Origin: an uncultured Chitinophagales bacterium
GTDB lineage: Bacteria; Bacteroidota; Bacteroidia; Chitinophagales; JAHDHT01
Length of the DNA: 64,000 nucleotides
NCBI GenBank assembly: GCA_938023075.1
Contig: CALHDG010000184.1
Location: 1 to 64,000, forward strand
Direction of reading: 5' to 3'
Position numbers and translations under genes: made by a program. The notes beneath the pieces are model-generated. The model saw only the letters and a list, made by a program, of their open reading frames with translations, searched no databases and was not told where the DNA came from. Positions 1-64,000 of this stretch are shown here, one piece after another. Position 1 is the stretch's first letter. Each line of letters starts with the position of its first letter.

Positions 1-4
1 CATT

Positions 5-2017
5 TTAATATTCAAAATTCAAATCTAATTTCTCAATTAAATCTTTAACTGCCGGATTATCTTGCATCATTTCCTGCAATCTTTCTTTAGGGGAGTAGGC
101 AATCGTTGGTTTAGATTCTGCTGTTCTTTCAACAAAGCCAATTTTCAATTCCACACTTTCTTCTTGTAAATGTTTTCGAAGATATTTCAGCAAATCTTCT
201 TTTATGCCATTGAGTTGTTGGGCTTTTACTTTTGAGTCAACCAGCATTTGCACCAACTGATTTTTAATAGAAAACTGAACCGAAGCAATTAAACTGCCCA
301 ATACATTTTTAGATTGTTCTTTCAACAAAATAGCGTAATTGGCTAAATATTGTTGTACTTTTTCGGGTGCTAACTCAACTACAGGTGTATTTGTTTTTGC
401 CTGTTCTTTTTTCGCCAGAAGTTTTGCTTTTTGTTGCTCTTCCTCTACTACTTTTTTTTCTAAATCTGCCAGATTAGGTAAAATGATCGCATTAGATTGA
501 GTATCTGGAATTTTATAGCTTGGGCTTGGCACCTCAGCTGTTGGTTGTTCAATTGATTGAGCAATATTGTCTGAATTTTTTTCAATAACATTTAACTGCC
601 CATCAGTAGACTGAGCTTGCTCCACTTCAGCCTCTTCACTTAGATTTTCAGTTACTAATTGATTATTGGAATTCGAAATTTGATTATCTACATCATTAGT
701 TGTTTGCATTCTGGTTTGATCATTAGAATTGGAACTTTCATTTACTGCTTGATTTGATGTTTCAACTATATTGGAATTTGGATTTTGATCATTGGAATTT
801 GAAACTTGAAGATTGGCATTTGTAGTTTGAAGATTGGAATTTGGATTTTGATCATTGGCACTTATTCCACTATTCTGTTTTTTTTTTGATTCAAGATCAA
901 CTGCCGCTGTGTTAAAATCGATTAAATTATTTAGATAATTTAATTTGATTAAAGCCATTTCAACATGCAGTCGTTTGTTTTTTGCCGCTTTATAATGCAC
1001 ATCGGTAGTATTGCAAACGCTCAAGGCATTTACTAAAAACCCAGCATCTATCAATTGCGCTTGATTGAGGTATCGTTCTTTTAAATCGTTGCTTACTTCC
1101 AATAAAGCTACAGTCTTTTCATCTCTTGCAACCAGTAAGTTTCTAAAATGTTCAGCTAAACCATTTATAAACAAATCACCCTCAAAGCCTTTTTGTTGTA
1201 TCGCTTGATATTGATTTAGTACCGTGGCTATATCTTGCATTAAAAAGTGATCTACTATCTTAAAATAATAATCATAATCTAAAATATTGAGGTTGTTTAA
1301 AGTAGCTTCATAAGTTATAGTACCTTCACCAAAACTTAGCAAACGGTCAAACATCGAAAGAGCATCTCTTAAAGCACCATCTGCTTTTTGCCCTATTAAG
1401 TGTAAGGCATTTTCGTCGGCTTTAATATTTTCTTTAGCGGCTATTTCTTGTAAGTGTGTTACAATAGCCTCTACACCAATTCTGCTAAAATCATAAATTT
1501 GACAGCGGGATAAAATGGTTGGTAATATTTTATGTTTTTCGGTAGTAGCCAAAATAAAAATAGCGTAAGGCGGCGGCTCTTCTAAAGTTTTTAAAAAAGC
1601 ATTAAAAGCCGCAGAAGAGAGCATATGTACCTCATCAATTATGTATACTTTCTTTTTGCCTTCGGGTGGTACAAAACGTACTTGCTCAATCAAACTTCTA
1701 ATATCATCAACCGAATTATTGGAAGCAGCATCTAACTCAAAAATAGAAAAAGAACTGATGTTTTCGTTTAAGGTTTCGGCTTGGTTTGATGTGCAGGCAT
1801 CAAAGTCGGGTGTTGGCTCATCACAATTAATAACTTGGGCTAAAATACGGGCGCAAGTGGTTTTACCAACCCCATGTGGTCCACAAAACAATAAAGCCTG
1901 TGCTAATTGATTACTTTTTAGGGCATTTTTAAGGGTATTGGTTACGTGCTCTTGCCCCACTACCTCCGAAAATTTTCTGGGCCTGTACTTTCTTGCCGAT
2001 ACTACATAATTACTCAT
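5..2017 (-). CDS. dnaX: DNA polymerase III subunit gamma/tau
   Basis: Clamp-loader ATPase of the replicative polymerase, 670 residues. The N-terminus YVVSARKYRPRKF is the family hallmark. Walker A GPHGVGKT lies at about residues 46-53, Walker B VYIIDEVH at 124-131 and the sensor SRC at 170-172. The usual four-cysteine zinc site between the Walker motifs keeps only two cysteines (about 65 and 75). After the clamp-loader collar (about residue 375) comes an Asn/Gln/Ser-rich linker of roughly 100 residues built from degenerate short repeats, then a tau-like C-terminus. The ATG at 2017 is preferred over a TTG four codons upstream because family members start MxxYVVSARKYRP. Stands alone, divergent from the kinase gene. 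Confidence 0.95.
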   Translation of the reverse strand: MSNYVVSARKYRPRKFSEVVGQEHVTNTLKNALKSNQLAQALLFCGPHGVGKTTCARILAQVINCDEPTPDFDACTSNQAETLNENISSFSIFELDAASNNSVDDIRSLIEQVRFVPPEGKKKVYIIDEVHMLSSAAFNAFLKTLEEPPPYAIFILATTEKHKILPTILSRCQIYDFSRIGVEAIVTHLQEIAAKENIKADENALHLIGQKADGALRDALSMFDRLLSFGEGTITYEATLNNLNILDYDYYFKIVDHFLMQDIATVLNQYQAIQQKGFEGDLFINGLAEHFRNLLVARDEKTVALLEVSNDLKERYLNQAQLIDAGFLVNALSVCNTTDVHYKAAKNKRLHVEMALIKLNYLNNLIDFNTAAVDLESKKKQNSGISANDQNPNSNLQTTNANLQVSNSNDQNPNSNIVETSNQAVNESSNSNDQTRMQTTNDVDNQISNSNNQLVTENLSEEAEVEQAQSTDGQLNVIEKNSDNIAQSIEQPTAEVPSPSYKIPDTQSNAIILPNLADLEKKVVEEEQQKAKLLAKKEQAKTNTPVVELAPEKVQQYLANYAILLKEQSKNVLGSLIASVQFSIKNQLVQMLVDSKVKAQQLNGIKEDLLKYLRKHLQEESVELKIGFVERTAESKPTIAYSPKERLQEMMQDNPAVKDLIEKLDLNFEY
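771..858. repeat. 25-bp direct repeat inside dnaX linker
   Basis: An identical 25-bp unit (core GGATTTTGATCATTGG) occurs at 771-795 and 834-858. Between and around the two copies are shorter variants of GATTGGAATTTG. In dnaX they encode the Asn/Gln/Ser-rich linker (SNSNDQNPNSN occurs twice). This is seen directly. Replication slippage is the inferred origin. Confidence 0.85.
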
Positions 2018-2191
2018 GAATTGTTCCAATTTTTCCGAGATGCTAAATATACTACTTTTAATTTCTATTAGAATTAATTGTTGAATTTTGAAAATAATAA
2101 ATTTAATTGTTTTTGCGTGTTAAACAATTACACAATTTTAACGTACATTTAATGAGTAACATACCCTTTTATAACCATTTTTATTAGCTTT

Positions 2192-5100
2192 ATGATTAGT
2201 CGAAAACTATTTTTGGAAAAATTGCTTAGTAAAACGATTATACCTGCCATATTAGTTGTAGATAAAAAATTGAACATTGAATATCATAGTTTAAATACGG
2301 CACAATACCTTACACTACCCAAAACTTTTACCAATTTAACACAATTAGAAACTCGAAGTAAAATAGCATTTAGCACTATTTTTCAGACAGCCGTCAGTTC
2401 CATTAAAAATTTTAAGGATGTTAAAGTTGCTGAAAATCTTTATGTCAACAACAAAAACTATTCAATCAATTTAACAATTCAAAAGCTGCCTACAAGATCT
2501 TTAAAAGAAGTATTGTTCTCCATAAGCATTTCAAAAAGTAAGGAGGTTGAAGTTGAACGATTAGAAAATTTTACTCAACTCGATAAAACAGATAAAACTC
2601 AGCAAGTAAAATTTTCGGAAAACAGATTAAGCAATACACAGGTTGACTTAGATTTTTTAAAAAAGGAAAATGAACAATTAAAAATAGAGTATAAGAATAT
2701 TCAGAAGAATTTAGATCACTTAAAAACAGAATATGACATCAATTTAAGTAAACAGTATGAACTAAATTTTTTTATGACTGAAATGCTTAAAAACACCAAT
2801 GTTGCTACGGTTTTTTTAAATATAGAATTTCAAATTATTAAATATACACCTTTACTAAGTAAACTATTTGATGTAGAAAAAGGAGACATCGGCAGAAAAA
2901 TTACAGACTTTAATCACATTTTTATTAGTGACGATTGGAACGTTTATTTGAAAAAAGCAATAAAAACGGGTAAAAGAATTGAAGTAAAATTAGCGGCTAA
3001 AGAAGATCAATATTATTTAATGATTATTAAACCGGCTAAGTTCAGCCATTTTAAAAACAATGTTTTATCAGTTTCTTTCATTGATATAAGTAATGAGGTT
3101 AAAAATAATCAAGCCAAAATAGAATCAGAACAAAAATTCAAAACCTTATTTGAATCGGCAGTTGACGGAATGGCAATTATTGATTTAGATAAGGGTAACT
3201 TTATCGCCTCCAATAAAAAAATGCCTCAGATGTTAGGCATTACTAAAACAGCCTATCTCCAATCCAAACCCATCAATTTACTTCCCAAATTGCAGTCAGA
3301 CGGAACAAAATCTACAGAATTACTTGAAAAATTACATGACGGGCTTAATCAAAAAGGGTATGTCTCAATAATTGCTGAATATCAGCATAAAACCAAAGGC
3401 ACTTTTTTTGCTCGCTTAAGCAAATACAAATTTCCTGCCCCTCAAAAAAACTACGCTGCAGTGGTTTTGCAAAATATTGATACCGAAATTAAGGCTATTG
3501 ATGCACTTAAACAAAACCAAGTGCAACTGCAAGAGGCAGAAGGCAGATATAAATATTTATTTGAAAATTCGGTTGATGGCATCGTTGTTTTTAATTTAGA
3601 AGAATTGAAGGTTGTACAAGTAAACCAACGTTTAGTAAAAATGTCGGGTTTTACGAAAGATGAAATTATTAAAAAAGCTCCTTTAGGTTTGTTAACCGAA
3701 TTTTTAGAAGATGGAAGCTCAACTCAGCAACAATACTTTAAAATGTTAGCTGAATTAAAAACTAAAAAGCTATGTGCCGGCAATTTTATACATCTGCATA
3801 AAACCAAGGCAGCCTTTCATGTTAAAGTTAATATTTCTAAAATGCCTAAACCACATCATCATTTAATAGCTGTTTTTATTAGGGATATTGATGCCCGTAA
3901 AAAAGTAGAAGCTGAAAGTGCAAGGCGTTTAACACAATTAAAAGCATCCGAAGCCATGCATAAGGCATTTTTCTACCAATCATTAGATGGGCATATTATC
4001 TTACATAAAGAGGATATGATGCTGGTTGAAGTAAATGAGCAGATGCTTCAGATTATGCGTATTTCTAAAACGGAATATTTTAAAACCGACCCTGGCGATT
4101 TTTTTGATGCGGAGAATAATACTTTCGATCTAGCTCAAACTTTTAATGATTTTCGGGCTTGCCTTCAAAAAAACATCCCTTATGAAATAGAGGTGTACAT
4201 AAAATCTAAAAACAGAAAATCTTTTTTAGTAAAGGTATTAATTAATCAGCTACCTGCACCTAATGAGCATTTGGTTTATGCCGTTGTTAAAGATATTGAT
4301 AAAGAGCGCAAAGCGGAAGAAGCTACCAAGATGAACTTAAAAGCCTTAACTATTTCCGAATCGAGACATAAAGCCTTCTTTAATCAATCCTTAGATGGAC
4401 ATGTTATTATAAATTTAGAAGATATGATGCCGGTTGAAGTGAATAAGCGTATGCTTCAAATGTTGCGTATTTCTAAAACCGAATATTTTGCAAACCCTTT
4501 CGATTTGTTTGATGCTGAAATTAATCCTACTAAACTGGAAAAAATGTTTCAAGACCTTCAAGTCGGTTTAGAAAAAAACAACACTTTTGAAACAGAATTT
4601 TATATAAAATCTAGCAAGAGACCATCTTTTTTAGTAAAAGTATTAATTCATAAACTTTCTGCTCCAAATCATCATTTGGCTTATGCCGTTATTAAAGATA
4701 TTGATAAAGAACGCAAAGCGGAAGAAGCCACAAAAACTCACTTAAAAGCTTTAACTGCATCCGAATCCATGCACAAAGCCTTCTTTAATCAATCGTTAGA
4801 TGGGCATATTATCTTACATAAAGAGGATATGATGCTGGTTGACATCAATCAGCAAATGCTAAAGATGTTGCGTATCTCCAAACGTGCATATTTTGAGACC
4901 AAAACTAAATCGTTCAATCGTTCGCTTCCTGATTTTTTTGACGAAGCCAATAATACCATTAGCAAAGAACAGCTTTATAAAAACATAGCTGCTCAATTTG
5001 AAAAAAACTTGCCTTACGAAGCAGAAGTATATCTAAGCTCTAAAAACAGAAAACCTTTTTTAGTGAGAGTATTACTCAATCAACTACCGTCACCCAACCA

Positions 5101-8100
5101 ACATTTAGTTTATGCTGTTATTAAGGATATTGATAAAGAACGCAAAGCCGAATTGGAATCAGAAAAGCACTTACAGGCTTTAAAAACCTCTGAAAGCATG
5201 TTCAGAACTTTATTTGAAAATGGGATGGATGGTTTTGGGATTGGTCAACTATTACCTCATCCGAAAACTATTAATGTGAATCCTGCCGCGTGTAAGCTGC
5301 TTGGAATGACGAAAAAAGAGGTATTACTTGCTAATCCGATACAACTTTTGTCTCCATCTCAAGACAATGAGAAAAGCCAAACCGAAACGATGGAGAAAAT
5401 AGTTCAGTCGCTACATAAAAATGGGCACTTTGCCGGAGATCTACAATATGTACACAAAAAAAACGGATCATTTTATGTAAAAGTAAAAATGGTTAGACTT
5501 AATGCTCCTCATCAAGATAAAGTGTTTACGCAAGTATCTAATAAAGATAAAGAAGTAAAAGCATTACAAGCGGTGCAGAAATCAGAAGCACTGTTCAAAA
5601 GTATATTTACCAACTCTTTAGATGGCATTGTAATTTATAATATAGATAATATCAAAGCCATTAAATTTAACGAACGTGTTTTAAAAATGACAAAATGCAC
5701 GGCTCAGGAATTTAAAAATGCAAATCTCTTAGATTTTTTACCCAAAAAACAACCCAATGGAAAAGAGAGTTTTCCAATTTTTAAACAATACTTAGCAGCG
5801 GTTACCGAAAATATAAGCATCCGTAAAGAGTTTGTATTTAAAAAATATCAATCTAACGAATTGGTGTACACCCGAATTTCCGTTATTAAATTACCTATGC
5901 CATTTACGAATTTAGCCGTACTTTCCATTGCCAATATTACCAAAACTAAGTTGGCTGAAAAGGCTATTATAGAAAAAAATCAGTCGATTGAACAAGTTAA
6001 CCAGCAACTCAATGTAAGCTTACAAAAATTTAAAGATACCTTTGATAATACTTCTATTTATATTGCCCGGTTTAATTTAGATGGTCATTTAATAGAACAT
6101 AATACAAAAGTTTATAACAATTTGTTAGAAAAAAATGTTGTTGCCAATAAAATTTCTGTTTGGAATTTGCCCCGTTTTAAAAAGCATAAAAAATCTCAAC
6201 AACAAGTTAAGCTCGATTTTGAACTAGCCAAAAAAGGGCAAAGCACTAAAAGTCAAGTAGTTTATACGGTGTCTCCTAACTTTTCTGGTATTTTAGAATA
6301 TACTTTTAAACCATTAAGAAATGAACAAGGTGATATATTTACCATTTTATCAGAAGGCTATGATGTAACCGAACAGGTAAACGCCTTGAAAAAATTAAAA
6401 TTTAATGAACAGAAATTTAGAGCTATTTATAATAACTCGAATAGTTTTATAGGCATTTTTAGCACCAAAGGTGTTATTTTAGATCATAATCAAGTTTTGA
6501 ATGAACACTTAATAGAACAAGAATCACCAACTGTTGGCATACCTTTTTGGGATTTTCCCTGGTTTGCTGAAGGAAAAAATACGCCGCAAAAGCTTAAAAC
6601 CGGTATTAAAAATGCTGCCAAAGGCAAATTGGTAAAAGGTTATGGCTGCTATAATAAAGCTAGCGGGGTAAAAAGTAATATGCAATATTCAATTACCCCC
6701 ATTTTTGATGAAGACGGTAAAGTGATTTGGCTATTGGGTGAAGTAACCGACATAACCGAATTAGCCAATGCCCAAAAGAATCTGAAGTTAAAAGAACAAA
6801 AATTCAGAGCTATTTTTAACAATTCCATTAACTTTATTGGTATATTCAATACCACAGGCATTATATTAGAACTTAACCAAACGGTAACGGATAACCTTAG
6901 CCAAAAAGAGATCAATACAATTGGTATTCCGCTGTGGAATTTCCCTTGGTTTTTAAATCATGAAGATACGCAACAAGTCTTTAAAAAAGCTATTCGTCAG
7001 GCAGCAAAAGGGCTAAAGGTTGAAGGAATAGTTGACTATACGGTTTCGGCTAACTTTTCGGGTACTATGCAATATACTATTAATCCTATTTTTGATGATA
7101 AGGATAAAGTAGTTTGGATATTAGGGGAAGGTAAAGACATTACCGAAATTACCAATAAGAATAAAGAACTATCTTACAAAGAGCAAAAATTCAGAGCTAT
7201 TTTTAATAATTCCAGTAATTTTATTGGTTTATATGATACTGATGGATACGTTGATGAGTTAAATGAACTACTGTTAAAACAAAATGGTGAAATTGAGCTT
7301 TCTGGCACTACTAAGAAAGTAAAAGTGTGGAATAGACCACTTATTAAAAATCATAAAGAAAGCCAAAAAACATTTAAAGCAAGTTTTGAAAAAGCACTAA
7401 AGGGTGAAATTAGCAAGGGCATCATGCAATATCAACCAGTAGTAAAAAATGAAATTAGAATTGTTGAATATACTTTAAGCCCCATTTTTGATGATAGCAA
7501 AAAAGTAATTAAAGTTTTAGGAGAAGGAAAAGATATTACGGAAAAGTTAGAAGTTCATAAAGAAATTGAAGCCAGCGAAAAAAGATTTAAAGATTTATTT
7601 TACAACGCGAATAATAGAGTTGTTAGGTTATCTCTGGAGGGTAAAGTAATTGCTCATAATAAAATTCATAGAGGTAGAAAAAATTATGCGACAACCAAAA
7701 AATATATAGGTAAATACTTATGGGATTTTTTAGCAGACGGCAACACTAAAACATCTTTCCGTAAAATTAAACACGATTTTAATAAAGCAGTTAAGGGCGA
7801 GTTAGTTTCAAGTACATTCTCAGTCACAAACGCTAAAAACGAAAAAAGAATACTAAGCTATAGCTTAAAGCCTGTTTTTGGTGCCCATAAAAAAGTGGAT
7901 TGGATTTTAGGAGAATCGAATGACATTACTGAATTTACCAATGTTCAAAAACAAGTACTTAAAAATGAACAAAAATTTAGAGCCATTTTTAACAACTCCA
8001 GCAATTTTATTGGTTTATATCAATTAGATGGCACTATTGAAGAACTCAATAAGCCGATATTAGAGCAAATTCCTACAAGAAAGCAAACAAAACTTATTGC

Positions 8101-11050
8101 CGGACTAAAAATATGGGAAATACCGCTCTCAAATGGTTTCAAAAAAACTATTAAACAAATATTTAAGGATAGCTTAGAAAAGGTGCTTAAAGGCGAAGTC
8201 TATAAGAGTACAGCCCAGTATTCTATTAATGCCACAGAAGATGTTTGTATGGAGTTTACCTTCAGTCCGGTTTATAATGAATACCATAAGGTATTTAAAG
8301 TTTTAGGTGAAGCCAGAGATATAACTGAACAAACCAATTCAAAAAAACAAATTGAAGCCAGCGAAAAAAAATTTAAAGCATTATTTTTTAATGCAGAGAA
8401 TTTGGTGGTAAGGTTAGCACCCAATGGAAGAGTAATTGCTCATAACAAAATACAAAAAGAGAACAATGATTATGATCAAATAAAAAATTATATTGGCAAA
8501 TATTTGTGGGAACTACCCGATGTTGTTGACAATACTGAAGCTCAAACGCAACTTAAATTACATATAAAAAAGGCAGCAAAAGGCAACTATGTTACTGGCA
8601 CTATTTTCTCTAAAGGAACTAATTATGTTCCTCTACAGTTAGCTTATAGTTTAAAACCCATTTTTGGAGCAGATAATAAAACAGTTGAATGGATTTTAGG
8701 CGAAGCTCGCGATATTACGGAATTTATTGAAACCCAAAATCAACTACTGGAAAATGAACAAAAATTTAAAGCGATTTTTTACAATTCGGAAAATTTTATA
8801 GTGCGTTTAGATGCTAAAGGGAATGTTTTGGAGCATAGCCGTATACATACTAGTAATCCTCGATACAATATAGTAAAGCGATACCTTGGCAAACCGCTTT
8901 GGGAGTTTTCAGGTATTATGGAACATCCCGAATCTATTGCTAAATTAAAAAAAGATATTAAAGCATGTGCTGCTGGCAAAGTGATTTCTAATCAAATTTC
9001 TATTCGAATCTATAAATTAGATAATAAAGAAAACAAAGAAGCATACAAGATCGGATTGGTTGTTTATTCTTTAAAACCGGTATTTAACAAGAGCAATAAG
9101 GTTGATTGGATATTAGCTGAGGCAAAAGATATTACTGCATTAGACAATGCGAAAAATGAATTGTCAATCAGTTTAAACAAATATCAAAAACTATTTGAAA
9201 ATAATTTAGTAGGCATACTTACTTTAGATGAAAACTTAAAATTAATTGAATGTAATGAAGCGTATGAGAAAATTACCGGATATTCTCATAAAGACTCAGT
9301 ATCATTTGATTACTATGCTTTAATTGATGAAGATGAAATAAAAGAAGCTAAGTTAAATGAACATAAAATTAGAACTACTAAGGTTAAAGAGTTACAATTT
9401 AAACGAACACTTATTAAAAAGAATGGCGATAAGATATTTGTACACATTTATTTAAAGCCAATTTATTATGAAAATAAATTTAGCAGTGCAGTGGTTACTA
9501 TAGCTGACATTACCGAGTTGGAAAATAAAAGAAAAGCACTGAAACAAAGTGAAGAGTTATACAAAGCTGTTTTTGAAGGGGTTAATGATGGACTTTATGT
9601 CTATGACGTAAAAAAGAATGAAATTGTAACTTTTAATGAGCAGCTTTTACAAATTGCAGGTGTTAAAACTAAGTCACAATTTTTAAAAGAAGCAAATAGT
9701 TTGTTTATACCTTATCTAAAAGGAAAAAATCAAAAAAAAATTAATTGGATTAGAAAAATAGGTGGGCATTTAAAGCACGAAAAAATTGCAAAATTTGATT
9801 TTAGCTTTGAAAAAGCCAATGGTAGCTTGCTTGATATCAGCACTTCAACTATTAAATTATCAGATGCGCTTTCGTTAACAGCAGTTACCGATATTACTGA
9901 AACTAAAAAAGCCCAGAATGCTTTGTTAGAAAGTGAAACAAAATATCGTTCTTTATTTGAAAATAATGTAACCGGAATTGCAATGGGCAACAAATCAGGT
10001 GAAATTTTGCAAGTAAATGAAGCGTTGTGTGCTATGTTTGGGTATTCCAAAACCGAAATGCTTCAATTAAAACATCAAGATTTGACGGTACAGGGTGCAG
10101 ATGATCAATCTTATATCCATTTTAAAGCTATGGTTGACGGTAAGTCAAAAAAATTCTCTGCAACTAAAGAATTTGTTAAAAAAAATGGAGACACGTTTTA
10201 TGCGATTATTTTTGTTAGTGGTATTTACAATAGGCAAAACAATTTCAAATATAATATTACCAGCATTTCAGATATTTCTGAATTGAAGCACTTAGAAAAC
10301 GAATTAAAAGATAAGCAAATTGAATTGGCAGATAAAGTTGTTGAGTTAGAAAAATACATCGAAAGTAATCTTGAATTAGAAAATTTTGCATTTATAGCCT
10401 CTCACGATTTAAAATCACCCACTCAAACAATTATCAATTTTTCTAACTTGCTTAAGCAAAAAGCAGAAGGTAAATTAGATGAATACGAGCAACAATTTCT
10501 ACGGTATATTATTGATGGTTCTAACAGACTGCAAGACACCATTAACGATTTATTGAATTTTTCATTAGCCAATAACAATAGCCTTAATATTAAAAAAGTA
10601 AATTTGAATAACTTGCTAAATGTAGTGATAAATGATTTAGATAGTGTTATTAAACAAACCAAAGCAACCATAACCATTAATAACTTGCCCCCTTTTAATT
10701 GGGTAGATGAAGGATTGTATAAAGGATTATTTTTAAATTTGATTACTAATGCAATGAAGTTTCAAAAAAAAGGCACCCGACCCTTAATTAACATTAATTG
10801 TAAAAAAACACCAATTGGTTACCTTTTTTCTATTGAAGACAATGGTATTGGTATTCCTAAAAAATCTCAACAAAAAATATTTGGTATATTTAAACGCTTG
10901 CATGTTTATAGCGAATTTGAAGGAACCGGTATTGGATTAGCTTTATGTAAAAAAGTTGTGGAAAGACATCAAGGGAAAATTTGGGTAGAAAGCGCCAAAG
11001 GCAAAGGAGCAAAATTTTATTTTACTTTACCAGAAAATTTGAGTATCTAA
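2192..11050 (+). CDS. Giant multi-PAS sensor histidine kinase
   Basis: A 2952-residue protein with no signal peptide or membrane span visible, so probably a soluble sensor. A PAS-like N-terminus and a coiled coil (about residues 145-195) precede a further PAS module and then 18 tandem PAS modules. Each of the 18 begins with a variant of E-x-x-F/Y/H-x-x-x-F-x-N-S. The first group carries the LDG signature, the middle group NFIG. The C-terminus is a HisKA domain (ASHDLKSP, phospho-acceptor about His2738) and a HATPase_c domain with N box NLITNAMKF, DNGIGI and GTGIGLALC. A single-domain response regulator starts 36 bp downstream and is the likely partner. The signal sensed cannot be read from the sequence. 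PAS modules 3-5 share near-identical DNA, pointing to recent internal duplication. Confidence 0.93.
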   Translation: MISRKLFLEKLLSKTIIPAILVVDKKLNIEYHSLNTAQYLTLPKTFTNLTQLETRSKIAFSTIFQTAVSSIKNFKDVKVAENLYVNNKNYSINLTIQKLPTRSLKEVLFSISISKSKEVEVERLENFTQLDKTDKTQQVKFSENRLSNTQVDLDFLKKENEQLKIEYKNIQKNLDHLKTEYDINLSKQYELNFFMTEMLKNTNVATVFLNIEFQIIKYTPLLSKLFDVEKGDIGRKITDFNHIFISDDWNVYLKKAIKTGKRIEVKLAAKEDQYYLMIIKPAKFSHFKNNVLSVSFIDISNEVKNNQAKIESEQKFKTLFESAVDGMAIIDLDKGNFIASNKKMPQMLGITKTAYLQSKPINLLPKLQSDGTKSTELLEKLHDGLNQKGYVSIIAEYQHKTKGTFFARLSKYKFPAPQKNYAAVVLQNIDTEIKAIDALKQNQVQLQEAEGRYKYLFENSVDGIVVFNLEELKVVQVNQRLVKMSGFTKDEIIKKAPLGLLTEFLEDGSSTQQQYFKMLAELKTKKLCAGNFIHLHKTKAAFHVKVNISKMPKPHHHLIAVFIRDIDARKKVEAESARRLTQLKASEAMHKAFFYQSLDGHIILHKEDMMLVEVNEQMLQIMRISKTEYFKTDPGDFFDAENNTFDLAQTFNDFRACLQKNIPYEIEVYIKSKNRKSFLVKVLINQLPAPNEHLVYAVVKDIDKERKAEEATKMNLKALTISESRHKAFFNQSLDGHVIINLEDMMPVEVNKRMLQMLRISKTEYFANPFDLFDAEINPTKLEKMFQDLQVGLEKNNTFETEFYIKSSKRPSFLVKVLIHKLSAPNHHLAYAVIKDIDKERKAEEATKTHLKALTASESMHKAFFNQSLDGHIILHKEDMMLVDINQQMLKMLRISKRAYFETKTKSFNRSLPDFFDEANNTISKEQLYKNIAAQFEKNLPYEAEVYLSSKNRKPFLVRVLLNQLPSPNQHLVYAVIKDIDKERKAELESEKHLQALKTSESMFRTLFENGMDGFGIGQLLPHPKTINVNPAACKLLGMTKKEVLLANPIQLLSPSQDNEKSQTETMEKIVQSLHKNGHFAGDLQYVHKKNGSFYVKVKMVRLNAPHQDKVFTQVSNKDKEVKALQAVQKSEALFKSIFTNSLDGIVIYNIDNIKAIKFNERVLKMTKCTAQEFKNANLLDFLPKKQPNGKESFPIFKQYLAAVTENISIRKEFVFKKYQSNELVYTRISVIKLPMPFTNLAVLSIANITKTKLAEKAIIEKNQSIEQVNQQLNVSLQKFKDTFDNTSIYIARFNLDGHLIEHNTKVYNNLLEKNVVANKISVWNLPRFKKHKKSQQQVKLDFELAKKGQSTKSQVVYTVSPNFSGILEYTFKPLRNEQGDIFTILSEGYDVTEQVNALKKLKFNEQKFRAIYNNSNSFIGIFSTKGVILDHNQVLNEHLIEQESPTVGIPFWDFPWFAEGKNTPQKLKTGIKNAAKGKLVKGYGCYNKASGVKSNMQYSITPIFDEDGKVIWLLGEVTDITELANAQKNLKLKEQKFRAIFNNSINFIGIFNTTGIILELNQTVTDNLSQKEINTIGIPLWNFPWFLNHEDTQQVFKKAIRQAAKGLKVEGIVDYTVSANFSGTMQYTINPIFDDKDKVVWILGEGKDITEITNKNKELSYKEQKFRAIFNNSSNFIGLYDTDGYVDELNELLLKQNGEIELSGTTKKVKVWNRPLIKNHKESQKTFKASFEKALKGEISKGIMQYQPVVKNEIRIVEYTLSPIFDDSKKVIKVLGEGKDITEKLEVHKEIEASEKRFKDLFYNANNRVVRLSLEGKVIAHNKIHRGRKNYATTKKYIGKYLWDFLADGNTKTSFRKIKHDFNKAVKGELVSSTFSVTNAKNEKRILSYSLKPVFGAHKKVDWILGESNDITEFTNVQKQVLKNEQKFRAIFNNSSNFIGLYQLDGTIEELNKPILEQIPTRKQTKLIAGLKIWEIPLSNGFKKTIKQIFKDSLEKVLKGEVYKSTAQYSINATEDVCMEFTFSPVYNEYHKVFKVLGEARDITEQTNSKKQIEASEKKFKALFFNAENLVVRLAPNGRVIAHNKIQKENNDYDQIKNYIGKYLWELPDVVDNTEAQTQLKLHIKKAAKGNYVTGTIFSKGTNYVPLQLAYSLKPIFGADNKTVEWILGEARDITEFIETQNQLLENEQKFKAIFYNSENFIVRLDAKGNVLEHSRIHTSNPRYNIVKRYLGKPLWEFSGIMEHPESIAKLKKDIKACAAGKVISNQISIRIYKLDNKENKEAYKIGLVVYSLKPVFNKSNKVDWILAEAKDITALDNAKNELSISLNKYQKLFENNLVGILTLDENLKLIECNEAYEKITGYSHKDSVSFDYYALIDEDEIKEAKLNEHKIRTTKVKELQFKRTLIKKNGDKIFVHIYLKPIYYENKFSSAVVTIADITELENKRKALKQSEELYKAVFEGVNDGLYVYDVKKNEIVTFNEQLLQIAGVKTKSQFLKEANSLFIPYLKGKNQKKINWIRKIGGHLKHEKIAKFDFSFEKANGSLLDISTSTIKLSDALSLTAVTDITETKKAQNALLESETKYRSLFENNVTGIAMGNKSGEILQVNEALCAMFGYSKTEMLQLKHQDLTVQGADDQSYIHFKAMVDGKSKKFSATKEFVKKNGDTFYAIIFVSGIYNRQNNFKYNITSISDISELKHLENELKDKQIELADKVVELEKYIESNLELENFAFIASHDLKSPTQTIINFSNLLKQKAEGKLDEYEQQFLRYIIDGSNRLQDTINDLLNFSLANNNSLNIKKVNLNNLLNVVINDLDSVIKQTKATITINNLPPFNWVDEGLYKGLFLNLITNAMKFQKKGTRPLININCKKTPIGYLFSIEDNGIGIPKKSQQKIFGIFKRLHVYSEFEGTGIGLALCKKVVERHQGKIWVESAKGKGAKFYFTLPENLSI

Positions 11051-11086
11051 GTAATAAAAATTATTCATAAGTTAAATTAATCATAA

Positions 11087-11488
11087 ATGTCTTATATGAA
11101 AAAATTTAAACAACTCTTTTTTATTGATGACAGAGAGGCTGATAACTTTTATAACAAGTATATCGTAGATGCATCCAACTTGTGTGAATCATATTTTTTT
11201 TTTAACAAAGCAATAAATGCCTTAAAGCATTTAAAAAAAAATATAGCAAAACCGAACTTTAATCCACCTGATGTTATTTTTTTAGATTTGGTGATGCCCG
11301 AAATGGATTGTTGGGATTTTTTGAAAGAGTATGCAAAGTTGCCCAAATTAAAATCAAAAATTGTAATTCTTACCACTTCAGAAAACCCTAATGACATTAA
11401 GAAAATTAATACAAATGCTTTAATTGACGGCTATTTACAAAAGCCTTTAAGCGAAGATTCTTTAAAAAGATGGATCAAAAAAATTTGA
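11087..11488 (+). CDS. Single-domain response regulator (Rcp1/CheY type)
   Basis: A 133-residue receiver domain with no output domain. Acid pocket Asp14-Asp15, phospho-acceptor Asp67 in FLDLVMPEMD, Thr96-Thr97 and Lys119 in LQKP are all present. The spacing after the beta-3 aspartate and the longer alpha-1/beta-2 region match the Rcp1-like group that partners PAS/phytochrome-type kinases. It starts 36 bp after the giant kinase on the same strand, so the two are probably co-transcribed and the kinase probably phosphorylates it. The downstream target is unknown. Confidence 0.92.
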   Translation: MSYMKKFKQLFFIDDREADNFYNKYIVDASNLCESYFFFNKAINALKHLKKNIAKPNFNPPDVIFLDLVMPEMDCWDFLKEYAKLPKLKSKIVILTTSENPNDIKKINTNALIDGYLQKPLSEDSLKRWIKKI

Positions 11489-11525
11489 TTAGGAATGATG
11501 AGAAAATAAGTTAAGTACTGTGGAG

Positions 11526-11630
11526 AAAATAAATCTACTTTTTATGAAACGTAGTGATAGTGGGGCTAAGACGAGGCTTTTAAACGAAATATATCGAAAA
11601 ATGGCAAAAACAGAAATGTAGATTTATTTT
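11526..11630. repeat. Palindromic intergenic element, family 2, copy 1
   Basis: Bounded by a perfect 13-bp inverted repeat (AAAATAAATCTAC at 11526-11538, its complement at 11618-11630). An interior core GCTAAGACGAG at 11565-11575 recurs exactly at 47850-47860 inside a second copy with diverged but still largely complementary ends. It lies between the response regulator gene and rpsU. It could be a small non-autonomous mobile element or a structured RNA; the sequence does not decide. Confidence 0.75.
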
Positions 11631-11727
11631 TGTAGCATAACTAAAAAGAAAAAAGACGTAAAAAACCCACCATTATTCCATGAATTCTATAACTTTGCCC
11701 AACAATTTAAAAAAAGAACAAATATTT

Positions 11728-11919
11728 ATGTTAATAATCGACTGCAGAGAAAGCGATTCTATTGATAAGGCTTTAAAAAAGTACAAAAAAAAGTTTGAAA
11801 AGTCTGGAACTTTAAAACAAATAAGAGCACGAAAAGCCTACATTAAGCCTACCGTTAGAAGAAGAACCATTAAGTTGAAAGCTGCCTACCGTTTAAAAAT
11901 GGCAAATAAATACGCTTAA
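11728..11919 (+). CDS. rpsU: 30S ribosomal protein S21
   Basis: Small basic subunit protein, 63 residues, beginning MLIIDCRESDSIDKALKKYK. This matches the usual Bacteroidota S21 start and length. An ATG in the same frame at 11680 would add 16 residues not typical of the family, so 11728 is chosen. The C-terminus is rich in Arg and Lys. It heads the order rpsU - xer recombinase - hpf, which is common in Bacteroidota. Confidence 0.93.
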   Translation: MLIIDCRESDSIDKALKKYKKKFEKSGTLKQIRARKAYIKPTVRRRTIKLKAAYRLKMANKYA

Positions 11920-11976
11920 TTTAACCTTCATTTTCTTACATTTTTTATAAAACTTAACTATCTTAGTTAGGTTTAT

Positions 11977-12876
11977 ATGCTTATTGCAAAGTTTACACAA
12001 TATTTACAATACCAAAAGAGGTATGCTCATAATACTATTATAGCATACCGAAAAGATTTGGAACAGTTCCAATTTTTTTTTAATCAACAATATGAGGTAG
12101 ATGTCAATGCTGTTTCCGGTATACAATCCGTTCAATTAAATCATTTACGAAGTTGGTTAGCCCACTTGGCTGTTACCAATGTACAAGCTAAATCTATTGC
12201 ACGAAAACTATCAGCAGTAAAACGTTATTTTAAATATCTACAACAGCAAAATTATATTGTACAAAATATTACTACCAAACTTAGTGCACCAAAATTTTCT
12301 ACCAAATTACCTGAATTTATCAATGCGCAACAAATGGACCTGCTTTTTCAACAAGTAGGTTTTTCTAAAGATTTTGAAGGAAAACGTGATCAGTTAATAA
12401 TTGAGCTTTTATATTTAACCGGTATGAGAAGAGCCGAATTGATGATCTTAAAAATTACAGATGTTAATATGGAAACCGGTAATCTTCACATAACCGGAAA
12501 AGGGAATAAACAACGTTTAGTACCCTTACATCCTAACAGTTTACCATTTATAAAATCTTACCTCAATACGTTAACGGCAACCTTTTCCAATTTAAACCAT
12601 CCTTATTTACTGTGTACTAACAAAGGAGAAAAATTATACCCTAAATTTGTATACAATACTGTAAAAAAATACTTATCTTTAATAACAACTTTAAAAAAGA
12701 AAAGTCCACATGTTTTGAGACATACTTTTGCTACACATATGATGAATAATGGAGCTGATTTGAATGCCATCAAAATGCTTCTTGGCCATGCAAGTTTAGC
12801 ATCAACCCAAGTCTATACCCACAATTCAATTAAAAAATTACAAGACATATATCAAAAAGCCCATCCTAAATCGTAA
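11977..12876 (+). CDS. xerC: Tyrosine recombinase XerC/XerD
   Basis: Site-specific recombinase, 299 residues, of the size used for chromosome-dimer resolution. N-terminal SAM-like core-binding domain (about 1-90), then the catalytic domain with the complete set: Arg151 (TGMRRAEL), a Lys in ITGKGNKQR, His245 and Arg248 (HVLRH), His271 (LLGHASL) and nucleophile Tyr280 (VYTH). The setting between rpsU and hpf is that of the housekeeping Xer protein, not of a phage integrase. Whether it should be called XerC or XerD cannot be settled from this window. Five bases separate it from hpf, so the two are co-transcribed. Confidence 0.9.
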   Translation: MLIAKFTQYLQYQKRYAHNTIIAYRKDLEQFQFFFNQQYEVDVNAVSGIQSVQLNHLRSWLAHLAVTNVQAKSIARKLSAVKRYFKYLQQQNYIVQNITTKLSAPKFSTKLPEFINAQQMDLLFQQVGFSKDFEGKRDQLIIELLYLTGMRRAELMILKITDVNMETGNLHITGKGNKQRLVPLHPNSLPFIKSYLNTLTATFSNLNHPYLLCTNKGEKLYPKFVYNTVKKYLSLITTLKKKSPHVLRHTFATHMMNNGADLNAIKMLLGHASLASTQVYTHNSIKKLQDIYQKAHPKS

Positions 12877-12881
12877 AACTT

Positions 12882-13187
12882 ATGGATAATGTACAAATTC
12901 ATTCGGTACAATTTACTGCCGATCAAAAATTATTAGATTTCATTAACAAGAAAATGGAGAAGTTGAATAAGTATTTCGACAACATTCAAAATGCGGATGT
13001 GTATTTGAAAATAGATTCAAAAGCACAACATATAAAAGATAAAACAGTAGAGGTGCGGGTGAATATACCCGGTAATCAACTTTTTGCAAGTACCTCTGAT
13101 AAAATGTTTGAATCAGCAGCGGATGAATCAATAGATAATATCCGGCGTCAATTGAAACGATATAAAGACAAATTAAGAGGCAAGTAA
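12882..13187 (+). CDS. hpf: Ribosome hibernation promoting factor (short HPF/RaiA)
   Basis: A 101-residue ribosome-associated inhibitor. The fold pattern (IHSVQFTADQKLLDFINKKM, helix, then VRVNIPGNQLFA and a basic C-terminal helix ESIDNIRRQLKRYKDKLRG) is that of the short HPF/RaiA family, without the C-terminal dimerisation domain of long HPF. Family members bind the 30S decoding site and stabilise inactive ribosomes in slow growth. It follows the Xer gene by 5 bp. Confidence 0.9.
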   Translation: MDNVQIHSVQFTADQKLLDFINKKMEKLNKYFDNIQNADVYLKIDSKAQHIKDKTVEVRVNIPGNQLFASTSDKMFESAADESIDNIRRQLKRYKDKLRGK

Positions 13188-13204
13188 AGTAAGCCTTTAA
13201 TTTT

Positions 13205-14392
13205 ATGATGACTTTATCTTTAAAATGGTATCTGTTTGCAGGTTGCTTGTGTTGGCTTTGCTTAGCCAATACTGTTAAGTTGAATGCTCAATGCCACATT
13301 GATGATTTTAACGCCTTAAAAGCACTATACGAAAGTACCAATGGAGCCAATTGGACTAATCGCTCTTTTTGGGATATGGTCAGTGAACATGAAATGCCCT
13401 TACCTGATTGTGATTTGTCTTTTTTGCATGGCGTTTCACTCAATACAAACAACCGGGTAAATATTGTTGATTTATTCAACAACAACTTAAGTGGAGAGTT
13501 GCCTGTAGCTATCAATACGTTAAGTGAGCTGAACACACTGTCGTTAAACGACAATAAGTTGAGTGGCAAGCTGCCACAAGCAATTGGAGAGTTAAGTCAG
13601 TTAAGTAGTCTTTCTCTATCAAACAATAATTTTAGTGGTGTTTTGCCAGAAAGTTTAGTTAAACTTAAAAACTTAAGTATTCTTTTTTTAGATAATAATC
13701 AATTTAGTGGCACCATTCCAACAGCCATTGATAGCTTAGATCAATTGGAATGGTTGTTTGCAGAAGAAAATCAATTTAGCGGAAATTTGCCAGCGGCTTT
13801 GGGAAACCTGACTAAACTCATGTACTTGTCTCTGTATCAAAACGATTTTGAAGGTAGTATACCTGCTAATTTAGACAGCCTTAAAAATTTGCAATGGTTG
13901 TTGCTTCACCAAAATAATTTGAGTGGATGTTTCCCTACCTTTTTATGCAACTTAACTTTAGATAGTCTTAACCTGAGCCAAAATATGCAGTTACCCAATT
14001 CAGGGAACTTTAACGCAATCGATAGTCTTTGTATTGAGCCTGCTGTGCAAATTGGTTTACCTTGTAATGATGGCGATGAGGACACTATTGATGATAAAAT
14101 TCAACCAGATTGTTCTTGTGCTGGTGAATTGATGATTGATATAAGTGATGTAAAGTTAAATGAGTTGATTTCAATTTATCCAAACCCTGCTACTTCGTTT
14201 ATTCAATTTAATGGAGCACAAAATTTACAACCCATCACTTTTCGACTGTACAATCAACAAGGGCAGGTTGTGTTGAGTGGGTCTGTGCATTCATCTTCAA
14301 AAACTTCAATTGAACATTTAGTGAACGGTATTTATTACATACAGTTTTTTAATACAAAGCAAAAAGTGATAATTCCGATTGTTAAGGAATGA
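13205..14392 (+). CDS. Leucine-rich repeat protein with T9SS sorting domain
   Basis: A secreted 395-residue protein. It has an N-terminal signal peptide (ending around LNAQ), an LRR N-terminal cap (DDFNALKALYESTNGANWTN), about seven plant-type leucine-rich repeats of 24 residues (x-L-x-x-N-x-F/L-S-G-x-L/I-P, residues about 75-260), a Cys-containing segment, and a C-terminal type A sorting domain starting SIYPNPATSFIQF. It is probably exported by SprA/T9SS and anchored or released at the surface, where the LRR arc would bind a protein or polysaccharide. It starts 17 bp after hpf and may be read through from it. No ligand can be named. Confidence 0.9.
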   Translation: MMTLSLKWYLFAGCLCWLCLANTVKLNAQCHIDDFNALKALYESTNGANWTNRSFWDMVSEHEMPLPDCDLSFLHGVSLNTNNRVNIVDLFNNNLSGELPVAINTLSELNTLSLNDNKLSGKLPQAIGELSQLSSLSLSNNNFSGVLPESLVKLKNLSILFLDNNQFSGTIPTAIDSLDQLEWLFAEENQFSGNLPAALGNLTKLMYLSLYQNDFEGSIPANLDSLKNLQWLLLHQNNLSGCFPTFLCNLTLDSLNLSQNMQLPNSGNFNAIDSLCIEPAVQIGLPCNDGDEDTIDDKIQPDCSCAGELMIDISDVKLNELISIYPNPATSFIQFNGAQNLQPITFRLYNQQGQVVLSGSVHSSSKTSIEHLVNGIYYIQFFNTKQKVIIPIVKE

Positions 14393-14439
14393 GAAAAAAA
14401 TAAATTGTCCAGCCGACTTTTAATTCAAGCTACTCAATT

Positions 14440-14469
14440 TTGCAGAAGCCATAACTAATTTTACCTTTG
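14440..14469 (+). promoter_or_regulatory. Promoter of proC
   Basis: TTG at 14440-14442, 19-bp spacer, then a perfect Bacteroidota -7 box TACCTTTG at 14462-14469. Transcription would begin a few bases further on, so the TTG codon at 14467 cannot be the translation start and ATG 14488 is the start of proC. Confidence 0.85.
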
Positions 14470-14487
14470 AGCAAATTTGCAATTTAT

Positions 14488-15288
14488 ATGAAAATAGTAA
14501 TTATTGGTGGTGGAAATATGGGTAAAACTTATGCTCAAAGTTTTTTAGGTTCACACATTATCAGACCTTATGATTTAGTGACCTTAGAAAAAAATGCCGA
14601 CAAACATGAAGAATTGCGAAGAAACAATATCATTAACATTGAAACCATTCCAGGCGAATTTATACAACAAACTGATTTAATTGTACTGGCGGTAAAACCG
14701 CAAGATGCGCTTGACCTTTACCCCAGTATGAAACCATTTGTGCGCGAAGATCATATGGTCTTATCTATTATGGCAGGCGTAAAAATTGATGCCATAGAAG
14801 CAGGTTTAGGGATAAAGAAAATTATAAGAGCTATGCCCAATTTACCCGCTCAAATTGGTATGGGTATGACTGCCTTTACTGCCAATGAAGAGGTAACAAA
14901 AGATGAATTAATTGAAGTGCAAAACTTACTAAGCACCACCGGTAAAGCCATTTATTTTAATGATGAAAGTATGATTGATGCTTCCACCGCTATTTCGGGT
15001 AGCGGACCAGCTTACGTTTATTATTTTATGGATGCGATGATTAAGGCTGCTAAAGACATGGGTTTCTCCCATTCGCAAGCCGATTTGTTGGTTTGGCAAA
15101 CCTTTAATGGTTCAATCCATTTATTAAATAAAAATACCTTAAGTTGCGATGAATGGATTGCCCGCGTAAAATCAAAAGGAGGCACTACAGAAGCTGCCTT
15201 AGATACTTTTCAAGATTGCAATTTAGACCATGCCATTAAAAGTGGACTAAAAGCGGCACTGCAACGAGCAGTGGATTTGGGTAGTTAG
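14488..15288 (+). CDS. proC: Pyrroline-5-carboxylate reductase
   Basis: Last step of proline synthesis, reducing 1-pyrroline-5-carboxylate with NAD(P)H; cytoplasmic. It has 266 residues, the usual length. N-terminal Rossmann motif (IVIIGGGNMGKTYA), AVKPQD, MPNLPAQIGMG and the family signature STAISGSGPAYVYYFMDAM are present, with the C-terminal dimerisation helices. The start is set at ATG 14488 because the upstream in-frame TTG overlaps the -7 promoter box. It is monocistronic. Confidence 0.95.
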   Translation: MKIVIIGGGNMGKTYAQSFLGSHIIRPYDLVTLEKNADKHEELRRNNIINIETIPGEFIQQTDLIVLAVKPQDALDLYPSMKPFVREDHMVLSIMAGVKIDAIEAGLGIKKIIRAMPNLPAQIGMGMTAFTANEEVTKDELIEVQNLLSTTGKAIYFNDESMIDASTAISGSGPAYVYYFMDAMIKAAKDMGFSHSQADLLVWQTFNGSIHLLNKNTLSCDEWIARVKSKGGTTEAALDTFQDCNLDHAIKSGLKAALQRAVDLGS

Positions 15289-15320
15289 TGTTTAGTTATG
15301 CATCTAAAATACTAAAAAAA

Positions 15321-16118
15321 TTACTCAACCACTATACGTGCCTTCGCATTAGAAAACGAACCAAAATAGCCAATTGCTCCGCCTGATATATTGGTAATAG
15401 GGTTGCCGGGTGCCGCACTATTACCACCGCCCATATTAATAATAATTTCACTTAAGGTAGCGTAAAAATTATAAGTGGCTTGATCTATATTTCGTAAATC
15501 AACATCCACCGCATCATCTAACTGAAAGGTATTTACAAAAATGGGAATATTGACGGGATTCCCATTCAATAATTGATCATCTACTAAAATTAAATCTTCC
15601 GGAGTATTTTGAAAGGTATCATTTAAAGCATATAAAATCCGGTAATAATTGACTTCATCAGCGGGATCTAGAAAATTTAGATAAACGCTATAGCCTTCTT
15701 CCTGAAAAGGACTGGCTTCTTCAAATTCTATGTTTAAAGAATCTAATATTGGCTTAGAAGGAACCGTAGTTTTTGCGATAAATTGCTGTTCATCTACTTT
15801 AACATTTAGTTCATAGGTTTCACCAGTAATTGCCTCATAATTTTCAAAACGGTAAATACCCGGTTCAACTGTAGCAGCTTGTTGAGTTTCTCCTGAAGCA
15901 TTGGTAATTTCAACACTAGCATTATTAACCAGTGGCTCGGTACCCACTTGAAAATAGCTTTTAGTTTGCTTTATATACACATCAAAGTGATGGATGCCTT
16001 CTTGCAAATCTGCTTCAATCACTACAAAAGGATTTTCTTCATTTAAATCAATAGTAATCACTTCTTCACAAGCAGTTAAAACCAACATCAAAAGTATAAG
16101 CGAACTGATATATTTCAT
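15321..16118 (-). CDS. DUF4249 lipoprotein (partner of TonB receptor)
   Basis: A 265-residue protein with a lipoprotein signal peptide; the lipobox LVLTAC ends at about Cys17. Early residues (TIDLNEENPFVVIEADLQEG) and the following beta-rich pattern match the DUF4249 family, which in Bacteroidota is encoded directly after a TonB-dependent receptor and is thought to work with it at the outer membrane. Here the receptor stop lies 27 bp upstream on the same strand, so the pair forms an operon. The ligand is unknown. Confidence 0.88.
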   Translation of the reverse strand: MKYISSLILLMLVLTACEEVITIDLNEENPFVVIEADLQEGIHHFDVYIKQTKSYFQVGTEPLVNNASVEITNASGETQQAATVEPGIYRFENYEAITGETYELNVKVDEQQFIAKTTVPSKPILDSLNIEFEEASPFQEEGYSVYLNFLDPADEVNYYRILYALNDTFQNTPEDLILVDDQLLNGNPVNIPIFVNTFQLDDAVDVDLRNIDQATYNFYATLSEIIINMGGGNSAAPGNPITNISGGAIGYFGSFSNAKARIVVE

Positions 16119-16145
16119 ATTTAATAATTAGAATTTTATAATTTA

Positions 16146-18512
16146 TCAAAACTTAAAATCCCAACTGATGGATGGAATAGTTTTAAATAGAGCCAATTTT
16201 ATTGCTTCGTTTACTTCGGGATCGTCTTCTGTAGGTTGAAAAGAAATGGTAAAAGCATTTTCGCGGGCATATAAATTGTAAATAGAAAAATTAAGGCTCG
16301 ATTCGTAATTTTTCTTTTGTTTAAGCAACCAACTTAAACCAACATCTGCCCGGTGATACGAAGGGAAATAATAACCATTGCGTTGCGTATAAGCTGGTGC
16401 ACTTAAACTACCATTTACAGCACTGGCTTCAGCAAAATCTTTTGATCCTCCAATGGTGTATGCTCCTGCGGGAAAGGTAGCAGCATCGCCGGTATAGAAT
16501 ACAAAAGAAGCACTCAGCTTAATTTTGTTGCTCAAATCATATAATCCTACTATCGAAACATCGTGAATACGATCTTGTCGGGCAGGATAAATTTCTCCTT
16601 CATTAATCTGTTTAAATTTTCTTACTGACCGTGAAAGTGTGTAGCCTAACCAACCGGTAAATTTCCCGGTTTTTTTCTGTAGAAAAAACTCCAAGCCATA
16701 AGCTAACCCTTCGCCGTACAGCAAATCAGCTTCAATTAATTCATTTAAAAATAAATTGGCACCGGTTTTATAATCTATCTGGTTTTGCAAAGTTTTGTAG
16801 TAGCCTTCTACCGAAAATTCATATTGATTATTGTTGAAGTTTCTAAAATACCCCATCGAAAATTGATTGGCTATTTGAGGTTTTACATTGTTGGTGCTGG
16901 GTATCCATAAATCAGTTGGAGAAGAAGTTGTAGTGTTGGATAAGAGGTGAATGTATTGAAAATTTCTATTGTAAGACGCCTTTAAAGAACTAAATTCGTT
17001 TAACTGAAAATTAAAAGAAGCTCTGGGCTCGTAACCCACGTAACTTTGTACGATTTCATTTTTTTCATAAGTTTGGGTCTCTGTAATCCCTCCATCAATA
17101 TCAAAAGTATTAACAGCATTGCCATTACCCAAAAACTGAAAGGAAGATAAACGCAAGCCAAAATTAAAAGATGCTCTGCCCCCTAACTTTTGTTCACTTT
17201 GAACATAAACACCACTTTCTAAACCATACTGTTCGGGCAAAATAAAAGAATTGAAATTAGTATCTCCCCCTACTTCAAATTTACCGGGTTCAAAAGTGTG
17301 GTAAATTATTTGCGCACCAAATTTTAAAGTTTGCTCGTTGCTGATAAACCAGGTAAGATCTTCTTTGAAATTCCAGTCTTGAATGGAAGCCGATAGATTA
17401 AAATTTAAGCCATCCCCACCAATACCAAAAGCATAATCGTAGTCGCTATAAATTAACGATGTATTGGAAAATACTTTTTCACCAAATACGTGATTCCATC
17501 TTATAGTACCAGTAGCATTACCCCAGTCAAAACCAAAATCGTCGCCAAAGCCAAATTTATCTCTGCCAAAATATCCTGAAATAAAAAGGCGGTCTTTTTC
17601 ACTTAATTTAAAATTAATTTTAGTGTTTAAATCATAAAAATATAAACGTGAGTCTTTTATCTGTTCATCATTACTAAAGGCGAGAAACACATCGGCATAA
17701 GTTCTTCTGCCCGATAGAATAAACGAACTTTTATCTTTTATCAATGGACCTTCAACAGTTAACCGAGAAGCAATTAATCCAATACCGCCAGAAGCACTAA
17801 ACTTTTTCTTATTGCCATCCTTCATAATAATATCCATTACGGAAGAGGCTCTTCCACCGTATTTGGCAGACATCCCACCTTTGTATAGAGTTACATCTTT
17901 AATGGCATCTGAATTAAAAACCGAAAAGAAACCCAACAAATGGGAAGCATTGTAAACGGGTGCTTCATCTAATAAAATTAAATTTTGATCAATGCCGCCA
18001 CCCCGCACATAAAAGCCGGCGTTACCTTCACCCGCAGAATTAATACCTGGTGTCAATTGTAAGGTTTTCACAATATCGCGCTCTCCAAACAAAACCGGTA
18101 TCGATTCTATTTGTTTGGGATTGACTTTAAAAACGCTCATTTCGGTACGCGTTACGTTTACGTTCTCTTTTTCGCCCGATATTACAATTTCGTTGAGTTT
18201 GGTTGCTGCTTCGCCCAGTTCAATATCTAATTTTTTGTTTTCAGTTAAGATAACTTGCTGATCTAATGCATCGTAGCCCAAATATTGAACCCGAATAGTA
18301 TAGGTTCCTTCGGCTAAAGTTAAGCTGTAAAACCCATATTCGTTGCTAATGGTTCCAGTGCCGGGTAAGTCAACTACTAACACATTTGCTCCAATTAAAT
18401 CTTCTCCACTTTGCGCATCTTTTATAGTGCCGCTAATGGTAAATTCTTGCGCAAATATATTGTTAAAAAACAAGGCGAAAAAGAGTGTAGTGATGAAGTA
18501 AAATTGGTTCAT
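16146..18512 (-). CDS. TonB-dependent outer membrane receptor
   Basis: A 788-residue outer membrane transporter. Signal peptide ending at about FAQ, then a carboxypeptidase-regulatory-like beta domain (TISGTIKDAQSGEDLIGANV), a plug (DIVKTLQLTPGINSAGEGNAGFYVRGG written in two parts: LQLTPGIN then FYVRGGGIDQN) and a long beta-barrel ending in an aromatic residue (SWDFKF), as expected for Bam-dependent insertion. No SusD partner is adjacent; a DUF4249 lipoprotein follows instead. The substrate is not evident from the sequence. A TAGATTTG -7 box lies upstream. Confidence 0.93.
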   Translation of the reverse strand: MNQFYFITTLFFALFFNNIFAQEFTISGTIKDAQSGEDLIGANVLVVDLPGTGTISNEYGFYSLTLAEGTYTIRVQYLGYDALDQQVILTENKKLDIELGEAATKLNEIVISGEKENVNVTRTEMSVFKVNPKQIESIPVLFGERDIVKTLQLTPGINSAGEGNAGFYVRGGGIDQNLILLDEAPVYNASHLLGFFSVFNSDAIKDVTLYKGGMSAKYGGRASSVMDIIMKDGNKKKFSASGGIGLIASRLTVEGPLIKDKSSFILSGRRTYADVFLAFSNDEQIKDSRLYFYDLNTKINFKLSEKDRLFISGYFGRDKFGFGDDFGFDWGNATGTIRWNHVFGEKVFSNTSLIYSDYDYAFGIGGDGLNFNLSASIQDWNFKEDLTWFISNEQTLKFGAQIIYHTFEPGKFEVGGDTNFNSFILPEQYGLESGVYVQSEQKLGGRASFNFGLRLSSFQFLGNGNAVNTFDIDGGITETQTYEKNEIVQSYVGYEPRASFNFQLNEFSSLKASYNRNFQYIHLLSNTTTSSPTDLWIPSTNNVKPQIANQFSMGYFRNFNNNQYEFSVEGYYKTLQNQIDYKTGANLFLNELIEADLLYGEGLAYGLEFFLQKKTGKFTGWLGYTLSRSVRKFKQINEGEIYPARQDRIHDVSIVGLYDLSNKIKLSASFVFYTGDAATFPAGAYTIGGSKDFAEASAVNGSLSAPAYTQRNGYYFPSYHRADVGLSWLLKQKKNYESSLNFSIYNLYARENAFTISFQPTEDDPEVNEAIKLALFKTIPSISWDFKF

Positions 18513-18547
18513 AAAGTCGATGACAACGGTTATTCAATCTTAAACTA

Positions 18548-18555
18548 CAAATCTA
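18548..18555 (-). promoter_or_regulatory. -7 box upstream of the TonB receptor
   Basis: CAAATCTA on the plus strand reads TAGATTTG on the minus strand, a perfect TAnnTTTG, 36 bp before the ATG. No convincing -33 TTG at 19-21 bp, so confidence is moderate. Confidence 0.5.
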
Positions 18556-18599
18556 TAAAGTATTTTAATGATAAGGTTATTTTTATGATTAAATTAACG

Positions 18600-18936
18600 A
18601 TAACATTTGAGTGTTTGACATATCTGGTGCATCACAATATAAGTTAATTAAGTATTGACAAGTTTATCAAGTTAATTGACACTCAATGAAGGTAAGCCAA
18701 ACAAACGTCATGCCGGAAACTTGTGCTGGACTCGATCCAGTATCTCAGCTTGCAGAGCAGATTATCCGGCATCTCGCCTAAACATCCACCAAGTCTTTTA
18801 CTTTAGCCGGACAAAGCTTTAGGAAAGTTCTCGGATAAATGTTCCGTTGCTCTCCACATTTTCCGATATGACACCGGTGGGTTTTGGAGAGTTTTGGAGT
18901 ACGTTGCACCAAATTTGTCACGCACTCATAACATTT
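18600..18936. mobile_element. MITE-like element with 9-bp flanking repeats
   Basis: A non-coding stretch of about 319 bp (18609-18927) with imperfect terminal inverted repeats. The left end GAGTGTTTGACATATCTGG and the right end (complement GAGTGCGTGACAAATTTGG) continue into TGCATC/TGCAAC, with 21 of 26 positions matching when one flanking base is counted. It is flanked by the same 9-bp word ATAACATTT at 18600-18608 and 18928-18936, as expected of a target-site duplication. Inside are ATGCCGGA (18710-18717) and its complement TCCGGCAT (18765-18772) around a CTGGA/TCCAG hairpin. There is no ORF, so it would have to be moved by a transposase encoded elsewhere. Confidence 0.75.
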
Positions 18937-18987
18937 TAATAACCTACTGTATTGAGTTGGGTTGTCATATGCAGAATTTCTCCTTTT

Positions 18988-19257
18988 TTAGCCTTCGAAG
19001 ATAAAAACAAAAACTAAACTACCTGTTTTATAGTGGCGAGACATTTCTATTAACAAATCAATTTTACCATCTAAATCAATATCGCTTGACCAAATTAGAT
19101 GATAATGATCACTTCCTTCATTGTAAAAACCAACAGTATCTTGTGATGCTTTTAGAATATAAGCGATTCATATTTCTTAAACTTTTTTGATTTACCGTAA
19201 TTTTTAAGCAAGATACTTTAGCTTCAACTTGTTTGCAACTGAACCTTTAACTGTAAC
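18988..19257 (-). pseudogene. Decayed C-terminal gene fragment
   Basis: Reading the minus strand from the hydrolase stop gives three protein-like pieces in different frames: VTVKGSVANKLKLKYLA, then KNYGKSKKFKKYESLIF, then a 55-residue piece (LKASQDTVGFYNEGSDHY, followed by WSSDIDLDGKIDLLIEM and SLVFVFIFEG, stop at 18988). The D-x-D-x-DG-x-x-D pattern recalls calcium-binding/FG-GAP-like motifs of secreted Bacteroidota proteins. No start codon is left and at least two frameshifts are needed. It lies directly beside the MITE-like element. Confidence 0.65.
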
Positions 19258-20265
19258 TTAAGCATCACTAATTGCCAGGTTGGTTTTTTTATCCAATTGT
19301 TTTTGAACAATACTTCGGATAAACCATGCAATGCGTTCATTGTAATATTGTTCTTCGGGTTGGTTAAAGCCGAGATGCCCACCATAATCGCTGGCTTCAA
19401 AATATAAGTACTTATGTTGTTTAGATAAGTTTACGGGATAGCTGCTTTCGCCCAACATCATATCGTCTTTAGCATTCAACAAAAAAGTTGGTATACGAAG
19501 TTTGGGTAAATGAGGTAGCACACTAGTTTTTTCGTAATAGTCGGTAGCATTTTCAAAATTAAATACTTTGGCTGTGTATAAATTATCTACTTCAAAAAAG
19601 TTTTTAGCCTTTAACAGTGCTTCTACATCAATCCCAAAGTTTGCCAATTGTTGTTTTTTAAGCTGAATCATTTCATATATATTATTTCTAAAATTATACA
19701 TATATAAACTGTTAGAAAATTGACTCAGCAAAAATGCGCCTTCAATTAATTTTAATGGTGCCGAAACAGCGGCTGCACAACGAATGAAATTATTGGTATG
19801 ATCATAAACTTTACATAAGTAGTTTAATAAAATAGAACCACCCAACGAAAAGCCTATAGGAACAATATGATGATATTGTTTTAAGTTTTGAAGCTGTTTA
19901 ATAAGTAAAGCCAAATCATCGGTAAAACCAGCATGATAGGTATACACTCTTTTGTTTGGTTCGCCACTGGCACTTCTGCAATTAATAGCGCAAATGTCGT
20001 ATCCATTTCTGTAATAATAATTGGCTGCATTGCGCACATACGAAGAGCTTGTGCTCCCCATAAAGCCGTGGATTAACACCACACATTGCCGACTGTTTCG
20101 TTTTAACCAATCTACATCAAAAAAATCATCATCGGGGGTTTGTATTCGTTCCCGTTCATATTTCGGTTCTGGATGTTCTTTAATACTTGCAGCATAAATG
20201 GTATTGAAATGTCCGTTTTTAAACAAGGTAAACGGTCGGTAAGTTGACGAATGAATATATGGCAT
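19258..20265 (-). CDS. Alpha/beta hydrolase, YheT family
   Basis: A 335-residue cytoplasmic hydrolase. The oxyanion region IHGFMGSTSS, nucleophile elbow GFSLGGS, an Asp in LLNAKDDMML and a C-terminal His in GGHLGF supply the catalytic triad. Overall order and length match the YheT/EMB8-like esterase family (substrate not known; probably acyl esters). It starts 35 bp after prfB ends on the same strand, so it is probably carried on the prfB transcript. Confidence 0.87.
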   Translation of the reverse strand: MPYIHSSTYRPFTLFKNGHFNTIYAASIKEHPEPKYERERIQTPDDDFFDVDWLKRNSRQCVVLIHGFMGSTSSSYVRNAANYYYRNGYDICAINCRSASGEPNKRVYTYHAGFTDDLALLIKQLQNLKQYHHIVPIGFSLGGSILLNYLCKVYDHTNNFIRCAAAVSAPLKLIEGAFLLSQFSNSLYMYNFRNNIYEMIQLKKQQLANFGIDVEALLKAKNFFEVDNLYTAKVFNFENATDYYEKTSVLPHLPKLRIPTFLLNAKDDMMLGESSYPVNLSKQHKYLYFEASDYGGHLGFNQPEEQYYNERIAWFIRSIVQKQLDKKTNLAISDA

Positions 20266-20299
20266 GTTAATGTTTTATAATATTTTTATTTATTTATGA

Positions 20300-21389
20300 T
20301 TAATCTTTACCCAACATCAGCAAGCTTTTGATAAAACCTTCCAAGTCACCATCAAGCACTTTATCAGGATTGGTTACTTTATAATTAGAGCGCATATCTT
20401 TTACCCACCGGTCATCTAATACATAGCTTCTTACCTGTGAGCCCCATTCAATTTTCATTTTCGAATCTTCAACTTTTTGTTTTTCGGTTTGTTGCTTGCG
20501 TAATTCAATTTCATAAAGCCTTGATTTAAGCATTTTAATGGCTTTTTCTTTATTCAATAATTGGCTACGTTCTTCCTGACATTCTACCACCAAACCTGAA
20601 GGTGCGTGCCGAACCCGAACAGCCGTTTCTACTTTATTTACATTTTGTCCACCTTTTCCGCCTGCTCTAAAGGTATCCCAATCTAAATCATTTTGATTAA
20701 TTTCAATTTCAATGGTATCATCTACTAAAGGATAAACAAACACTGATGCAAAAGAAGTTTGGCGTTTACCCTGTGCATTAAACGGGCTAATACGAACCAA
20801 GCGATGTACCCCATTTTCATTTTTCAAATAACCGTATGCAAAGTCTCCACTAATTTCTAATTCTATCGATTTATAGCCGGCAACATCACCATCTACCCTA
20901 TTGAGTTCTTTTACTTTCATCCTACTTTTTTCGGCATACATTAAATACATGCGCGAAAGCATCATTACCCAATCGCAGGCTTCGGTGCCGCCGGCACCGG
21001 CGTTAATGGTTAAAATAGCTGCTAAATTATCTTGCTTTTGATTTAGGGTAGCCTGTAATTCAAAATCTTCTAACTTCGCTAAAGTAGTTTCGTATTGACT
21101 CACAATTTCGTTTTCCTCTGCTTCTCCACTTTTAAAAAACTCTAACAATACGCCTAAATCATCTACCTGACCTTGATGTTGATCAAATAAATTAATCCAA
21201 TATTTATATTTTTTTATTTCTTTTAAAACTATTTCTGCATCTTTGGGTTTGTTCCAAAAGTCAGGATCGGCAGCCTTAATTTCTGCTTCTTCTAATTCGG
21301 TGGTTTGCTTATCAATGTCAAAGATACCTCCTTAAAAGCGCAAGCCGGTCTTGCAATTTTTTGTGTTGATCAATGGTTACCGTTATCAT
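20300..21389 (-). CDS. prfB: Peptide chain release factor 2 (programmed +1 frameshift)
   Basis: RF2 terminates translation at UGA and UAA. The gene is in two frames: ATG at 21389 opens a 23-codon frame that ends CTT-TGA (21323-21318). Shifting +1 at CTT (skipping T21320, resuming at GAC 21319) gives 362 residues in all. The slippery CTTTGAC is preceded by AGGAGG, the internal Shine-Dalgarno-like stimulator, so this is the classical autoregulatory site, not a sequencing error. SPF (about residues 201-203, stop-codon recognition) and GGQ (about 246-248, peptide release) are present. Low RF2 stalls at UGA and promotes the shift. Confidence 0.96.
21318..21336 (-). promoter_or_regulatory. prfB programmed frameshift site
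   Basis: Minus-strand AGGAGGTATCTTTGAC: the AGGAGG, a 3-base spacer, slippery CTT, in-frame TGA followed by C (a poor termination context). This arrangement is known from E. coli prfB to drive efficient +1 shifting. Confidence 0.95.
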
Positions 21390-21416
21390 ATTTTTTTATG
21401 TTTTTAAATTATGTGA

Positions 21417-21424
21417 CAAAGGTA
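21417..21424 (-). promoter_or_regulatory. -7 box of prfB
   Basis: CAAAGGTA on the plus strand reads TACCTTTG on the minus strand, 27 bp before the frame-0 ATG. No clear -33 TTG. Confidence 0.6.
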
Positions 21425-21503
21425 CATAATGTTCAATTATAATTATGAATTTTGAATGAATTTGAAAGCCTGTAATTTCTTACCTTTATGATAAATTTAA
21501 AAT

Positions 21504-21935
21504 ATGGCATCACCAAAAACAAAACCAACCAAAGTTAATGTAAAACAGTTTATGCAATCCGTTGAACATGCACAACGACAAAAAGATGGCTATACTATTC
21601 TATCTATGATGGAAAAAATTTCTGGTTTAAAGCCGAAAATGTGGGGACCTTCCATTATTGGCTTTGGCAGTTATCATTACAAATACGACAGTGGGCACGA
21701 AGGCGATGCTCCTTTGATCGCTTTTTCACCTCGTAAACAAAAGCAAGTGTTGTATGTGCTCAGCGGTTTTAAAAACCAAGACAAATTGTTAGCGCAATTG
21801 GGTAAATACAAAACCGGTAAAGTGTGTTTGTACATCAACAAATTAGCTGATGTGGATTTAGCGGTTTTGGAAAAGATTATTCAAGCAGCATGGTTGCATA
21901 TTAATGAGCAAGAAGATGGTAAGGCAAGGTGTTGA
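21504..21935 (+). CDS. DUF1801 (YdhG-like) protein
   Basis: A 143-residue cytoplasmic protein. The stretches MWGPSIIGFGSYHYKYDSGHEGD and LIAFSPRKQKQVLYVL (given here in part: FGSYHYKYDSG, AFSPRKQKQVLYV) and the closing helices match the DUF1801/YdhG family, some members of which are described as iron-chaperone-like, though the role is poorly established. It stands alone, with a near-consensus TACCTTTA box just upstream. Confidence 0.8.
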   Translation: MASPKTKPTKVNVKQFMQSVEHAQRQKDGYTILSMMEKISGLKPKMWGPSIIGFGSYHYKYDSGHEGDAPLIAFSPRKQKQVLYVLSGFKNQDKLLAQLGKYKTGKVCLYINKLADVDLAVLEKIIQAAWLHINEQEDGKARC

Positions 21936-22100
21936 AACCATTCAACTGAAGGGAGCAATCTTGCCGTAAAAAATACAACTACATTCCGATTAAAAATGAT
22001 GAGAAAATGGCAAAGTTAGCTTGTCAATTTTTTTCATTTTTTAGTAAATCTAACTGTATAAAACCGTGCATTATATGTCTGATAAAAAACGCTCTGAAAC

Positions 22101-22142
22101 AAAAAAAACGGACCATTAATCCTTGAAATTAATGGTCCGTTT
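22101..22142 (-). terminator. Intrinsic terminator of the ruvA-sprA operon
   Basis: A perfect 15-bp stem (AAACGGACCATTAAT at 22106-22120, complement at 22128-22142) with a 7-base loop. On the minus strand the stem is followed by a run of Ts (complement of the As at 22101-22108), 35 bp after the sprA stop. Confidence 0.92.
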
Positions 22143-22176
22143 AAGATATTCTTGAATGATCTTATTTTATGGACGT

Positions 22177-25100
22177 CTATTCTGCTAAAGAAAAGGTTAG
22201 TTGTAAACCGGCTTGTGTATTGATGTTTCTAAATCCATCGGGTATATGTGGATCAGTAAATCGCCTATCATAAAATAAACTTGCCCGTAAACGATCGTTT
22301 ACAGTATACTCTAAACGGGGCGAAATTTGATAGGATATAGCCCCTTGTGTTGGCTCCGTATTTTGCTGATCTAATATATAATTAATCGTAATGTCGTTTC
22401 GATAAGTAAAATCAAAGATAAAGCTCAAATCGTTTTTTAATTCAAAGTTATTACCCATAAAACGTATCGGGATGTTCAAATCTTGAAATCGATACCCTAA
22501 GCCAAATGTTAAGGCTTTCGAATGTGTTTCCAACAACTGATAATCAATAAAACTCAAAGCTAAATTTCTAGAGACTTTATAATCCATATTAGCGGTTAAG
22601 CCATTTTTTAAAGTTAAATCAATACCAATTAATGGTGTAAACGATTCTTGTACTACAATTGCCGGAATATCATACAATGAATAATAATTGCCGGATAGCG
22701 TATCAATCCGCCTGCCAAAGCCATAACTTCTTTGAAAACGATCTCTTAAAAAAGTACCATTATTAAAAAATACATTTTGTGATTTTACTTCACCCAATTC
22801 ATCAGGGTCTGAAAAAAAACTTGGATCGGACTGAAAACTATTGACACTATAATTAGACGAATAGCCATGCCTTATGCTTAAATTGGTAATCTTCTCTTTT
22901 AATTTGCCTAACTTAGTTAAACCGTTATAGGTAATTCGCCAATTGGGTAGTGGAATATATCTTAATGGACTAAGCCTGACTTTTGACGGATCGGTATTGG
23001 TGTAAGCCGCCATAAAAGCCGGTATCAATACTTCTTGAGAATAGGGTCCATAGCCTTCAAAATAATCTTCAATATTGGTTGCTGTAGTATCAAGTAGAGG
23101 TTTAAATTCTGAACCCAATGGTCGAATACCATTTTCTGCCGATAAAGCATCTAAGCGATTAGCAATAATCACTCTGTTTTCTTCAAAATTGGTGAAATTT
23201 TCATTTTCATTAATTGATTCGGGATCAGGTACTCCAAAAACAGGTCGAAAGAAATCTCCTATCTTCCAGAAAAATCTTCCTACTCCACTGTCAATAGAGT
23301 CAGCAGGCGACGGATTAAATCTTCTGATACCCTTAAACAGCGTTCGTGTTGGTATATAACTTGCCGAATAATTCCCCATATCAAGCGGGTTAATGCTTTG
23401 AAAGTCGTCTTGTCCTTCTAATTTTTTGTACCATTCTGAATGATTGAGTGAATACGACATAGTTGCCGTTAATTCAATTTTAAAATCATTAAATGGTTCT
23501 ACGGTTGCTTTTAAATCAATTTTTTGATTTTGGGTTTGCAACACCGGTTCGTTTAAATTGTGGTCGTCGGTTATCCAACCCTGTTGAGCAATGCCTGGTA
23601 GCCATTCTTCCAGAAAAGGTTGCCGTCCAAAGGTAGAAAAATCTAAACCGGGGGCATTATTTTCCCAATTGTTACCAACGTATTGTGGGCTATGCATAAA
23701 GCCCGGCAAAGAGGTGTTGCGCGTATCTCTATAAGTTAAAGATACTTGTTTTACACTCGTTAAAAGTTTAACTATGGCTCCCACTGCTTTATTTGAACCT
23801 AAGGTCACTTTTTCTGGCACCTCCGGTAGTTCACTATCTTCTTCACCTTTGTTTTTCTTTTTCTTTTTAGGGCGTTTGGCTCCGGCGTTTCTTCTACCAG
23901 AAGTATCGTATTGTTTTAAGAAAGCCGATTTGTTGTATAAATTCCGTAATTTTAAATTACCGTTGAGCGTTACATTTTGACTGTTGTTGATGAAATTACC
24001 AAGCTGTATAGTATCTACATTAAACAATGGACCCACCTGCCAATCGAACGTTGTGCCATATTGTATTTTAGCATCTATCCAATCGGTGATGGGCAATTTA
24101 TCAAATGGTAATTTGTAGTTTACATTCAATCCTTGTCTAAAATCAATATTTCTACCCAGATTTCTGATACTGCTTCTAATACTATCTTTCTTTTCTTGGG
24201 TATCAATTCTACCCTTAGGTTCATCTATTTCTGCGCTGTTGCTTGCATTATAATCAATAGTTAAAGACTTTGCCAATTTATGGTTAAAACCGTAAGACCT
24301 ACCCCAAACAAAAGCCTTGTTAAATAAGGGTAGTGTATTGACCTCTTCATCTAAATCGCGCAGTTTAGTTTCTTCAAATAAGCGGCGGGCATCGGTTCTA
24401 AAATTAATGCTATTCGGTATGGGGTTAAAATTGAAATCTTTAATTAAAGAAAGCCATTTACTATCCGATTTTATTAGTTTTTTAAAGGGTGTGATGAATT
24501 TAGGAGAAGTAGAATAGGTATAATCTAATGAACCGTAATGTTCTTTAGAGTTTTCCATTTCAATATAGGGGTCACGATAATTTTCTTCGGTATAGGCATA
24601 CGTTGCCGACCAATTCGCAATATCATAAATCCGTTGTTTCCGCTCATTATTGGTTCTCACTTTTTTAACCCCAACAAAGTTGATACTCTTAATTTCACTA
24701 ACCGTTCTGCCATCTTTTCGATATTGTTTGCTTGCCTTATCAGAATTTTCTTCTATCGCTTGTTTGGTAGCGGCATCTACATCAAGTGTATCTAGTACAA
24801 GCTTTTGTGTTGATGGGTTTAGTAATAGCGCATCTTCAATATCAGGATTAATTTGCTTAATTGCTTCAGCGGCTGTTTTTGTCCCTTCATCTTCTACACT
24901 ATCGTCAAAGCGAATATCAGTTTCATAAGGGTCAAATTCGGGATCGCTGATCGATTTAGAATAATCCGCTCTAAACGGAATTCTGATACCACTTTCTTTT
25001 GGGAAAAACCGACCCAATTCTAAATTTAAAGCACCATCATATTCATAGCGGGTATCTTTAAATCGTTCATTTACTTTTTGCTCTAAAGTACCAAAACCAT

Positions 25101-28100
25101 CGGTATGCATATTACCCGATAATACCAAATTACCCAAATCTGCCAACTTTACATCTAAAGAAGCTACGGCAGCATAGCCATCGCTTTCATCAAAATCTGA
25201 TACGGCTAATTCGTTAAACCAAACTTCTACGCATTTGGCTTCGGCATCATCGTCAGATTTTTTGGTTCTGGCATTATACAGTGGGTTAAATTTACTGCCA
25301 CTTTCCGGATTTCTTACACCCAGCATAATGGTTTTAACTCTACCAAAATCTGGCGAACCAACTACACTAATATTTCTGAACAAACTATCGCCCCGGGCAG
25401 ATATTCTTTCAAACCTTTTTTCGGTATACCGGCTGGTAAACGACCAATTAGCAATATTTCTGTTTCTTTTAACCCTAATTAAAGTATCAAAAGCTACATT
25501 TACATCATTCGCTTCTTGCCAAATAGTTTGGGCTCTTTGGCGCAGTAAATCTATTCTGCCTGTTGTATCTACTGGAAATGCAGGATCAGTAGAAGCTTCT
25601 GGTATAGGAATTTGAACGGAATCTAAATTTGATATTTTTAAGGGTATTTCATATTCATAATAATTTTCTGTAAAATCAGAACCAATCCGGATAAATGCGG
25701 TAACATCGCCATCGTCAACCCGGTTGGTACTTATTACATCTTCGTGGGCGTGTAGCAGCATTTTTATTCTTCTAAATTCCCTAAAATCGTAATCTAATGT
25801 TTTGAAAACTGCTTTGGCATCTCCATCTTCTAAACCACAAACCTGCAGTGCCATCGATTGTTCGTTTTGAGCAATGTTGCCACCTCCACCAACGGTATTT
25901 AACACCTGTTCTCTAACTACATTTGGTGGTAATACATAAGGTACCGGTTGGCGACCACTGTGTTCTTCAACACCTACGGCAGTTACATTAAATAAGGCAT
26001 TTTCAGAATCCGTTATCTTGATTTCTCCCGGATCTTTTAAAGAACCTTGATATCGTCTCCATTGATTTCTTACGAGATCAATTCCTTCAAAACGGCAGGT
26101 TACCGGTTCTTTAAAACCCGTTAAAAACATTCTAACAAAACGAACCGCTCTAAAATCGGAAATTGACCCTACTTTATTGGTATATTGTTCAACCGGAATT
26201 TTAAAGTTTAGCCATCTTACAGAGTCCATATCATTAACATTATACAAATATGGAATATCGCCGGGCATCATATCGGCTTTTAAATCTATGCGATACTCAA
26301 AATAAGATTCTGCACGATTTAAGGTATTATCATCATTTAAATCTTCTCTATCAGAATCTTGAAAATAGGTTCTTAAATCATCTCTGTCATTACCATCATT
26401 AAAAGGCGAATTACCTTCTGGGTTATTAAATCTTTTATAGGTATTTAAAATTCGTGTTGTATCTTGAACTTCAACATCTCTAAAATGGTTATAATTATCG
26501 TTTGAAGGGTCTGCCCTTATGGCTTCTTTCACATCAATGCTCAAAGGAGAGGCTTCGATTTCGGCTAAATAATCAGCAAAGTGTTCTCTTTCACCTTCGT
26601 CATTTAAGCCATCTAAACCAACATCTTGCCGGCGGCGTTCTGCTTCGTTTGTACTTAAGGCAAAAGATGGACTAATTTGATTTAAGGGTATCACCCCCCA
26701 CTCCGATTCTATGGTTGGCGAATTCTCATTTAAATCAATGGCATGCTCTCCAAAATTATTAGAATCTTTTAATATATCTTCTGATATTTCACCAAGATTG
26801 ATATAGAGACTACCGCTATTTCCAGGATTGTCGTTAGTTAGGGGGTCCATCATCCAAAACTCAATAAATTCTGTGTTAGAAGCTTCAAAATCGGTACTGG
26901 ACGTACGGTTTAAGGCACGCATAATGCCTCCCCAACGATCTTCAGGATTGGTTAAGGAACCATCAACATCTAAACCAGTAGTGGTATAGTTATACGGACC
27001 TCTTTCGCTTGGGTAATAACTAAGATCGAAAGTGAACAATTGCGTTAATTGTCCTCTCGGTATTTGCCGGTCAGGAAATATTTCTCTGTAATTAATATTC
27101 CGGTTTTCATTATTGCTACATTGACCCGTGCTTTCATAACCAGTTAGCGTGTTAGCTCCACTGCCACAAAACGAAGCATACTCTAATTGATACCAATTAA
27201 TGTTTGCACGGTTGTAGCCATAAGATAATGTGTCGATATCTTCAGCTTCTTTAAATAAGATTTTACCATTTTTGTCGGTTGCTCCTTTAGGCGTGCTGGC
27301 AAGCGACCATGCAGTAAATGGAAAAGTGATATCGTTAAAAGTAGTGCTACCCTCAAAGTCATCAATAAAAACTTGTCCGTCTCTGGTAATTGCTCTTGAA
27401 TGGCCTGGTGCGAAACGAGCAGCTTCTGCCCTAAAGGAAACGGTTGATTTTTCTTTGGTATTAATGAATGGCAACTTATCAATAAAGCGGGTAATGCCTG
27501 GTGCTTCAGAAAAGTAATTCATATCTAAACCCATCATAGAGTTGGCAATGGGGTCATCACCATAATTTACTTTTTGGGTAAAGGGCCGTTCTGCCAAATG
27601 CATAAAGGTTCCGCCGAGCGTAAAGTCATCACTAATCCAATAATCTAAACGCGTACCGTACATGGATTTTAAGTTAAAACCAAACAACTCTGGATTTTCA
27701 TAACTGATTTGTATGGGTTGACCCGATTGTAAGTAAGCATCGTTTAATAGTTGAATAGTACCTAATGAATAATTGATGGTGTAATCAACATCTTCTATTA
27801 GCACACGCCCACCTTGCGTAACCCTAACGGAGCCACGCGGAAGGTTAAATGCATTTAAGCGAATATTTGAACTGAATTTAGATTTATAGGTTCCGCGAAT
27901 AAGGAAGCGGTTTTTTTCAGGATTTTGGAGCGCCCTTGTTTTGGTAGTTTCATACAACTCATCAAAAGCAAATTTTTCGGCTTCTCCATCATCTTTAAAC
28001 TGTTTTTTCAAACTTTCTCCAAAAGGTTCTAACACCGGAAACATAAGCCGCCCCCGCTGACTGTTCATGGTTAGGCCTTCTACATAATCAAAAATACCAT

Positions 28101-29943
28101 CGCCCAGTAACACATAGTTTCCACTACCAAGCGGCTTTTCACAAATATCTCTTTCATTATTGGCATTCAGATTATCTAAATTAACCAACTTGATAATTGG
28201 TTGAGAATTAGCGAATTCATCTTCTGTAGGTAAATATCTTTTCTGACCACTACCAGGATCTTGATAATAAACATCTAATTTAAAATCTTCTTTTTCTACC
28301 TGATAAGCACCAAGCGAATAGATGTTTTTCATCATTAAATCCCAAATAGGTAATTCATGATCTTGGGTAATTGTTTTTAATAGTTTGATAAAAATTACAT
28401 TGGGTTGATCTCGATCTCTTGGTATATCTTGAGCAAATTCACCTACTTGATAAACACTACTTGGTATACTATTGTTTTGATATTGGTAAGATACCCCCAC
28501 AATTTGATCGGGTTGTAAACGAATATTAAGTGAAATAAAACCCAATTGCCGGTTTAAAGTATATTCAGAAGGTTCTAATTTACGGGCAAAAGTGGTTATA
28601 AAATCAGTACCTTCAATCAAACGAATATCTGATAATCTATCAGCAACTTGATTTAATGATCTTGAATTGGAACCGCCACCTATTCTTTTGTATAAATCAT
28701 TGGTATAATTATCTAATGCCGGATAATTGTCTCCTTCAGGATCGGGTTTAATATGATCTTCATTGTAGGGTTTAACTTCACCCAAATCCATTAGGGCAAC
28801 TACATTTCTAATATCTTGTACATCACCTTGATCGTTAGTAACCCAAACTTCAAGTTTGTTTACATCAAAAGGTGAATTGATGTAGGGTAAAGAAGCTAAA
28901 CTTTTATTAAAGTTTTTTCTAAATTCATCACCTAAAAAGAAGTGTTGATTTTCTTCGTATTCATCGGCTTTAACTTCAAAATCTTGTATTTGTGCTCCAC
29001 CCTTAATTGTTAAGGTTCTTAATTCAGATTTTTGTTGAGAAGCAATTGAAGTAACGGTTAAGCGTCCAAATTTGAGTTCACTTTTTATGCCAAATAAATT
29101 TTGGGCACCCGGTATTAACAAAGTTGGCAAGGGTAAACTTACATTACCGGCTTCAATTTTTTGTACAATTTCATCTTCGGTACCGGCATATTCTAATTTT
29201 ATTTGGTTATCAAAATCAAAATTAGATAAGGTGTTATAGTCAAAATCTAACTTCATTTTATCCCCAATTTGCCCCACCATATTCATGTTAATGTCCATGT
29301 TAAAATCAAAGTTGCTATTTCTTTGTTGATTAATCCGTATGTTAGGGTTATCGGTTCTCGACCAATTTCCACCAAAGGTTAAGTTAACATCTCCTTGTGG
29401 TTTAATGCTAACGGTGTTGTCGCCAAACAAACGGTCAAACAACTCACTGCCGGTATATAATTCGGGTATTAAGTTATCGGTATTTAACAAATTACCCAGA
29501 CTATTTCCAATTCCACTAGACGATCCGCTTCTTCCGCCGGTATTATTTTGGTTGTTCCAAAAATTATTGTTGTTTTGTTCTAATTCATATTCTAGATATT
29601 CGCTTAGGGTTAAATATCGTGGGTTAGAAAAAAAGTGATTACCAATGGTTTGTGTTATGATGTATTGATTGGTTGCCGGATCGTAAGTAATGTTTTCTTC
29701 AACAATAGATGGCAAGGGATAATTATCGTTTTGATCAACAAATCCAGTATCAATATTAATAGGAGCTGTGAAATGTTTTAAGCTATCGTCTTCTTCGCAA
29801 AAAGTCTCGTTTTCAAACTCAAAAGCCTCTTCAAAACAAGCAGCTTCTTCTAATGGTCCAATAAACCCACTTTCAATACTAAAGCTACTTACCGAAATGA
29901 TACAAGCAACACCAAGTATCAACAAATATTTAATGATTTTCAA
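22177..29943 (-). CDS. sprA: T9SS outer membrane translocon SprA
   Basis: A 2588-residue protein, in the size range of SprA, the giant outer membrane channel of the type IX secretion system. It has an N-terminal signal peptide (KIIKYLLILGVACIIS) and then recognisable SprA stretches such as GDVNLTFGGNWSRTDNP, KGGAQIQDFEVKADEYEENQ (about residue 310) and FIDDFEGS, with long beta-strand-rich segments and a terminal barrel strand (GLQLTFSLAE). The start is TTG at 29943: a stop codon lies directly upstream and no ATG precedes the signal peptide. It follows ruvA by 11 bp, the neighbourhood seen in other Bacteroidota. It would export the sorting-domain proteins in this window. Confidence 0.96.
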   Translation of the reverse strand: MKIIKYLLILGVACIISVSSFSIESGFIGPLEEAACFEEAFEFENETFCEEDDSLKHFTAPINIDTGFVDQNDNYPLPSIVEENITYDPATNQYIITQTIGNHFFSNPRYLTLSEYLEYELEQNNNNFWNNQNNTGGRSGSSSGIGNSLGNLLNTDNLIPELYTGSELFDRLFGDNTVSIKPQGDVNLTFGGNWSRTDNPNIRINQQRNSNFDFNMDINMNMVGQIGDKMKLDFDYNTLSNFDFDNQIKLEYAGTEDEIVQKIEAGNVSLPLPTLLIPGAQNLFGIKSELKFGRLTVTSIASQQKSELRTLTIKGGAQIQDFEVKADEYEENQHFFLGDEFRKNFNKSLASLPYINSPFDVNKLEVWVTNDQGDVQDIRNVVALMDLGEVKPYNEDHIKPDPEGDNYPALDNYTNDLYKRIGGGSNSRSLNQVADRLSDIRLIEGTDFITTFARKLEPSEYTLNRQLGFISLNIRLQPDQIVGVSYQYQNNSIPSSVYQVGEFAQDIPRDRDQPNVIFIKLLKTITQDHELPIWDLMMKNIYSLGAYQVEKEDFKLDVYYQDPGSGQKRYLPTEDEFANSQPIIKLVNLDNLNANNERDICEKPLGSGNYVLLGDGIFDYVEGLTMNSQRGRLMFPVLEPFGESLKKQFKDDGEAEKFAFDELYETTKTRALQNPEKNRFLIRGTYKSKFSSNIRLNAFNLPRGSVRVTQGGRVLIEDVDYTINYSLGTIQLLNDAYLQSGQPIQISYENPELFGFNLKSMYGTRLDYWISDDFTLGGTFMHLAERPFTQKVNYGDDPIANSMMGLDMNYFSEAPGITRFIDKLPFINTKEKSTVSFRAEAARFAPGHSRAITRDGQVFIDDFEGSTTFNDITFPFTAWSLASTPKGATDKNGKILFKEAEDIDTLSYGYNRANINWYQLEYASFCGSGANTLTGYESTGQCSNNENRNINYREIFPDRQIPRGQLTQLFTFDLSYYPSERGPYNYTTTGLDVDGSLTNPEDRWGGIMRALNRTSSTDFEASNTEFIEFWMMDPLTNDNPGNSGSLYINLGEISEDILKDSNNFGEHAIDLNENSPTIESEWGVIPLNQISPSFALSTNEAERRRQDVGLDGLNDEGEREHFADYLAEIEASPLSIDVKEAIRADPSNDNYNHFRDVEVQDTTRILNTYKRFNNPEGNSPFNDGNDRDDLRTYFQDSDREDLNDDNTLNRAESYFEYRIDLKADMMPGDIPYLYNVNDMDSVRWLNFKIPVEQYTNKVGSISDFRAVRFVRMFLTGFKEPVTCRFEGIDLVRNQWRRYQGSLKDPGEIKITDSENALFNVTAVGVEEHSGRQPVPYVLPPNVVREQVLNTVGGGGNIAQNEQSMALQVCGLEDGDAKAVFKTLDYDFREFRRIKMLLHAHEDVISTNRVDDGDVTAFIRIGSDFTENYYEYEIPLKISNLDSVQIPIPEASTDPAFPVDTTGRIDLLRQRAQTIWQEANDVNVAFDTLIRVKRNRNIANWSFTSRYTEKRFERISARGDSLFRNISVVGSPDFGRVKTIMLGVRNPESGSKFNPLYNARTKKSDDDAEAKCVEVWFNELAVSDFDESDGYAAVASLDVKLADLGNLVLSGNMHTDGFGTLEQKVNERFKDTRYEYDGALNLELGRFFPKESGIRIPFRADYSKSISDPEFDPYETDIRFDDSVEDEGTKTAAEAIKQINPDIEDALLLNPSTQKLVLDTLDVDAATKQAIEENSDKASKQYRKDGRTVSEIKSINFVGVKKVRTNNERKQRIYDIANWSATYAYTEENYRDPYIEMENSKEHYGSLDYTYSTSPKFITPFKKLIKSDSKWLSLIKDFNFNPIPNSINFRTDARRLFEETKLRDLDEEVNTLPLFNKAFVWGRSYGFNHKLAKSLTIDYNASNSAEIDEPKGRIDTQEKKDSIRSSIRNLGRNIDFRQGLNVNYKLPFDKLPITDWIDAKIQYGTTFDWQVGPLFNVDTIQLGNFINNSQNVTLNGNLKLRNLYNKSAFLKQYDTSGRRNAGAKRPKKKKKNKGEEDSELPEVPEKVTLGSNKAVGAIVKLLTSVKQVSLTYRDTRNTSLPGFMHSPQYVGNNWENNAPGLDFSTFGRQPFLEEWLPGIAQQGWITDDHNLNEPVLQTQNQKIDLKATVEPFNDFKIELTATMSYSLNHSEWYKKLEGQDDFQSINPLDMGNYSASYIPTRTLFKGIRRFNPSPADSIDSGVGRFFWKIGDFFRPVFGVPDPESINENENFTNFEENRVIIANRLDALSAENGIRPLGSEFKPLLDTTATNIEDYFEGYGPYSQEVLIPAFMAAYTNTDPSKVRLSPLRYIPLPNWRITYNGLTKLGKLKEKITNLSIRHGYSSNYSVNSFQSDPSFFSDPDELGEVKSQNVFFNNGTFLRDRFQRSYGFGRRIDTLSGNYYSLYDIPAIVVQESFTPLIGIDLTLKNGLTANMDYKVSRNLALSFIDYQLLETHSKALTFGLGYRFQDLNIPIRFMGNNFELKNDLSFIFDFTYRNDITINYILDQQNTEPTQGAISYQISPRLEYTVNDRLRASLFYDRRFTDPHIPDGFRNINTQAGLQLTFSLAE

Positions 29944-29954
29944 TTATTTGAATA

Positions 29955-30542
29955 TTAAAGATTTTTTAATGCAATTTTTATTAATGATTCAACAGAATCG
30001 ATTTTGGAACTTTCTTTCATAGCGGTGTTTATCGCTTTCACGCCATTCGCTTTGCTAAAGCCAAGAGCCAATAAAGCAGATAACGCTTGATCGCTTACCG
30101 TATTGCCTGATTGTACCGAATTTAGCGCACTTTCGAGTCCTTCTTTTTCTAAACTATCTTTTAAATCTACAATTAACCGTTTAGCCGTTTTTGTACCAAT
30201 GCCTTTAATGCTTTTAATTAAAGTTTCATTGCCTTCAATAATACCTCTTTTAATTTCTGTTGGACTTAGTGAGGAAAGCATCATACGTGCAGTATTGGTG
30301 CCAATACCGGAAACACTAATCAGTTTTATAAACAAAATTTTCTCTTCTTTATTAGCAAAACCATATAATATTTGAGCATCTTCTCGCACGTGTAAATAGG
30401 TGAATAGTTTAGCTTCTTGTTTAGCTTCTATTTGCGAATAGGTATGTAAGCTCACTTCTATTTGATAACCAATACCTTGCACATCAATTACAACATTGGA
30501 TATATTTTTTTCACTAATTTTGCCACTGAGGTATGCGTACAT
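29955..30542 (-). CDS. ruvA: Holliday junction DNA helicase subunit RuvA
   Basis: A 195-residue DNA-binding subunit of the RuvABC branch-migration complex. OB-fold N-terminus (MYAYLSGKISEKNISNVVID), the two helix-hairpin-helix motifs (LISVSGIGTNTARMML and LIKSIKGIGTKTAKRLIVDL) and a C-terminal RuvB-contact domain (DQALSALLALGFSKANGVKA) are all present. It heads the operon with sprA (11-bp gap) under a TACCTTTG -7 box. Confidence 0.96.
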   Translation of the reverse strand: MYAYLSGKISEKNISNVVIDVQGIGYQIEVSLHTYSQIEAKQEAKLFTYLHVREDAQILYGFANKEEKILFIKLISVSGIGTNTARMMLSSLSPTEIKRGIIEGNETLIKSIKGIGTKTAKRLIVDLKDSLEKEGLESALNSVQSGNTVSDQALSALLALGFSKANGVKAINTAMKESSKIDSVESLIKIALKNL

Positions 30543-30573
30543 ATAAACCTACGGATTATTTAAAAAATGTGCG

Positions 30574-30581
30574 CAAAGGTA
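30574..30581 (-). promoter_or_regulatory. -7 box of the ruvA-sprA operon
   Basis: CAAAGGTA on the plus strand reads TACCTTTG on the minus strand, 31 bp before the ruvA ATG. No good -33 TTG at the expected distance. Confidence 0.6.
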
Positions 30582-30660
30582 CGGAATTCTTTTCAGGTAG
30601 CGGTATCCGAAATTATTTATCTGTTACACCATCACTCACACTAAGCCTCCTCATTCAAAC

Positions 30661-32307
30661 TTAACTTAAAATTATATACAACAATTGCGCAATTATTATT
30701 TTCATTATCAACGCAATGGGGAAGATCATACTAAAACCAAATTCAGGAATTTTATTACCGCAGCGAGCCATCGCAAAATCCAAAATAGCCGGTTGATTGG
30801 CTACCATACCCAATAAAAGGCTAAAAGGTTTTTTAAAGAATTGATAACCTACCCAAAGTGTAATAAAAGCTGTGGACAAACTAATGATTGCACTAGCTAT
30901 AAAAAACTGTAGTGCTTCAAACGACAAACTATCAAAAAATGCAGTACCCGATCGTAAACCAATTACCGATAACAATAAAATTAAGCCTATTTGTTGTAAG
31001 GTAACATTAGCGCCGTACGATAATGACCAAACCACCCCCCCCGTTCTTCTTAGGGCACCAAGCAATAAACCTATAATTAAGGGTCCGCCCGCATAACCCA
31101 ATTGAAACTGAATAGTAGTAAACGGAATAGGAATATTGAGCGAGCCTATAATTAACCCCAAACCAATACCCAAGCCAAAGGAAAACAAATTGACTTTGTT
31201 TGAGTCTTGATAAGAATCTCCAAACATTTTTGAAAGGGAAGTTAAATCTTCTCTTTTGGCTACAAACCGAATCCGGTCGCCCAATTCAATAACGGTGTGG
31301 CGTTGTGCCAGCATATCCATGTCGCCTCTTCTTATCCGGGTAATCACCGCATTGTAGTCTTCTTCTAAATTTAAAGAGGCTATTGTTTTGCCCGCATATA
31401 TTGGGTTAGATACAAAAATACGCCGGGTATCATAAATGGTTCTATCATACGATAATTTTTTCTTAGATCGCTTACCTAAAATAGTAATTGCCCGCTCCAA
31501 TTCTTCTTTTGCCCCTACTATCATGGCTTCATCGCCTAAGTCAAAACGGGTATCCCAGTTACTTAATTGATGTCCTTTTTTTTGATCTACTCTTCCAAAT
31601 ATGATGTTGAGTTGGTGCCTCTTTTTAAGTGCTCTAATACTAATGTTGCACACCTCTTGATTGGTGATTTCTACAGAAGCACTACTTAAATTTTCTGCTA
31701 CCGGATAGTCATTTTTCAATTGATGTTTTTCTTTTTCATAATCAATTTTTAACCAGCGTTCCATCAATACTATTGCAATCATACCACCTAAAACACCCAT
31801 TGGGTATGAAAATGAGTAGCCAATAACCACTTGTTGACTAATACTTTCGGCAGTAGCACTACTCGATAAATTTTTCACATAATCTAACACGCCAGCCATT
31901 GCCGCTGTATTTGTGGTACTGCCAGTATATATGCCCGAAATGGAGGCAGCCGAAAAGCCAAACAGCATAAACAAGCCTACTGAAATAAGTCCGGTAAAAC
32001 ATAGTACACCTAATATAAATGTAAAATCTTTTAATCCATTTTTTTGGTAAGATTTGAAAAATGCCGGACCGGAAGAAAGCCCTACGGAATAAGAGAAAAT
32101 ACATAAGCCCAATAAGAAAATACCTTCTAAAATTTCACTATCAGATTGAACTAACTTATTGTTCAATCCGCCAACCAATAAGCCTACAAACAGAATAGCC
32201 GATAAGCCAAGAGATTGTCCTTTAATTTTAAAAGAACCAAACAGATAACCCAGTGAAGCTACTGCAAATAATAAAATAATCGGATTATTGCTAAATATAT
32301 TGACCAT
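30661..32307 (-). CDS. YidE/YbjL-type (AspT family) transporter with TrkA-C domains
   Basis: A 548-residue inner membrane protein. Two membrane halves of about five helices each (residues about 5-190 and 375-548) repeat the motif pattern GLxxGPxFF / GLRSGTAFF typical of the YidE/YbjL duplication. Between them lie two soluble RCK_C/TrkA-C-like regulatory domains (about 205-370; GDEAMIVGAKEELERA, LGDRIRFVAKREDL). Relatives include the aspartate:alanine antiporter AspT; the substrate here is unknown. The ATG at 32307 is followed directly by the first helix. It is transcribed alone. Confidence 0.88.
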   Translation of the reverse strand: MVNIFSNNPIILLFAVASLGYLFGSFKIKGQSLGLSAILFVGLLVGGLNNKLVQSDSEILEGIFLLGLCIFSYSVGLSSGPAFFKSYQKNGLKDFTFILGVLCFTGLISVGLFMLFGFSAASISGIYTGSTTNTAAMAGVLDYVKNLSSSATAESISQQVVIGYSFSYPMGVLGGMIAIVLMERWLKIDYEKEKHQLKNDYPVAENLSSASVEITNQEVCNISIRALKKRHQLNIIFGRVDQKKGHQLSNWDTRFDLGDEAMIVGAKEELERAITILGKRSKKKLSYDRTIYDTRRIFVSNPIYAGKTIASLNLEEDYNAVITRIRRGDMDMLAQRHTVIELGDRIRFVAKREDLTSLSKMFGDSYQDSNKVNLFSFGLGIGLGLIIGSLNIPIPFTTIQFQLGYAGGPLIIGLLLGALRRTGGVVWSLSYGANVTLQQIGLILLLSVIGLRSGTAFFDSLSFEALQFFIASAIISLSTAFITLWVGYQFFKKPFSLLLGMVANQPAILDFAMARCGNKIPEFGFSMIFPIALIMKIIIAQLLYIILS

Positions 32308-32378
32308 CGCCTAAAACTAATAGTAACTGATAAGTATACGTTTTAGTTCAGCTAAAAAGTTAAGTTTGTCCGTTTTTT

Positions 32379-32771
32379 CTACTTGCAATTACAAGTATAT
32401 TCATTTTCCAAATCGATGGCAGTAACTACTTTAGTTTCCCTATCGCACTCGGCAAAAACTATACGAAGCATTTGCCCATCTTTTGATCGACCTTCTTTTG
32501 CGATAATGGGACAGGGCTGATCTTTCAGGTCTGATTTCCGGTAGTTAATATTACCTTGTTCTCTTATAAAATTGATTTATTCTTTTGATATTTCTCTACA
32601 GTCCATTCTGCATTTGGCATGCTTGGTATAGTATATTTTTTTGTTGGTATTATCTTCAAAGTCATTAAAATTGGCTTTATTTTTTTGGTTTTGAAAAATG
32701 GTAATTCCACCAATAACCACCAATAAGATTACACTGAAAAGTTGCGACTTTTGTCTGTTGGTCAATTTCAT
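32379..32771 (-). pseudogene. DUF4258 protein gene interrupted by one in-frame stop
   Basis: An ATG at 32771 begins a short membrane-anchored N-terminus (QLFSVILLVVIGGITIF) followed by the DUF4258-like HAKCRMDCREISKE. A TAA at 32577-32579 then interrupts the frame, but the same frame continues without gap for 65 more residues (INFIREQGNINYRKSDLK, EGRSKDGQMLRIVFAE, ending YTCNCK) to a TAG at 32379. A single change (for example GAA to TAA) explains it. Either it is a fresh nonsense pseudogene, a sequencing error, or the stop is read through. It carries its own TATATTTG -7 box. Confidence 0.85.
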
Positions 32772-32779
32772 ATTAAAGG

Positions 32780-32787
32780 CAAATATA
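32780..32787 (-). promoter_or_regulatory. -7 box of the DUF4258 gene
   Basis: CAAATATA on the plus strand reads TATATTTG on the minus strand, 8 bp before the ATG at 32771. That would give a very short leader. No -33 element is clear. Confidence 0.45.
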
Positions 32788-33159
32788 AATACTTTAATTT
32801 TTAAAGATATTCATTATTAGCCAAAACACCTACTTAAATACAATTCCCTTATATTATTAAATCCATATCCACCAATGGAAATTTGAAGAATAATCAACCC
32901 GACAATAATTTTAACTTGAAAGCATCTGATATACTACAATTTAAAAATGGTTTAAATGGTTTTGAAGTGAATATAAGCTCAAGTTTCTAGCAGAAATTCA
33001 TCTTTGCCAATAAATGCAAGTTTAAACATATTTCTAACATATTGTTTCTTACGTGTTTTCGATTTTAAATTTCAACAAGGCAAGAAGATAATCTTACCAT
33101 TGTTTTTTAAATATTAAATTGATCTTGTAATAAACATTAACTTTACTTAAACTTTAACT
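32788..33159. other. AT-rich spacer without recognisable gene
   Basis: About 370 bp between the divergent DUF4258 gene and the sdhC promoter. I see no reading frame, repeat or strong hairpin here. Confidence 0.6.
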
Positions 33160-33189
33160 TTGAAGTATGGTGTTTAACGATTAGCTTTG
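33160..33189 (+). promoter_or_regulatory. Promoter of the sdh operon
   Basis: TTG at 33160-33162, 19-bp spacer, perfect -7 box TAGCTTTG at 33182-33189, 20 bp before the sdhC ATG. This is the textbook Bacteroidota spacing. Confidence 0.88.
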
Positions 33190-33209
33190 CCAATAACAAA
33201 ATTTAATAA

Positions 33210-34049
33210 ATGGGTTGGATAAAATCCTTTTTTACTTCTTCTATAGGGCGAAAGATTTTAATGTCGCTCACCGGACTTTTTCTTACGTTGTTTCTAATAG
33301 TACATTTAATTGGCAATATTCAATTATTATATAATGATGGCGGTGAAGCATTTAATATTTATGCAGATTTTATGGGGCACAACCCTTTAATTCAAACAGT
33401 ATCGATCGGTAATTTTGCGTTTATTGTACTGCATTTCATTATGGCAACCGCCTTAACCTTACAAAACAGAAAATCGAGAAGTGTAAAATACGAGTCAGCT
33501 AACAAAAGCGGAAGCTGGGCATCGCGAAACATGTATATTTTCGGTGCAGTTATTTTGGTTTTTATCATAATACATTTAAGCAATTTTTGGTTCGTCAGTA
33601 AGTTTGGTAGCGTTTGCGAAAGTGATATTGCTGCCTTATCAATTGATTGCCAAAACGAATACAAGCGATTAGGAGGAAAAGATCTATTAAACTCAACAAC
33701 CTTAAACGATTGTAAAACGGCTTTTTCCAATTTGCAAACTCAATATGGAACAGATGGCACCAACTATTCCATATGTAAAGTTGATTATGGTGATGGTCCG
33801 GTTAAAGATTTATATTCTGTGGTACAACAAAAATTCAGCAATCCATTATATGCATTCTTTTATATATTTTGTATGCTGTTTATTGCCTTTCATTTATGGC
33901 ATGGTTTTCAAAGTGCATTTCAAACTATTGGTGCCAGTCACCAAAAGTACACGCCAATTATTCGCTCGGTAGGATATTTATTTTCGGTCTTGCTCAGTTT
34001 AGGTTTTGCCATCATACCATTAATTATTTTCATTAAAAGTCTCAGTTAG
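33210..34049 (+). CDS. sdhC: Succinate dehydrogenase cytochrome b subunit
   Basis: Di-haem b558-type membrane anchor of complex II, with five helices and conserved haem-ligand histidines in LIVHLIGNIQL, LHFIMA, IIHLSNFW and FHLWHGFQSAF. At 279 residues it is longer than usual for this family (about 220-230). The extra length sits in the loop between helices three and four (about residues 130-200), which carries four cysteines (136, 147, 168, 189) and is predicted to be extracytoplasmic. First gene of the sdh operon, 39 bp before sdhA. Confidence 0.93.
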   Translation: MGWIKSFFTSSIGRKILMSLTGLFLTLFLIVHLIGNIQLLYNDGGEAFNIYADFMGHNPLIQTVSIGNFAFIVLHFIMATALTLQNRKSRSVKYESANKSGSWASRNMYIFGAVILVFIIIHLSNFWFVSKFGSVCESDIAALSIDCQNEYKRLGGKDLLNSTTLNDCKTAFSNLQTQYGTDGTNYSICKVDYGDGPVKDLYSVVQQKFSNPLYAFFYIFCMLFIAFHLWHGFQSAFQTIGASHQKYTPIIRSVGYLFSVLLSLGFAIIPLIIFIKSLS

Positions 34050-34088
34050 ACATTTCAAATCATCATAAAACGATAATATACAAACTAT

Positions 34089-36008
34089 ATGAAGTTAGTT
34101 TCAAAAGAACCGGAAGGTATTTTATCAGAAAAATGGACCAACTATAAATCAAGTGTTCCTTTAGTTTCACCAGCAAACAAGCGGCGTATTGATATAATAG
34201 TAGTAGGCACAGGTTTGGCAGGTGCTTCGGCAGCAGCTACTTTTGGTGAGTTAGGCTACAACGTTAAGGCATTTTGCTTTCAAGATAGCCCACGCAGGGC
34301 ACATAGCATTGCAGCACAAGGTGGCATTAATGCAGCAAAAAACTATCAAAATGATGGAGATAGCGTATATCGTTTATTTTACGATACTATTAAAGGTGGA
34401 GACTACCGGGCGCGTGAATCAAATGTGCATCGTTTGGCAGAAGTAAGTACCAATATTATTGATCAATGTGTAGCTCAAGGCGTTCCTTTTGCCAGAGATT
34501 ATGGTGGTTTACTCGCTAACCGGTCTTTTGGTGGTGTACAAGTTTCGCGTACCTTTTATGCACGTGGGCAAACCGGTCAGCAATTATTGCTGGGTGCATA
34601 CAGTGCTTTAAGCCGTCAAATTGCCAAAGGACAAGTGAAAATGTACAAGCGGCACGAAATGTTAGACTTGGTTAAAATTGACGGACATGCCAAAGGTATT
34701 ATTGCCCGTAATTTAATTACTGGTGAAATTGAACGGCATGGTGCCCATGCAGTTGTATTGGCAACCGGCGGTTATGGTAATGTATATTTTTTGTCAACCA
34801 ATGCAATGGGCTCAAATGTTACCGCCGCTTGGAAGGCACATAAACGTGGAGCTTTATTTGCAAATCCGTGTTATACTCAAATTCACCCGACTTGCATTCC
34901 GGTTGCTGGCGAACATCAAAGTAAGCTCACTTTAATGAGTGAAAGTTTGCGAAACGATGGAAGAGTTTGGGTACCCAAACATAAAATAGATTGTGTAAAA
35001 CCCGCCAGAAATATACCAGAACAAGATCGAGATTATTATTTGGAAAGAATTTATCCGGCATTTGGAAATTTGGTGCCAAGAGATGTAGCTTCAAGAGCAG
35101 CATTATATGTTACCAATGAAGGCAGAGGAGTAGGCAAAACAGGTGTAGCGGTATATTTAGATTTTGAAGATGCGATAAAACGATTAGGTAAAGATACCGT
35201 TGAGGCAAGATATGGTAACTTGTTTGAAATGTACCAACGCATTACCGATGAAAATCCATATGAACAACCGATGCGCATTTTTCCTGCTGTACATTATACA
35301 ATGGGTGGGCTTTGGGTAGATTATGAATTAGGAACAACGGTGCCGGGTTTATATGCTGCCGGAGAAGCCAACTTTAGCGATCATGGAGCTAACCGATTGG
35401 GAGCGAGTGCCTTAATGCAAGGTTTGGCTGATGGTTATTTTGTATTACCTTATACCATTGGCAGTTATTTGTCTACCCAAATTCGTGCGCCTAAAGTTGA
35501 TACACAACATCCTGCTTTTGCAGAGGCAGAAAGTGAAGTAAAAGAAAACTTGAGTGCCTTAATGAACATTCAAGGAGATAGAACTGTGGATGATTTTCAT
35601 AAAGCACTCGGTAAAATAATGTGGAAAGAATGTGGTATGAGTCGTCACGGAGAACGAATGACCGAAGCAAAAGAAAAGTTAGGGAATTTGAGAGAAGAAT
35701 TTTGGGGAAAAGTTCGGATACCGGGCAGATTAGAAGAATTTAATCCTGAGTTGGAAAAAGCAGGCAGAGTAGCTGACTTAATAGAGTTAGGTGAATTAAT
35801 GATGGATGATGCGATAAATAGAAATGAATCTTGTGGAGGACATTTTAGAGAAGAATTTGCTACTGAAGAAGGTGAAGCACAGCGGGATGATAAAAAGTTT
35901 ACCTACGTTGCAGCTTGGGAACATACCGGCAATCCGGCTAAAGCAAAATTAAGTAAAGAGAAGTTAAAGTTTGAAAATGTAGAGTTGAAGACGAGGAGTT
36001 ATAAGTAG
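34089..36008 (+). CDS. sdhA: Succinate dehydrogenase/fumarate reductase flavoprotein
   Basis: Catalytic FAD subunit of complex II, 639 residues. Dinucleotide-binding motif [13 protein letters not shown] near residue 40, the covalent FAD histidine in [12 protein letters not shown], substrate-site segments HPTCIP and RDVASRA, and the C-terminal [15 protein letters not shown] region are present. Oxidises succinate (or reduces fumarate) at the inner face of the cytoplasmic membrane and passes electrons to SdhB. In this genome it is separated from sdhB by an Rpn-like gene and a repeat. Confidence 0.96.
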
Positions 36009-36035
36009 TATGTATACAGTTGAGTAGTAACGGAT

Positions 36036-37007
36036 ATGGAAAATAAGTCAAATTTCATATCTATTTTATCTGACTATGGATTTAAGTTAACTTTTGGAAA
36101 CAAAGCAGATACAACTTTTTTACGAAAAGCATTACAGGCAATTATTTTAAATGAACGTCCCATTGAAGCCATAGAGTTTTTGAGTAACGAATTTATTGGA
36201 ATAACCAAAGATGCCAGAGCAGGATTATACGATTTGATTTGTAAAGATGAAAACGATAATTCTTTTATCGTAGAAATGCAATTGGGCTATTATCCGCATT
36301 TTATACAACGGTCTAAATTTTATGCTTTTCATCGTTTTAATACATTGGTAGATAAAGGTGACTACAAGTTTAAAAATTTAACACCCATTTATTGTATTGG
36401 ATTTTTGGCTAATAATATCTTTCCTAAATCCAAAGAATATTTCCATTTTGGAAAGCTGAGGAATCAAAAAGGAGAAAATATGGACAATCAAATTGTGCAT
36501 ATTATTATAGAAATTGATAAATTTGACAAAAAGCTAAGCGATTTAAGAACAGATTTAGATAAATTATTATACCTTATGAAGAATCACGAAATTATTGAAA
36601 AGATGAAAGAATTACCCGAGGTATTGTCGGAAGGATGGATAGAAAAAGCATTACAAAAATTTGATAAAAGTAAAATGACTGCGGACCAACGCATGCACTT
36701 TGAAATGATGTTGGCAAGAAATGGAAGTATAATAGAAATGCAGGAAGCCGAAGGTAAGCGGATAAAAGAGGAAAAAGAACGCGCAATTAAAGCAGCAGTC
36801 GAAGAAAAAGAACGTGAAATTGAGGCTAAAGAACGGGAAATAAAAGCAGCAGTTGAAGAAAAAGAACGGGAAATTGAGAAAATAAAAAAACAAAGCATAA
36901 TTAACCAGGTAAAAGCATTAAAAGCAGGTGGAGTTGATAAGGCTATTATATCAAATATTACTGGTTTAAGTATTGAAAAAATTGAAAAATTATTAAATGA
37001 CGATTAG
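36036..37007 (+). CDS. Rpn family PD-(D/E)XK nuclease/putative transposase
   Basis: A 323-residue protein. The N-terminus (ILSDYGFKLTFGNKADTTFL) and core (GLYDLICKDENDNSFIVEMQ, supplying D...ExQ of the PD-(D/E)XK fold) are those of the Rpn/transposase-like nuclease family, whose E. coli members promote recombination. The C-terminal third is a charged helical repeat: IKAAVEEKEREIE occurs twice, with an 18-codon spacing. A final helix-turn-helix-like segment (LKAGGVDKAIISNITGLSIE) may bind DNA. It lies between sdhA and sdhB, an unusual place, suggesting it arrived by insertion. Confidence 0.88.
   Translation: MENKSNFISILSDYGFKLTFGNKADTTFLRKALQAIILNERPIEAIEFLSNEFIGITKDARAGLYDLICKDENDNSFIVEMQLGYYPHFIQRSKFYAFHRFNTLVDKGDYKFKNLTPIYCIGFLANNIFPKSKEYFHFGKLRNQKGENMDNQIVHIIIEIDKFDKKLSDLRTDLDKLLYLMKNHEIIEKMKELPEVLSEGWIEKALQKFDKSKMTADQRMHFEMMLARNGSIIEMQEAEGKRIKEEKERAIKAAVEEKEREIEAKEREIKAAVEEKEREIEKIKKQSIINQVKALKAGGVDKAIISNITGLSIEKIEKLLNDD
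36789..36878. repeat. 54-bp-spaced tandem repeat in the Rpn gene
   Basis: The 36-bp unit AAAGCAGCAGTYGAAGAAAA... occurs at 36789-36824 and 36843-36878 with two base differences, an offset of 54 bp (18 codons), encoding a repeated charged helix. The unit number could vary between strains. Confidence 0.8.
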
Positions 37008-37029
37008 ATAATGCTGCAATTACGAGGGA

Positions 37030-37150
37030 GCGAACTAACAAGCTTAGCCCCGATTGCAGCGGTATCCTTTTTATGGAACGCAGTGGAGTAAAAAGATTTA
37101 GCGGAAAGCGGGACTCGCCTTTATACGAGTTGAATTTTCCGCTTCTAAAA
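37030..37150 (+). repeat. Structured intergenic repeat, family 1, copy A
   Basis: Between the Rpn gene and sdhB. Outer stem CCCG (37049-37052)/CGGG (37109-37112); inner stem ATCCTTTTTA (37064-37073)/TAAAAAGAT (37089-37097) with one bulged C; conserved internal loop ATTGCAGCGG on one side and TAGCGGAAAGC on the other. The same loop with different, still complementary stems recurs in copies B, C and D. Confidence 0.85.
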
Positions 37151-37210
37151 AAAATATAAATAATAAAGGGAGCATAAAATAAGGTTTTTAACAGAAATAG
37201 AAAAGTAAAA

Positions 37211-37954
37211 ATGCAATTAACGTTAAGAGTGTGGCGACAAAGCAACCCAAGTGCCAAAGGTGAATTTGAAAATTATGACGTGTATGGTATAGATAAAGAC
37301 ATGTCGTTTTTAGAAATGATGGATGTGTTGAACCAACAACTGATTAAAGAAGGTAAAGATCCGGTGGCTTTTGACCACGATTGTAGAGAAGGCATATGTG
37401 GTTCGTGTAATATGTATATCAACGGTCGTCCGCACGGACCCTGGGATAAAACCACCACATGCCAACTGCATATGCGCGCTTTTGAAGACCGGGACACCAT
37501 TGTTATTGAGCCATTTAGAGCCAACTCCTTTCCAATAATTAAAGATTTGGCGGTAGACCGTAGTGCTTTTGACCGTATCATCGAAAAAGGTGGTTACATC
37601 TCTGTAAATACCGGTAATGCCATGGATGCCAACGCCATACCTATTGAAAAAGAAATAGCCGATACGGCTATGGATGCCGCAACTTGCATTGGATGTGGCG
37701 CCTGTGTTGCAGCTTGTAAAAACTCGTCGGCAATGTTATTTGTTTCGGCAAAAGTAGCGCATTTAAATATGTTGCCCCAAGGAAAAGTGGAGTCGGGTGA
37801 GCGCGCCATCAGTATGGTTAATCAGATGGATGCCGAAGGTTTTGGAAGTTGCACCAATACCTATGCTTGCGAAGCAGAATGTCCAAAAGGTATTTCGGTT
37901 ACCAATATTGCCCGTTTAAACAGAAGTTTTATTGGGGCGAGCATAGGTGGGTAA
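37211..37954 (+). CDS. sdhB: Succinate dehydrogenase iron-sulfur subunit
   Basis: Electron-transfer subunit of complex II, 247 residues. The [2Fe-2S] ligands are in [13 protein letters not shown] and TTCQLHM, the [4Fe-4S] ligands in [11 protein letters not shown], and the [3Fe-4S]/[4Fe-4S] set in [15 protein letters not shown]. It normally follows sdhA directly; here about 1.2 kb of accessory DNA intervenes, so it may depend on read-through or on a promoter in the inserted DNA. Confidence 0.95.
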
Positions 37955-37996
37955 ATGTATGGATATGTCTCGGCTCCATAAAATCCAAATCGTTAC

Positions 37997-38884
37997 TTGA
38001 AGGCTATAAAAGCATATGCAAAAGGTTGGCAATTTCTGTTTAAAAACTGGAAAATGTGCCTTATTTTATATGTTTTTAATGTAGGTTTTGCAATAGTAGC
38101 TGCTTTTCCACTCAACAATTATTTGCAAAGTACCGTTGCTCATACTTTATCTATTCAAGAAAGTTTAAAAGGCTTCAATTATGCCATCATCTCCGATTTT
38201 TTAAATGAATATGGTTCTGGTTTAGCAGTTATCTTCAACCAATCGTTGGTTATTGTATTCTTGTTTTTATTAGTTTCTATTTTTTTAACAGGAGGCATTT
38301 TAAATGTAGTTAAATATTTTCCTACCCGTTTTGAACATGGTATTTTTTGGCAAGGTTGCATCAAATATTTTTGGCGGTTGTTTCGCTTAACGTTCTATTT
38401 TTTAATTGTTCAAGGGCTGGTTTTGTTTATCGCTTATAAGGCATACACATTTACCGCTGGTGGCATTGATTTCTTTAAATTAGATAGCGACCAGCAATTA
38501 GTTGATGCCTTTAAAATTGTATTGCCTATTTATCTATTTGTAGTCATGCTGCTGTTTCTAATTCAAGATTATATCAAAATACACGTTGTTCATCAAGAAA
38601 AATTTTTGCTAACTAAACCAATTTGGCAAGGGGTTGTCTCGGTCTTTAAAAATATCCTACCATTTCTTATACTATACCTGTTCAACTTAATTACGTTTAT
38701 TTTGGTTTTTGGCACGTATTGGTTGGTAAGTGATAGCTTTCAAACCGAAACTTTGGGTATGATTTTTTTGGTTTTTGCCATCAGTCAAATTTGTATTATT
38801 GCACGTATTGGCGTACGCTTAATTAATTTAAGTAGTGTGGGTTGGTTGTATCAATCGGTAAAACCCAACCAGCTAATTGCTTAG
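37997..38884 (+). CDS. Multi-pass membrane protein of unknown function
   Basis: A 295-residue protein with about six hydrophobic segments (for example LFLLVSIFLTGGILNVV, YFLIVQGLVLFIAYKAY, YLFVVMLLFLIQDY). No family is recognised. The likely start is TTG at 37997: the first in-frame ATG lies 19 codons later and would remove the amphipathic KAIKAYAKGWQFLFKNWK segment that precedes the first helix. It follows sdhB by 42 bp but need not be related to it. Confidence 0.75.
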   Translation: MKAIKAYAKGWQFLFKNWKMCLILYVFNVGFAIVAAFPLNNYLQSTVAHTLSIQESLKGFNYAIISDFLNEYGSGLAVIFNQSLVIVFLFLLVSIFLTGGILNVVKYFPTRFEHGIFWQGCIKYFWRLFRLTFYFLIVQGLVLFIAYKAYTFTAGGIDFFKLDSDQQLVDAFKIVLPIYLFVVMLLFLIQDYIKIHVVHQEKFLLTKPIWQGVVSVFKNILPFLILYLFNLITFILVFGTYWLVSDSFQTETLGMIFLVFAISQICIIARIGVRLINLSSVGWLYQSVKPNQLIA

Positions 38885-39043
38885 AAAGTCTTTAGTATTT
38901 CAGCAATATCAAACAAAGCGTAAACTTTGATAAAGCATCAAAATATGCACTATAAAATACGATAATAGGTTGGGCTATACCTGAAATAGGTATATGCCGC
39001 AGTCAGTTAATTGTTGTTATTTACAATATTAAAGTTAATTCTA

Positions 39044-39241
39044 TTACTCAATAGACAAAGCCCCCGAAGGGCATTTAGAAACTTGCTCAACAATTTGGGC
39101 TTTGGTAGCATTTGCCGTTTGTATCCAGGGTTTTTCTTTTGGTTTAAATACTTGAGGTAATTGCCTCGCACATAAACCGGCGTGTTTACATTTTTCTGAA
39201 TTCCAAACTACCGAAACATCTTCTTTTTCGTACTTTTTCAT
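39044..39241 (-). CDS. Small single-cluster ferredoxin-like protein
   Basis: A 65-residue protein with the spacing of the divergent 4Fe-4S mono-cluster (Fer4_19/DUF1271-like) family: CKHAGLCARQLPQVF supplies two Cys, and SKCPSGALSIE a further Cys. It is probably an electron-transfer or Fe-S carrier protein in the cytoplasm. It is monocistronic and has no redox partner beside it. Confidence 0.82.
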   Translation of the reverse strand: MKKYEKEDVSVVWNSEKCKHAGLCARQLPQVFKPKEKPWIQTANATKAQIVEQVSKCPSGALSIE

Positions 39242-39460
39242 ATTTAATCATTTTTTACAATTATGCTAAAAGTTAAGCAATACTAAGATACTATTTTTCA
39301 CGTAAAAAGTGAAAAGTTAAGAAATGTAAATAAAACCTCAACCCCATTAGTTTAATCAATAAAATTAAATTACTACCGTTTAAAAATCAAACCAGAATCA
39401 ACAAGGTATTTTCAATGTATTTAATTGAACTTATACCAAGTAAAAACGATTATAAAGCAT

Positions 39461-41938
39461 ATGAACTGCAGATTTTCCCCTTTAACCGCTATCCTGTTAT
39501 TCTTTACTTTTTCCTCAACTGCACAAATTGATCTTTCAAAATATAGCATCGACATTAAAAGGATTGATACTCCACCAAATATAGATGGTATGCTTGACGA
39601 TGCTTGTTGGAAAGATATAGAGTATGCTAAAAATTTTACCCAATTTGAACCCAATTTAGATGCTTTACCCACTTACGACACCCAATTTAAAATAGCATAC
39701 GACGACGAATTCTTTTACTTCGCCGCCTTTTTACCAGATGCACAACCCGATTCTATTTTGAAAGAATTAGGCTACTATGATAATATTGGTGCTAATGCCG
39801 ATTATGTTTGTTTATTTTTAGATACTTATGATGATGATCAAAATGGATATGGTTTCTGCTTATCGGTAAGTGGTATACAAAGCGATGCCCGTTACTCACA
39901 AAGCGAAGGAGAAAATTGGTTGTGGAATGCTATTTGGTTTAGCAAAACCCGCATCACAAATAAAGGCTGGTTTGCCGAAGTAAAAATTCCTTATTCTTCT
40001 ATCCGGTTTCCTGAACAAGAAATACAAAATTGGGGTATTAATGTTTGGCGACAGTTGCGCCGTAAAAGAGAACGATCGAGTTGGGCTCCTTTTAATCCTA
40101 ATAACAATGGCTTTGTTAATCAATGGGGTGGCATCAAAAACATTACCAATATTGATGCACCCGTTCGCCTGTCGTTAACTCCTTATTTTTCGTTAATTCA
40201 TAATCGCTTTAATTTAAATAATGCCATCAATACTATTAATACTTCAAACACATACAAAGGTGGAGCAGACATCAAGTATGGTATTAATGAAAGTTTTACT
40301 TTAGATATGACTTTAATTCCTGATTTTGGACAAACCCGTTCAGACGATCAGGTTTTAAACATTAGCCCATTTGAAGTTCAGTTTGATGAAAACCGGGGCT
40401 TCTTTCTAGAAGGTACGGAGTTGTTTAATACAGATGGTTTGTTTTACTCCCGAAGAATTGGTGGAACACCGCTTAACCGTTTTGAAGTAACTAATTCGGT
40501 AGCTTTAGATACAAATCTTACGATAATAGACAATCCGTTAGAAACCCAATTAATCAATGCCACAAAAATTTCAGGAAGAACAAAAGGGCAAACCGGTCTT
40601 GGCTTTTTTAATGCGGTTACCGCAAAAACAAATGCCCTTGTTGAAGATGGGGAAGGTAAGCAACACAAAATTGAAACCAACCCTTTAACCAATTACAATA
40701 TTATAGTAGCCGATCAATCTTTAAACAACAATTCGTCGGTTAGCTTTATCAATACCAATGTTTGGCGAGAAGGCGTTTACCGCGATGCCAATGTAAGCAG
40801 TTTTGCTTTCGACCTAAAAAACAAAGCCGTACAATATGGCATTTGGGGCGGGGCTACCATGTCTAATTTATTTAACCATAATCATACCGATTTAGATACC
40901 GTAAAAACTGGTTACCGGTATAGGTTACGAGCAGGTAAAGTTTCGGGTAGATTTAAATTTAATATCGGTTATTTTGCCGAAACCGATCAATTTGACATTA
41001 ACGACTTTGGCTTTTTACAACGCCCAAACGACAATAATTGGTCGGCGCAGATACGCTACAACATTAACGACCCCATATGGAAAATTAACAGCAGTTGGAA
41101 TGTTGTAGGGCTAAATTATAACCGTTTATACAAACCCAATAAATATGTGGGCTACAATATGTGGGGCGAACATGGAGTTACTTGGAAGAATTGGTTAACT
41201 ACCGGATTTTTCTGGGAAATGTTACCCTTTGGCGGTTATGATTACTTTGAACCGCGTGTAAAAAACAGGCATATCAAACTCTATCCAAATTATTATTGTG
41301 GTGCATTTATTTCAACCGATTACCGGAAAACTTTTGCCATAGACATAAGCAGTGGCTATGGAGAAGAGCCAAAAGTGGGCGATTATGCATGGCATTTAAA
41401 TATTCAACCAAGGCTTCGGGTAAATGACAAGCTTCGTTTCCGACATGCCTTTAGGTATGATAAAAATTACAATACCGGCTTTTTAGATCTGCTAGACAAT
41501 CAGCAAGTAGCTTTTTCACAAAGAGACATAGATACTTATGAAAACACTTTAAACGGTAGTTATATATTTACCAGCCGGATGGCTTTAGAGTTAAGGATTA
41601 GACATTACTGGAGAAAATTGGTGCCCCAAAAAATTGTATATTTAGAAGATGATGGAACAACTACTGCCTATGAGTTGGAAGGAAATTATGTTAATTCTGC
41701 AAGTTTTTTTAATGTTGATTTAGTGTATAGATGGCAATTTTCGCCGGGCAGCGAACTATCGGTTGTTTGGAAAAATGCAATTAACCAAAGAAATGATCTT
41801 GCAGATGATACCTTTATTGATAACTTCGAGAAATTAAACAACGCTCCTGCTAACAATAACCTAAGTTTAAAAGTCGTCTATTTTTTAGATTACCTGAATG
41901 TAAAAAAAATGCTTACGAGTAGAAATAAAAAAACTTAA
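39461..41938 (+). CDS. CBM9-like/DUF5916 outer membrane protein
   Basis: An 825-residue exported protein. Signal peptide CRFSPLTAILLFFTFSSTAQ, then a family-9 carbohydrate-binding-like domain (IDTPPNIDGMLDDACWKDIE through about residue 220), then a long DUF5916 region with beta-barrel character (FRHAFRYDKNYNTGFLDLL, alternating strands). ATG at 39461 is chosen because the in-frame TTG upstream would place 12 residues ahead of the signal peptide. Members are common in Bacteroidota and thought to act at the outer membrane; the substrate is unknown. Confidence 0.88.
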   Translation: MNCRFSPLTAILLFFTFSSTAQIDLSKYSIDIKRIDTPPNIDGMLDDACWKDIEYAKNFTQFEPNLDALPTYDTQFKIAYDDEFFYFAAFLPDAQPDSILKELGYYDNIGANADYVCLFLDTYDDDQNGYGFCLSVSGIQSDARYSQSEGENWLWNAIWFSKTRITNKGWFAEVKIPYSSIRFPEQEIQNWGINVWRQLRRKRERSSWAPFNPNNNGFVNQWGGIKNITNIDAPVRLSLTPYFSLIHNRFNLNNAINTINTSNTYKGGADIKYGINESFTLDMTLIPDFGQTRSDDQVLNISPFEVQFDENRGFFLEGTELFNTDGLFYSRRIGGTPLNRFEVTNSVALDTNLTIIDNPLETQLINATKISGRTKGQTGLGFFNAVTAKTNALVEDGEGKQHKIETNPLTNYNIIVADQSLNNNSSVSFINTNVWREGVYRDANVSSFAFDLKNKAVQYGIWGGATMSNLFNHNHTDLDTVKTGYRYRLRAGKVSGRFKFNIGYFAETDQFDINDFGFLQRPNDNNWSAQIRYNINDPIWKINSSWNVVGLNYNRLYKPNKYVGYNMWGEHGVTWKNWLTTGFFWEMLPFGGYDYFEPRVKNRHIKLYPNYYCGAFISTDYRKTFAIDISSGYGEEPKVGDYAWHLNIQPRLRVNDKLRFRHAFRYDKNYNTGFLDLLDNQQVAFSQRDIDTYENTLNGSYIFTSRMALELRIRHYWRKLVPQKIVYLEDDGTTTAYELEGNYVNSASFFNVDLVYRWQFSPGSELSVVWKNAINQRNDLADDTFIDNFEKLNNAPANNNLSLKVVYFLDYLNVKKMLTSRNKKT

Positions 41939-41951
41939 GCAAATAATTTTT

Positions 41952-42072
41952 CGAAACGAAACCTTGCTGGGTTTTGAAACAACAGTCCTGCTTTTCGCTC
42001 AAAGGCTATGGCTAAGCGGCAAAGCCCAACCGCAGCATATGCAGCCAAGCATTAGCATTGGAGTGGAAAGAT
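41952..42072 (-). repeat. Degenerate copy E of repeat family 1
   Basis: Follows the DUF5916 gene. It keeps the outer word CGAAACGAAACC and the loop-plus-stem word TCCTGCTTTTCGCTCAAA (compare CCTGCTTTCCGCTCAAATGC in copy C), but the other half is rearranged: ATTGGAGTGGAAAG instead of CCGCTGCAATCAGGG. It looks like a decayed or recombined copy. Confidence 0.6.
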
Positions 42073-42224
42073 TGAATGACTACTAAGTACTAAGTCATAA
42101 ATTGAAAATATATCATTTTTCATATCATACTACAAAATGAAAAATTATTTGTATTTGAAGGAATAATGATTAAATTGGTCATAGTCTTTATTTACAAAAT
42201 CTTACTTTAATAAATTGCCGGGTC

Positions 42225-44933
42225 ATGAAAAAATTTACTATTCCAATTTTTGTAATATTCATATTTTTTAAACATGGGGTAACCGCTCAATGGCTCTCAA
42301 CAAGTGGGCAAAAAATTATAAATGACAAAGGGGAAGAAATACTATTGAGAGGTATGGGATTGGGAGGTTGGATGTTGATGGAAGGTTACATGATGCATAC
42401 GGCAGCATTTGCAAATCCCCAACATCTACTAAAAGAAAAAATAATAGAACTAATAGGAGAGGAGGAAACCGAGACTTTTTTTAATGCCTGGCTTACCAAC
42501 CATGTTAGCGAAGCAGATATTGACTCCTTAAAATTGTGGGGATTTAACTCTGTGCGTTTACCCATGCACTATAATTTGTTTACACTACCTATTGAAGAAG
42601 AACCTACAGAAGGTGAAAATACCTGGTTAGATAAAGGCTTTCAACTAACTGATCAACTATTGGAATGGTGTAAAAAAAATGAACTGTATCTAATTCTCGA
42701 TTTACATGCTGCACCCGGCGGGCAGGGAATGGACCAAGCTATTTCTGATTACGATCCAAGCAAACCGGCTTTATGGGAATCGAATTTAAATAGGGAAAAA
42801 ACGGTTGCTTTGTGGGGAAGAATAGCCGAACGATATAAAAATGAACCTTGGATAGGCGGCTTTGATCTACTTAATGAACCCAATTGGGAGATGCCGGGAA
42901 ACGTACTATTAAAACGTTTATACGAACAAATTACAGAAGCTATTAGAGCAATTGATAAACGACATATTATATTTATAGAAGGCAATTGGTTTGCGAATGA
43001 CTTTACCAACTTAACCCCACCTTGGGATGATAATATGGTGTACAGCCCACACAAATATTGGTCATTTAACGATCAGGCTTCTATTCAATGGGTGTTAGAT
43101 ATTCGGGAAGAGCACAACGTACCTTTATACTTTGGGGAGAGCGGAGAAAACTCGAATGTTTGGTTTAGAGATGCCATTAAATTATTTGAAGATAACCAAA
43201 TTGGTTGGGCTTGGTGGCCTCTTAAAAAAATTGAATCGATAGCCGGTCCGCTCTCTATTACCAAAACAAAAGGCTACCAAAACTTGTTGGACTATTGGAG
43301 TGGAAATGGCGAGAAACCAAGTGCCGAAGAAGCTAAAAATACCTTGATGGACTTAGCTGCCAAAGCAAACATTAGTGCTTGTAGATATCAAAAAGAGGTG
43401 ATTGATGCCATGTTCAGGCAAGTACATTCTGATGAAACCGTGTCGTTTAAAGTTCAAGATGTTCCTGGTATTGTTTATGCAACTGACTATGATATGGGTG
43501 TGGTTGGCACAGCTTATCACGATAACGATTTAACCAATTACCTTGTTTCAACTGGAAGTTTTTCTAGTTGGAACCAAGGCTGGAATTATAGAAATGATGG
43601 CGTAGATATTGAAATTTCAGAAGATACTGTAAATAGTAATGGATATAATGTTGGTTGGATCGGCTCAGGCGAATGGATGAAATATTCCGTTACTGTAGAA
43701 GAAACGGCTTTGTATGATATTGAAATGAGAGTAGCCTCCAATAGTGGTGATGGTCAGTTTTATTTTGCTGTTGGAAAGGCAGCAATTTGCCCAATAACAG
43801 ATCTGATAAATACCGGTGGCTGGCAAAACTGGCAAACCATAACCATACCCAATGTCGTTTTATCTAAAGCAGATCCATCTTTTACTTTTAACATAGTAGA
43901 AGAAGGTTTTAACTTAGGTAGTTTTAAGTTTATAAAAAGTGGAGCGACAACTGAGGTTAACACTACTTTTGTTTCAGCCATAACAGAAGGAGAAAACACC
44001 ATTCTTGTAGATGTTAATAAACCCATTGATTCCGCAGTTTCTTTTAATTATGAAGATTTCGTAATTGAGGTAAATGGAGAAGCTGTTCAGATAATTCAAA
44101 TTAATTTGTTTACTTATCGATCTATTCTTTTCGAGATCGATCGCGCTTTGACATCAAATGATTTCTTACAAATATCATATAATGGAAATACGATTTTAGC
44201 AGAAGATGAAACTTCACTCATCAATTTTACTAACGAAGCTGTTAAGAATACTATTTTCGAAGTTCACCAAATTCCTGGTGTTGTTGAAGCAGAAGATTAC
44301 TTTTTCCAAAGTGGTATTCAATTAGAAAACACGAGCGATGTTGGCGGAGGTCAAAACATTGCTTATTTAGATGTTGGAGATTATGTAGATTATTTCATTG
44401 AAGTGCCTACTTCTGGAAATTATCAAGTTGAATATAGAACGGCTTCCGAAAGTGAAGGTGGTGGCATTCAATTACAAATTATTGAACCGGATGAAACGAT
44501 AACCACACTTCACGAAGTAACTTTTCCTGCAACTAATGGTTGGCAAAATTGGACTACTACAACTGAGTCCGCCTATTTTGATGAGGGGCAACATCAATTG
44601 AGAATGGTCATTACTACACCTTTATTTAATATCAATTGGTTAAAGTTTGATTTGGTGAACAGTGCAATCTCATCTAACAAAAGTACCATAGTCTTATATC
44701 CTAATCCTACACAAAATATAAGTTGGCTAAATTTTGATGAGGTAAATAATAATCATTTTGAATTATTCATTTATGCTACCAATGGTCAATTAATTTATAA
44801 AAGAAAGTTGGTAGTTTCTGGAAATGGCGCCTTTCCAATAAACTTGAATGGATATAGTAATGGGTTGTATCATTTGCATCTTCAAGACAAAAAGGGAACA
44901 AGATGGATGGACAAACTGATAAAAATGCCGTGA
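42225..44933 (+). CDS. GH5 glycoside hydrolase with two CBM6 modules and T9SS tail
   Basis: A 902-residue secreted polysaccharidase. Signal peptide (about 1-22), then a GH5 catalytic domain (about 23-370) with acid/base Glu218 in LLNEPNW and nucleophile Glu305 in FGESGEN. Two CBM6-type modules follow (about 415-565, GIVYATDYDMG, WIGSGEWMKYSV; about 685-815, GVVEAEDYFFQSG, YLDVGDYVDYFIEV), separated by a beta-sandwich linker domain (about 575-680). The C-terminus from STIVLYPNPTQNISWL is a T9SS type A sorting domain. Likely a beta-glucan, mannan or similar hydrolase at the cell surface; the exact substrate cannot be read. An MFS transporter starts 20 bp downstream. Confidence 0.93.
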   Translation: MKKFTIPIFVIFIFFKHGVTAQWLSTSGQKIINDKGEEILLRGMGLGGWMLMEGYMMHTAAFANPQHLLKEKIIELIGEEETETFFNAWLTNHVSEADIDSLKLWGFNSVRLPMHYNLFTLPIEEEPTEGENTWLDKGFQLTDQLLEWCKKNELYLILDLHAAPGGQGMDQAISDYDPSKPALWESNLNREKTVALWGRIAERYKNEPWIGGFDLLNEPNWEMPGNVLLKRLYEQITEAIRAIDKRHIIFIEGNWFANDFTNLTPPWDDNMVYSPHKYWSFNDQASIQWVLDIREEHNVPLYFGESGENSNVWFRDAIKLFEDNQIGWAWWPLKKIESIAGPLSITKTKGYQNLLDYWSGNGEKPSAEEAKNTLMDLAAKANISACRYQKEVIDAMFRQVHSDETVSFKVQDVPGIVYATDYDMGVVGTAYHDNDLTNYLVSTGSFSSWNQGWNYRNDGVDIEISEDTVNSNGYNVGWIGSGEWMKYSVTVEETALYDIEMRVASNSGDGQFYFAVGKAAICPITDLINTGGWQNWQTITIPNVVLSKADPSFTFNIVEEGFNLGSFKFIKSGATTEVNTTFVSAITEGENTILVDVNKPIDSAVSFNYEDFVIEVNGEAVQIIQINLFTYRSILFEIDRALTSNDFLQISYNGNTILAEDETSLINFTNEAVKNTIFEVHQIPGVVEAEDYFFQSGIQLENTSDVGGGQNIAYLDVGDYVDYFIEVPTSGNYQVEYRTASESEGGGIQLQIIEPDETITTLHEVTFPATNGWQNWTTTTESAYFDEGQHQLRMVITTPLFNINWLKFDLVNSAISSNKSTIVLYPNPTQNISWLNFDEVNNNHFELFIYATNGQLIYKRKLVVSGNGAFPINLNGYSNGLYHLHLQDKKGTRWMDKLIKMP

Positions 44934-44953
44934 CACTTTTTAATGCATAGCTA

Positions 44954-46108
44954 TTGAATTCATTAAAGCTCATTTTATTAAACAAAACCTACTTTGCCCC
45001 CGCATGGGTGTTCGCCTCCATTAATATTTTAACGGGCACTTGGGTACTTTACCTGCCTCACATCAAAACAAAATTTGCGTTAAACGATGGGCAGGTTGGT
45101 TTAGCGTTATTTTGTATGGCACTTGGCTTGCTCCTTATCATTCCTTTTATTCCGTACGTTAATCGAAAAGTTGGGCTTGGCTACTCAACTAAATTTGGTA
45201 TTTTATTATTTTCGTTGTCATTCAATTTACCACTAATCGTTCCAAGTTATTATGCGCTTTGTACAAGCCTATTTTTAACCGGTTTACTTTCGGGTTTTAC
45301 TGATGTATCCATGAATGCCTTAGTTTCTGCCATTGAAAAGAAGAAGACTAAACATTTTATGTCTGCCGCTCATGGCTTTTTCAGTTTGGGTGGTTTTATT
45401 GGTGCGGGTATTGGAAGTATATTGATGATCATTTTTTCAAACCCCGTATGGCATATGATGCTGGTTTCGGTTTTTATCCTATTCACCAATGGATATTTAT
45501 CGAAATTTTATGAGGATATTATTGAAGAGAAAATCACTAAGAAAATTAGCAGAGAAAGTAAACTTAACAATATCCGACCGCTAATAGGATTAGCCCTAGT
45601 GGCTTTTATCATTATGTTTAATGAAGGTGCCGTAGAACATTGGAGCAATTTATTTTTGTTTGATATGGTAAATGTACCTGAATACAAAGCCGGGTTTGGA
45701 TTTATTGCTTTCTCTCTTTGTATGACGATTGGCAGATTTCTTGGAGATGACTTAAGTAATAGATTTGGAGCCTTTAAAATGATAAGCGGAGGTTGCATGA
45801 TCGCTTTTGCAGGCTATGTTTTAATACTGATGGCAAATTTTTACCTTGCTGTTTTGGGCTTTGGTATTCTGGGTTTAGGACTTTCTGTCATCATTCCTGA
45901 AATATTTAGATTGGCAGGAAATACAAAAGGTGTTACAGCTTCGGTTGGTCTTTCAATTGTTTCAGGAATTGGTTTTGCCGGTTTCCTCTCCGGACCGGTT
46001 TTGTTAGGATTCATTTCAAACCAATCAAACTTAACTTGGAGTTATGCTTTTTTAGCTGGCTTAATTGTGTTAGCTTTATTATTGACTATTTTTAAATTGA
46101 AGGAGTGA
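44954..46108 (+). CDS. Major facilitator superfamily transporter
   Basis: A 384-residue inner membrane transporter with about 12 helices. The first loop (TKFALNDGQVGLALFCMALG) and the pattern around LTGLLSGFTDVSMNALVSAI resemble the sugar-porter/fucose-permease-like MFS branch common in Bacteroidota. The start is taken as TTG 44954, since no ATG lies before the first helix. It is only 20 bp after the GH5 gene, so import of a sugar released by that enzyme is possible, but this is inference. Confidence 0.82.
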   Translation: MNSLKLILLNKTYFAPAWVFASINILTGTWVLYLPHIKTKFALNDGQVGLALFCMALGLLLIIPFIPYVNRKVGLGYSTKFGILLFSLSFNLPLIVPSYYALCTSLFLTGLLSGFTDVSMNALVSAIEKKKTKHFMSAAHGFFSLGGFIGAGIGSILMIIFSNPVWHMMLVSVFILFTNGYLSKFYEDIIEEKITKKISRESKLNNIRPLIGLALVAFIIMFNEGAVEHWSNLFLFDMVNVPEYKAGFGFIAFSLCMTIGRFLGDDLSNRFGAFKMISGGCMIAFAGYVLILMANFYLAVLGFGILGLGLSVIIPEIFRLAGNTKGVTASVGLSIVSGIGFAGFLSGPVLLGFISNQSNLTWSYAFLAGLIVLALLLTIFKLKE

Positions 46109-46251
46109 TAATAGTATCAAAACAAAATTTATAAATTAGTATTTTGATAAAAAAAATTCAAAGTATAATTAATTTTGTAAGATTTGTATTTTCAAATGGA
46201 TGCCAATTTTAATAGTACATCAATATTGTAATACCAAGTATATTTAAACAA

Positions 46252-47292
46252 ATGAATAATAAAATTAAACAAACCATTCAGGAATATCTGAAATCTATTT
46301 ACACAGGTGATTTTGATAAAGTAATTTCACATCTTGATAAACAAGAGACCAAAAAATATGTAGAAGAATTTATTTCATTTGCCGAGAAAATGGATGTTTT
46401 TGGTGAAACAGAGGAGTTTTTAGAGAAAGTAGGAATTAAAGATCTTTCAAAACTTAAAACCTTATCTACAAATGAATTTATGACTCGAATCTTAACTTTA
46501 ACTAAGCGAGAAATAGGTGCAGAGGAATTAAACAAGATGATAGAAGGGATTGAAATTACCGAAATAAATGTGGATAAAGATATTGCAATCGTGAGCTATC
46601 AAATACCAACCTATTATTTTGGTGAAGAAGAGAAAGTTCCATCAAAAATGAAAATGACCAAACAATTGGATGATTGGAAAATTAACTTTTCATCGGGTCT
46701 TGATCGTATCTTATCCTCATTTCAACAGGAAATCGACTTATACCATGAAAGAAAATTTAAAGATCAATTAGACGAATTAAATCATAACTTTAATGATTTG
46801 GGAAAGGTTACTTTGGTAGGATACAAAAATATGAATGGAGATATTGTTTTTGAACCTCGTTTTAAGGATGGAGGAGATTTTTCAGAAGGATTAGCTTATG
46901 TGAAAGTAATGTCTAAATATGGATTTATTGATAAAACAGGAGAAATTGTAATTAAACCAATGTTCAACGACACAAAGAATTTTTCAGAAGATTTAGCAGG
47001 AGTCCAACTACCCAAAACCAATAAATGGGGGTTTATAAACACCAATGGAAAATTATTAATTGAACCAAGCTTTGATGAAGTTTCAGAATTTAATGAAGGT
47101 TTTTGTGCCATTCGAATAGATCAAAAATGGGGTTATATAAATACGGAAGGGAAAATTGTGATTCCTTGTAAATTTGAACAAGCCAATAACTTTTGGGATG
47201 GCGAAGCAGAGGTAATTAGATTGGATGAAGATGGTGATTTCGAACATATCTATATCAACAAACAGGGAGAAATTGTTGATTATGAGGAATAA
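46252..47292 (+). CDS. WG-repeat protein
   Basis: A 346-residue protein without a signal peptide. An alpha/beta N-terminal half of about 185 residues (an SnoaL/DUF-like region with TIQEYLKSIYTGDFDKVISHL) is followed by about four WG repeats of roughly 30 residues, each with a variant of F-x-E-G-L-A-x-V/x-W-G-F/Y-I-D/N-x-x-G-x-I-V-I-x-P. WG repeats form beta-propeller-like surfaces; the function is unknown. Single gene. Confidence 0.82.
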   Translation: MNNKIKQTIQEYLKSIYTGDFDKVISHLDKQETKKYVEEFISFAEKMDVFGETEEFLEKVGIKDLSKLKTLSTNEFMTRILTLTKREIGAEELNKMIEGIEITEINVDKDIAIVSYQIPTYYFGEEEKVPSKMKMTKQLDDWKINFSSGLDRILSSFQQEIDLYHERKFKDQLDELNHNFNDLGKVTLVGYKNMNGDIVFEPRFKDGGDFSEGLAYVKVMSKYGFIDKTGEIVIKPMFNDTKNFSEDLAGVQLPKTNKWGFINTNGKLLIEPSFDEVSEFNEGFCAIRIDQKWGYINTEGKIVIPCKFEQANNFWDGEAEVIRLDEDGDFEHIYINKQGEIVDYEE

Positions 47293-47384
47293 TTTATAAA
47301 TAGCATTCTTACAACATTAGACTTTAACAAACTTTTTATAAATTACAAAAAAAAATAAGGCAAATTATTTTAAAATCAGTATCA

Positions 47385-47729
47385 ATGAATATAACAAATG
47401 TAATTACTGCTATATGCAGCCTTCTTTTCATTATGATTGGATTAGATAAATTTTTATTTTTTTTAGAACCTCCATGCTCTTTAATGAATAGTATTTCGCC
47501 GGCTGTTTGGAAATTGCTTGGTGTAATGCAACTTGCTGCCGGCATCCTAATATGGTTACCTAAATTTAGAAAATACGTTGCCGGATTTTTTGTGGTTTTT
47601 ATGTTGGTCTTTACCGGCTATCATTTGGTAGAAAACACTTACGACATTGGCGGAGCCCTATTTATTGCGGTGATGTTGGGTTTATTAGTATGGAATCCCA
47701 ACTTTTTAAGAAGGGGAAAGTATAAATAA
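47385..47729 (+). CDS. DoxX-like small membrane protein
   Basis: A 114-residue protein with four predicted helices (TAICSLLFIMIGLDKFLFFL, VMQLAAGILIWLP, AGFFVVFMLVFTGYHL, LFIAVMLGLLVW). The order of GxDK, small residues and length fit the DoxX/DoxX-like family. Role unknown. Single gene. Confidence 0.72.
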   Translation: MNITNVITAICSLLFIMIGLDKFLFFLEPPCSLMNSISPAVWKLLGVMQLAAGILIWLPKFRKYVAGFFVVFMLVFTGYHLVENTYDIGGALFIAVMLGLLVWNPNFLRRGKYK

Positions 47730-47778
47730 AATAGTCTGATCAAAATAAATTTGCGACTTACCATAAAAAGGAATGAAG

Positions 47779-47916
47779 AAAAAATAAATGTTCAAATTTT
47801 AGCAATGAGATTTTTTGATATACAAGTTAAAAAACGCAGGCTCAGTGGTGCTAAGACGAGTATTTTTAATGAAGTAGATCGGAAAATCTCAAAGGTAAAA
47901 ATGGACAGTTATTTTT
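47779..47916. repeat. Palindromic intergenic element, family 2, copy 2
   Basis: Shares the core GCTAAGACGAG (47850-47860) with the copy at 11526-11630, plus similar flanks (TCGGAAAATC / TCGAAAAATG and TTATTTTTG). The ends, AAAAATAAATGTTC (left) and GGACAGTTATTTTT (right), are complementary at 12 of 14 positions, with one further G-T wobble. Their sequence differs from copy 1 in a pairing-preserving way. Confidence 0.7.
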
Positions 47917-47980
47917 GAATTATTCCAAATAGGAGAACTCATAAAACATATTTTATCTTAAAGGCTTTGTATTTTCAATT

Positions 47981-48139
47981 TTACACTGTTGTTTCTGTTA
48001 ATGAAGAATCTTTAACTCCTTTATCCGTTTCTTTAAGTTGTATGCCAACCTCTTTTAATTGTCTATCGGTTTCTTGTTGGCTTTGCACCAATTCAGACAA
48101 AGCAATTTTAATATCCTGCATTGTAATTTCTTCTGCCAT
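47981..48139 (-). CDS. Truncated coiled-coil protein (DUF3782-like N-terminus)
   Basis: A 52-residue reading frame: MAEEITMQDIKIALSELVQS, then QQETDRQLKEVGIQLKETDK and a short tail. Heptad-like ETDRQLKE units are typical of the N-terminus of longer DUF3782/PD-(D/E)XK-associated proteins, whose nuclease-like domain is missing here. It retains a good promoter (TATATTTG at 48144-48151, -33 CAA complement at 48174-48176, 22-bp spacer), so it may still be expressed as a mini-protein. A family 2 repeat lies 64 bp downstream. Alternatively it is the stump of a deleted gene. Confidence 0.6.
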   Translation of the reverse strand: MAEEITMQDIKIALSELVQSQQETDRQLKEVGIQLKETDKGVKDSSLTETTV

Positions 48140-48143
48140 TATA

Positions 48144-48176
48144 CAAATATAACAGATTTTATGTTTATAATAACAA
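48144..48176 (-). promoter_or_regulatory. Promoter of the truncated coiled-coil gene
   Basis: Minus strand TTG (48174-48176), 22-bp spacer, TATATTTG (48144-48151). ATG begins 5 bp after the -7 box, so the leader would be very short or absent. Confidence 0.6.
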
Positions 48177-48231
48177 CGTAATCAGAAGGGAAAATTAAGG
48201 TTTGATAAAAGATAAAGTCAATCACTATCCC

Positions 48232-48239
48232 TACATTTG
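48232..48239 (+). promoter_or_regulatory. -7 box of purH
   Basis: TACATTTG, 19 bp before the purH ATG. No matching -33 TTG at 19-21 bp. Confidence 0.55.
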
Positions 48240-48258
48240 GCTTTTAATCAGATGAGCT

Positions 48259-49779
48259 ATGCAGAAAGTCATTAAACGAGCGTTGATCTCGGTATTTCAT
48301 AAAGAAAATTTATCTCCCATTCTTGAGCATTTACAACAGTTAAATGTAGAGATCTATTCTACTGGAGGAACGCAAAAATTTATCGAATCGAAAGGCATAT
48401 CGGTTAAAGCAGTAGAAGCGTTAACTGAGTATCCTTCCATTTTAGGCGGCAGGGTAAAGACCTTGCACCCTAAAGTTTTTGGGGGTATATTGGCAAGGGA
48501 AAATGAAGCGGATGACCTCGCACAATTAGAACAATATGCCATTCCTACTTTTGATTTGGTAATAGTTGATCTGTATCCTTTTGAAAAAACCATACAAGAA
48601 ACAGAGGATGAAAATACGATTATAGAAAAAATTGATATTGGTGGAATTGCTTTAATTAGAGCCGCCGCCAAAAACTATAAAGACACGTTGGTTATTGCAG
48701 CCCAACAATATTATCCAGAATTATTAAACATCTTACAAAATAAGGAAGGTAAAACAAGCATAGAAGAAAGACGACAGTTTGCTACCAAAGCCTTTTCTGT
48801 TTCTTCACATTATGATACTAATATTTTCAATTATTTTAATCAAAAAGAAGGGTTAGAATATTTCAGGCAAAGTGCTGGTCCTGCGCAAAGTTTACGGTAT
48901 GGCGAAAATCCGCATCAACAAGGCTTTTATTTTGGTGATTTTGAAGCGATGTTTGAACAACTGCATGGCAAAGCGATTTCATATAACAATTTATTAGATG
49001 TTGATGCGGCAGTTAATATAATAGGCGAGTTTAAAACAACTACCTTTGCCGTATTAAAACACAACAATACCTGCGGCTTAGCCAGTAGAGCAAACTTGTT
49101 AAGTGCTTGGAAGGGGGCTTTAGCAGGCGATCCGGTCTCCGCTTTCGGCGGTGTTTTAATTACCAATAGTGTATTAGGCAAGCAAGCCGCTGAATCAATC
49201 AATCAATTATTTTTTGAAGTTTTGATTGCTCCTTCTTTTGAAGCAGCAGCTCTTGAAATCTTACAAAGTAAAAAAAATAGAATATTATTAATTCAAAAAA
49301 AATCGCTACAATCTACTCATAGTAGCCGCACGGTCTTAAATGGTGTGTTACACCAGCAGCGCGATCAATCAATGGAAGATGAAACCGTTTGGAAGACAGT
49401 AAGCGACCGGCAAGCAACCGAAGAGGAGGAAATCGATTTGTTATTCGCCAACAAAGCGGTAAAACATTTAAAATCGAATGGAATAGCCTTAGTGAAAAAC
49501 CAACAATTGGTCGGTATGGGTTGCGGACAAACCTCAAGAGTAGATGCCTTAAAACATGCAATTGCCAAAGCTAAATTGTTTAACTTAGATTTGGAAGGAG
49601 CTGTAATGGCTTCCGATGCTTTTTTCCCATTTCCAGATTGTGTTGAAATTGCTCACAAAGCAGGCATTAAAGCCGTAATTCAACCCGGTGGTTCTATTAA
49701 AGATAAAGACTCTATTACATATTGCAACAACCATAATATAGCAATGGTATTAACCGGTGTAAGACATTTTAAACATTGA
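48259..49779 (+). CDS. purH: Bifunctional AICAR transformylase/IMP cyclohydrolase
   Basis: A 506-residue enzyme for the last two steps of IMP synthesis, cytoplasmic. N-terminal MGS-like IMP cyclohydrolase domain (KRALISVFHKENL, YSTGGTQKFIE, GGRVKTLHPKVFGGIL) and C-terminal transformylase domain (SLRYGENPHQQGFYFG, VLKHNNTCGLA, AFGGVL and the terminal SDAFFPFPD and QPGGSIKDKD). Length is normal. It lies just upstream of mreB, the usual Bacteroidota arrangement, but mreB has its own -7 box. Confidence 0.96.
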   Translation: MQKVIKRALISVFHKENLSPILEHLQQLNVEIYSTGGTQKFIESKGISVKAVEALTEYPSILGGRVKTLHPKVFGGILARENEADDLAQLEQYAIPTFDLVIVDLYPFEKTIQETEDENTIIEKIDIGGIALIRAAAKNYKDTLVIAAQQYYPELLNILQNKEGKTSIEERRQFATKAFSVSSHYDTNIFNYFNQKEGLEYFRQSAGPAQSLRYGENPHQQGFYFGDFEAMFEQLHGKAISYNNLLDVDAAVNIIGEFKTTTFAVLKHNNTCGLASRANLLSAWKGALAGDPVSAFGGVLITNSVLGKQAAESINQLFFEVLIAPSFEAAALEILQSKKNRILLIQKKSLQSTHSSRTVLNGVLHQQRDQSMEDETVWKTVSDRQATEEEEIDLLFANKAVKHLKSNGIALVKNQQLVGMGCGQTSRVDALKHAIAKAKLFNLDLEGAVMASDAFFPFPDCVEIAHKAGIKAVIQPGGSIKDKDSITYCNNHNIAMVLTGVRHFKH

Positions 49780-49802
49780 TACTTTTTTACGTTTATTTTC
49801 CC

Positions 49803-49810
49803 TAACTTTG
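49803..49810 (+). promoter_or_regulatory. -7 box of mreBCD
   Basis: TAACTTTG, 48 bp before the mreB ATG. A TTG at 49776-49778 (24-bp spacer) overlaps the purH stop region and is a weak -33 candidate. Confidence 0.55.
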
Positions 49811-49858
49811 CCAAGCCGCATACACATATTTTTAATTATAATTTTTATTGAATTTTGA

Positions 49859-50884
49859 ATGGCGTTATTCAGTTTTTTAACACACGAAATAGCAATTGAT
49901 CTTGGCACTGCCAATACGCTAATTATATATAACAACAAAGTGGTTGTAGATGAGCCTTCTATAGTTGCCAAACGAAGAGCCACTAATGAAGTGGTTGCCG
50001 TTGGCAAAAAGGCGATGCAGATGCACGAAAAAACCCACGACAACATTAAAACCATTCGCCCCTTAAAAGATGGGGTGATTGCCGATTTTGATGCTGCCGA
50101 AGCCATGATAAGAGGCATGATAAAAATGATCTATCCGAAAAAGAAAATGATCATGCCATCTTACAAAATGGTCATTTGCATACCATCGGGCATTACCGAA
50201 GTTGAAAAAAGAGCAGTATTTGATTCAGCCGAGCAAGCTGGTGCAAAAGAGATTTATTTGATTCACGAACCCATGGCAGCTGCGCTCGGTATTGGTATCG
50301 ACGTTTCTGAACCCATGGGTAATATGATTATCGACATTGGTGGAGGAACCACAGAAATTGCAGTAATTGCATTAATGGGCATAGTTGGCGATCAATCTAT
50401 CAGAACAGCAGGGGATGAATTTACAACCGATATTATCGTGCATATGCGTCGCCAACACAATATGCTTATTGGTGAGCGTACTGCCGAAAATATTAAAATA
50501 AAAGTAGGTTCAGCTTTGCCAGAATTAGATGATGAACCAGATGATTTTGCCGTAAATGGAAGAGATTTAATGACCGGTATTCCAAAGCAAATTATGGTTA
50601 GCTATACCGAAATTGCGCATTCGTTAGATAAATCAATTGTAAAAATTGAAGAATCGATATTGAAAGCTTTGGAAACTACACCACCAGAATTAGCAGCCGA
50701 TATTTATAAAACCGGAATTTACTTAACCGGCGGAGGAGCTTTGTTACGTGGTTTAGATAAACGGATCTCTTTAAAAACCAAGCTACCCGTGCACGTTGCC
50801 GACGATCCGTTAAGAGCGGTGGTGCGAGGTACAGGAATTGCATTAAAAAACCCAGAAAGGTATTCTTTCTTAATTCAAAAATAA
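49859..50884 (+). CDS. mreB: Rod shape-determining actin homologue MreB
   Basis: A 341-residue cytoplasmic filament protein that positions the elongasome. Actin-fold phosphate-1 motif AIDLGTANTLIIY, phosphate-2 MIIDIGGGTTEIAV and adenosine motif TGGGALLRGLDK are present, and the length is typical. First gene of mreB-mreC-mreD. Confidence 0.97.
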   Translation: MALFSFLTHEIAIDLGTANTLIIYNNKVVVDEPSIVAKRRATNEVVAVGKKAMQMHEKTHDNIKTIRPLKDGVIADFDAAEAMIRGMIKMIYPKKKMIMPSYKMVICIPSGITEVEKRAVFDSAEQAGAKEIYLIHEPMAAALGIGIDVSEPMGNMIIDIGGGTTEIAVIALMGIVGDQSIRTAGDEFTTDIIVHMRRQHNMLIGERTAENIKIKVGSALPELDDEPDDFAVNGRDLMTGIPKQIMVSYTEIAHSLDKSIVKIEESILKALETTPPELAADIYKTGIYLTGGGALLRGLDKRISLKTKLPVHVADDPLRAVVRGTGIALKNPERYSFLIQK

Positions 50885-50998
50885 ATTGGTGGTTTTTGAT
50901 AGTGAGTTAAAATGGCAATTTGTTGTTTTTATAACACATATTATTAATATTTTGTTCCATTCAAAATTTATAATAAATAATTCATAATTATTTAGAGC

Positions 50999-51841
50999 AT
51001 GAGAGAACTCATCAGTTTTTTCTTAAAATATAACGTGTTGTTTGTTTTCATTTTATGCGAAACCTTGTGTTTTTATTTATTGAGTACTTACAATACATAC
51101 CACCGGGCAAGTGCGGTAGCTTCTTCTAATGCTATAACAGGTTCATTGTTTAAAATGTCGAACGATGTGGCTGATTATGTAGGATTAAAAGGCGAAAATG
51201 AAACCTTGCACAACGAAAATGCGCGATTACGACAACTGTTGTTTAACCAAAATTCTGATGAACTTAAAAGAGATACCTTGGTCGAACCAATTGAGGTAAC
51301 AGTCGATTCTGTTCACCTAAGAAGCTACGTTTTTACAGCCGCAAAAGTCATCAATAACTCTACAAACGGCTTATATAATAATATTACCATTAACAAAGGT
51401 TCTAAACATGGCTTTAAGCCCGATATGGGTTTGGTAAGTGCTAATGGTGTGGTAGGCATCATTAAAAATGTATCTACTAATTACAGTTCGGCTATGAGTT
51501 TGTTGAACAAAAATTTAAAGCTTACTGCTAAAATTAAACAATATACCGGCTCTTTTGCCTGGGATGGTATGGATGCCCGATATGCTCAATTAAAAGAAGT
51601 ACCGAACCACGCCAATATCCAGAAAAATGATACCATTTCTACCAGTGGCTATTCCTCTATTTTTCCAGAAAATTTTATGATTGGAACTATTGAAGATTTT
51701 GAATTAAAAGAAGGCAGTAACTTCTATGATATTAAAATAAAATTGGCAACTGATTTTTATAAACTACGTAGGGTAGACGGTGTTGAAAACCTGAACCGGA
51801 AAGAACAAATTGAATTAGAGTACAGCACAGCCAATGAGTAG
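50999..51841 (+). CDS. mreC: Rod shape-determining protein MreC
   Basis: A 280-residue elongasome protein. One N-terminal membrane helix (VLFVFILCETLCFYLLS), a coiled coil (GLKGENETLHNENARLRQLL) and the periplasmic beta-rich MreC domain (KVINNSTNGLYNNITINKGS, MGLVSANGVVGIIKNV) are all present. It contacts PBP2 in the periplasm. It overlaps the mreD start by 8 bp. Confidence 0.95.
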   Translation: MRELISFFLKYNVLFVFILCETLCFYLLSTYNTYHRASAVASSNAITGSLFKMSNDVADYVGLKGENETLHNENARLRQLLFNQNSDELKRDTLVEPIEVTVDSVHLRSYVFTAAKVINNSTNGLYNNITINKGSKHGFKPDMGLVSANGVVGIIKNVSTNYSSAMSLLNKNLKLTAKIKQYTGSFAWDGMDARYAQLKEVPNHANIQKNDTISTSGYSSIFPENFMIGTIEDFELKEGSNFYDIKIKLATDFYKLRRVDGVENLNRKEQIELEYSTANE

Positions 51842-52346
51842 TTTCAACGTCAACCAAATATTAAATTTCCTATTTTTAATTGCGCTGCAAGTGTTGGTGT
51901 TAGATAATGTAGAGTTGCATCGGCTGGTTCGCCCTTTAATTTATCCGCTTATTATTTTACTGTTGCCCATTGCCATGCCCGGTGCCTTAGTCATTATTCT
52001 TTCGATGGTATTAGGTTTGATTATTGATGTATTTAACGATACCTTAGGTTTGCACGCCTCTGCCTGTGTATTTATGGCATTTTGCCGTCCTTTTGTGTTG
52101 AGCATTTTTCGTCCGAGAGGTGGTTACGAGCAATTTGCGATGCCCTCTTACCAAAAGCTCGGTTTAAGCTGGTTTCTGCGCTACGTTGGTCTATCTATAT
52201 TTTTGTTTAACGCCTTCTTTTTTCTGGTAGAAGCCTTCAACTTCCGGTTTATCCATTTAACGCTGTTCAAAATCATTTTAAGCACTATTTTCTGTTTGTT
52301 ATTAATTTTAATTCATCAAATGTTGTTTGCGCGGACTAAGGTTTAG
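51834..52346 (+). CDS. mreD: Rod shape-determining protein MreD
   Basis: A 170-residue integral membrane protein with about five helices, in the position and size of MreD. The ATG overlaps the mreC stop region, which implies translational coupling. In most Bacteroidota mrdA (PBP2) follows at once; here a two-gene block on the other strand and a repeat intervene. Confidence 0.92.
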   Translation: MSSFNVNQILNFLFLIALQVLVLDNVELHRLVRPLIYPLIILLLPIAMPGALVIILSMVLGLIIDVFNDTLGLHASACVFMAFCRPFVLSIFRPRGGYEQFAMPSYQKLGLSWFLRYVGLSIFLFNAFFFLVEAFNFRFIHLTLFKIILSTIFCLLLILIHQMLFARTKV

Positions 52347-52399
52347 AATAGAAATTATTCATTCATTCATTCATTATTATCCTTATATAAAAAAATATT

Positions 52400-52535
52400 T
52401 GAAGCGAACCGGTAAAACATTTTAGAAACGGGCTCCCCGCTATCCGTTCAAATACCATTTTGCCAACGCTTCAAATCATCGCGACAAATGGTATAACCAC
52501 TGCTATCGGGGCTAAACTTCCAACCGCAGCCGGCT
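52400..52535 (-). repeat. Structured intergenic repeat, family 1, copy D
   Basis: Lies after mreD. Outer stem CCCCG (52435-52439)/CGGGG (52507-52511); inner stem ATACCATTT (52452-52460)/AAATGGTAT (52486-52494), perfect; conserved loop strands CTATCCGTTCAA and AACCACTGCTAT. The stems differ from those in copies A-C but still pair. A short (ATTC)4 tract lies just upstream at 52357-52375. Confidence 0.85.
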
Positions 52536-52592
52536 TCAATCCGTTCACACCCCAACAGCCTCTCTCGAAGAGGAAACTGATACCAAAGCAAA

Positions 52593-54095
52593 TCACTCCA
52601 ACCAAAGCAGGCGGCTTACATAAATTTGGTTGTTTTGCCCAGTAGCTTTCAACCAATAAGTACCTTCTTCCAAATGTGTTGGCTGTATTGTAGTTAGGTT
52701 TCCACTAAAAGTTAGCTGTTCTACAACTTGCCCGTTTAAGTTAATAATCTCCAAATCATATGCTTGAAAAACTGGTAATTCCACATGAACCATTGAACTG
52801 GCAGGATTTGGATAAAGACTAAATTGTTCAACCATCTCAGTATTAAAAATACCCGTATCTAAGGTATCTAACTTAAGTTGGTAGATACTCATAGTATTGC
52901 CACCCTTTTCTCTTAAAGAAACATAATGATGCTTGTCATCAGGATGAAAGGTAAGCATATTGTATTGATCTAAATTTTCGAAGGCATAGTACGCCAATAC
53001 TTCGCCAAACTTTTTTAAAAACAAAGTATCGTTGCGGTATACAATACATTCATCTTTTTGGGTGCAGTAACGGATTAACTCGCTGTTTCCATCTCTAAAC
53101 ATCCGATTGCCTTTAGAGTTTATAAATTCATAGGTAGATTCATTGGTGCCTTCATAATAAACGTGTACACCATTAGGAGTCGGTTTCACATACTTAAAAA
53201 TAAATCCTTCTAAACCGTGATATTGCCAATTAACCTTAGCTTGCTTAACGTTAAATGAAGCGATAATATAATTATAACCACCCTGAAATGGCTTTCTGGC
53301 ATCATAGATAACATAAACAATGGAATCATTAACCGGAAAAATGGGATTATAGTCAGGAAATGCAACAGTATTTAAAGTACGATGTTCTTCATTAGAACTG
53401 TTGAATTCAATTTGCTGATACCCTTCTGCACTGCTATAAATTAAGTAGTTTGTAGATGTTGGAGGGTTTGAATTACCATAAGTAGGGGTACTAAGGGCAT
53501 AATAGGATTGATTATCTTGTTTGTAACCCCAATTTAAAACTTTAGGTATAGTTTCGGCTCTCCATACTTGATTTAACTCGTTTTTGCTTATGTTAAATGC
53601 TTGTTCTAATAGCAAAGAATCATTATTCTGCAATCTTCCGAATAGAACAACTTCATTTTGATTGATCATAACATTGTTATAACTTATCTCAATAGGTATA
53701 TTTAAACTATCTAAATACTTATTGGTTAAATTATAGGTATATATGCAGGCTTGTTTATCCCTGCTAATAATATCGTAATTTAAAGCAAAAAGAGATTGTT
53801 GATCATCACCAAATTGAGCTAACCAAAATTCATAAGTATGATAATAGGTCTCGATCAGATATTCAACTGTATCTTTGTTTAACACTATAAGATGTTGGAA
53901 TTCACCACCACCAGTAAAATTACTAGTAACAAATGAAACAGCAATTTGTTTATTTGGTAATGGAATAATTTGTTCTACTTTTGAAAATCCCGGTTTAATT
54001 TTCAACTCATTAATTTTGTTAAGAATTAAAGATTGACCCGAAATGAATAAAGGGCATAAAACAAAAACGATTATATAAACTAACTTATAAGGCAT
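52593..54095 (-). CDS. T9SS type A sorting-domain protein, unknown function
   Basis: A 500-residue exported protein. The signal peptide MPYKLVYIIVFVLCPLFISG favours ATG 54095 over ATG 54116, seven codons upstream. The middle is beta-rich with repeated short strands and may be propeller-like, but no family is recognised. The C-terminus from FSLYPNPASSMVHVEL is a clear type A sorting domain. Its start overlaps the end of the upstream lipoprotein gene by 11 bp, so the two are translationally coupled. Together they sit between mreD and mrdA, on the opposite strand. Confidence 0.85.
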   Translation of the reverse strand: MPYKLVYIIVFVLCPLFISGQSLILNKINELKIKPGFSKVEQIIPLPNKQIAVSFVTSNFTGGGEFQHLIVLNKDTVEYLIETYYHTYEFWLAQFGDDQQSLFALNYDIISRDKQACIYTYNLTNKYLDSLNIPIEISYNNVMINQNEVVLFGRLQNNDSLLLEQAFNISKNELNQVWRAETIPKVLNWGYKQDNQSYYALSTPTYGNSNPPTSTNYLIYSSAEGYQQIEFNSSNEEHRTLNTVAFPDYNPIFPVNDSIVYVIYDARKPFQGGYNYIIASFNVKQAKVNWQYHGLEGFIFKYVKPTPNGVHVYYEGTNESTYEFINSKGNRMFRDGNSELIRYCTQKDECIVYRNDTLFLKKFGEVLAYYAFENLDQYNMLTFHPDDKHHYVSLREKGGNTMSIYQLKLDTLDTGIFNTEMVEQFSLYPNPASSMVHVELPVFQAYDLEIINLNGQVVEQLTFSGNLTTIQPTHLEEGTYWLKATGQNNQIYVSRLLWLE

Positions 54096-56060
54096 ATACG
54101 GTAACGTTATGACCATCCCAATATCTAGTTGTAAAAAATAGACTTATCTCCGGTCCTCCAACAGATTGGCTTGTATCAAAAGACACTTCTTCATAATGTG
54201 TAGTTACAGTATTATATCCATCATTCCAACTATATTCAAGCTCTACTAGCAAGTTAATAAAAGAAGTGTTAGGATCAATGTTGTCCATAAACAATTGCTC
54301 TTCAATAGCATCTAAATATGAATCTGAGTCTACAGTACCAAGTATATTAAGAGTACTCGGATCAACTGGTGGTCCAGAAATGTCTTCCAAATCAATTTGC
54401 TTTCTAAATCCATCAGATGCACTATGGCCAGCATTACCTTGACCAATTGGTCCGAAAGAAATCCAGAATCCAGGCACATTAACCCAAAAATCATACATTT
54501 CATCATAATAATCAGTAGTAATCACAATATTTTTGTTTTTATTAAATGTTGAATTACTAAAATCCGTAAATTTATTTAGAGAATAATTATTATAGTCTGG
54601 TCTTATTCCTGACTTTATTACATTACCATTATTATCATAATCATCACAGGATTGATCATAAGACATATTTGCGAATACTCTCATATCTGGTCCATCAATA
54701 TACCAAAAACTTTTATTCCAAGGAAAGGCAAAATATAAAGGTGGCAGACCAAATGAGCGACGTAGTTTATAAATACCTCCTTGTGCTAGGCCGAAATGAT
54801 ATGGATTGTCATTGGGTCCACCACTGAACGCTCGATGTTCTGCTAAAGATTTAAAAATTGTTTCTCTTTGACATAAAAACAAATCGTTTACACTTATTTC
54901 GGATCCATTACATTCTTGTGCATTTTTAGGATGCCATTCTATTGGTCTGTCAACCTTACTAATATTACCTTTATCAACAAGAAAGTAACCAGATCCATCG
55001 ACCTTTTCCAATAATGCATAGTATCGATCAATAATCGGTACTGGGATGTTATCGGTTAGACACTTTTCAACCATAATATCATTCGCCTTATTAAAACATT
55101 CAGGTGTTGTTAAATTGTGAGTTGTTTTGTCATCAAGGTCATAATCTAGCCATATATATATTTCATCGTGCCTTGCTGGTCCAGGAAAAACTCCAAAAGT
55201 ATTATCTTGTGGAATTAGTGCACCATCATAAGGATTATCACCACAAAATTCACATTTTGGATTAGAAGCACTACATAACTTCAGATGAATATAAGTATCA
55301 TTTGTATTCGTGCCTCCACAATTCGCATTCCTATAATGAGCACAATCTACTAAGGTTGGCCCCTGTATTACTGTAATAACCGCTATTTTTTGCAATGCTT
55401 CGCTCCGTTCAATTTGTATTTGTTCAACATACATATCTTCATCTACTTCAACACCAGGCATTGGGTAACCATCCTCTAGGTGTAGATAACCCATTAAAGG
55501 ATCTTCAGATAAACCATTTATTGTAGCATTATCCATTTCTAAAGAACCCATATCATTTATCTGAATACCACTAATTGTTTCCAAAAATGGTATAAACGCA
55601 TAATACTTTGTCTCATCATCATAAATCATTTCACCAGCATAATCAATACTGTCAGGTAAACTATAAGCGGCACTTATTGCTTCGTTCATCAATTCAGTTA
55701 AATCTATACCTTCTGCTTGGGCAGCTTCAACAATCCGTTTATAAGGTGCAAAATAAAAACCATCTAAACCCTTGGCACATTCTCGATAAATAATGTGAGC
55801 TAAAGAGGTAGTGTTCTCTTTTTTCTGATTAGCATTCCATTGATTTACCGTGTTATTGGCACCATGCAAACCTATACTTAACATTCTTAAATTGTAATAT
55901 GTTTCTTGTGTTGTTAAATTACTATCGGTTGCTTTGCTTTCAACAAGTGGAGTAATTTCTTTTTTACAAGCACTAAAAGTAAATAGTAAAATACAAGACA
56001 GTATTATTAGAAATGATGAAGTTTTCGGGGGGGGGGGAAGTAAAATTGATTTAATCTCAT
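54085..56060 (-). CDS. Phase-variable candidate lipoprotein (out of frame at a G11 tract)
   Basis: The intact part (599 residues from ATG 55884, stop at 54085) has no recognised domain; it includes a Cys-rich patch (CSASNPKCEFCGDNP) and many aromatic and acidic residues. The frame stays open upstream into a lipoprotein signal peptide (SFLIILSCILLFTFSAC, lipobox Cys). The only good start, ATG 56060 (MRLNQFYF), lies beyond a run of 11 C residues (plus-strand G at 56027-56037) and is in another frame. With 11 bases the product stops after 17 codons; with 9 or 12 it would be a full lipoprotein of about 655 residues. This is either phase variation or a homopolymer sequencing error. Confidence 0.8.
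56027..56037. repeat. Homopolymeric G11 tract
   Basis: Eleven consecutive G on the plus strand, within the first 12 codons of the lipoprotein gene read on the minus strand. Such a run is very unlikely by chance in DNA of about one-third G+C. Its length sets the reading frame. Confidence 0.95.
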
Positions 56061-56080
56061 AATATTAATTTTTAGATAAA

Positions 56081-56111
56081 CGAATGTATAGGATTAATTG
56101 GTTATTATCAA
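56081..56111 (-). promoter_or_regulatory. Promoter of the lipoprotein operon
   Basis: Minus strand TTG (complement of CAA 56109-56111), 20-bp spacer, TACATTCG (56081-56088), one mismatch from TAnnTTTG, 20 bp before ATG 56060. Confidence 0.5.
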
Positions 56112-56217
56112 GTTTTTCTTGAAAAAATTATATACTTTTAATTTCTGTTTAGGAATCGTTAAGAAATCTACTAAAGTTAATCACAGCCCAATCATCCTTT
56201 TTGTAAAGTAGGCTTAC

Positions 56218-56225
56218 TATATTTG
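56218..56225 (+). promoter_or_regulatory. -7 box of mrdA-rodA
   Basis: TATATTTG, 29 bp before the mrdA ATG. The nearest TTG (56201-56203) is only 14 bp upstream, too close for a normal -33. This box would let mrdA-rodA be transcribed independently of mreBCD. Confidence 0.5.
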
Positions 56226-56254
56226 CAAATCTAATTGAAGTTTATAAATAATAA

Positions 56255-58108
56255 ATGGGCGATAGAGGAAGGATCATATTTTTTCAAATTTTATTTGGGC
56301 TAGTAGGATTAGTTTATTTAGGGCAATTGTTTGCCTTACAGGTAATTGATGATTCTTTTAAAGAACTGGCAAACGATAATGTGATTCGTAAGTTAACTAC
56401 CTTCCCTACCAGAGGCTTGGTATACGATAGAAATAAAGAACTGATTGTAACCAATGAGCCAGTATACGATATTTTGGTAACCCCACGCCTCGTTAAAAAT
56501 ATAGACACTACCAAATTTTGCACTTTATTAGATATTGATAAGGAGACTTTTGAAAAGAACCTCGCAAAAGCCACCAGGTATTCCCGCTACCGCCCGTCTA
56601 ATTTTATTAAACAAATTTCTAAAGAACAGTATGCTCAATTTCAGGAATATTTATTCCAGTTTAAAGGCTTCTATCCGCAGGTGCGTACTATACGAAAATA
56701 TCCTTTTGCCAATGCGAGTCATGTATTGGGTTACATTGGTGAAGTAAGCGACCGGCATATTAATAAAGAAGACAGTTATTATCAACTCGGCGATTATATT
56801 GGCTTAACCGGCATTGAAAAAGAGTACGAGTTAAATCTGCGCGGAGAAAAAGGCTTTCGGTACATTATGGTAGATGTACACAACCGCGAACAAGGAGAGT
56901 TTGATGCCGGCAATCGCGATCAACCATCTAAAGCGGGCAGAGAAATTAATTTAACCTTAGATATTAAGTTGCAGCAATATGGCGAACAATTGATGCAAAA
57001 TAAAAAAGGGAGTATCGTTGCCATCAACCCAAAAAATGGGGAAGTGTTAGCGATGGTTAGCAACCCAACCTACGACCCCAATCTATTAAATGGACGAGAG
57101 CGGGGCAACAATTTTAGTATACTTTCTAACGATACTTTAAAGCCCTTGTTTAACAGAGCTATTCAAGCCAAATATATTCCAGGTTCTACTTTTAAACCCT
57201 TAGTAGCCTTAATTGCTTTGCAAGAAGGTGCTATCTACGCCAACAAATATTTTAAATGTGGCGGTTCGTACAGAATGGGTAATATGGTTAAGCGCTGTTC
57301 ACACGATCATAAATCTGCCGGTAATGTACCGGTTGCCATTAAAGAATCGTGCAACCCCTATTTTTGGCAAACCTTTAGAGCCTTAATTGAAGGCAATGAA
57401 AACCGCAGCCCCGATCAAGCCTTGCAGGTGTTTAATAATTACTTGTACCAATTTGGCTTAGGTAAACAATTGGGTATTGATTTACCCAATGAAGCCATTG
57501 GCAATGTGCATCGCCCCGAACAATTTGACAGAACCTATGGAGAAGGTCGTTGGGGTGCCACCACTATTATATCGTTGGCAATTGGGCAGGGCGAAATGGA
57601 ATTAACTACCTTACAAATGGCAAATATGATGACTATAATTGCAAATCGTGGTTATTATTATCCACCACATTTGGTACGTCCCATTCCATCTGATACTACA
57701 AAATATCAATTTTATACCAGCCCAAATAGTGTTTCTGTTAATAAAGAACATTTCGAAACCGTAATTAAAGGTTTGGATAAAGTAGGTAAAAGACTGGTCG
57801 AAATATATAAATTTACCGATATTGAAGGTTTAGATATTGCCGGTAAAACGGGTACGGCTGATAATCCACATGGTGAACCTCACTCTTTGTTTTCCTGTTT
57901 TGCTCCAAAAGATAATCCGGAAATTGCAGTAGCCGTAATTGTTGAAAATTCAGGCTTTGGTGCAAGATATGCCGCTCCAATTGCGGGTTTAATGATAGAA
58001 CAATACCTCAATAAACAAATTTCAGAGCGCGGAAAATGGATTGAAGAAAAGGTGTTGGAAATGAATTTTATTAACCCGAAAGAAGAAGACGAAGCAGCGA
58101 ATGAATAG
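56255..58108 (+). CDS. mrdA: Penicillin-binding protein 2 (elongasome transpeptidase)
   Basis: A 617-residue class B PBP. One N-terminal membrane helix (FQILFGLVGLVYLGQLFAL), a pedestal domain, and a transpeptidase domain with active-site Ser311 in STFK, SxN at Ser365-Cys366-Asn367 and KTG at 531-533. Cross-links side-wall peptidoglycan in the periplasm with RodA as glycosyltransferase. The stop overlaps the rodA start by 8 bp. Confidence 0.95.
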   Translation: MGDRGRIIFFQILFGLVGLVYLGQLFALQVIDDSFKELANDNVIRKLTTFPTRGLVYDRNKELIVTNEPVYDILVTPRLVKNIDTTKFCTLLDIDKETFEKNLAKATRYSRYRPSNFIKQISKEQYAQFQEYLFQFKGFYPQVRTIRKYPFANASHVLGYIGEVSDRHINKEDSYYQLGDYIGLTGIEKEYELNLRGEKGFRYIMVDVHNREQGEFDAGNRDQPSKAGREINLTLDIKLQQYGEQLMQNKKGSIVAINPKNGEVLAMVSNPTYDPNLLNGRERGNNFSILSNDTLKPLFNRAIQAKYIPGSTFKPLVALIALQEGAIYANKYFKCGGSYRMGNMVKRCSHDHKSAGNVPVAIKESCNPYFWQTFRALIEGNENRSPDQALQVFNNYLYQFGLGKQLGIDLPNEAIGNVHRPEQFDRTYGEGRWGATTIISLAIGQGEMELTTLQMANMMTIIANRGYYYPPHLVRPIPSDTTKYQFYTSPNSVSVNKEHFETVIKGLDKVGKRLVEIYKFTDIEGLDIAGKTGTADNPHGEPHSLFSCFAPKDNPEIAVAVIVENSGFGARYAAPIAGLMIEQYLNKQISERGKWIEEKVLEMNFINPKEEDEAANE

Positions 58109-59363
58109 AAATCAGACCAGAAAAAAAAGTTCTGATGTAGTAGTGGTGTTAACGTATATCGCCTTGGTTTTTTTTGGAGTGATTGCCATTTATGCTTCGG
58201 TATATGCGCCGGGTTTAACTTTTTTTGATGTTGACTCTAAACACTTCCGGCAAGTTATTTGGTTTGGCGTTTGTCTATTTGCCGGTTTAATTATTATGGT
58301 GTTAGATGGCAACTTTTTTTCTGCCTTAGCCTATTTTATTTATGCCATTTCCATGCTATCGCTTGTGCTCGTTATTTTCTTTGGGCAAAAGGTAGCCGGA
58401 GGAGTCTCATGGTTTAACTTGGGTTTGTTTAAACTGCAACCATCCGAATTTGCCAAATTTGCCACCTGTTTAATGTTGGCAAAATACATTGTTAGAACCG
58501 ATGTAAACTTAAAACGCTTTACCGATCTTGCGTGGGCTTTTGGCATTATCGCTTTACCGGCAGCCTTAATTGTTTGGCAGGGCGATAGCGGAACGGCAAT
58601 TGTATTTTTCTCTCTTGTTTTGGTGTTGTATAGAAGCGGCATGCCCGCTTGGATACTCTATCTCGGAATTGCTCTAATCTTTTTGTCACTAATTGCTTTA
58701 CTGTTTGAAAACCAATATTTATTAATTGCCTTTGGCATATTGGGGGCATTACTAAGTTTAATGAACATCAGGAAAAACCGGCGCATAATACCTTACATTA
58801 TAGGAGGTGCCATATTATTTTCGGTATATGTGTTTATGGTTAATTTTGCCTTTGAAAATGTATTAAAACCACACCAACAAAATAGAATAAATGTATTATT
58901 AGGCAAGATAGATGATTTGAAAGATGCGGCTTACAACGTTTATCAATCAAAAATTGCTATAGGTTCAGGCGGCTTTAGCGGCAAAGGCTTTTTAAATGGC
59001 ACACAAACCAAATTCGATTTTGTTCCCGAGTTATCCACCGACTTTATTTTTTGTACCGTTGGGGAAGAGTTTGGTTTTATGGGTTCATTTATATTAATTG
59101 TTTTGTATATGGTGTTGCTCTATCGCATCGTTTTTATAGCCGAACGGCAACGCTCCGCCTTTTCAAATGTGTTTGCCTATAGTGTGGCTTCCATCATTTT
59201 TTGCCATTTCGTTATTAATATGGGTATGACTATCGGCTTAGTACCCGTTATTGGCATCCCACTACCGTTTATCAGTTATGGAGGCTCCTCCTTATTAGGC
59301 TTCAGTATTCTCATATTTATATTATTAAAGTTTGATACCGAGCGTTACAATATCGTACGCTAA
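58101..59363 (+). CDS. rodA: Rod shape-determining protein RodA
   Basis: A 420-residue SEDS-family peptidoglycan glycosyltransferase with about ten helices. SEDS signatures are present: WFNLGLFKLQPSEFAKFA (catalytic-cavity region), GSGGFSGKGFLNGTQTKFDF, FVPELSTDFIFCTVGEEFG and the terminal PFISYGGSSLL. It works with PBP2 just upstream, to which it is translationally coupled. Confidence 0.95.
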   Translation: MNRNQTRKKSSDVVVVLTYIALVFFGVIAIYASVYAPGLTFFDVDSKHFRQVIWFGVCLFAGLIIMVLDGNFFSALAYFIYAISMLSLVLVIFFGQKVAGGVSWFNLGLFKLQPSEFAKFATCLMLAKYIVRTDVNLKRFTDLAWAFGIIALPAALIVWQGDSGTAIVFFSLVLVLYRSGMPAWILYLGIALIFLSLIALLFENQYLLIAFGILGALLSLMNIRKNRRIIPYIIGGAILFSVYVFMVNFAFENVLKPHQQNRINVLLGKIDDLKDAAYNVYQSKIAIGSGGFSGKGFLNGTQTKFDFVPELSTDFIFCTVGEEFGFMGSFILIVLYMVLLYRIVFIAERQRSAFSNVFAYSVASIIFCHFVINMGMTIGLVPVIGIPLPFISYGGSSLLGFSILIFILLKFDTERYNIVR

Positions 59364-59388
59364 TATTTTGCTTATATAATATTTTTTT

Positions 59389-59530
59389 TAGAAACGAAAC
59401 CTAAGAAATATGGGGAAACGCGCAGCCTGCTTTCCGCTCAAATGCTATTGCCAACCCACCATATCTGCGCTGCAAATAGCATAACCGCTGCAATCAGGGT
59501 TAGGCTTCCAAGCTCGCCCGGCTTTAATTA
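59389..59530 (-). repeat. Structured intergenic repeat, family 1, copy C
   Basis: After rodA. Outer stem CCTG (59426-59429)/CAGG (59495-59498); inner stem ATGCTATTGC (59442-59451)/GCAAATAGCAT (59472-59482) with one extra A; loop strands CTTTCCGCTCAA and AACCGCTGCAAT. Bounded by TAGAAACGAAAC and by GCTTTAATTA. Inverted relative to copy B, 270 bp away. Confidence 0.85.
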
Positions 59531-59557
59531 CATGTTCAATAAATAACCGAACCAAAA

Positions 59558-59667
59558 ACCCGTGCCACGACTTGTTTGCTAAACTTACAGTTGTAGCACG
59601 GGTATCTGAGAATGAAAGCTTCATGCAGGGTTGAGAGGTGACATCTTTTTAAGAAGGTGTCATCTCT
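59558..59667. other. Two hairpins in the rodA-oxidoreductase spacer
   Basis: Hairpin 1: ACCCGTGC (59558-59565) and GCACGGGT (59596-59603), extended by further partial pairing. Hairpin 2: AGAGGTGACATCTT (59634-59647) against AAGGTGTCATCTCT (59654-59667), pairing at all 14 positions if two G-T wobbles are allowed. Neither is followed by a T run, so they do not look like intrinsic terminators. The word AAACTTACAGT of hairpin 1 recurs at 59770-59780. No gene is seen between copies C and B of repeat family 1. Confidence 0.6.
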
Positions 59668-59803
59668 AAAGTCCAAAAACGTGATGATTATTAGTTAAAA
59701 ACTAAGTTTGATTCAATAATAACAATTATAAACCTTTTGCACAAAGCTAATTTTGTAGGGATGACAGCAAAACTTACAGTCGTGGCAGAAATAAATGAGG
59801 GCA

Positions 59804-59950
59804 AACCTTATTAAAGCGTTGCGAAGTTGGCAACCTAACCCTGATAGGAGCGGTTATGCTGCCTGAAGCGTTGGTACTGAAGCTAAGCCGCAGCATTTGA
59901 GTGGATAGCAGGCTGCCCGTTTTTAAATACTCTAATTGTTTCGTTTCTAA
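59804..59950 (+). repeat. Structured intergenic repeat, family 1, copy B
   Basis: Before the oxidoreductase gene. Outer stem CCTG (59840-59843)/CAGG (59909-59912); inner stem ATGCTGC (59856-59862)/GCAGCAT (59890-59896); loop strands ATAGGAGCGGTT and TTGAGTGGATAG. Ends with GTTTCGTTTCTAA, the complement of the copy C boundary. Confidence 0.85.
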
Positions 59951-60080
59951 TTTTATACTTGCCACTCAGAGTCTCTCAAAAAGGACTCTGAGGAAACTCT
60001 ACACTCCTTCAAAGGCTTATAGAACAAGCAGAGGAATCTGTTCCCAAATTTTCATATCTTACCCCAAATAATAATTAGGT

Positions 60081-61052
60081 ATGAAAGCGATGCTGTGCAA
60101 AGAATTAGGTCATCCAAACAAAATGGTCTTAGCAGATATTCCCTCCCCTCAACCCGACAAAAATGAAATAGTTTTAGCGGTAAAGGCATGTAGTGTCAAC
60201 TTTCCTGATACCTTAATAGTGCAAGGCTTATATCAATTTAAACCCGATTTGCCTTTTTCGCCTGGCAGTGATGTTTCGGGCGTTGTAAAGGCGGTTGGTG
60301 AAAACATTAAGCATCTTAAACCTGGTGACGAGGCTTTTGGTATCGTACCACACGGTGGTTTTGCAGAAGAAGTGGTGGTGCCTGGCAAAGCGGCTTTTCC
60401 AAAACCGGCAGGCATGGACCATCAAATAGCGGCATCTTTTATGATGGCTTATGGTACCTCATATTATGCTTTAAAAAACAGAGGTCAATTAAAAAAGGGC
60501 GAAACTTTATTAGTGCTGGGGGCTTCTGGTGGAGTAGGCTTGGCTGCCGTTGAACTGGGAAAAATAATGGGCGCAACCGTAATTGCAGCAGCTTCAACAG
60601 ATGAGAAATTGGCACTTTGCAAACAACAAGGAGCCGATGAATTGATTAATTATACGGAGGAAGATTTAAAAACCAAAGTAAAAGCATTGACTGACGGAAA
60701 TGGAGCCGATGTGGTATTAGACCCGGTTGGTGGAAAGTACACCGAAGCCGCCTTAAGGGCTACCGCTTGGGATGGTCGATTGTTAATTGTCGGCTTTCCG
60801 GCAGGTATTGCCAAAATACCGATGAATTTGCCGCTTTTAAAAAGCTGCCAAATTGTGGGCATTTTTTGGGGTGCTTTTGCTATGCGTGCGCCAAATGAAA
60901 ATTTGCAAAACACAATGGCACTCATTCAATTATACCGCGATGGACAATTGAAACCTTATATTCAAAAGACCTATTCGCTAAGCAATGCTCAACAAGCCTT
61001 AATTGATATGATGGATAGAAAAGTGATGGGTAAAATAGTGGTTGTACCATAA
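60081..61052 (+). CDS. NADPH:quinone oxidoreductase family protein (zinc-free MDR)
   Basis: A 323-residue medium-chain dehydrogenase/reductase. GroES-like N-terminus (MKAMLCKELGHPNKMVL, PGSDVSGVVKAVGE) and a Rossmann domain with the NADPH motif VLGASGGVGLAAVELGK at about residues 145-160. The catalytic and structural zinc cysteines of alcohol dehydrogenases are absent, as in quinone oxidoreductases and related enoyl reductases. Cytoplasmic; the physiological substrate is unknown. Single gene. Confidence 0.9.
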   Translation: MKAMLCKELGHPNKMVLADIPSPQPDKNEIVLAVKACSVNFPDTLIVQGLYQFKPDLPFSPGSDVSGVVKAVGENIKHLKPGDEAFGIVPHGGFAEEVVVPGKAAFPKPAGMDHQIAASFMMAYGTSYYALKNRGQLKKGETLLVLGASGGVGLAAVELGKIMGATVIAAASTDEKLALCKQQGADELINYTEEDLKTKVKALTDGNGADVVLDPVGGKYTEAALRATAWDGRLLIVGFPAGIAKIPMNLPLLKSCQIVGIFWGAFAMRAPNENLQNTMALIQLYRDGQLKPYIQKTYSLSNAQQALIDMMDRKVMGKIVVVP

Positions 61053-61104
61053 AAATGACGCTAACCTGATTTGAGGAATTCCGTCAGAAGTGTCTCAAAT
61101 ATCC

Positions 61105-61112
61105 TACTTTTG
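61105..61112 (+). promoter_or_regulatory. -7 box of the arginase gene
   Basis: TACTTTTG ending 6 bp before ATG 61119. This predicts a nearly leaderless mRNA and excludes the in-frame TTG at 61071 as start. Confidence 0.65.
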
Positions 61113-61118
61113 TACCTC

Positions 61119-62120
61119 ATGAAAACGATAAAAATAATTAAAAACCGTTCAGACATTGGTGCAGGTACCCGAGGTTCTGATTTAGGTGTAGATGCATTAG
61201 AAGTTGCCGCAATTAATGCACAAAATAATTACTTTACCCGTTTTGATCACGTGGATGTGGATACTCACAACGAATCCATTTATAATAAAGTTAACGCACC
61301 TTTTGCCAAGCGAATACAATGTGTATACGAACAATGCGAAAGGGTTGCTGATACAGTTGAAAAGGTTTTAAAAGACGGACAATTGGCGATAGTTTTATCG
61401 GGAGATCACAGTTCTGCCTTGGGCACCATAAGTGGCGTTAAAGCAACCTATACAAAAGATCAATTGGGTGTTATTTGGATTGATGCCCACGCCGATTTGC
61501 ATTCACCATACACCACCCCTTCGGGCAATGTGCATGGTATGCCTTTAGCTGCAGCTTTAAACCAAGATAATTTGGCGCATCAAGTAAATGAGGTGACTGA
61601 GAAAACGGCAGCTATTTGGGAGAATTTAAAACAAATTGGAACTAAAGAAACCAAGCTACAGCCAGAGAATTTGGTGTTTTTTGGAGTGCGCGATACCGAA
61701 GCACCCGAAGACCAACAAATAGAAAAACTGTCCATTAAAAATTACACCGTTGCCGAAATTAGATTTAGAGGTATTGAACATTGCTTGAAAGAAGCTATTG
61801 AGCAGTTGTCGCATTGCGAAGTGTTGTACATTTCATTTGATGTGGATAGTTTAGACTGTGATTTAGTATCCAAAGGTACCGGAACGCCCGTTTCCAAAGG
61901 CTTTGATCCTAAAGAAGTAACTACCATTATTCAGCGTTTTATGGCTACTCAAAAAGTGGTTTGTTTAGAAGTAACAGAAGTCAATCCTTTATTAGATACG
62001 AAAGGCAATAAAATGGCAGAAACTGCTTTCGATGTTTTAAATACCGTAACTCAATTTTATTTGGAAACCAGTACACGCGATGTTAAACATAATAAGCGCG
62101 ATTTATTGGAAACTGCTTAA
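61119..62120 (+). CDS. Arginase/agmatinase family hydrolase
   Basis: A 333-residue binuclear manganese ureohydrolase. Metal ligands are in LSGDHSSALGT (His), IWIDAHADLHSP (Asp, His, Asp) and SFDVDSLDCDL (two Asp), with GNVHGMPLAAAL of the arginase group. Probably hydrolyses L-arginine to ornithine and urea; agmatinase or a relative cannot be excluded from sequence alone. The start is ATG 61119 because the promoter box lies within the longer upstream frame. The end overlaps the convergent membrane-protein gene by 18 bp. Confidence 0.88.
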   Translation: MKTIKIIKNRSDIGAGTRGSDLGVDALEVAAINAQNNYFTRFDHVDVDTHNESIYNKVNAPFAKRIQCVYEQCERVADTVEKVLKDGQLAIVLSGDHSSALGTISGVKATYTKDQLGVIWIDAHADLHSPYTTPSGNVHGMPLAAALNQDNLAHQVNEVTEKTAAIWENLKQIGTKETKLQPENLVFFGVRDTEAPEDQQIEKLSIKNYTVAEIRFRGIEHCLKEAIEQLSHCEVLYISFDVDSLDCDLVSKGTGTPVSKGFDPKEVTTIIQRFMATQKVVCLEVTEVNPLLDTKGNKMAETAFDVLNTVTQFYLETSTRDVKHNKRDLLETA

Positions 62121-62633
62121 GTTGTTTATAGAACGAAGCAAAGCTATCAATGTACAAACTAAAAGTATCACAAATAAAATAAAAATACCAAATAAATAAA
62201 CCAAAAACGACACTCGACCAAGCATAAAAATATTGGGTGCATAGCTTGTAATGGCATAATTCTCAATATGAAAATCTGCTACCAACTCACAATTTTCAGG
62301 ATGGCAATAAAGGGTGTCCATGCTGGTTACTTTACCTTGTAAGGTAATTTCTTGCATGTAAATTTCGTAATTAAACGGCTCATATGGATTATTTCCATGA
62401 ATATTCATTTCGTAAACGAGTAATTTCAAATGTTCAAATCTTTTAGGAATGTCAAGTTTTCCCTTAAGTATACGGACTTCAGCACACGGGCAACCACAAG
62501 CCTTCGCCGTTACCAAAAGTGTATTGTTGTTATTTTCATAATTATAAGTTGTATAGTAAGATAATGGCGGTAAAACGGCGTAAATTAAAGCGGCAAAAAA
62601 TATCAGCCATAATATGATAAGAATAGTTTTCAT
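62103..62633 (-). CDS. Membrane protein of unknown function
   Basis: A 176-residue protein with an N-terminal helix (ILIILWLIFFAALIYAVLPP) and a C-terminal hydrophobic pair (LVYLFGIFILFVILLVCTLI). Between them is an extracytoplasmic beta-rich segment with ACGCPCAEVRIL and two more cysteines. No family is recognised. It converges on and overlaps the end of the arginase gene by 18 bp. Confidence 0.7.
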   Translation of the reverse strand: MKTILIILWLIFFAALIYAVLPPLSYYTTYNYENNNNTLLVTAKACGCPCAEVRILKGKLDIPKRFEHLKLLVYEMNIHGNNPYEPFNYEIYMQEITLQGKVTSMDTLYCHPENCELVADFHIENYAITSYAPNIFMLGRVSFLVYLFGIFILFVILLVCTLIALLRSINNLSSFQ

Positions 62634-62678
62634 TGATTTTTGCTAATTAATAACAAGTGAACAGGTTCACTTGGAGGT

Positions 62679-63293
62679 TTATATCTTACGTGCTTTACTC
62701 ACCCAAAAATTGTTTTTAATAAAAAAACGCCACGGCAAATCTTTATCCGGTCCATCAAAATTCATCCCGATTCGGGCACTAATGCCCATATCTTTTTTAG
62801 GGATTGGTGGCGCATCTTCAATCCAAATGGTTTTACCCAATAAATCAGTTCCATACATGGTTAGGTGCATACCCATCGCCTGACCAACACATCCCGGTCC
62901 TCTGCCTATTTGATAAGTTGGCTTTTGCAAACCGCGCCTTTGTTGCATAGTATCAATACCTTTTATAGGTTCTATGGCTCTAACTAAAATACAATTGGCT
63001 AAACCGGCTGCATTAGTCACCACATTAAACATGGTATGAATGCCGTAGCATAAATAAATATAGGCATAGCCCCCTTCGCCATACATTACTTCGGTGCGTT
63101 TGGTTCTTTTGTGGGGATAGGCGTGGCAACCTTCATCCGTTCTTCCGCAATAGGCTTCTACTTCGGTAATTTTAGCAGTAGTTAGTTGTTTATTGATGTA
63201 AGTGCAAAGCGTTTTACCCAACAATTCTTTGGCAATAATTAAAACATCGGCACGGTTATAAAAGCTGCGGGCTAATTTGTTATTTTGTTTCAT
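62679..63293 (-). CDS. DNA-3-methyladenine glycosylase (AAG/Mpg)
   Basis: A 204-residue base-excision repair enzyme. The AAG-type core is complete: FYNRADVLIIAKELLGK, the catalytic glutamate in ITEVEAYCG, DEGCHAY, YGIHTMFNVVT and GPGCVGQAMG. It removes alkylated and deaminated purines. Divergent from the methyltransferase gene to its right. Confidence 0.94.
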   Translation of the reverse strand: MKQNNKLARSFYNRADVLIIAKELLGKTLCTYINKQLTTAKITEVEAYCGRTDEGCHAYPHKRTKRTEVMYGEGGYAYIYLCYGIHTMFNVVTNAAGLANCILVRAIEPIKGIDTMQQRRGLQKPTYQIGRGPGCVGQAMGMHLTMYGTDLLGKTIWIEDAPPIPKKDMGISARIGMNFDGPDKDLPWRFFIKNNFWVSKARKI

Positions 63294-63307
63294 AATTATA
63301 ACTCAGT

Positions 63308-64000
63308 ATGAACGGAAAATTATATCTCATTCCTTCTTTATTAGGCGATACGGATTTAGCCCAATTGAATCCGGCAATTGCCCATATCTTACCACAATTA
63401 ACCTATTTTTTTGTTGAAAATATAAAAAGTGCCCGTCGTTTTTTAAAAAAAGTTGATCGTACTATCAATATTGATGCACTCCAATTTTATGAGCTCTCCA
63501 AAAAAGTAGAAGACAATATTAACGAGCAACTAGAATTTTTAAGCGTTGCCAACAAAGGTGAAAATATAGCTTTATTAAGCGATGCAGGTTTACCCGCCAT
63601 TGCCGACCCCGGCGAACAAGTCGTATTGTTAGCTCATCAAATGAACATACGGGTAGTGCCATTAGTGGGGGCTTCATCCATTATATTGGCATTAATGGCA
63701 AGTGGTTTAAATGGAGAGCAGTTCACTTTTCATGGCTATTTACCCATTCCAAAAAAAGAACGCCAACAAGCCATTAAGCGAATTGAACTACAATCTTTGC
63801 AAAACCAAGCCGCTCAAATTTTTATGGAAACCCCTTACCGCAATCAACAAATTATGGAAGCCTTGCTTAAAACTTGCAAAGCGAGTACCTTTTTGTGTGT
63901 AGCATGTAATTTAACTACGGAAGCTGAACGTATTCAAACCAAAACGATTGAACATTGGCAGAAGACCACCTACAATTTTCATAAGCAGCCCGCTGTTTTT
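63308..64000 (+). CDS. SAM-dependent methyltransferase (RsmI/tetrapyrrole methylase fold), partial
   Basis: The first 231 codons of a gene cut by the window edge. MNGKLYLIPSLLGD, LLSDAGLPAIADPGEQVV and VPLVGASSIILALMASGLNG match the tetrapyrrole-methylase fold of the RsmI group; F-HGYLPI and METPYRN follow in order. This subgroup, with a longer start and no strict RsmI signature, is often annotated only as SAM-dependent methyltransferase in Bacteroidota; rRNA methylation is likely but not shown. The ATG at 63308 is the first in the open frame. Confidence 0.85.
   Translation, partial: MNGKLYLIPSLLGDTDLAQLNPAIAHILPQLTYFFVENIKSARRFLKKVDRTINIDALQFYELSKKVEDNINEQLEFLSVANKGENIALLSDAGLPAIADPGEQVVLLAHQMNIRVVPLVGASSIILALMASGLNGEQFTFHGYLPIPKKERQQAIKRIELQSLQNQAAQIFMETPYRNQQIMEALLKTCKASTFLCVACNLTTEAERIQTKTIEHWQKTTYNFHKQPAVF

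Follow-up and report, generated by a model that had tools for sequence, protein, structure and literature searches.

A poly-C tract in a Chitinophagales lipoprotein gene as a probable slipped-strand switch, in a genome with poly-C promoter spacers

The window, by which we mean the whole stretch of 64,000 nucleotides analysed here, carries a lipoprotein gene whose reading frame is broken by a run of eleven C in its opening codons. Is this run a device that turns translation on and off, or does it mark a misassembled or decayed gene? Judged from the layout of the DNA, the C11 run is probably a slipped-strand (contingency-locus) switch of lipoprotein translation and one of a set in this genome.

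Reading frames and surroundings of the lipoprotein gene

The locus comprises the following features.

56109..56111, minus strand: -33 element TTG of the lipoprotein gene's own promoter, with a 20-nt spacer (consensus PMC2483708)
56081..56088, minus strand: -7 element TACATTCG, TAnnTTTG with one mismatch (consensus PMC2483708)
56070..56074, minus strand: TAAAA, ribosome-binding-site-like, 9 nt before the ATG (consensus PMC2483708)
56058..56060, minus strand: ATG start codon of the lipoprotein, preceded by the promoter-like and TAAAA motifs
56027..56037, minus strand: C11 homopolymer tract (G11 on the plus strand), codons 8-12 of the lipoprotein leader
56007..56009, minus strand: TAA ending the out-of-frame product at C11 (17 aa), from translation by tract length
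55966..56026, minus strand: part of the signal peptide 3' of the tract, ending in the lipobox FSA-C (Cys codon 55968-55966)
54085..56026, minus strand: body frame of the lipoprotein, uninterrupted between the tract and its stop codon, of no Pfam family
52593..54116, minus strand: secreted protein with a T9SS C-terminal sorting domain, likely start 54095, 11-nt overlap with the lipoprotein gene

The earlier note on this DNA had reported a G11 run at 56027-56037 early in a lipoprotein gene, and the run is indeed there, at codons 8-12. The minus-strand sequence of the gene opens with ATG AGA TTA AAT CAA TTT TAC TT, followed by eleven C (56037-56027) and then by GAAAACTTCATC; 20 nt lie between the ATG at 56060 and the tract. 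The window holds no other C/G run as long as this one, and none was obtained in 100 dinucleotide shuffles. Upstream of the ATG, TTG-N20-TACATTCG and TAAAA fit the consensus for -33/-7 promoter elements and ribosome-binding sites in Bacteroidetes (PMC2483708). Because the gene has its own promoter and ribosome-binding-site-like motifs at this position, we placed its start before the tract.

We translated the gene with tract lengths of 7 to 14 C, and the ATG was joined to the lipoprotein body only at 9 and 12 C. The assembled C11 gives a 17-residue peptide, MRLNQFYFPPPRKLHHF*, with its stop at 56009-56007. More generally, the product ends at 16-18 residues with 8, 11 and 14 C and at 27-29 with 7, 10 and 13 C. 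Re-translation thus agrees with the earlier claim that the ATG is out of frame at the present length and ON at 9 or 12. The ON-frame N-terminus, MRLNQFYFPPP(P)KTSSFLIILSCILLFTFSAC, has a short basic region, a hydrophobic core and the lipobox FSA-C. From the tract to 54085 the body frame runs for 645 codons without a stop, and the signal peptide comes directly after the tract, as had been noted before. Between the last upstream stop of this frame at C11 and the lipobox there is no ATG, GTG or TTG, and the first in-frame ATG of the body (55884) lies past the signal peptide. The locus shows three traits of a translational SSR contingency locus: an uninterrupted 5' coding repeat of at least 8 units, only some lengths in frame (9 and 12), and no alternative start that bypasses the tract. 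Its tract lies downstream of the ATG and not in a promoter spacer, the position that marks SSR loci of the fetA/porA type.

After the lipid cysteine the protein reads C-KKEIT, a partial fit to the LES motif C-X-K-(D/E)2. The form C-X-K-(D/E)-(D/E) was defined in Capnocytophaga as the optimal surface lipoprotein export signal (PMC5080379). Structure prediction gave a mean pLDDT of 34, too low for a fold search. Directly downstream, as stated in the earlier note, follows the T9SS gene, which overlaps the lipoprotein end by about 11 nt; its product has an N-terminal signal peptide and a sorting domain recognised as Por_Secre_tail (E=1.2e-10). The two genes lie inverted between mreD (51834-52346) and mrdA/PBP2 (56255-58108). 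Since mreD and mrdA are contiguous in 13 of the 23 relatives read, with 25-389 nt from the mreD end to the mrdA match, the pair looks like an accessory insertion of a two-gene module into the mre-mrd operon.

We found no homologue of the lipoprotein, and hence no copy with another tract length, among 60 relatives. Two distant homologues were detected in 395 genomes of the class (47% identity over 83 aa, E 1.6e-10; 40%, E 1.9e-4), neither with the leader of the window gene, and a GTDB scan with the lipoprotein alignment recovered only one of the two. Both are followed by an overlapping secreted gene, as in the window; no similarity between these second genes and the T9SS gene of the window was detectable.

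A promoter inversion, the usual and established mechanism in Bacteroides (PMC11868660), might switch this region and leave the tract incidental. The inverted repeats found in 55900-56500, which flank the promoter region, are weak, however (75-79% over 19-24 nt), and inversion would leave the reading frame unmended. We rejected an invertible promoter on the quality of these repeats and regard this explanation as very improbable.

Two other features of the window were noted by eye. Positions 2192-11050 hold one 2952-aa ORF that appears to consist of many tandem PAS-type sensor units with a histidine kinase at its end. At 36036-37007, an Rpn/PD-(D/E)XK-nuclease-like gene lies within the succinate dehydrogenase gene cluster.

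Poly-C runs and a promoter cassette across the genome

To place the tract in its genomic setting, we used pattern searches to count C/G runs in the window's own genome, a draft of 6.12 Mb in 288 contigs that is 97% complete. There are 19 runs of at least 8, nine of at least 9 (1.3-8.5 expected, depending on Markov order) and four of at least 11 (0.03-0.4 expected, with the same dependence). Long runs are in excess and short ones not clearly so. We rejected a general poly-C excess as evidence, given that runs of 8 are not clearly enriched and that relatives have many runs. The telling feature is the position of the runs rather than their number: of the nine runs of at least 9, four are early-coding, four lie in the promoter spacer of a cassette described below, and the ninth frameshifts an LspA-like gene. 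With 3,900 genes estimated, the probability of finding at least three of nine runs within the first 45 coding nt is about 2e-4. That eight of the nine occupy early-coding or promoter-spacer positions favours the switch. The early-coding tracts and the ninth run are listed here, C-numbers denoting contigs of this genome.

Window gene, C11: early-coding tract of the lipoprotein
C124:1852-1860, C9: early-coding tract, ATG-AAA-CAA leader before a lipoprotein with a HEYTH motif
C170:3193-3201, C9: early-coding tract, ATG-AAA-CAA leader before a lipoprotein with a Peptidase_M4_C match (E=1e-10)
C138:24933-24943, C11: early-coding tract, in what is probably a remnant, a short ORF that includes a signal-like segment
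C262:14195-14203, G9 on the coding strand: second LspA-like gene (Peptidase_A8)

The C124 protein has a HEYTH motif similar to that on C170, and both lipoproteins are M4-like. Both genes are ON at 8 and 11 C, and the assembled C9 is out of frame with the first ATG. A second ATG, in frame, stands after the tract and before the signal peptide in each, a start that could bypass the tract, and switching is therefore less certain at these two loci. The G9 run on C262 falls inside the conserved GGxxGNxxDR motif of its gene. With 8 or 11 G the protein reads ...IIGGGIGNIYDR... and has 169-170 residues, while the assembled 9 G ends it at 120; the housekeeping LspA on C99 is intact.

Every translational tract that we examined is out of frame as assembled, which could reflect assembly bias. 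The real tract of the window gene might then have 9 or 12 C and the gene be constitutively on, and homopolymers in short-read assemblies may indeed bear spurious indels (PMC8808543). The Illumina effect weighs most above about 14 bp (PMC8808543), however, and even with a wrong consensus, tracts of such lengths are slippage-prone and the placement of long ones in leaders and spacers stands. We consider an assembly or sequencing error unlikely.

The cassette, about 210 bp long, is dispersed over the genome. Nine copies are full, and two more consist of the 3' part only and are devoid of the promoter.

Full cassette copies: contigs C240, C225, C108, C288, C76, C118, C63, C127 and C129

In the cassette, the poly-C separates the two elements of a Bacteroidota-type promoter, TTG (-33) and TAnnTTTG (-7). 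The TTG is altered in three copies, and the -7 element has TTCG in two. Tract lengths range from C8 to C13, with four runs of at least 9 and several of 8, and the spacers of the nine full copies measure 23, 21, 18, 19, 19, 16, 18, 19 and 18 nt. Across the genome's other upstream regions TTG-N19-TAnnTTTG is the commonest arrangement (3 against 0.16 expected, small numbers), so the cassette spacers of 16-23 nt bracket the 19 nt favoured by other promoters. By sequence, these copies are promoter-spacer SSRs of the fetA/porA type.

Nine of the 11 copies lead into a readable lipoprotein gene and the other two reach contig ends; at least seven lipoprotein genes besides that of the window are headed by a promoter-bearing cassette. 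Mostly a second secreted gene then follows. The cassette-headed lipoproteins are mostly dissimilar in sequence, yet six of the nine carry the full C-X-K-(D/E)-(D/E) motif. A Pfam search with these nine proteins and the window lipoprotein returned nothing above the cut-off. A conserved hairpin in the cassette 5'UTR scored no better than shuffles. Rpn/PD-(D/E)XK-nuclease-like genes, recognised by eye, stand at both ends of C240, flanking its cassette copy.

The copies on C108 and C225 match perfectly on both sides of the tract, over 133 nt upstream and 108 nt downstream (241 flanking bases), and have 8 and 11 C, respectively, which indicates that the tract changes faster than its flanks. The two contigs share their 141 opening bases (C108:1-141 and C225:1-141), and this stretch ends at the eighth C, after which they differ; the assembly thus branched inside the poly-C tract. 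We considered heterogeneity at a single locus as the source of the split and rejected it, because the downstream sequences differ; we took the contigs to represent two loci.

At C118 the tract is interrupted and the cassette-headed gene is fragmented. This locus raises the question of whether the window lipoprotein, its frame broken as assembled, is likewise a recent pseudogene with a fixed frameshift. Its tract is uninterrupted, unlike that of C118, its 645 codons are open, the lipobox is intact and so is the overlapping downstream gene. A body of this length without decay despite the frameshift favours the switch, and we judge a pseudogene to be distinctly unlikely.

RNA polymerase or ribosomes could also slip on C11 and yield some full-length protein at any length, the tract merely setting the level. 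In Buchnera, slippage during transcription of homopolymers is reported to restore the products of frameshifted genes (PMC2831843), but there the runs are poly-A and here the run is of C. Such tolerance would also leave the poly-C in promoter spacers unexplained, and we hold it to be quite improbable.

Poly-C sites in relatives and in the rest of the class

We looked for the same arrangements in other genomes, here given G-numbers as individual comparison genomes; G029 belongs to another family of the order, and G030 and G056 likewise come from another family of the order. Poly-C runs of at least 9 occur in the genomes of 73 of 100 relatives. Most of those inspected are placed elsewhere than at leader or promoter sites, which counts against the switch. 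G029, on the other hand, repeats the plan of the window gene, ATG, leader, C9 and signal peptide, likewise out of frame, and this favours it. In G030 and G056, poly-G runs of 9-12 were seen early in predicted secreted-protein ORFs; these are possible further frame switches.

The cassette was absent from the 100 relatives, and a search of its 5'UTR motif against GTDB, in a collection that may omit the window's own genome, gave no match. A strict search of 395 genomes for poly-C between TTG and TAnnTTTG found 17 sites, compared to 6 when the pattern was reversed. In G018, G088, G102 and G435, which represent other families of the class, sites of this kind precede signal-peptide genes by 60-230 nt, and the genes behind them include a lipoprotein and a probable outer-membrane receptor.

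Proposed switch and its place among known systems

According to our model, replication slippage (slipped-strand mispairing) would add or remove C's at C11. With 9 or 12 C, a ribosome starting at the ATG at 56060 would read MRLNQFYF-PPP(P)-KTSSFLIILSCILLFTFSA-C, and the product would be lipidated and become an outer-membrane lipoprotein. Any other length from 7 to 14 would end translation after 16-29 codons, and the lipoprotein would not be made, the assembled 11 being OFF. The overlapping T9SS gene may drop together with the lipoprotein through the gene overlap. Poly-C sites in this genome would act in two ways, as an early-coding frame switch and, for several lipoprotein genes, by setting the -33/-7 distance in the cassette, where slippage in each copy would shift the promoter elements toward or away from a preferred spacing of about 19 nt. 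Many loci switching independently would produce combinatorial surface heterogeneity.

The on/off switch proposed in the earlier note stands in its architecture, frames included; the wider set of poly-C sites and the placement of the two-gene module between mreD and mrdA go beyond that note. The early-coding tracts, the family of spacer cassettes and the pair with identical flanks and 8 versus 11 C make contingency behaviour likely. The sequence directly shows the architecture, the frames, the genome-wide placement and spacing of the tracts and their variation from copy to copy; slippage in vivo, ON/OFF expression, exposure at the surface and co-switching of the two genes we infer from it.

If poly-C slippage does work on -33/-7 promoters and on lipoprotein leaders, it would form a layer of surface heterogeneity that needs no recombinase. 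Inversion finders would miss this layer, and assemblies would flatten it to one allele or to seemingly broken genes. Among the lipoprotein and T9SS genes that look 'frameshifted' in drafts of Bacteroidota, a part may be OFF alleles. A wider poly-C system would be a more interesting result than the single locus in the window. We see an even chance that in Bacteroidia poly-C slippage is a second phase-variation system beside DNA inversion, with a duplicated cassette whose poly-C independently sets the -33/-7 distance at many surface-lipoprotein loci and with 5' coding switches; an accessory signal peptidase II that can itself be switched may be part of it.

The invertible promoters of Bacteroides (PMC11868660) belong to the same phylum and likewise target surface structures, but their inversion is recombinase-mediated and good-quality repeats of that kind were not found here. 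A review of phase variation assigns slippage switches to Neisseria, Haemophilus, Campylobacter, Helicobacter and Treponema and inversion to Bacteroides (PMC11868660), and in a survey of 99 genomes poly-C/G tracts in general had no 5'-end bias (PMC2831843). The open-access literature yielded no description of poly-G/C phase variation in Bacteroidota, and we provisionally regard it as new to the phylum.

In Mycoplasma hyorhinis, a promoter poly-A switch controls Vlp. The p78 lipoprotein of M. fermentans is switched by a poly-A frameshift (cited in PMC3711429; PMC2831843). These systems resemble ours in having homopolymers on lipoprotein genes, with independent switching leading to combinatorial surfaces. 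They differ in the base of the tract (poly-A versus poly-C), in the promoter type and in the absence of an outer membrane, and the lipoproteins described here are mostly dissimilar.

The closest parallels are found in Neisseria (PMC5320596). Its 5' homopolymer genes also have poly-G/C near the 5' end of a surface-protein gene, with one phase in three ON. There tract variation and switching are proven, whereas here they are proposed from sequence, in another phylum, and the window gene has its tract in the n-region of the signal peptide, in a lipoprotein without a known family. In fetA, as in the cassette, poly-C lies between the promoter elements (PMC5320596), the runs being C10-C14 in fetA and C8-C13 in the copies of the cassette. 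The tract of the window gene itself is coding and outside the promoter, while the cassette promoter differs from that of fetA in being of the Bacteroidota -33/-7 type and in that one cassette serves many genes.
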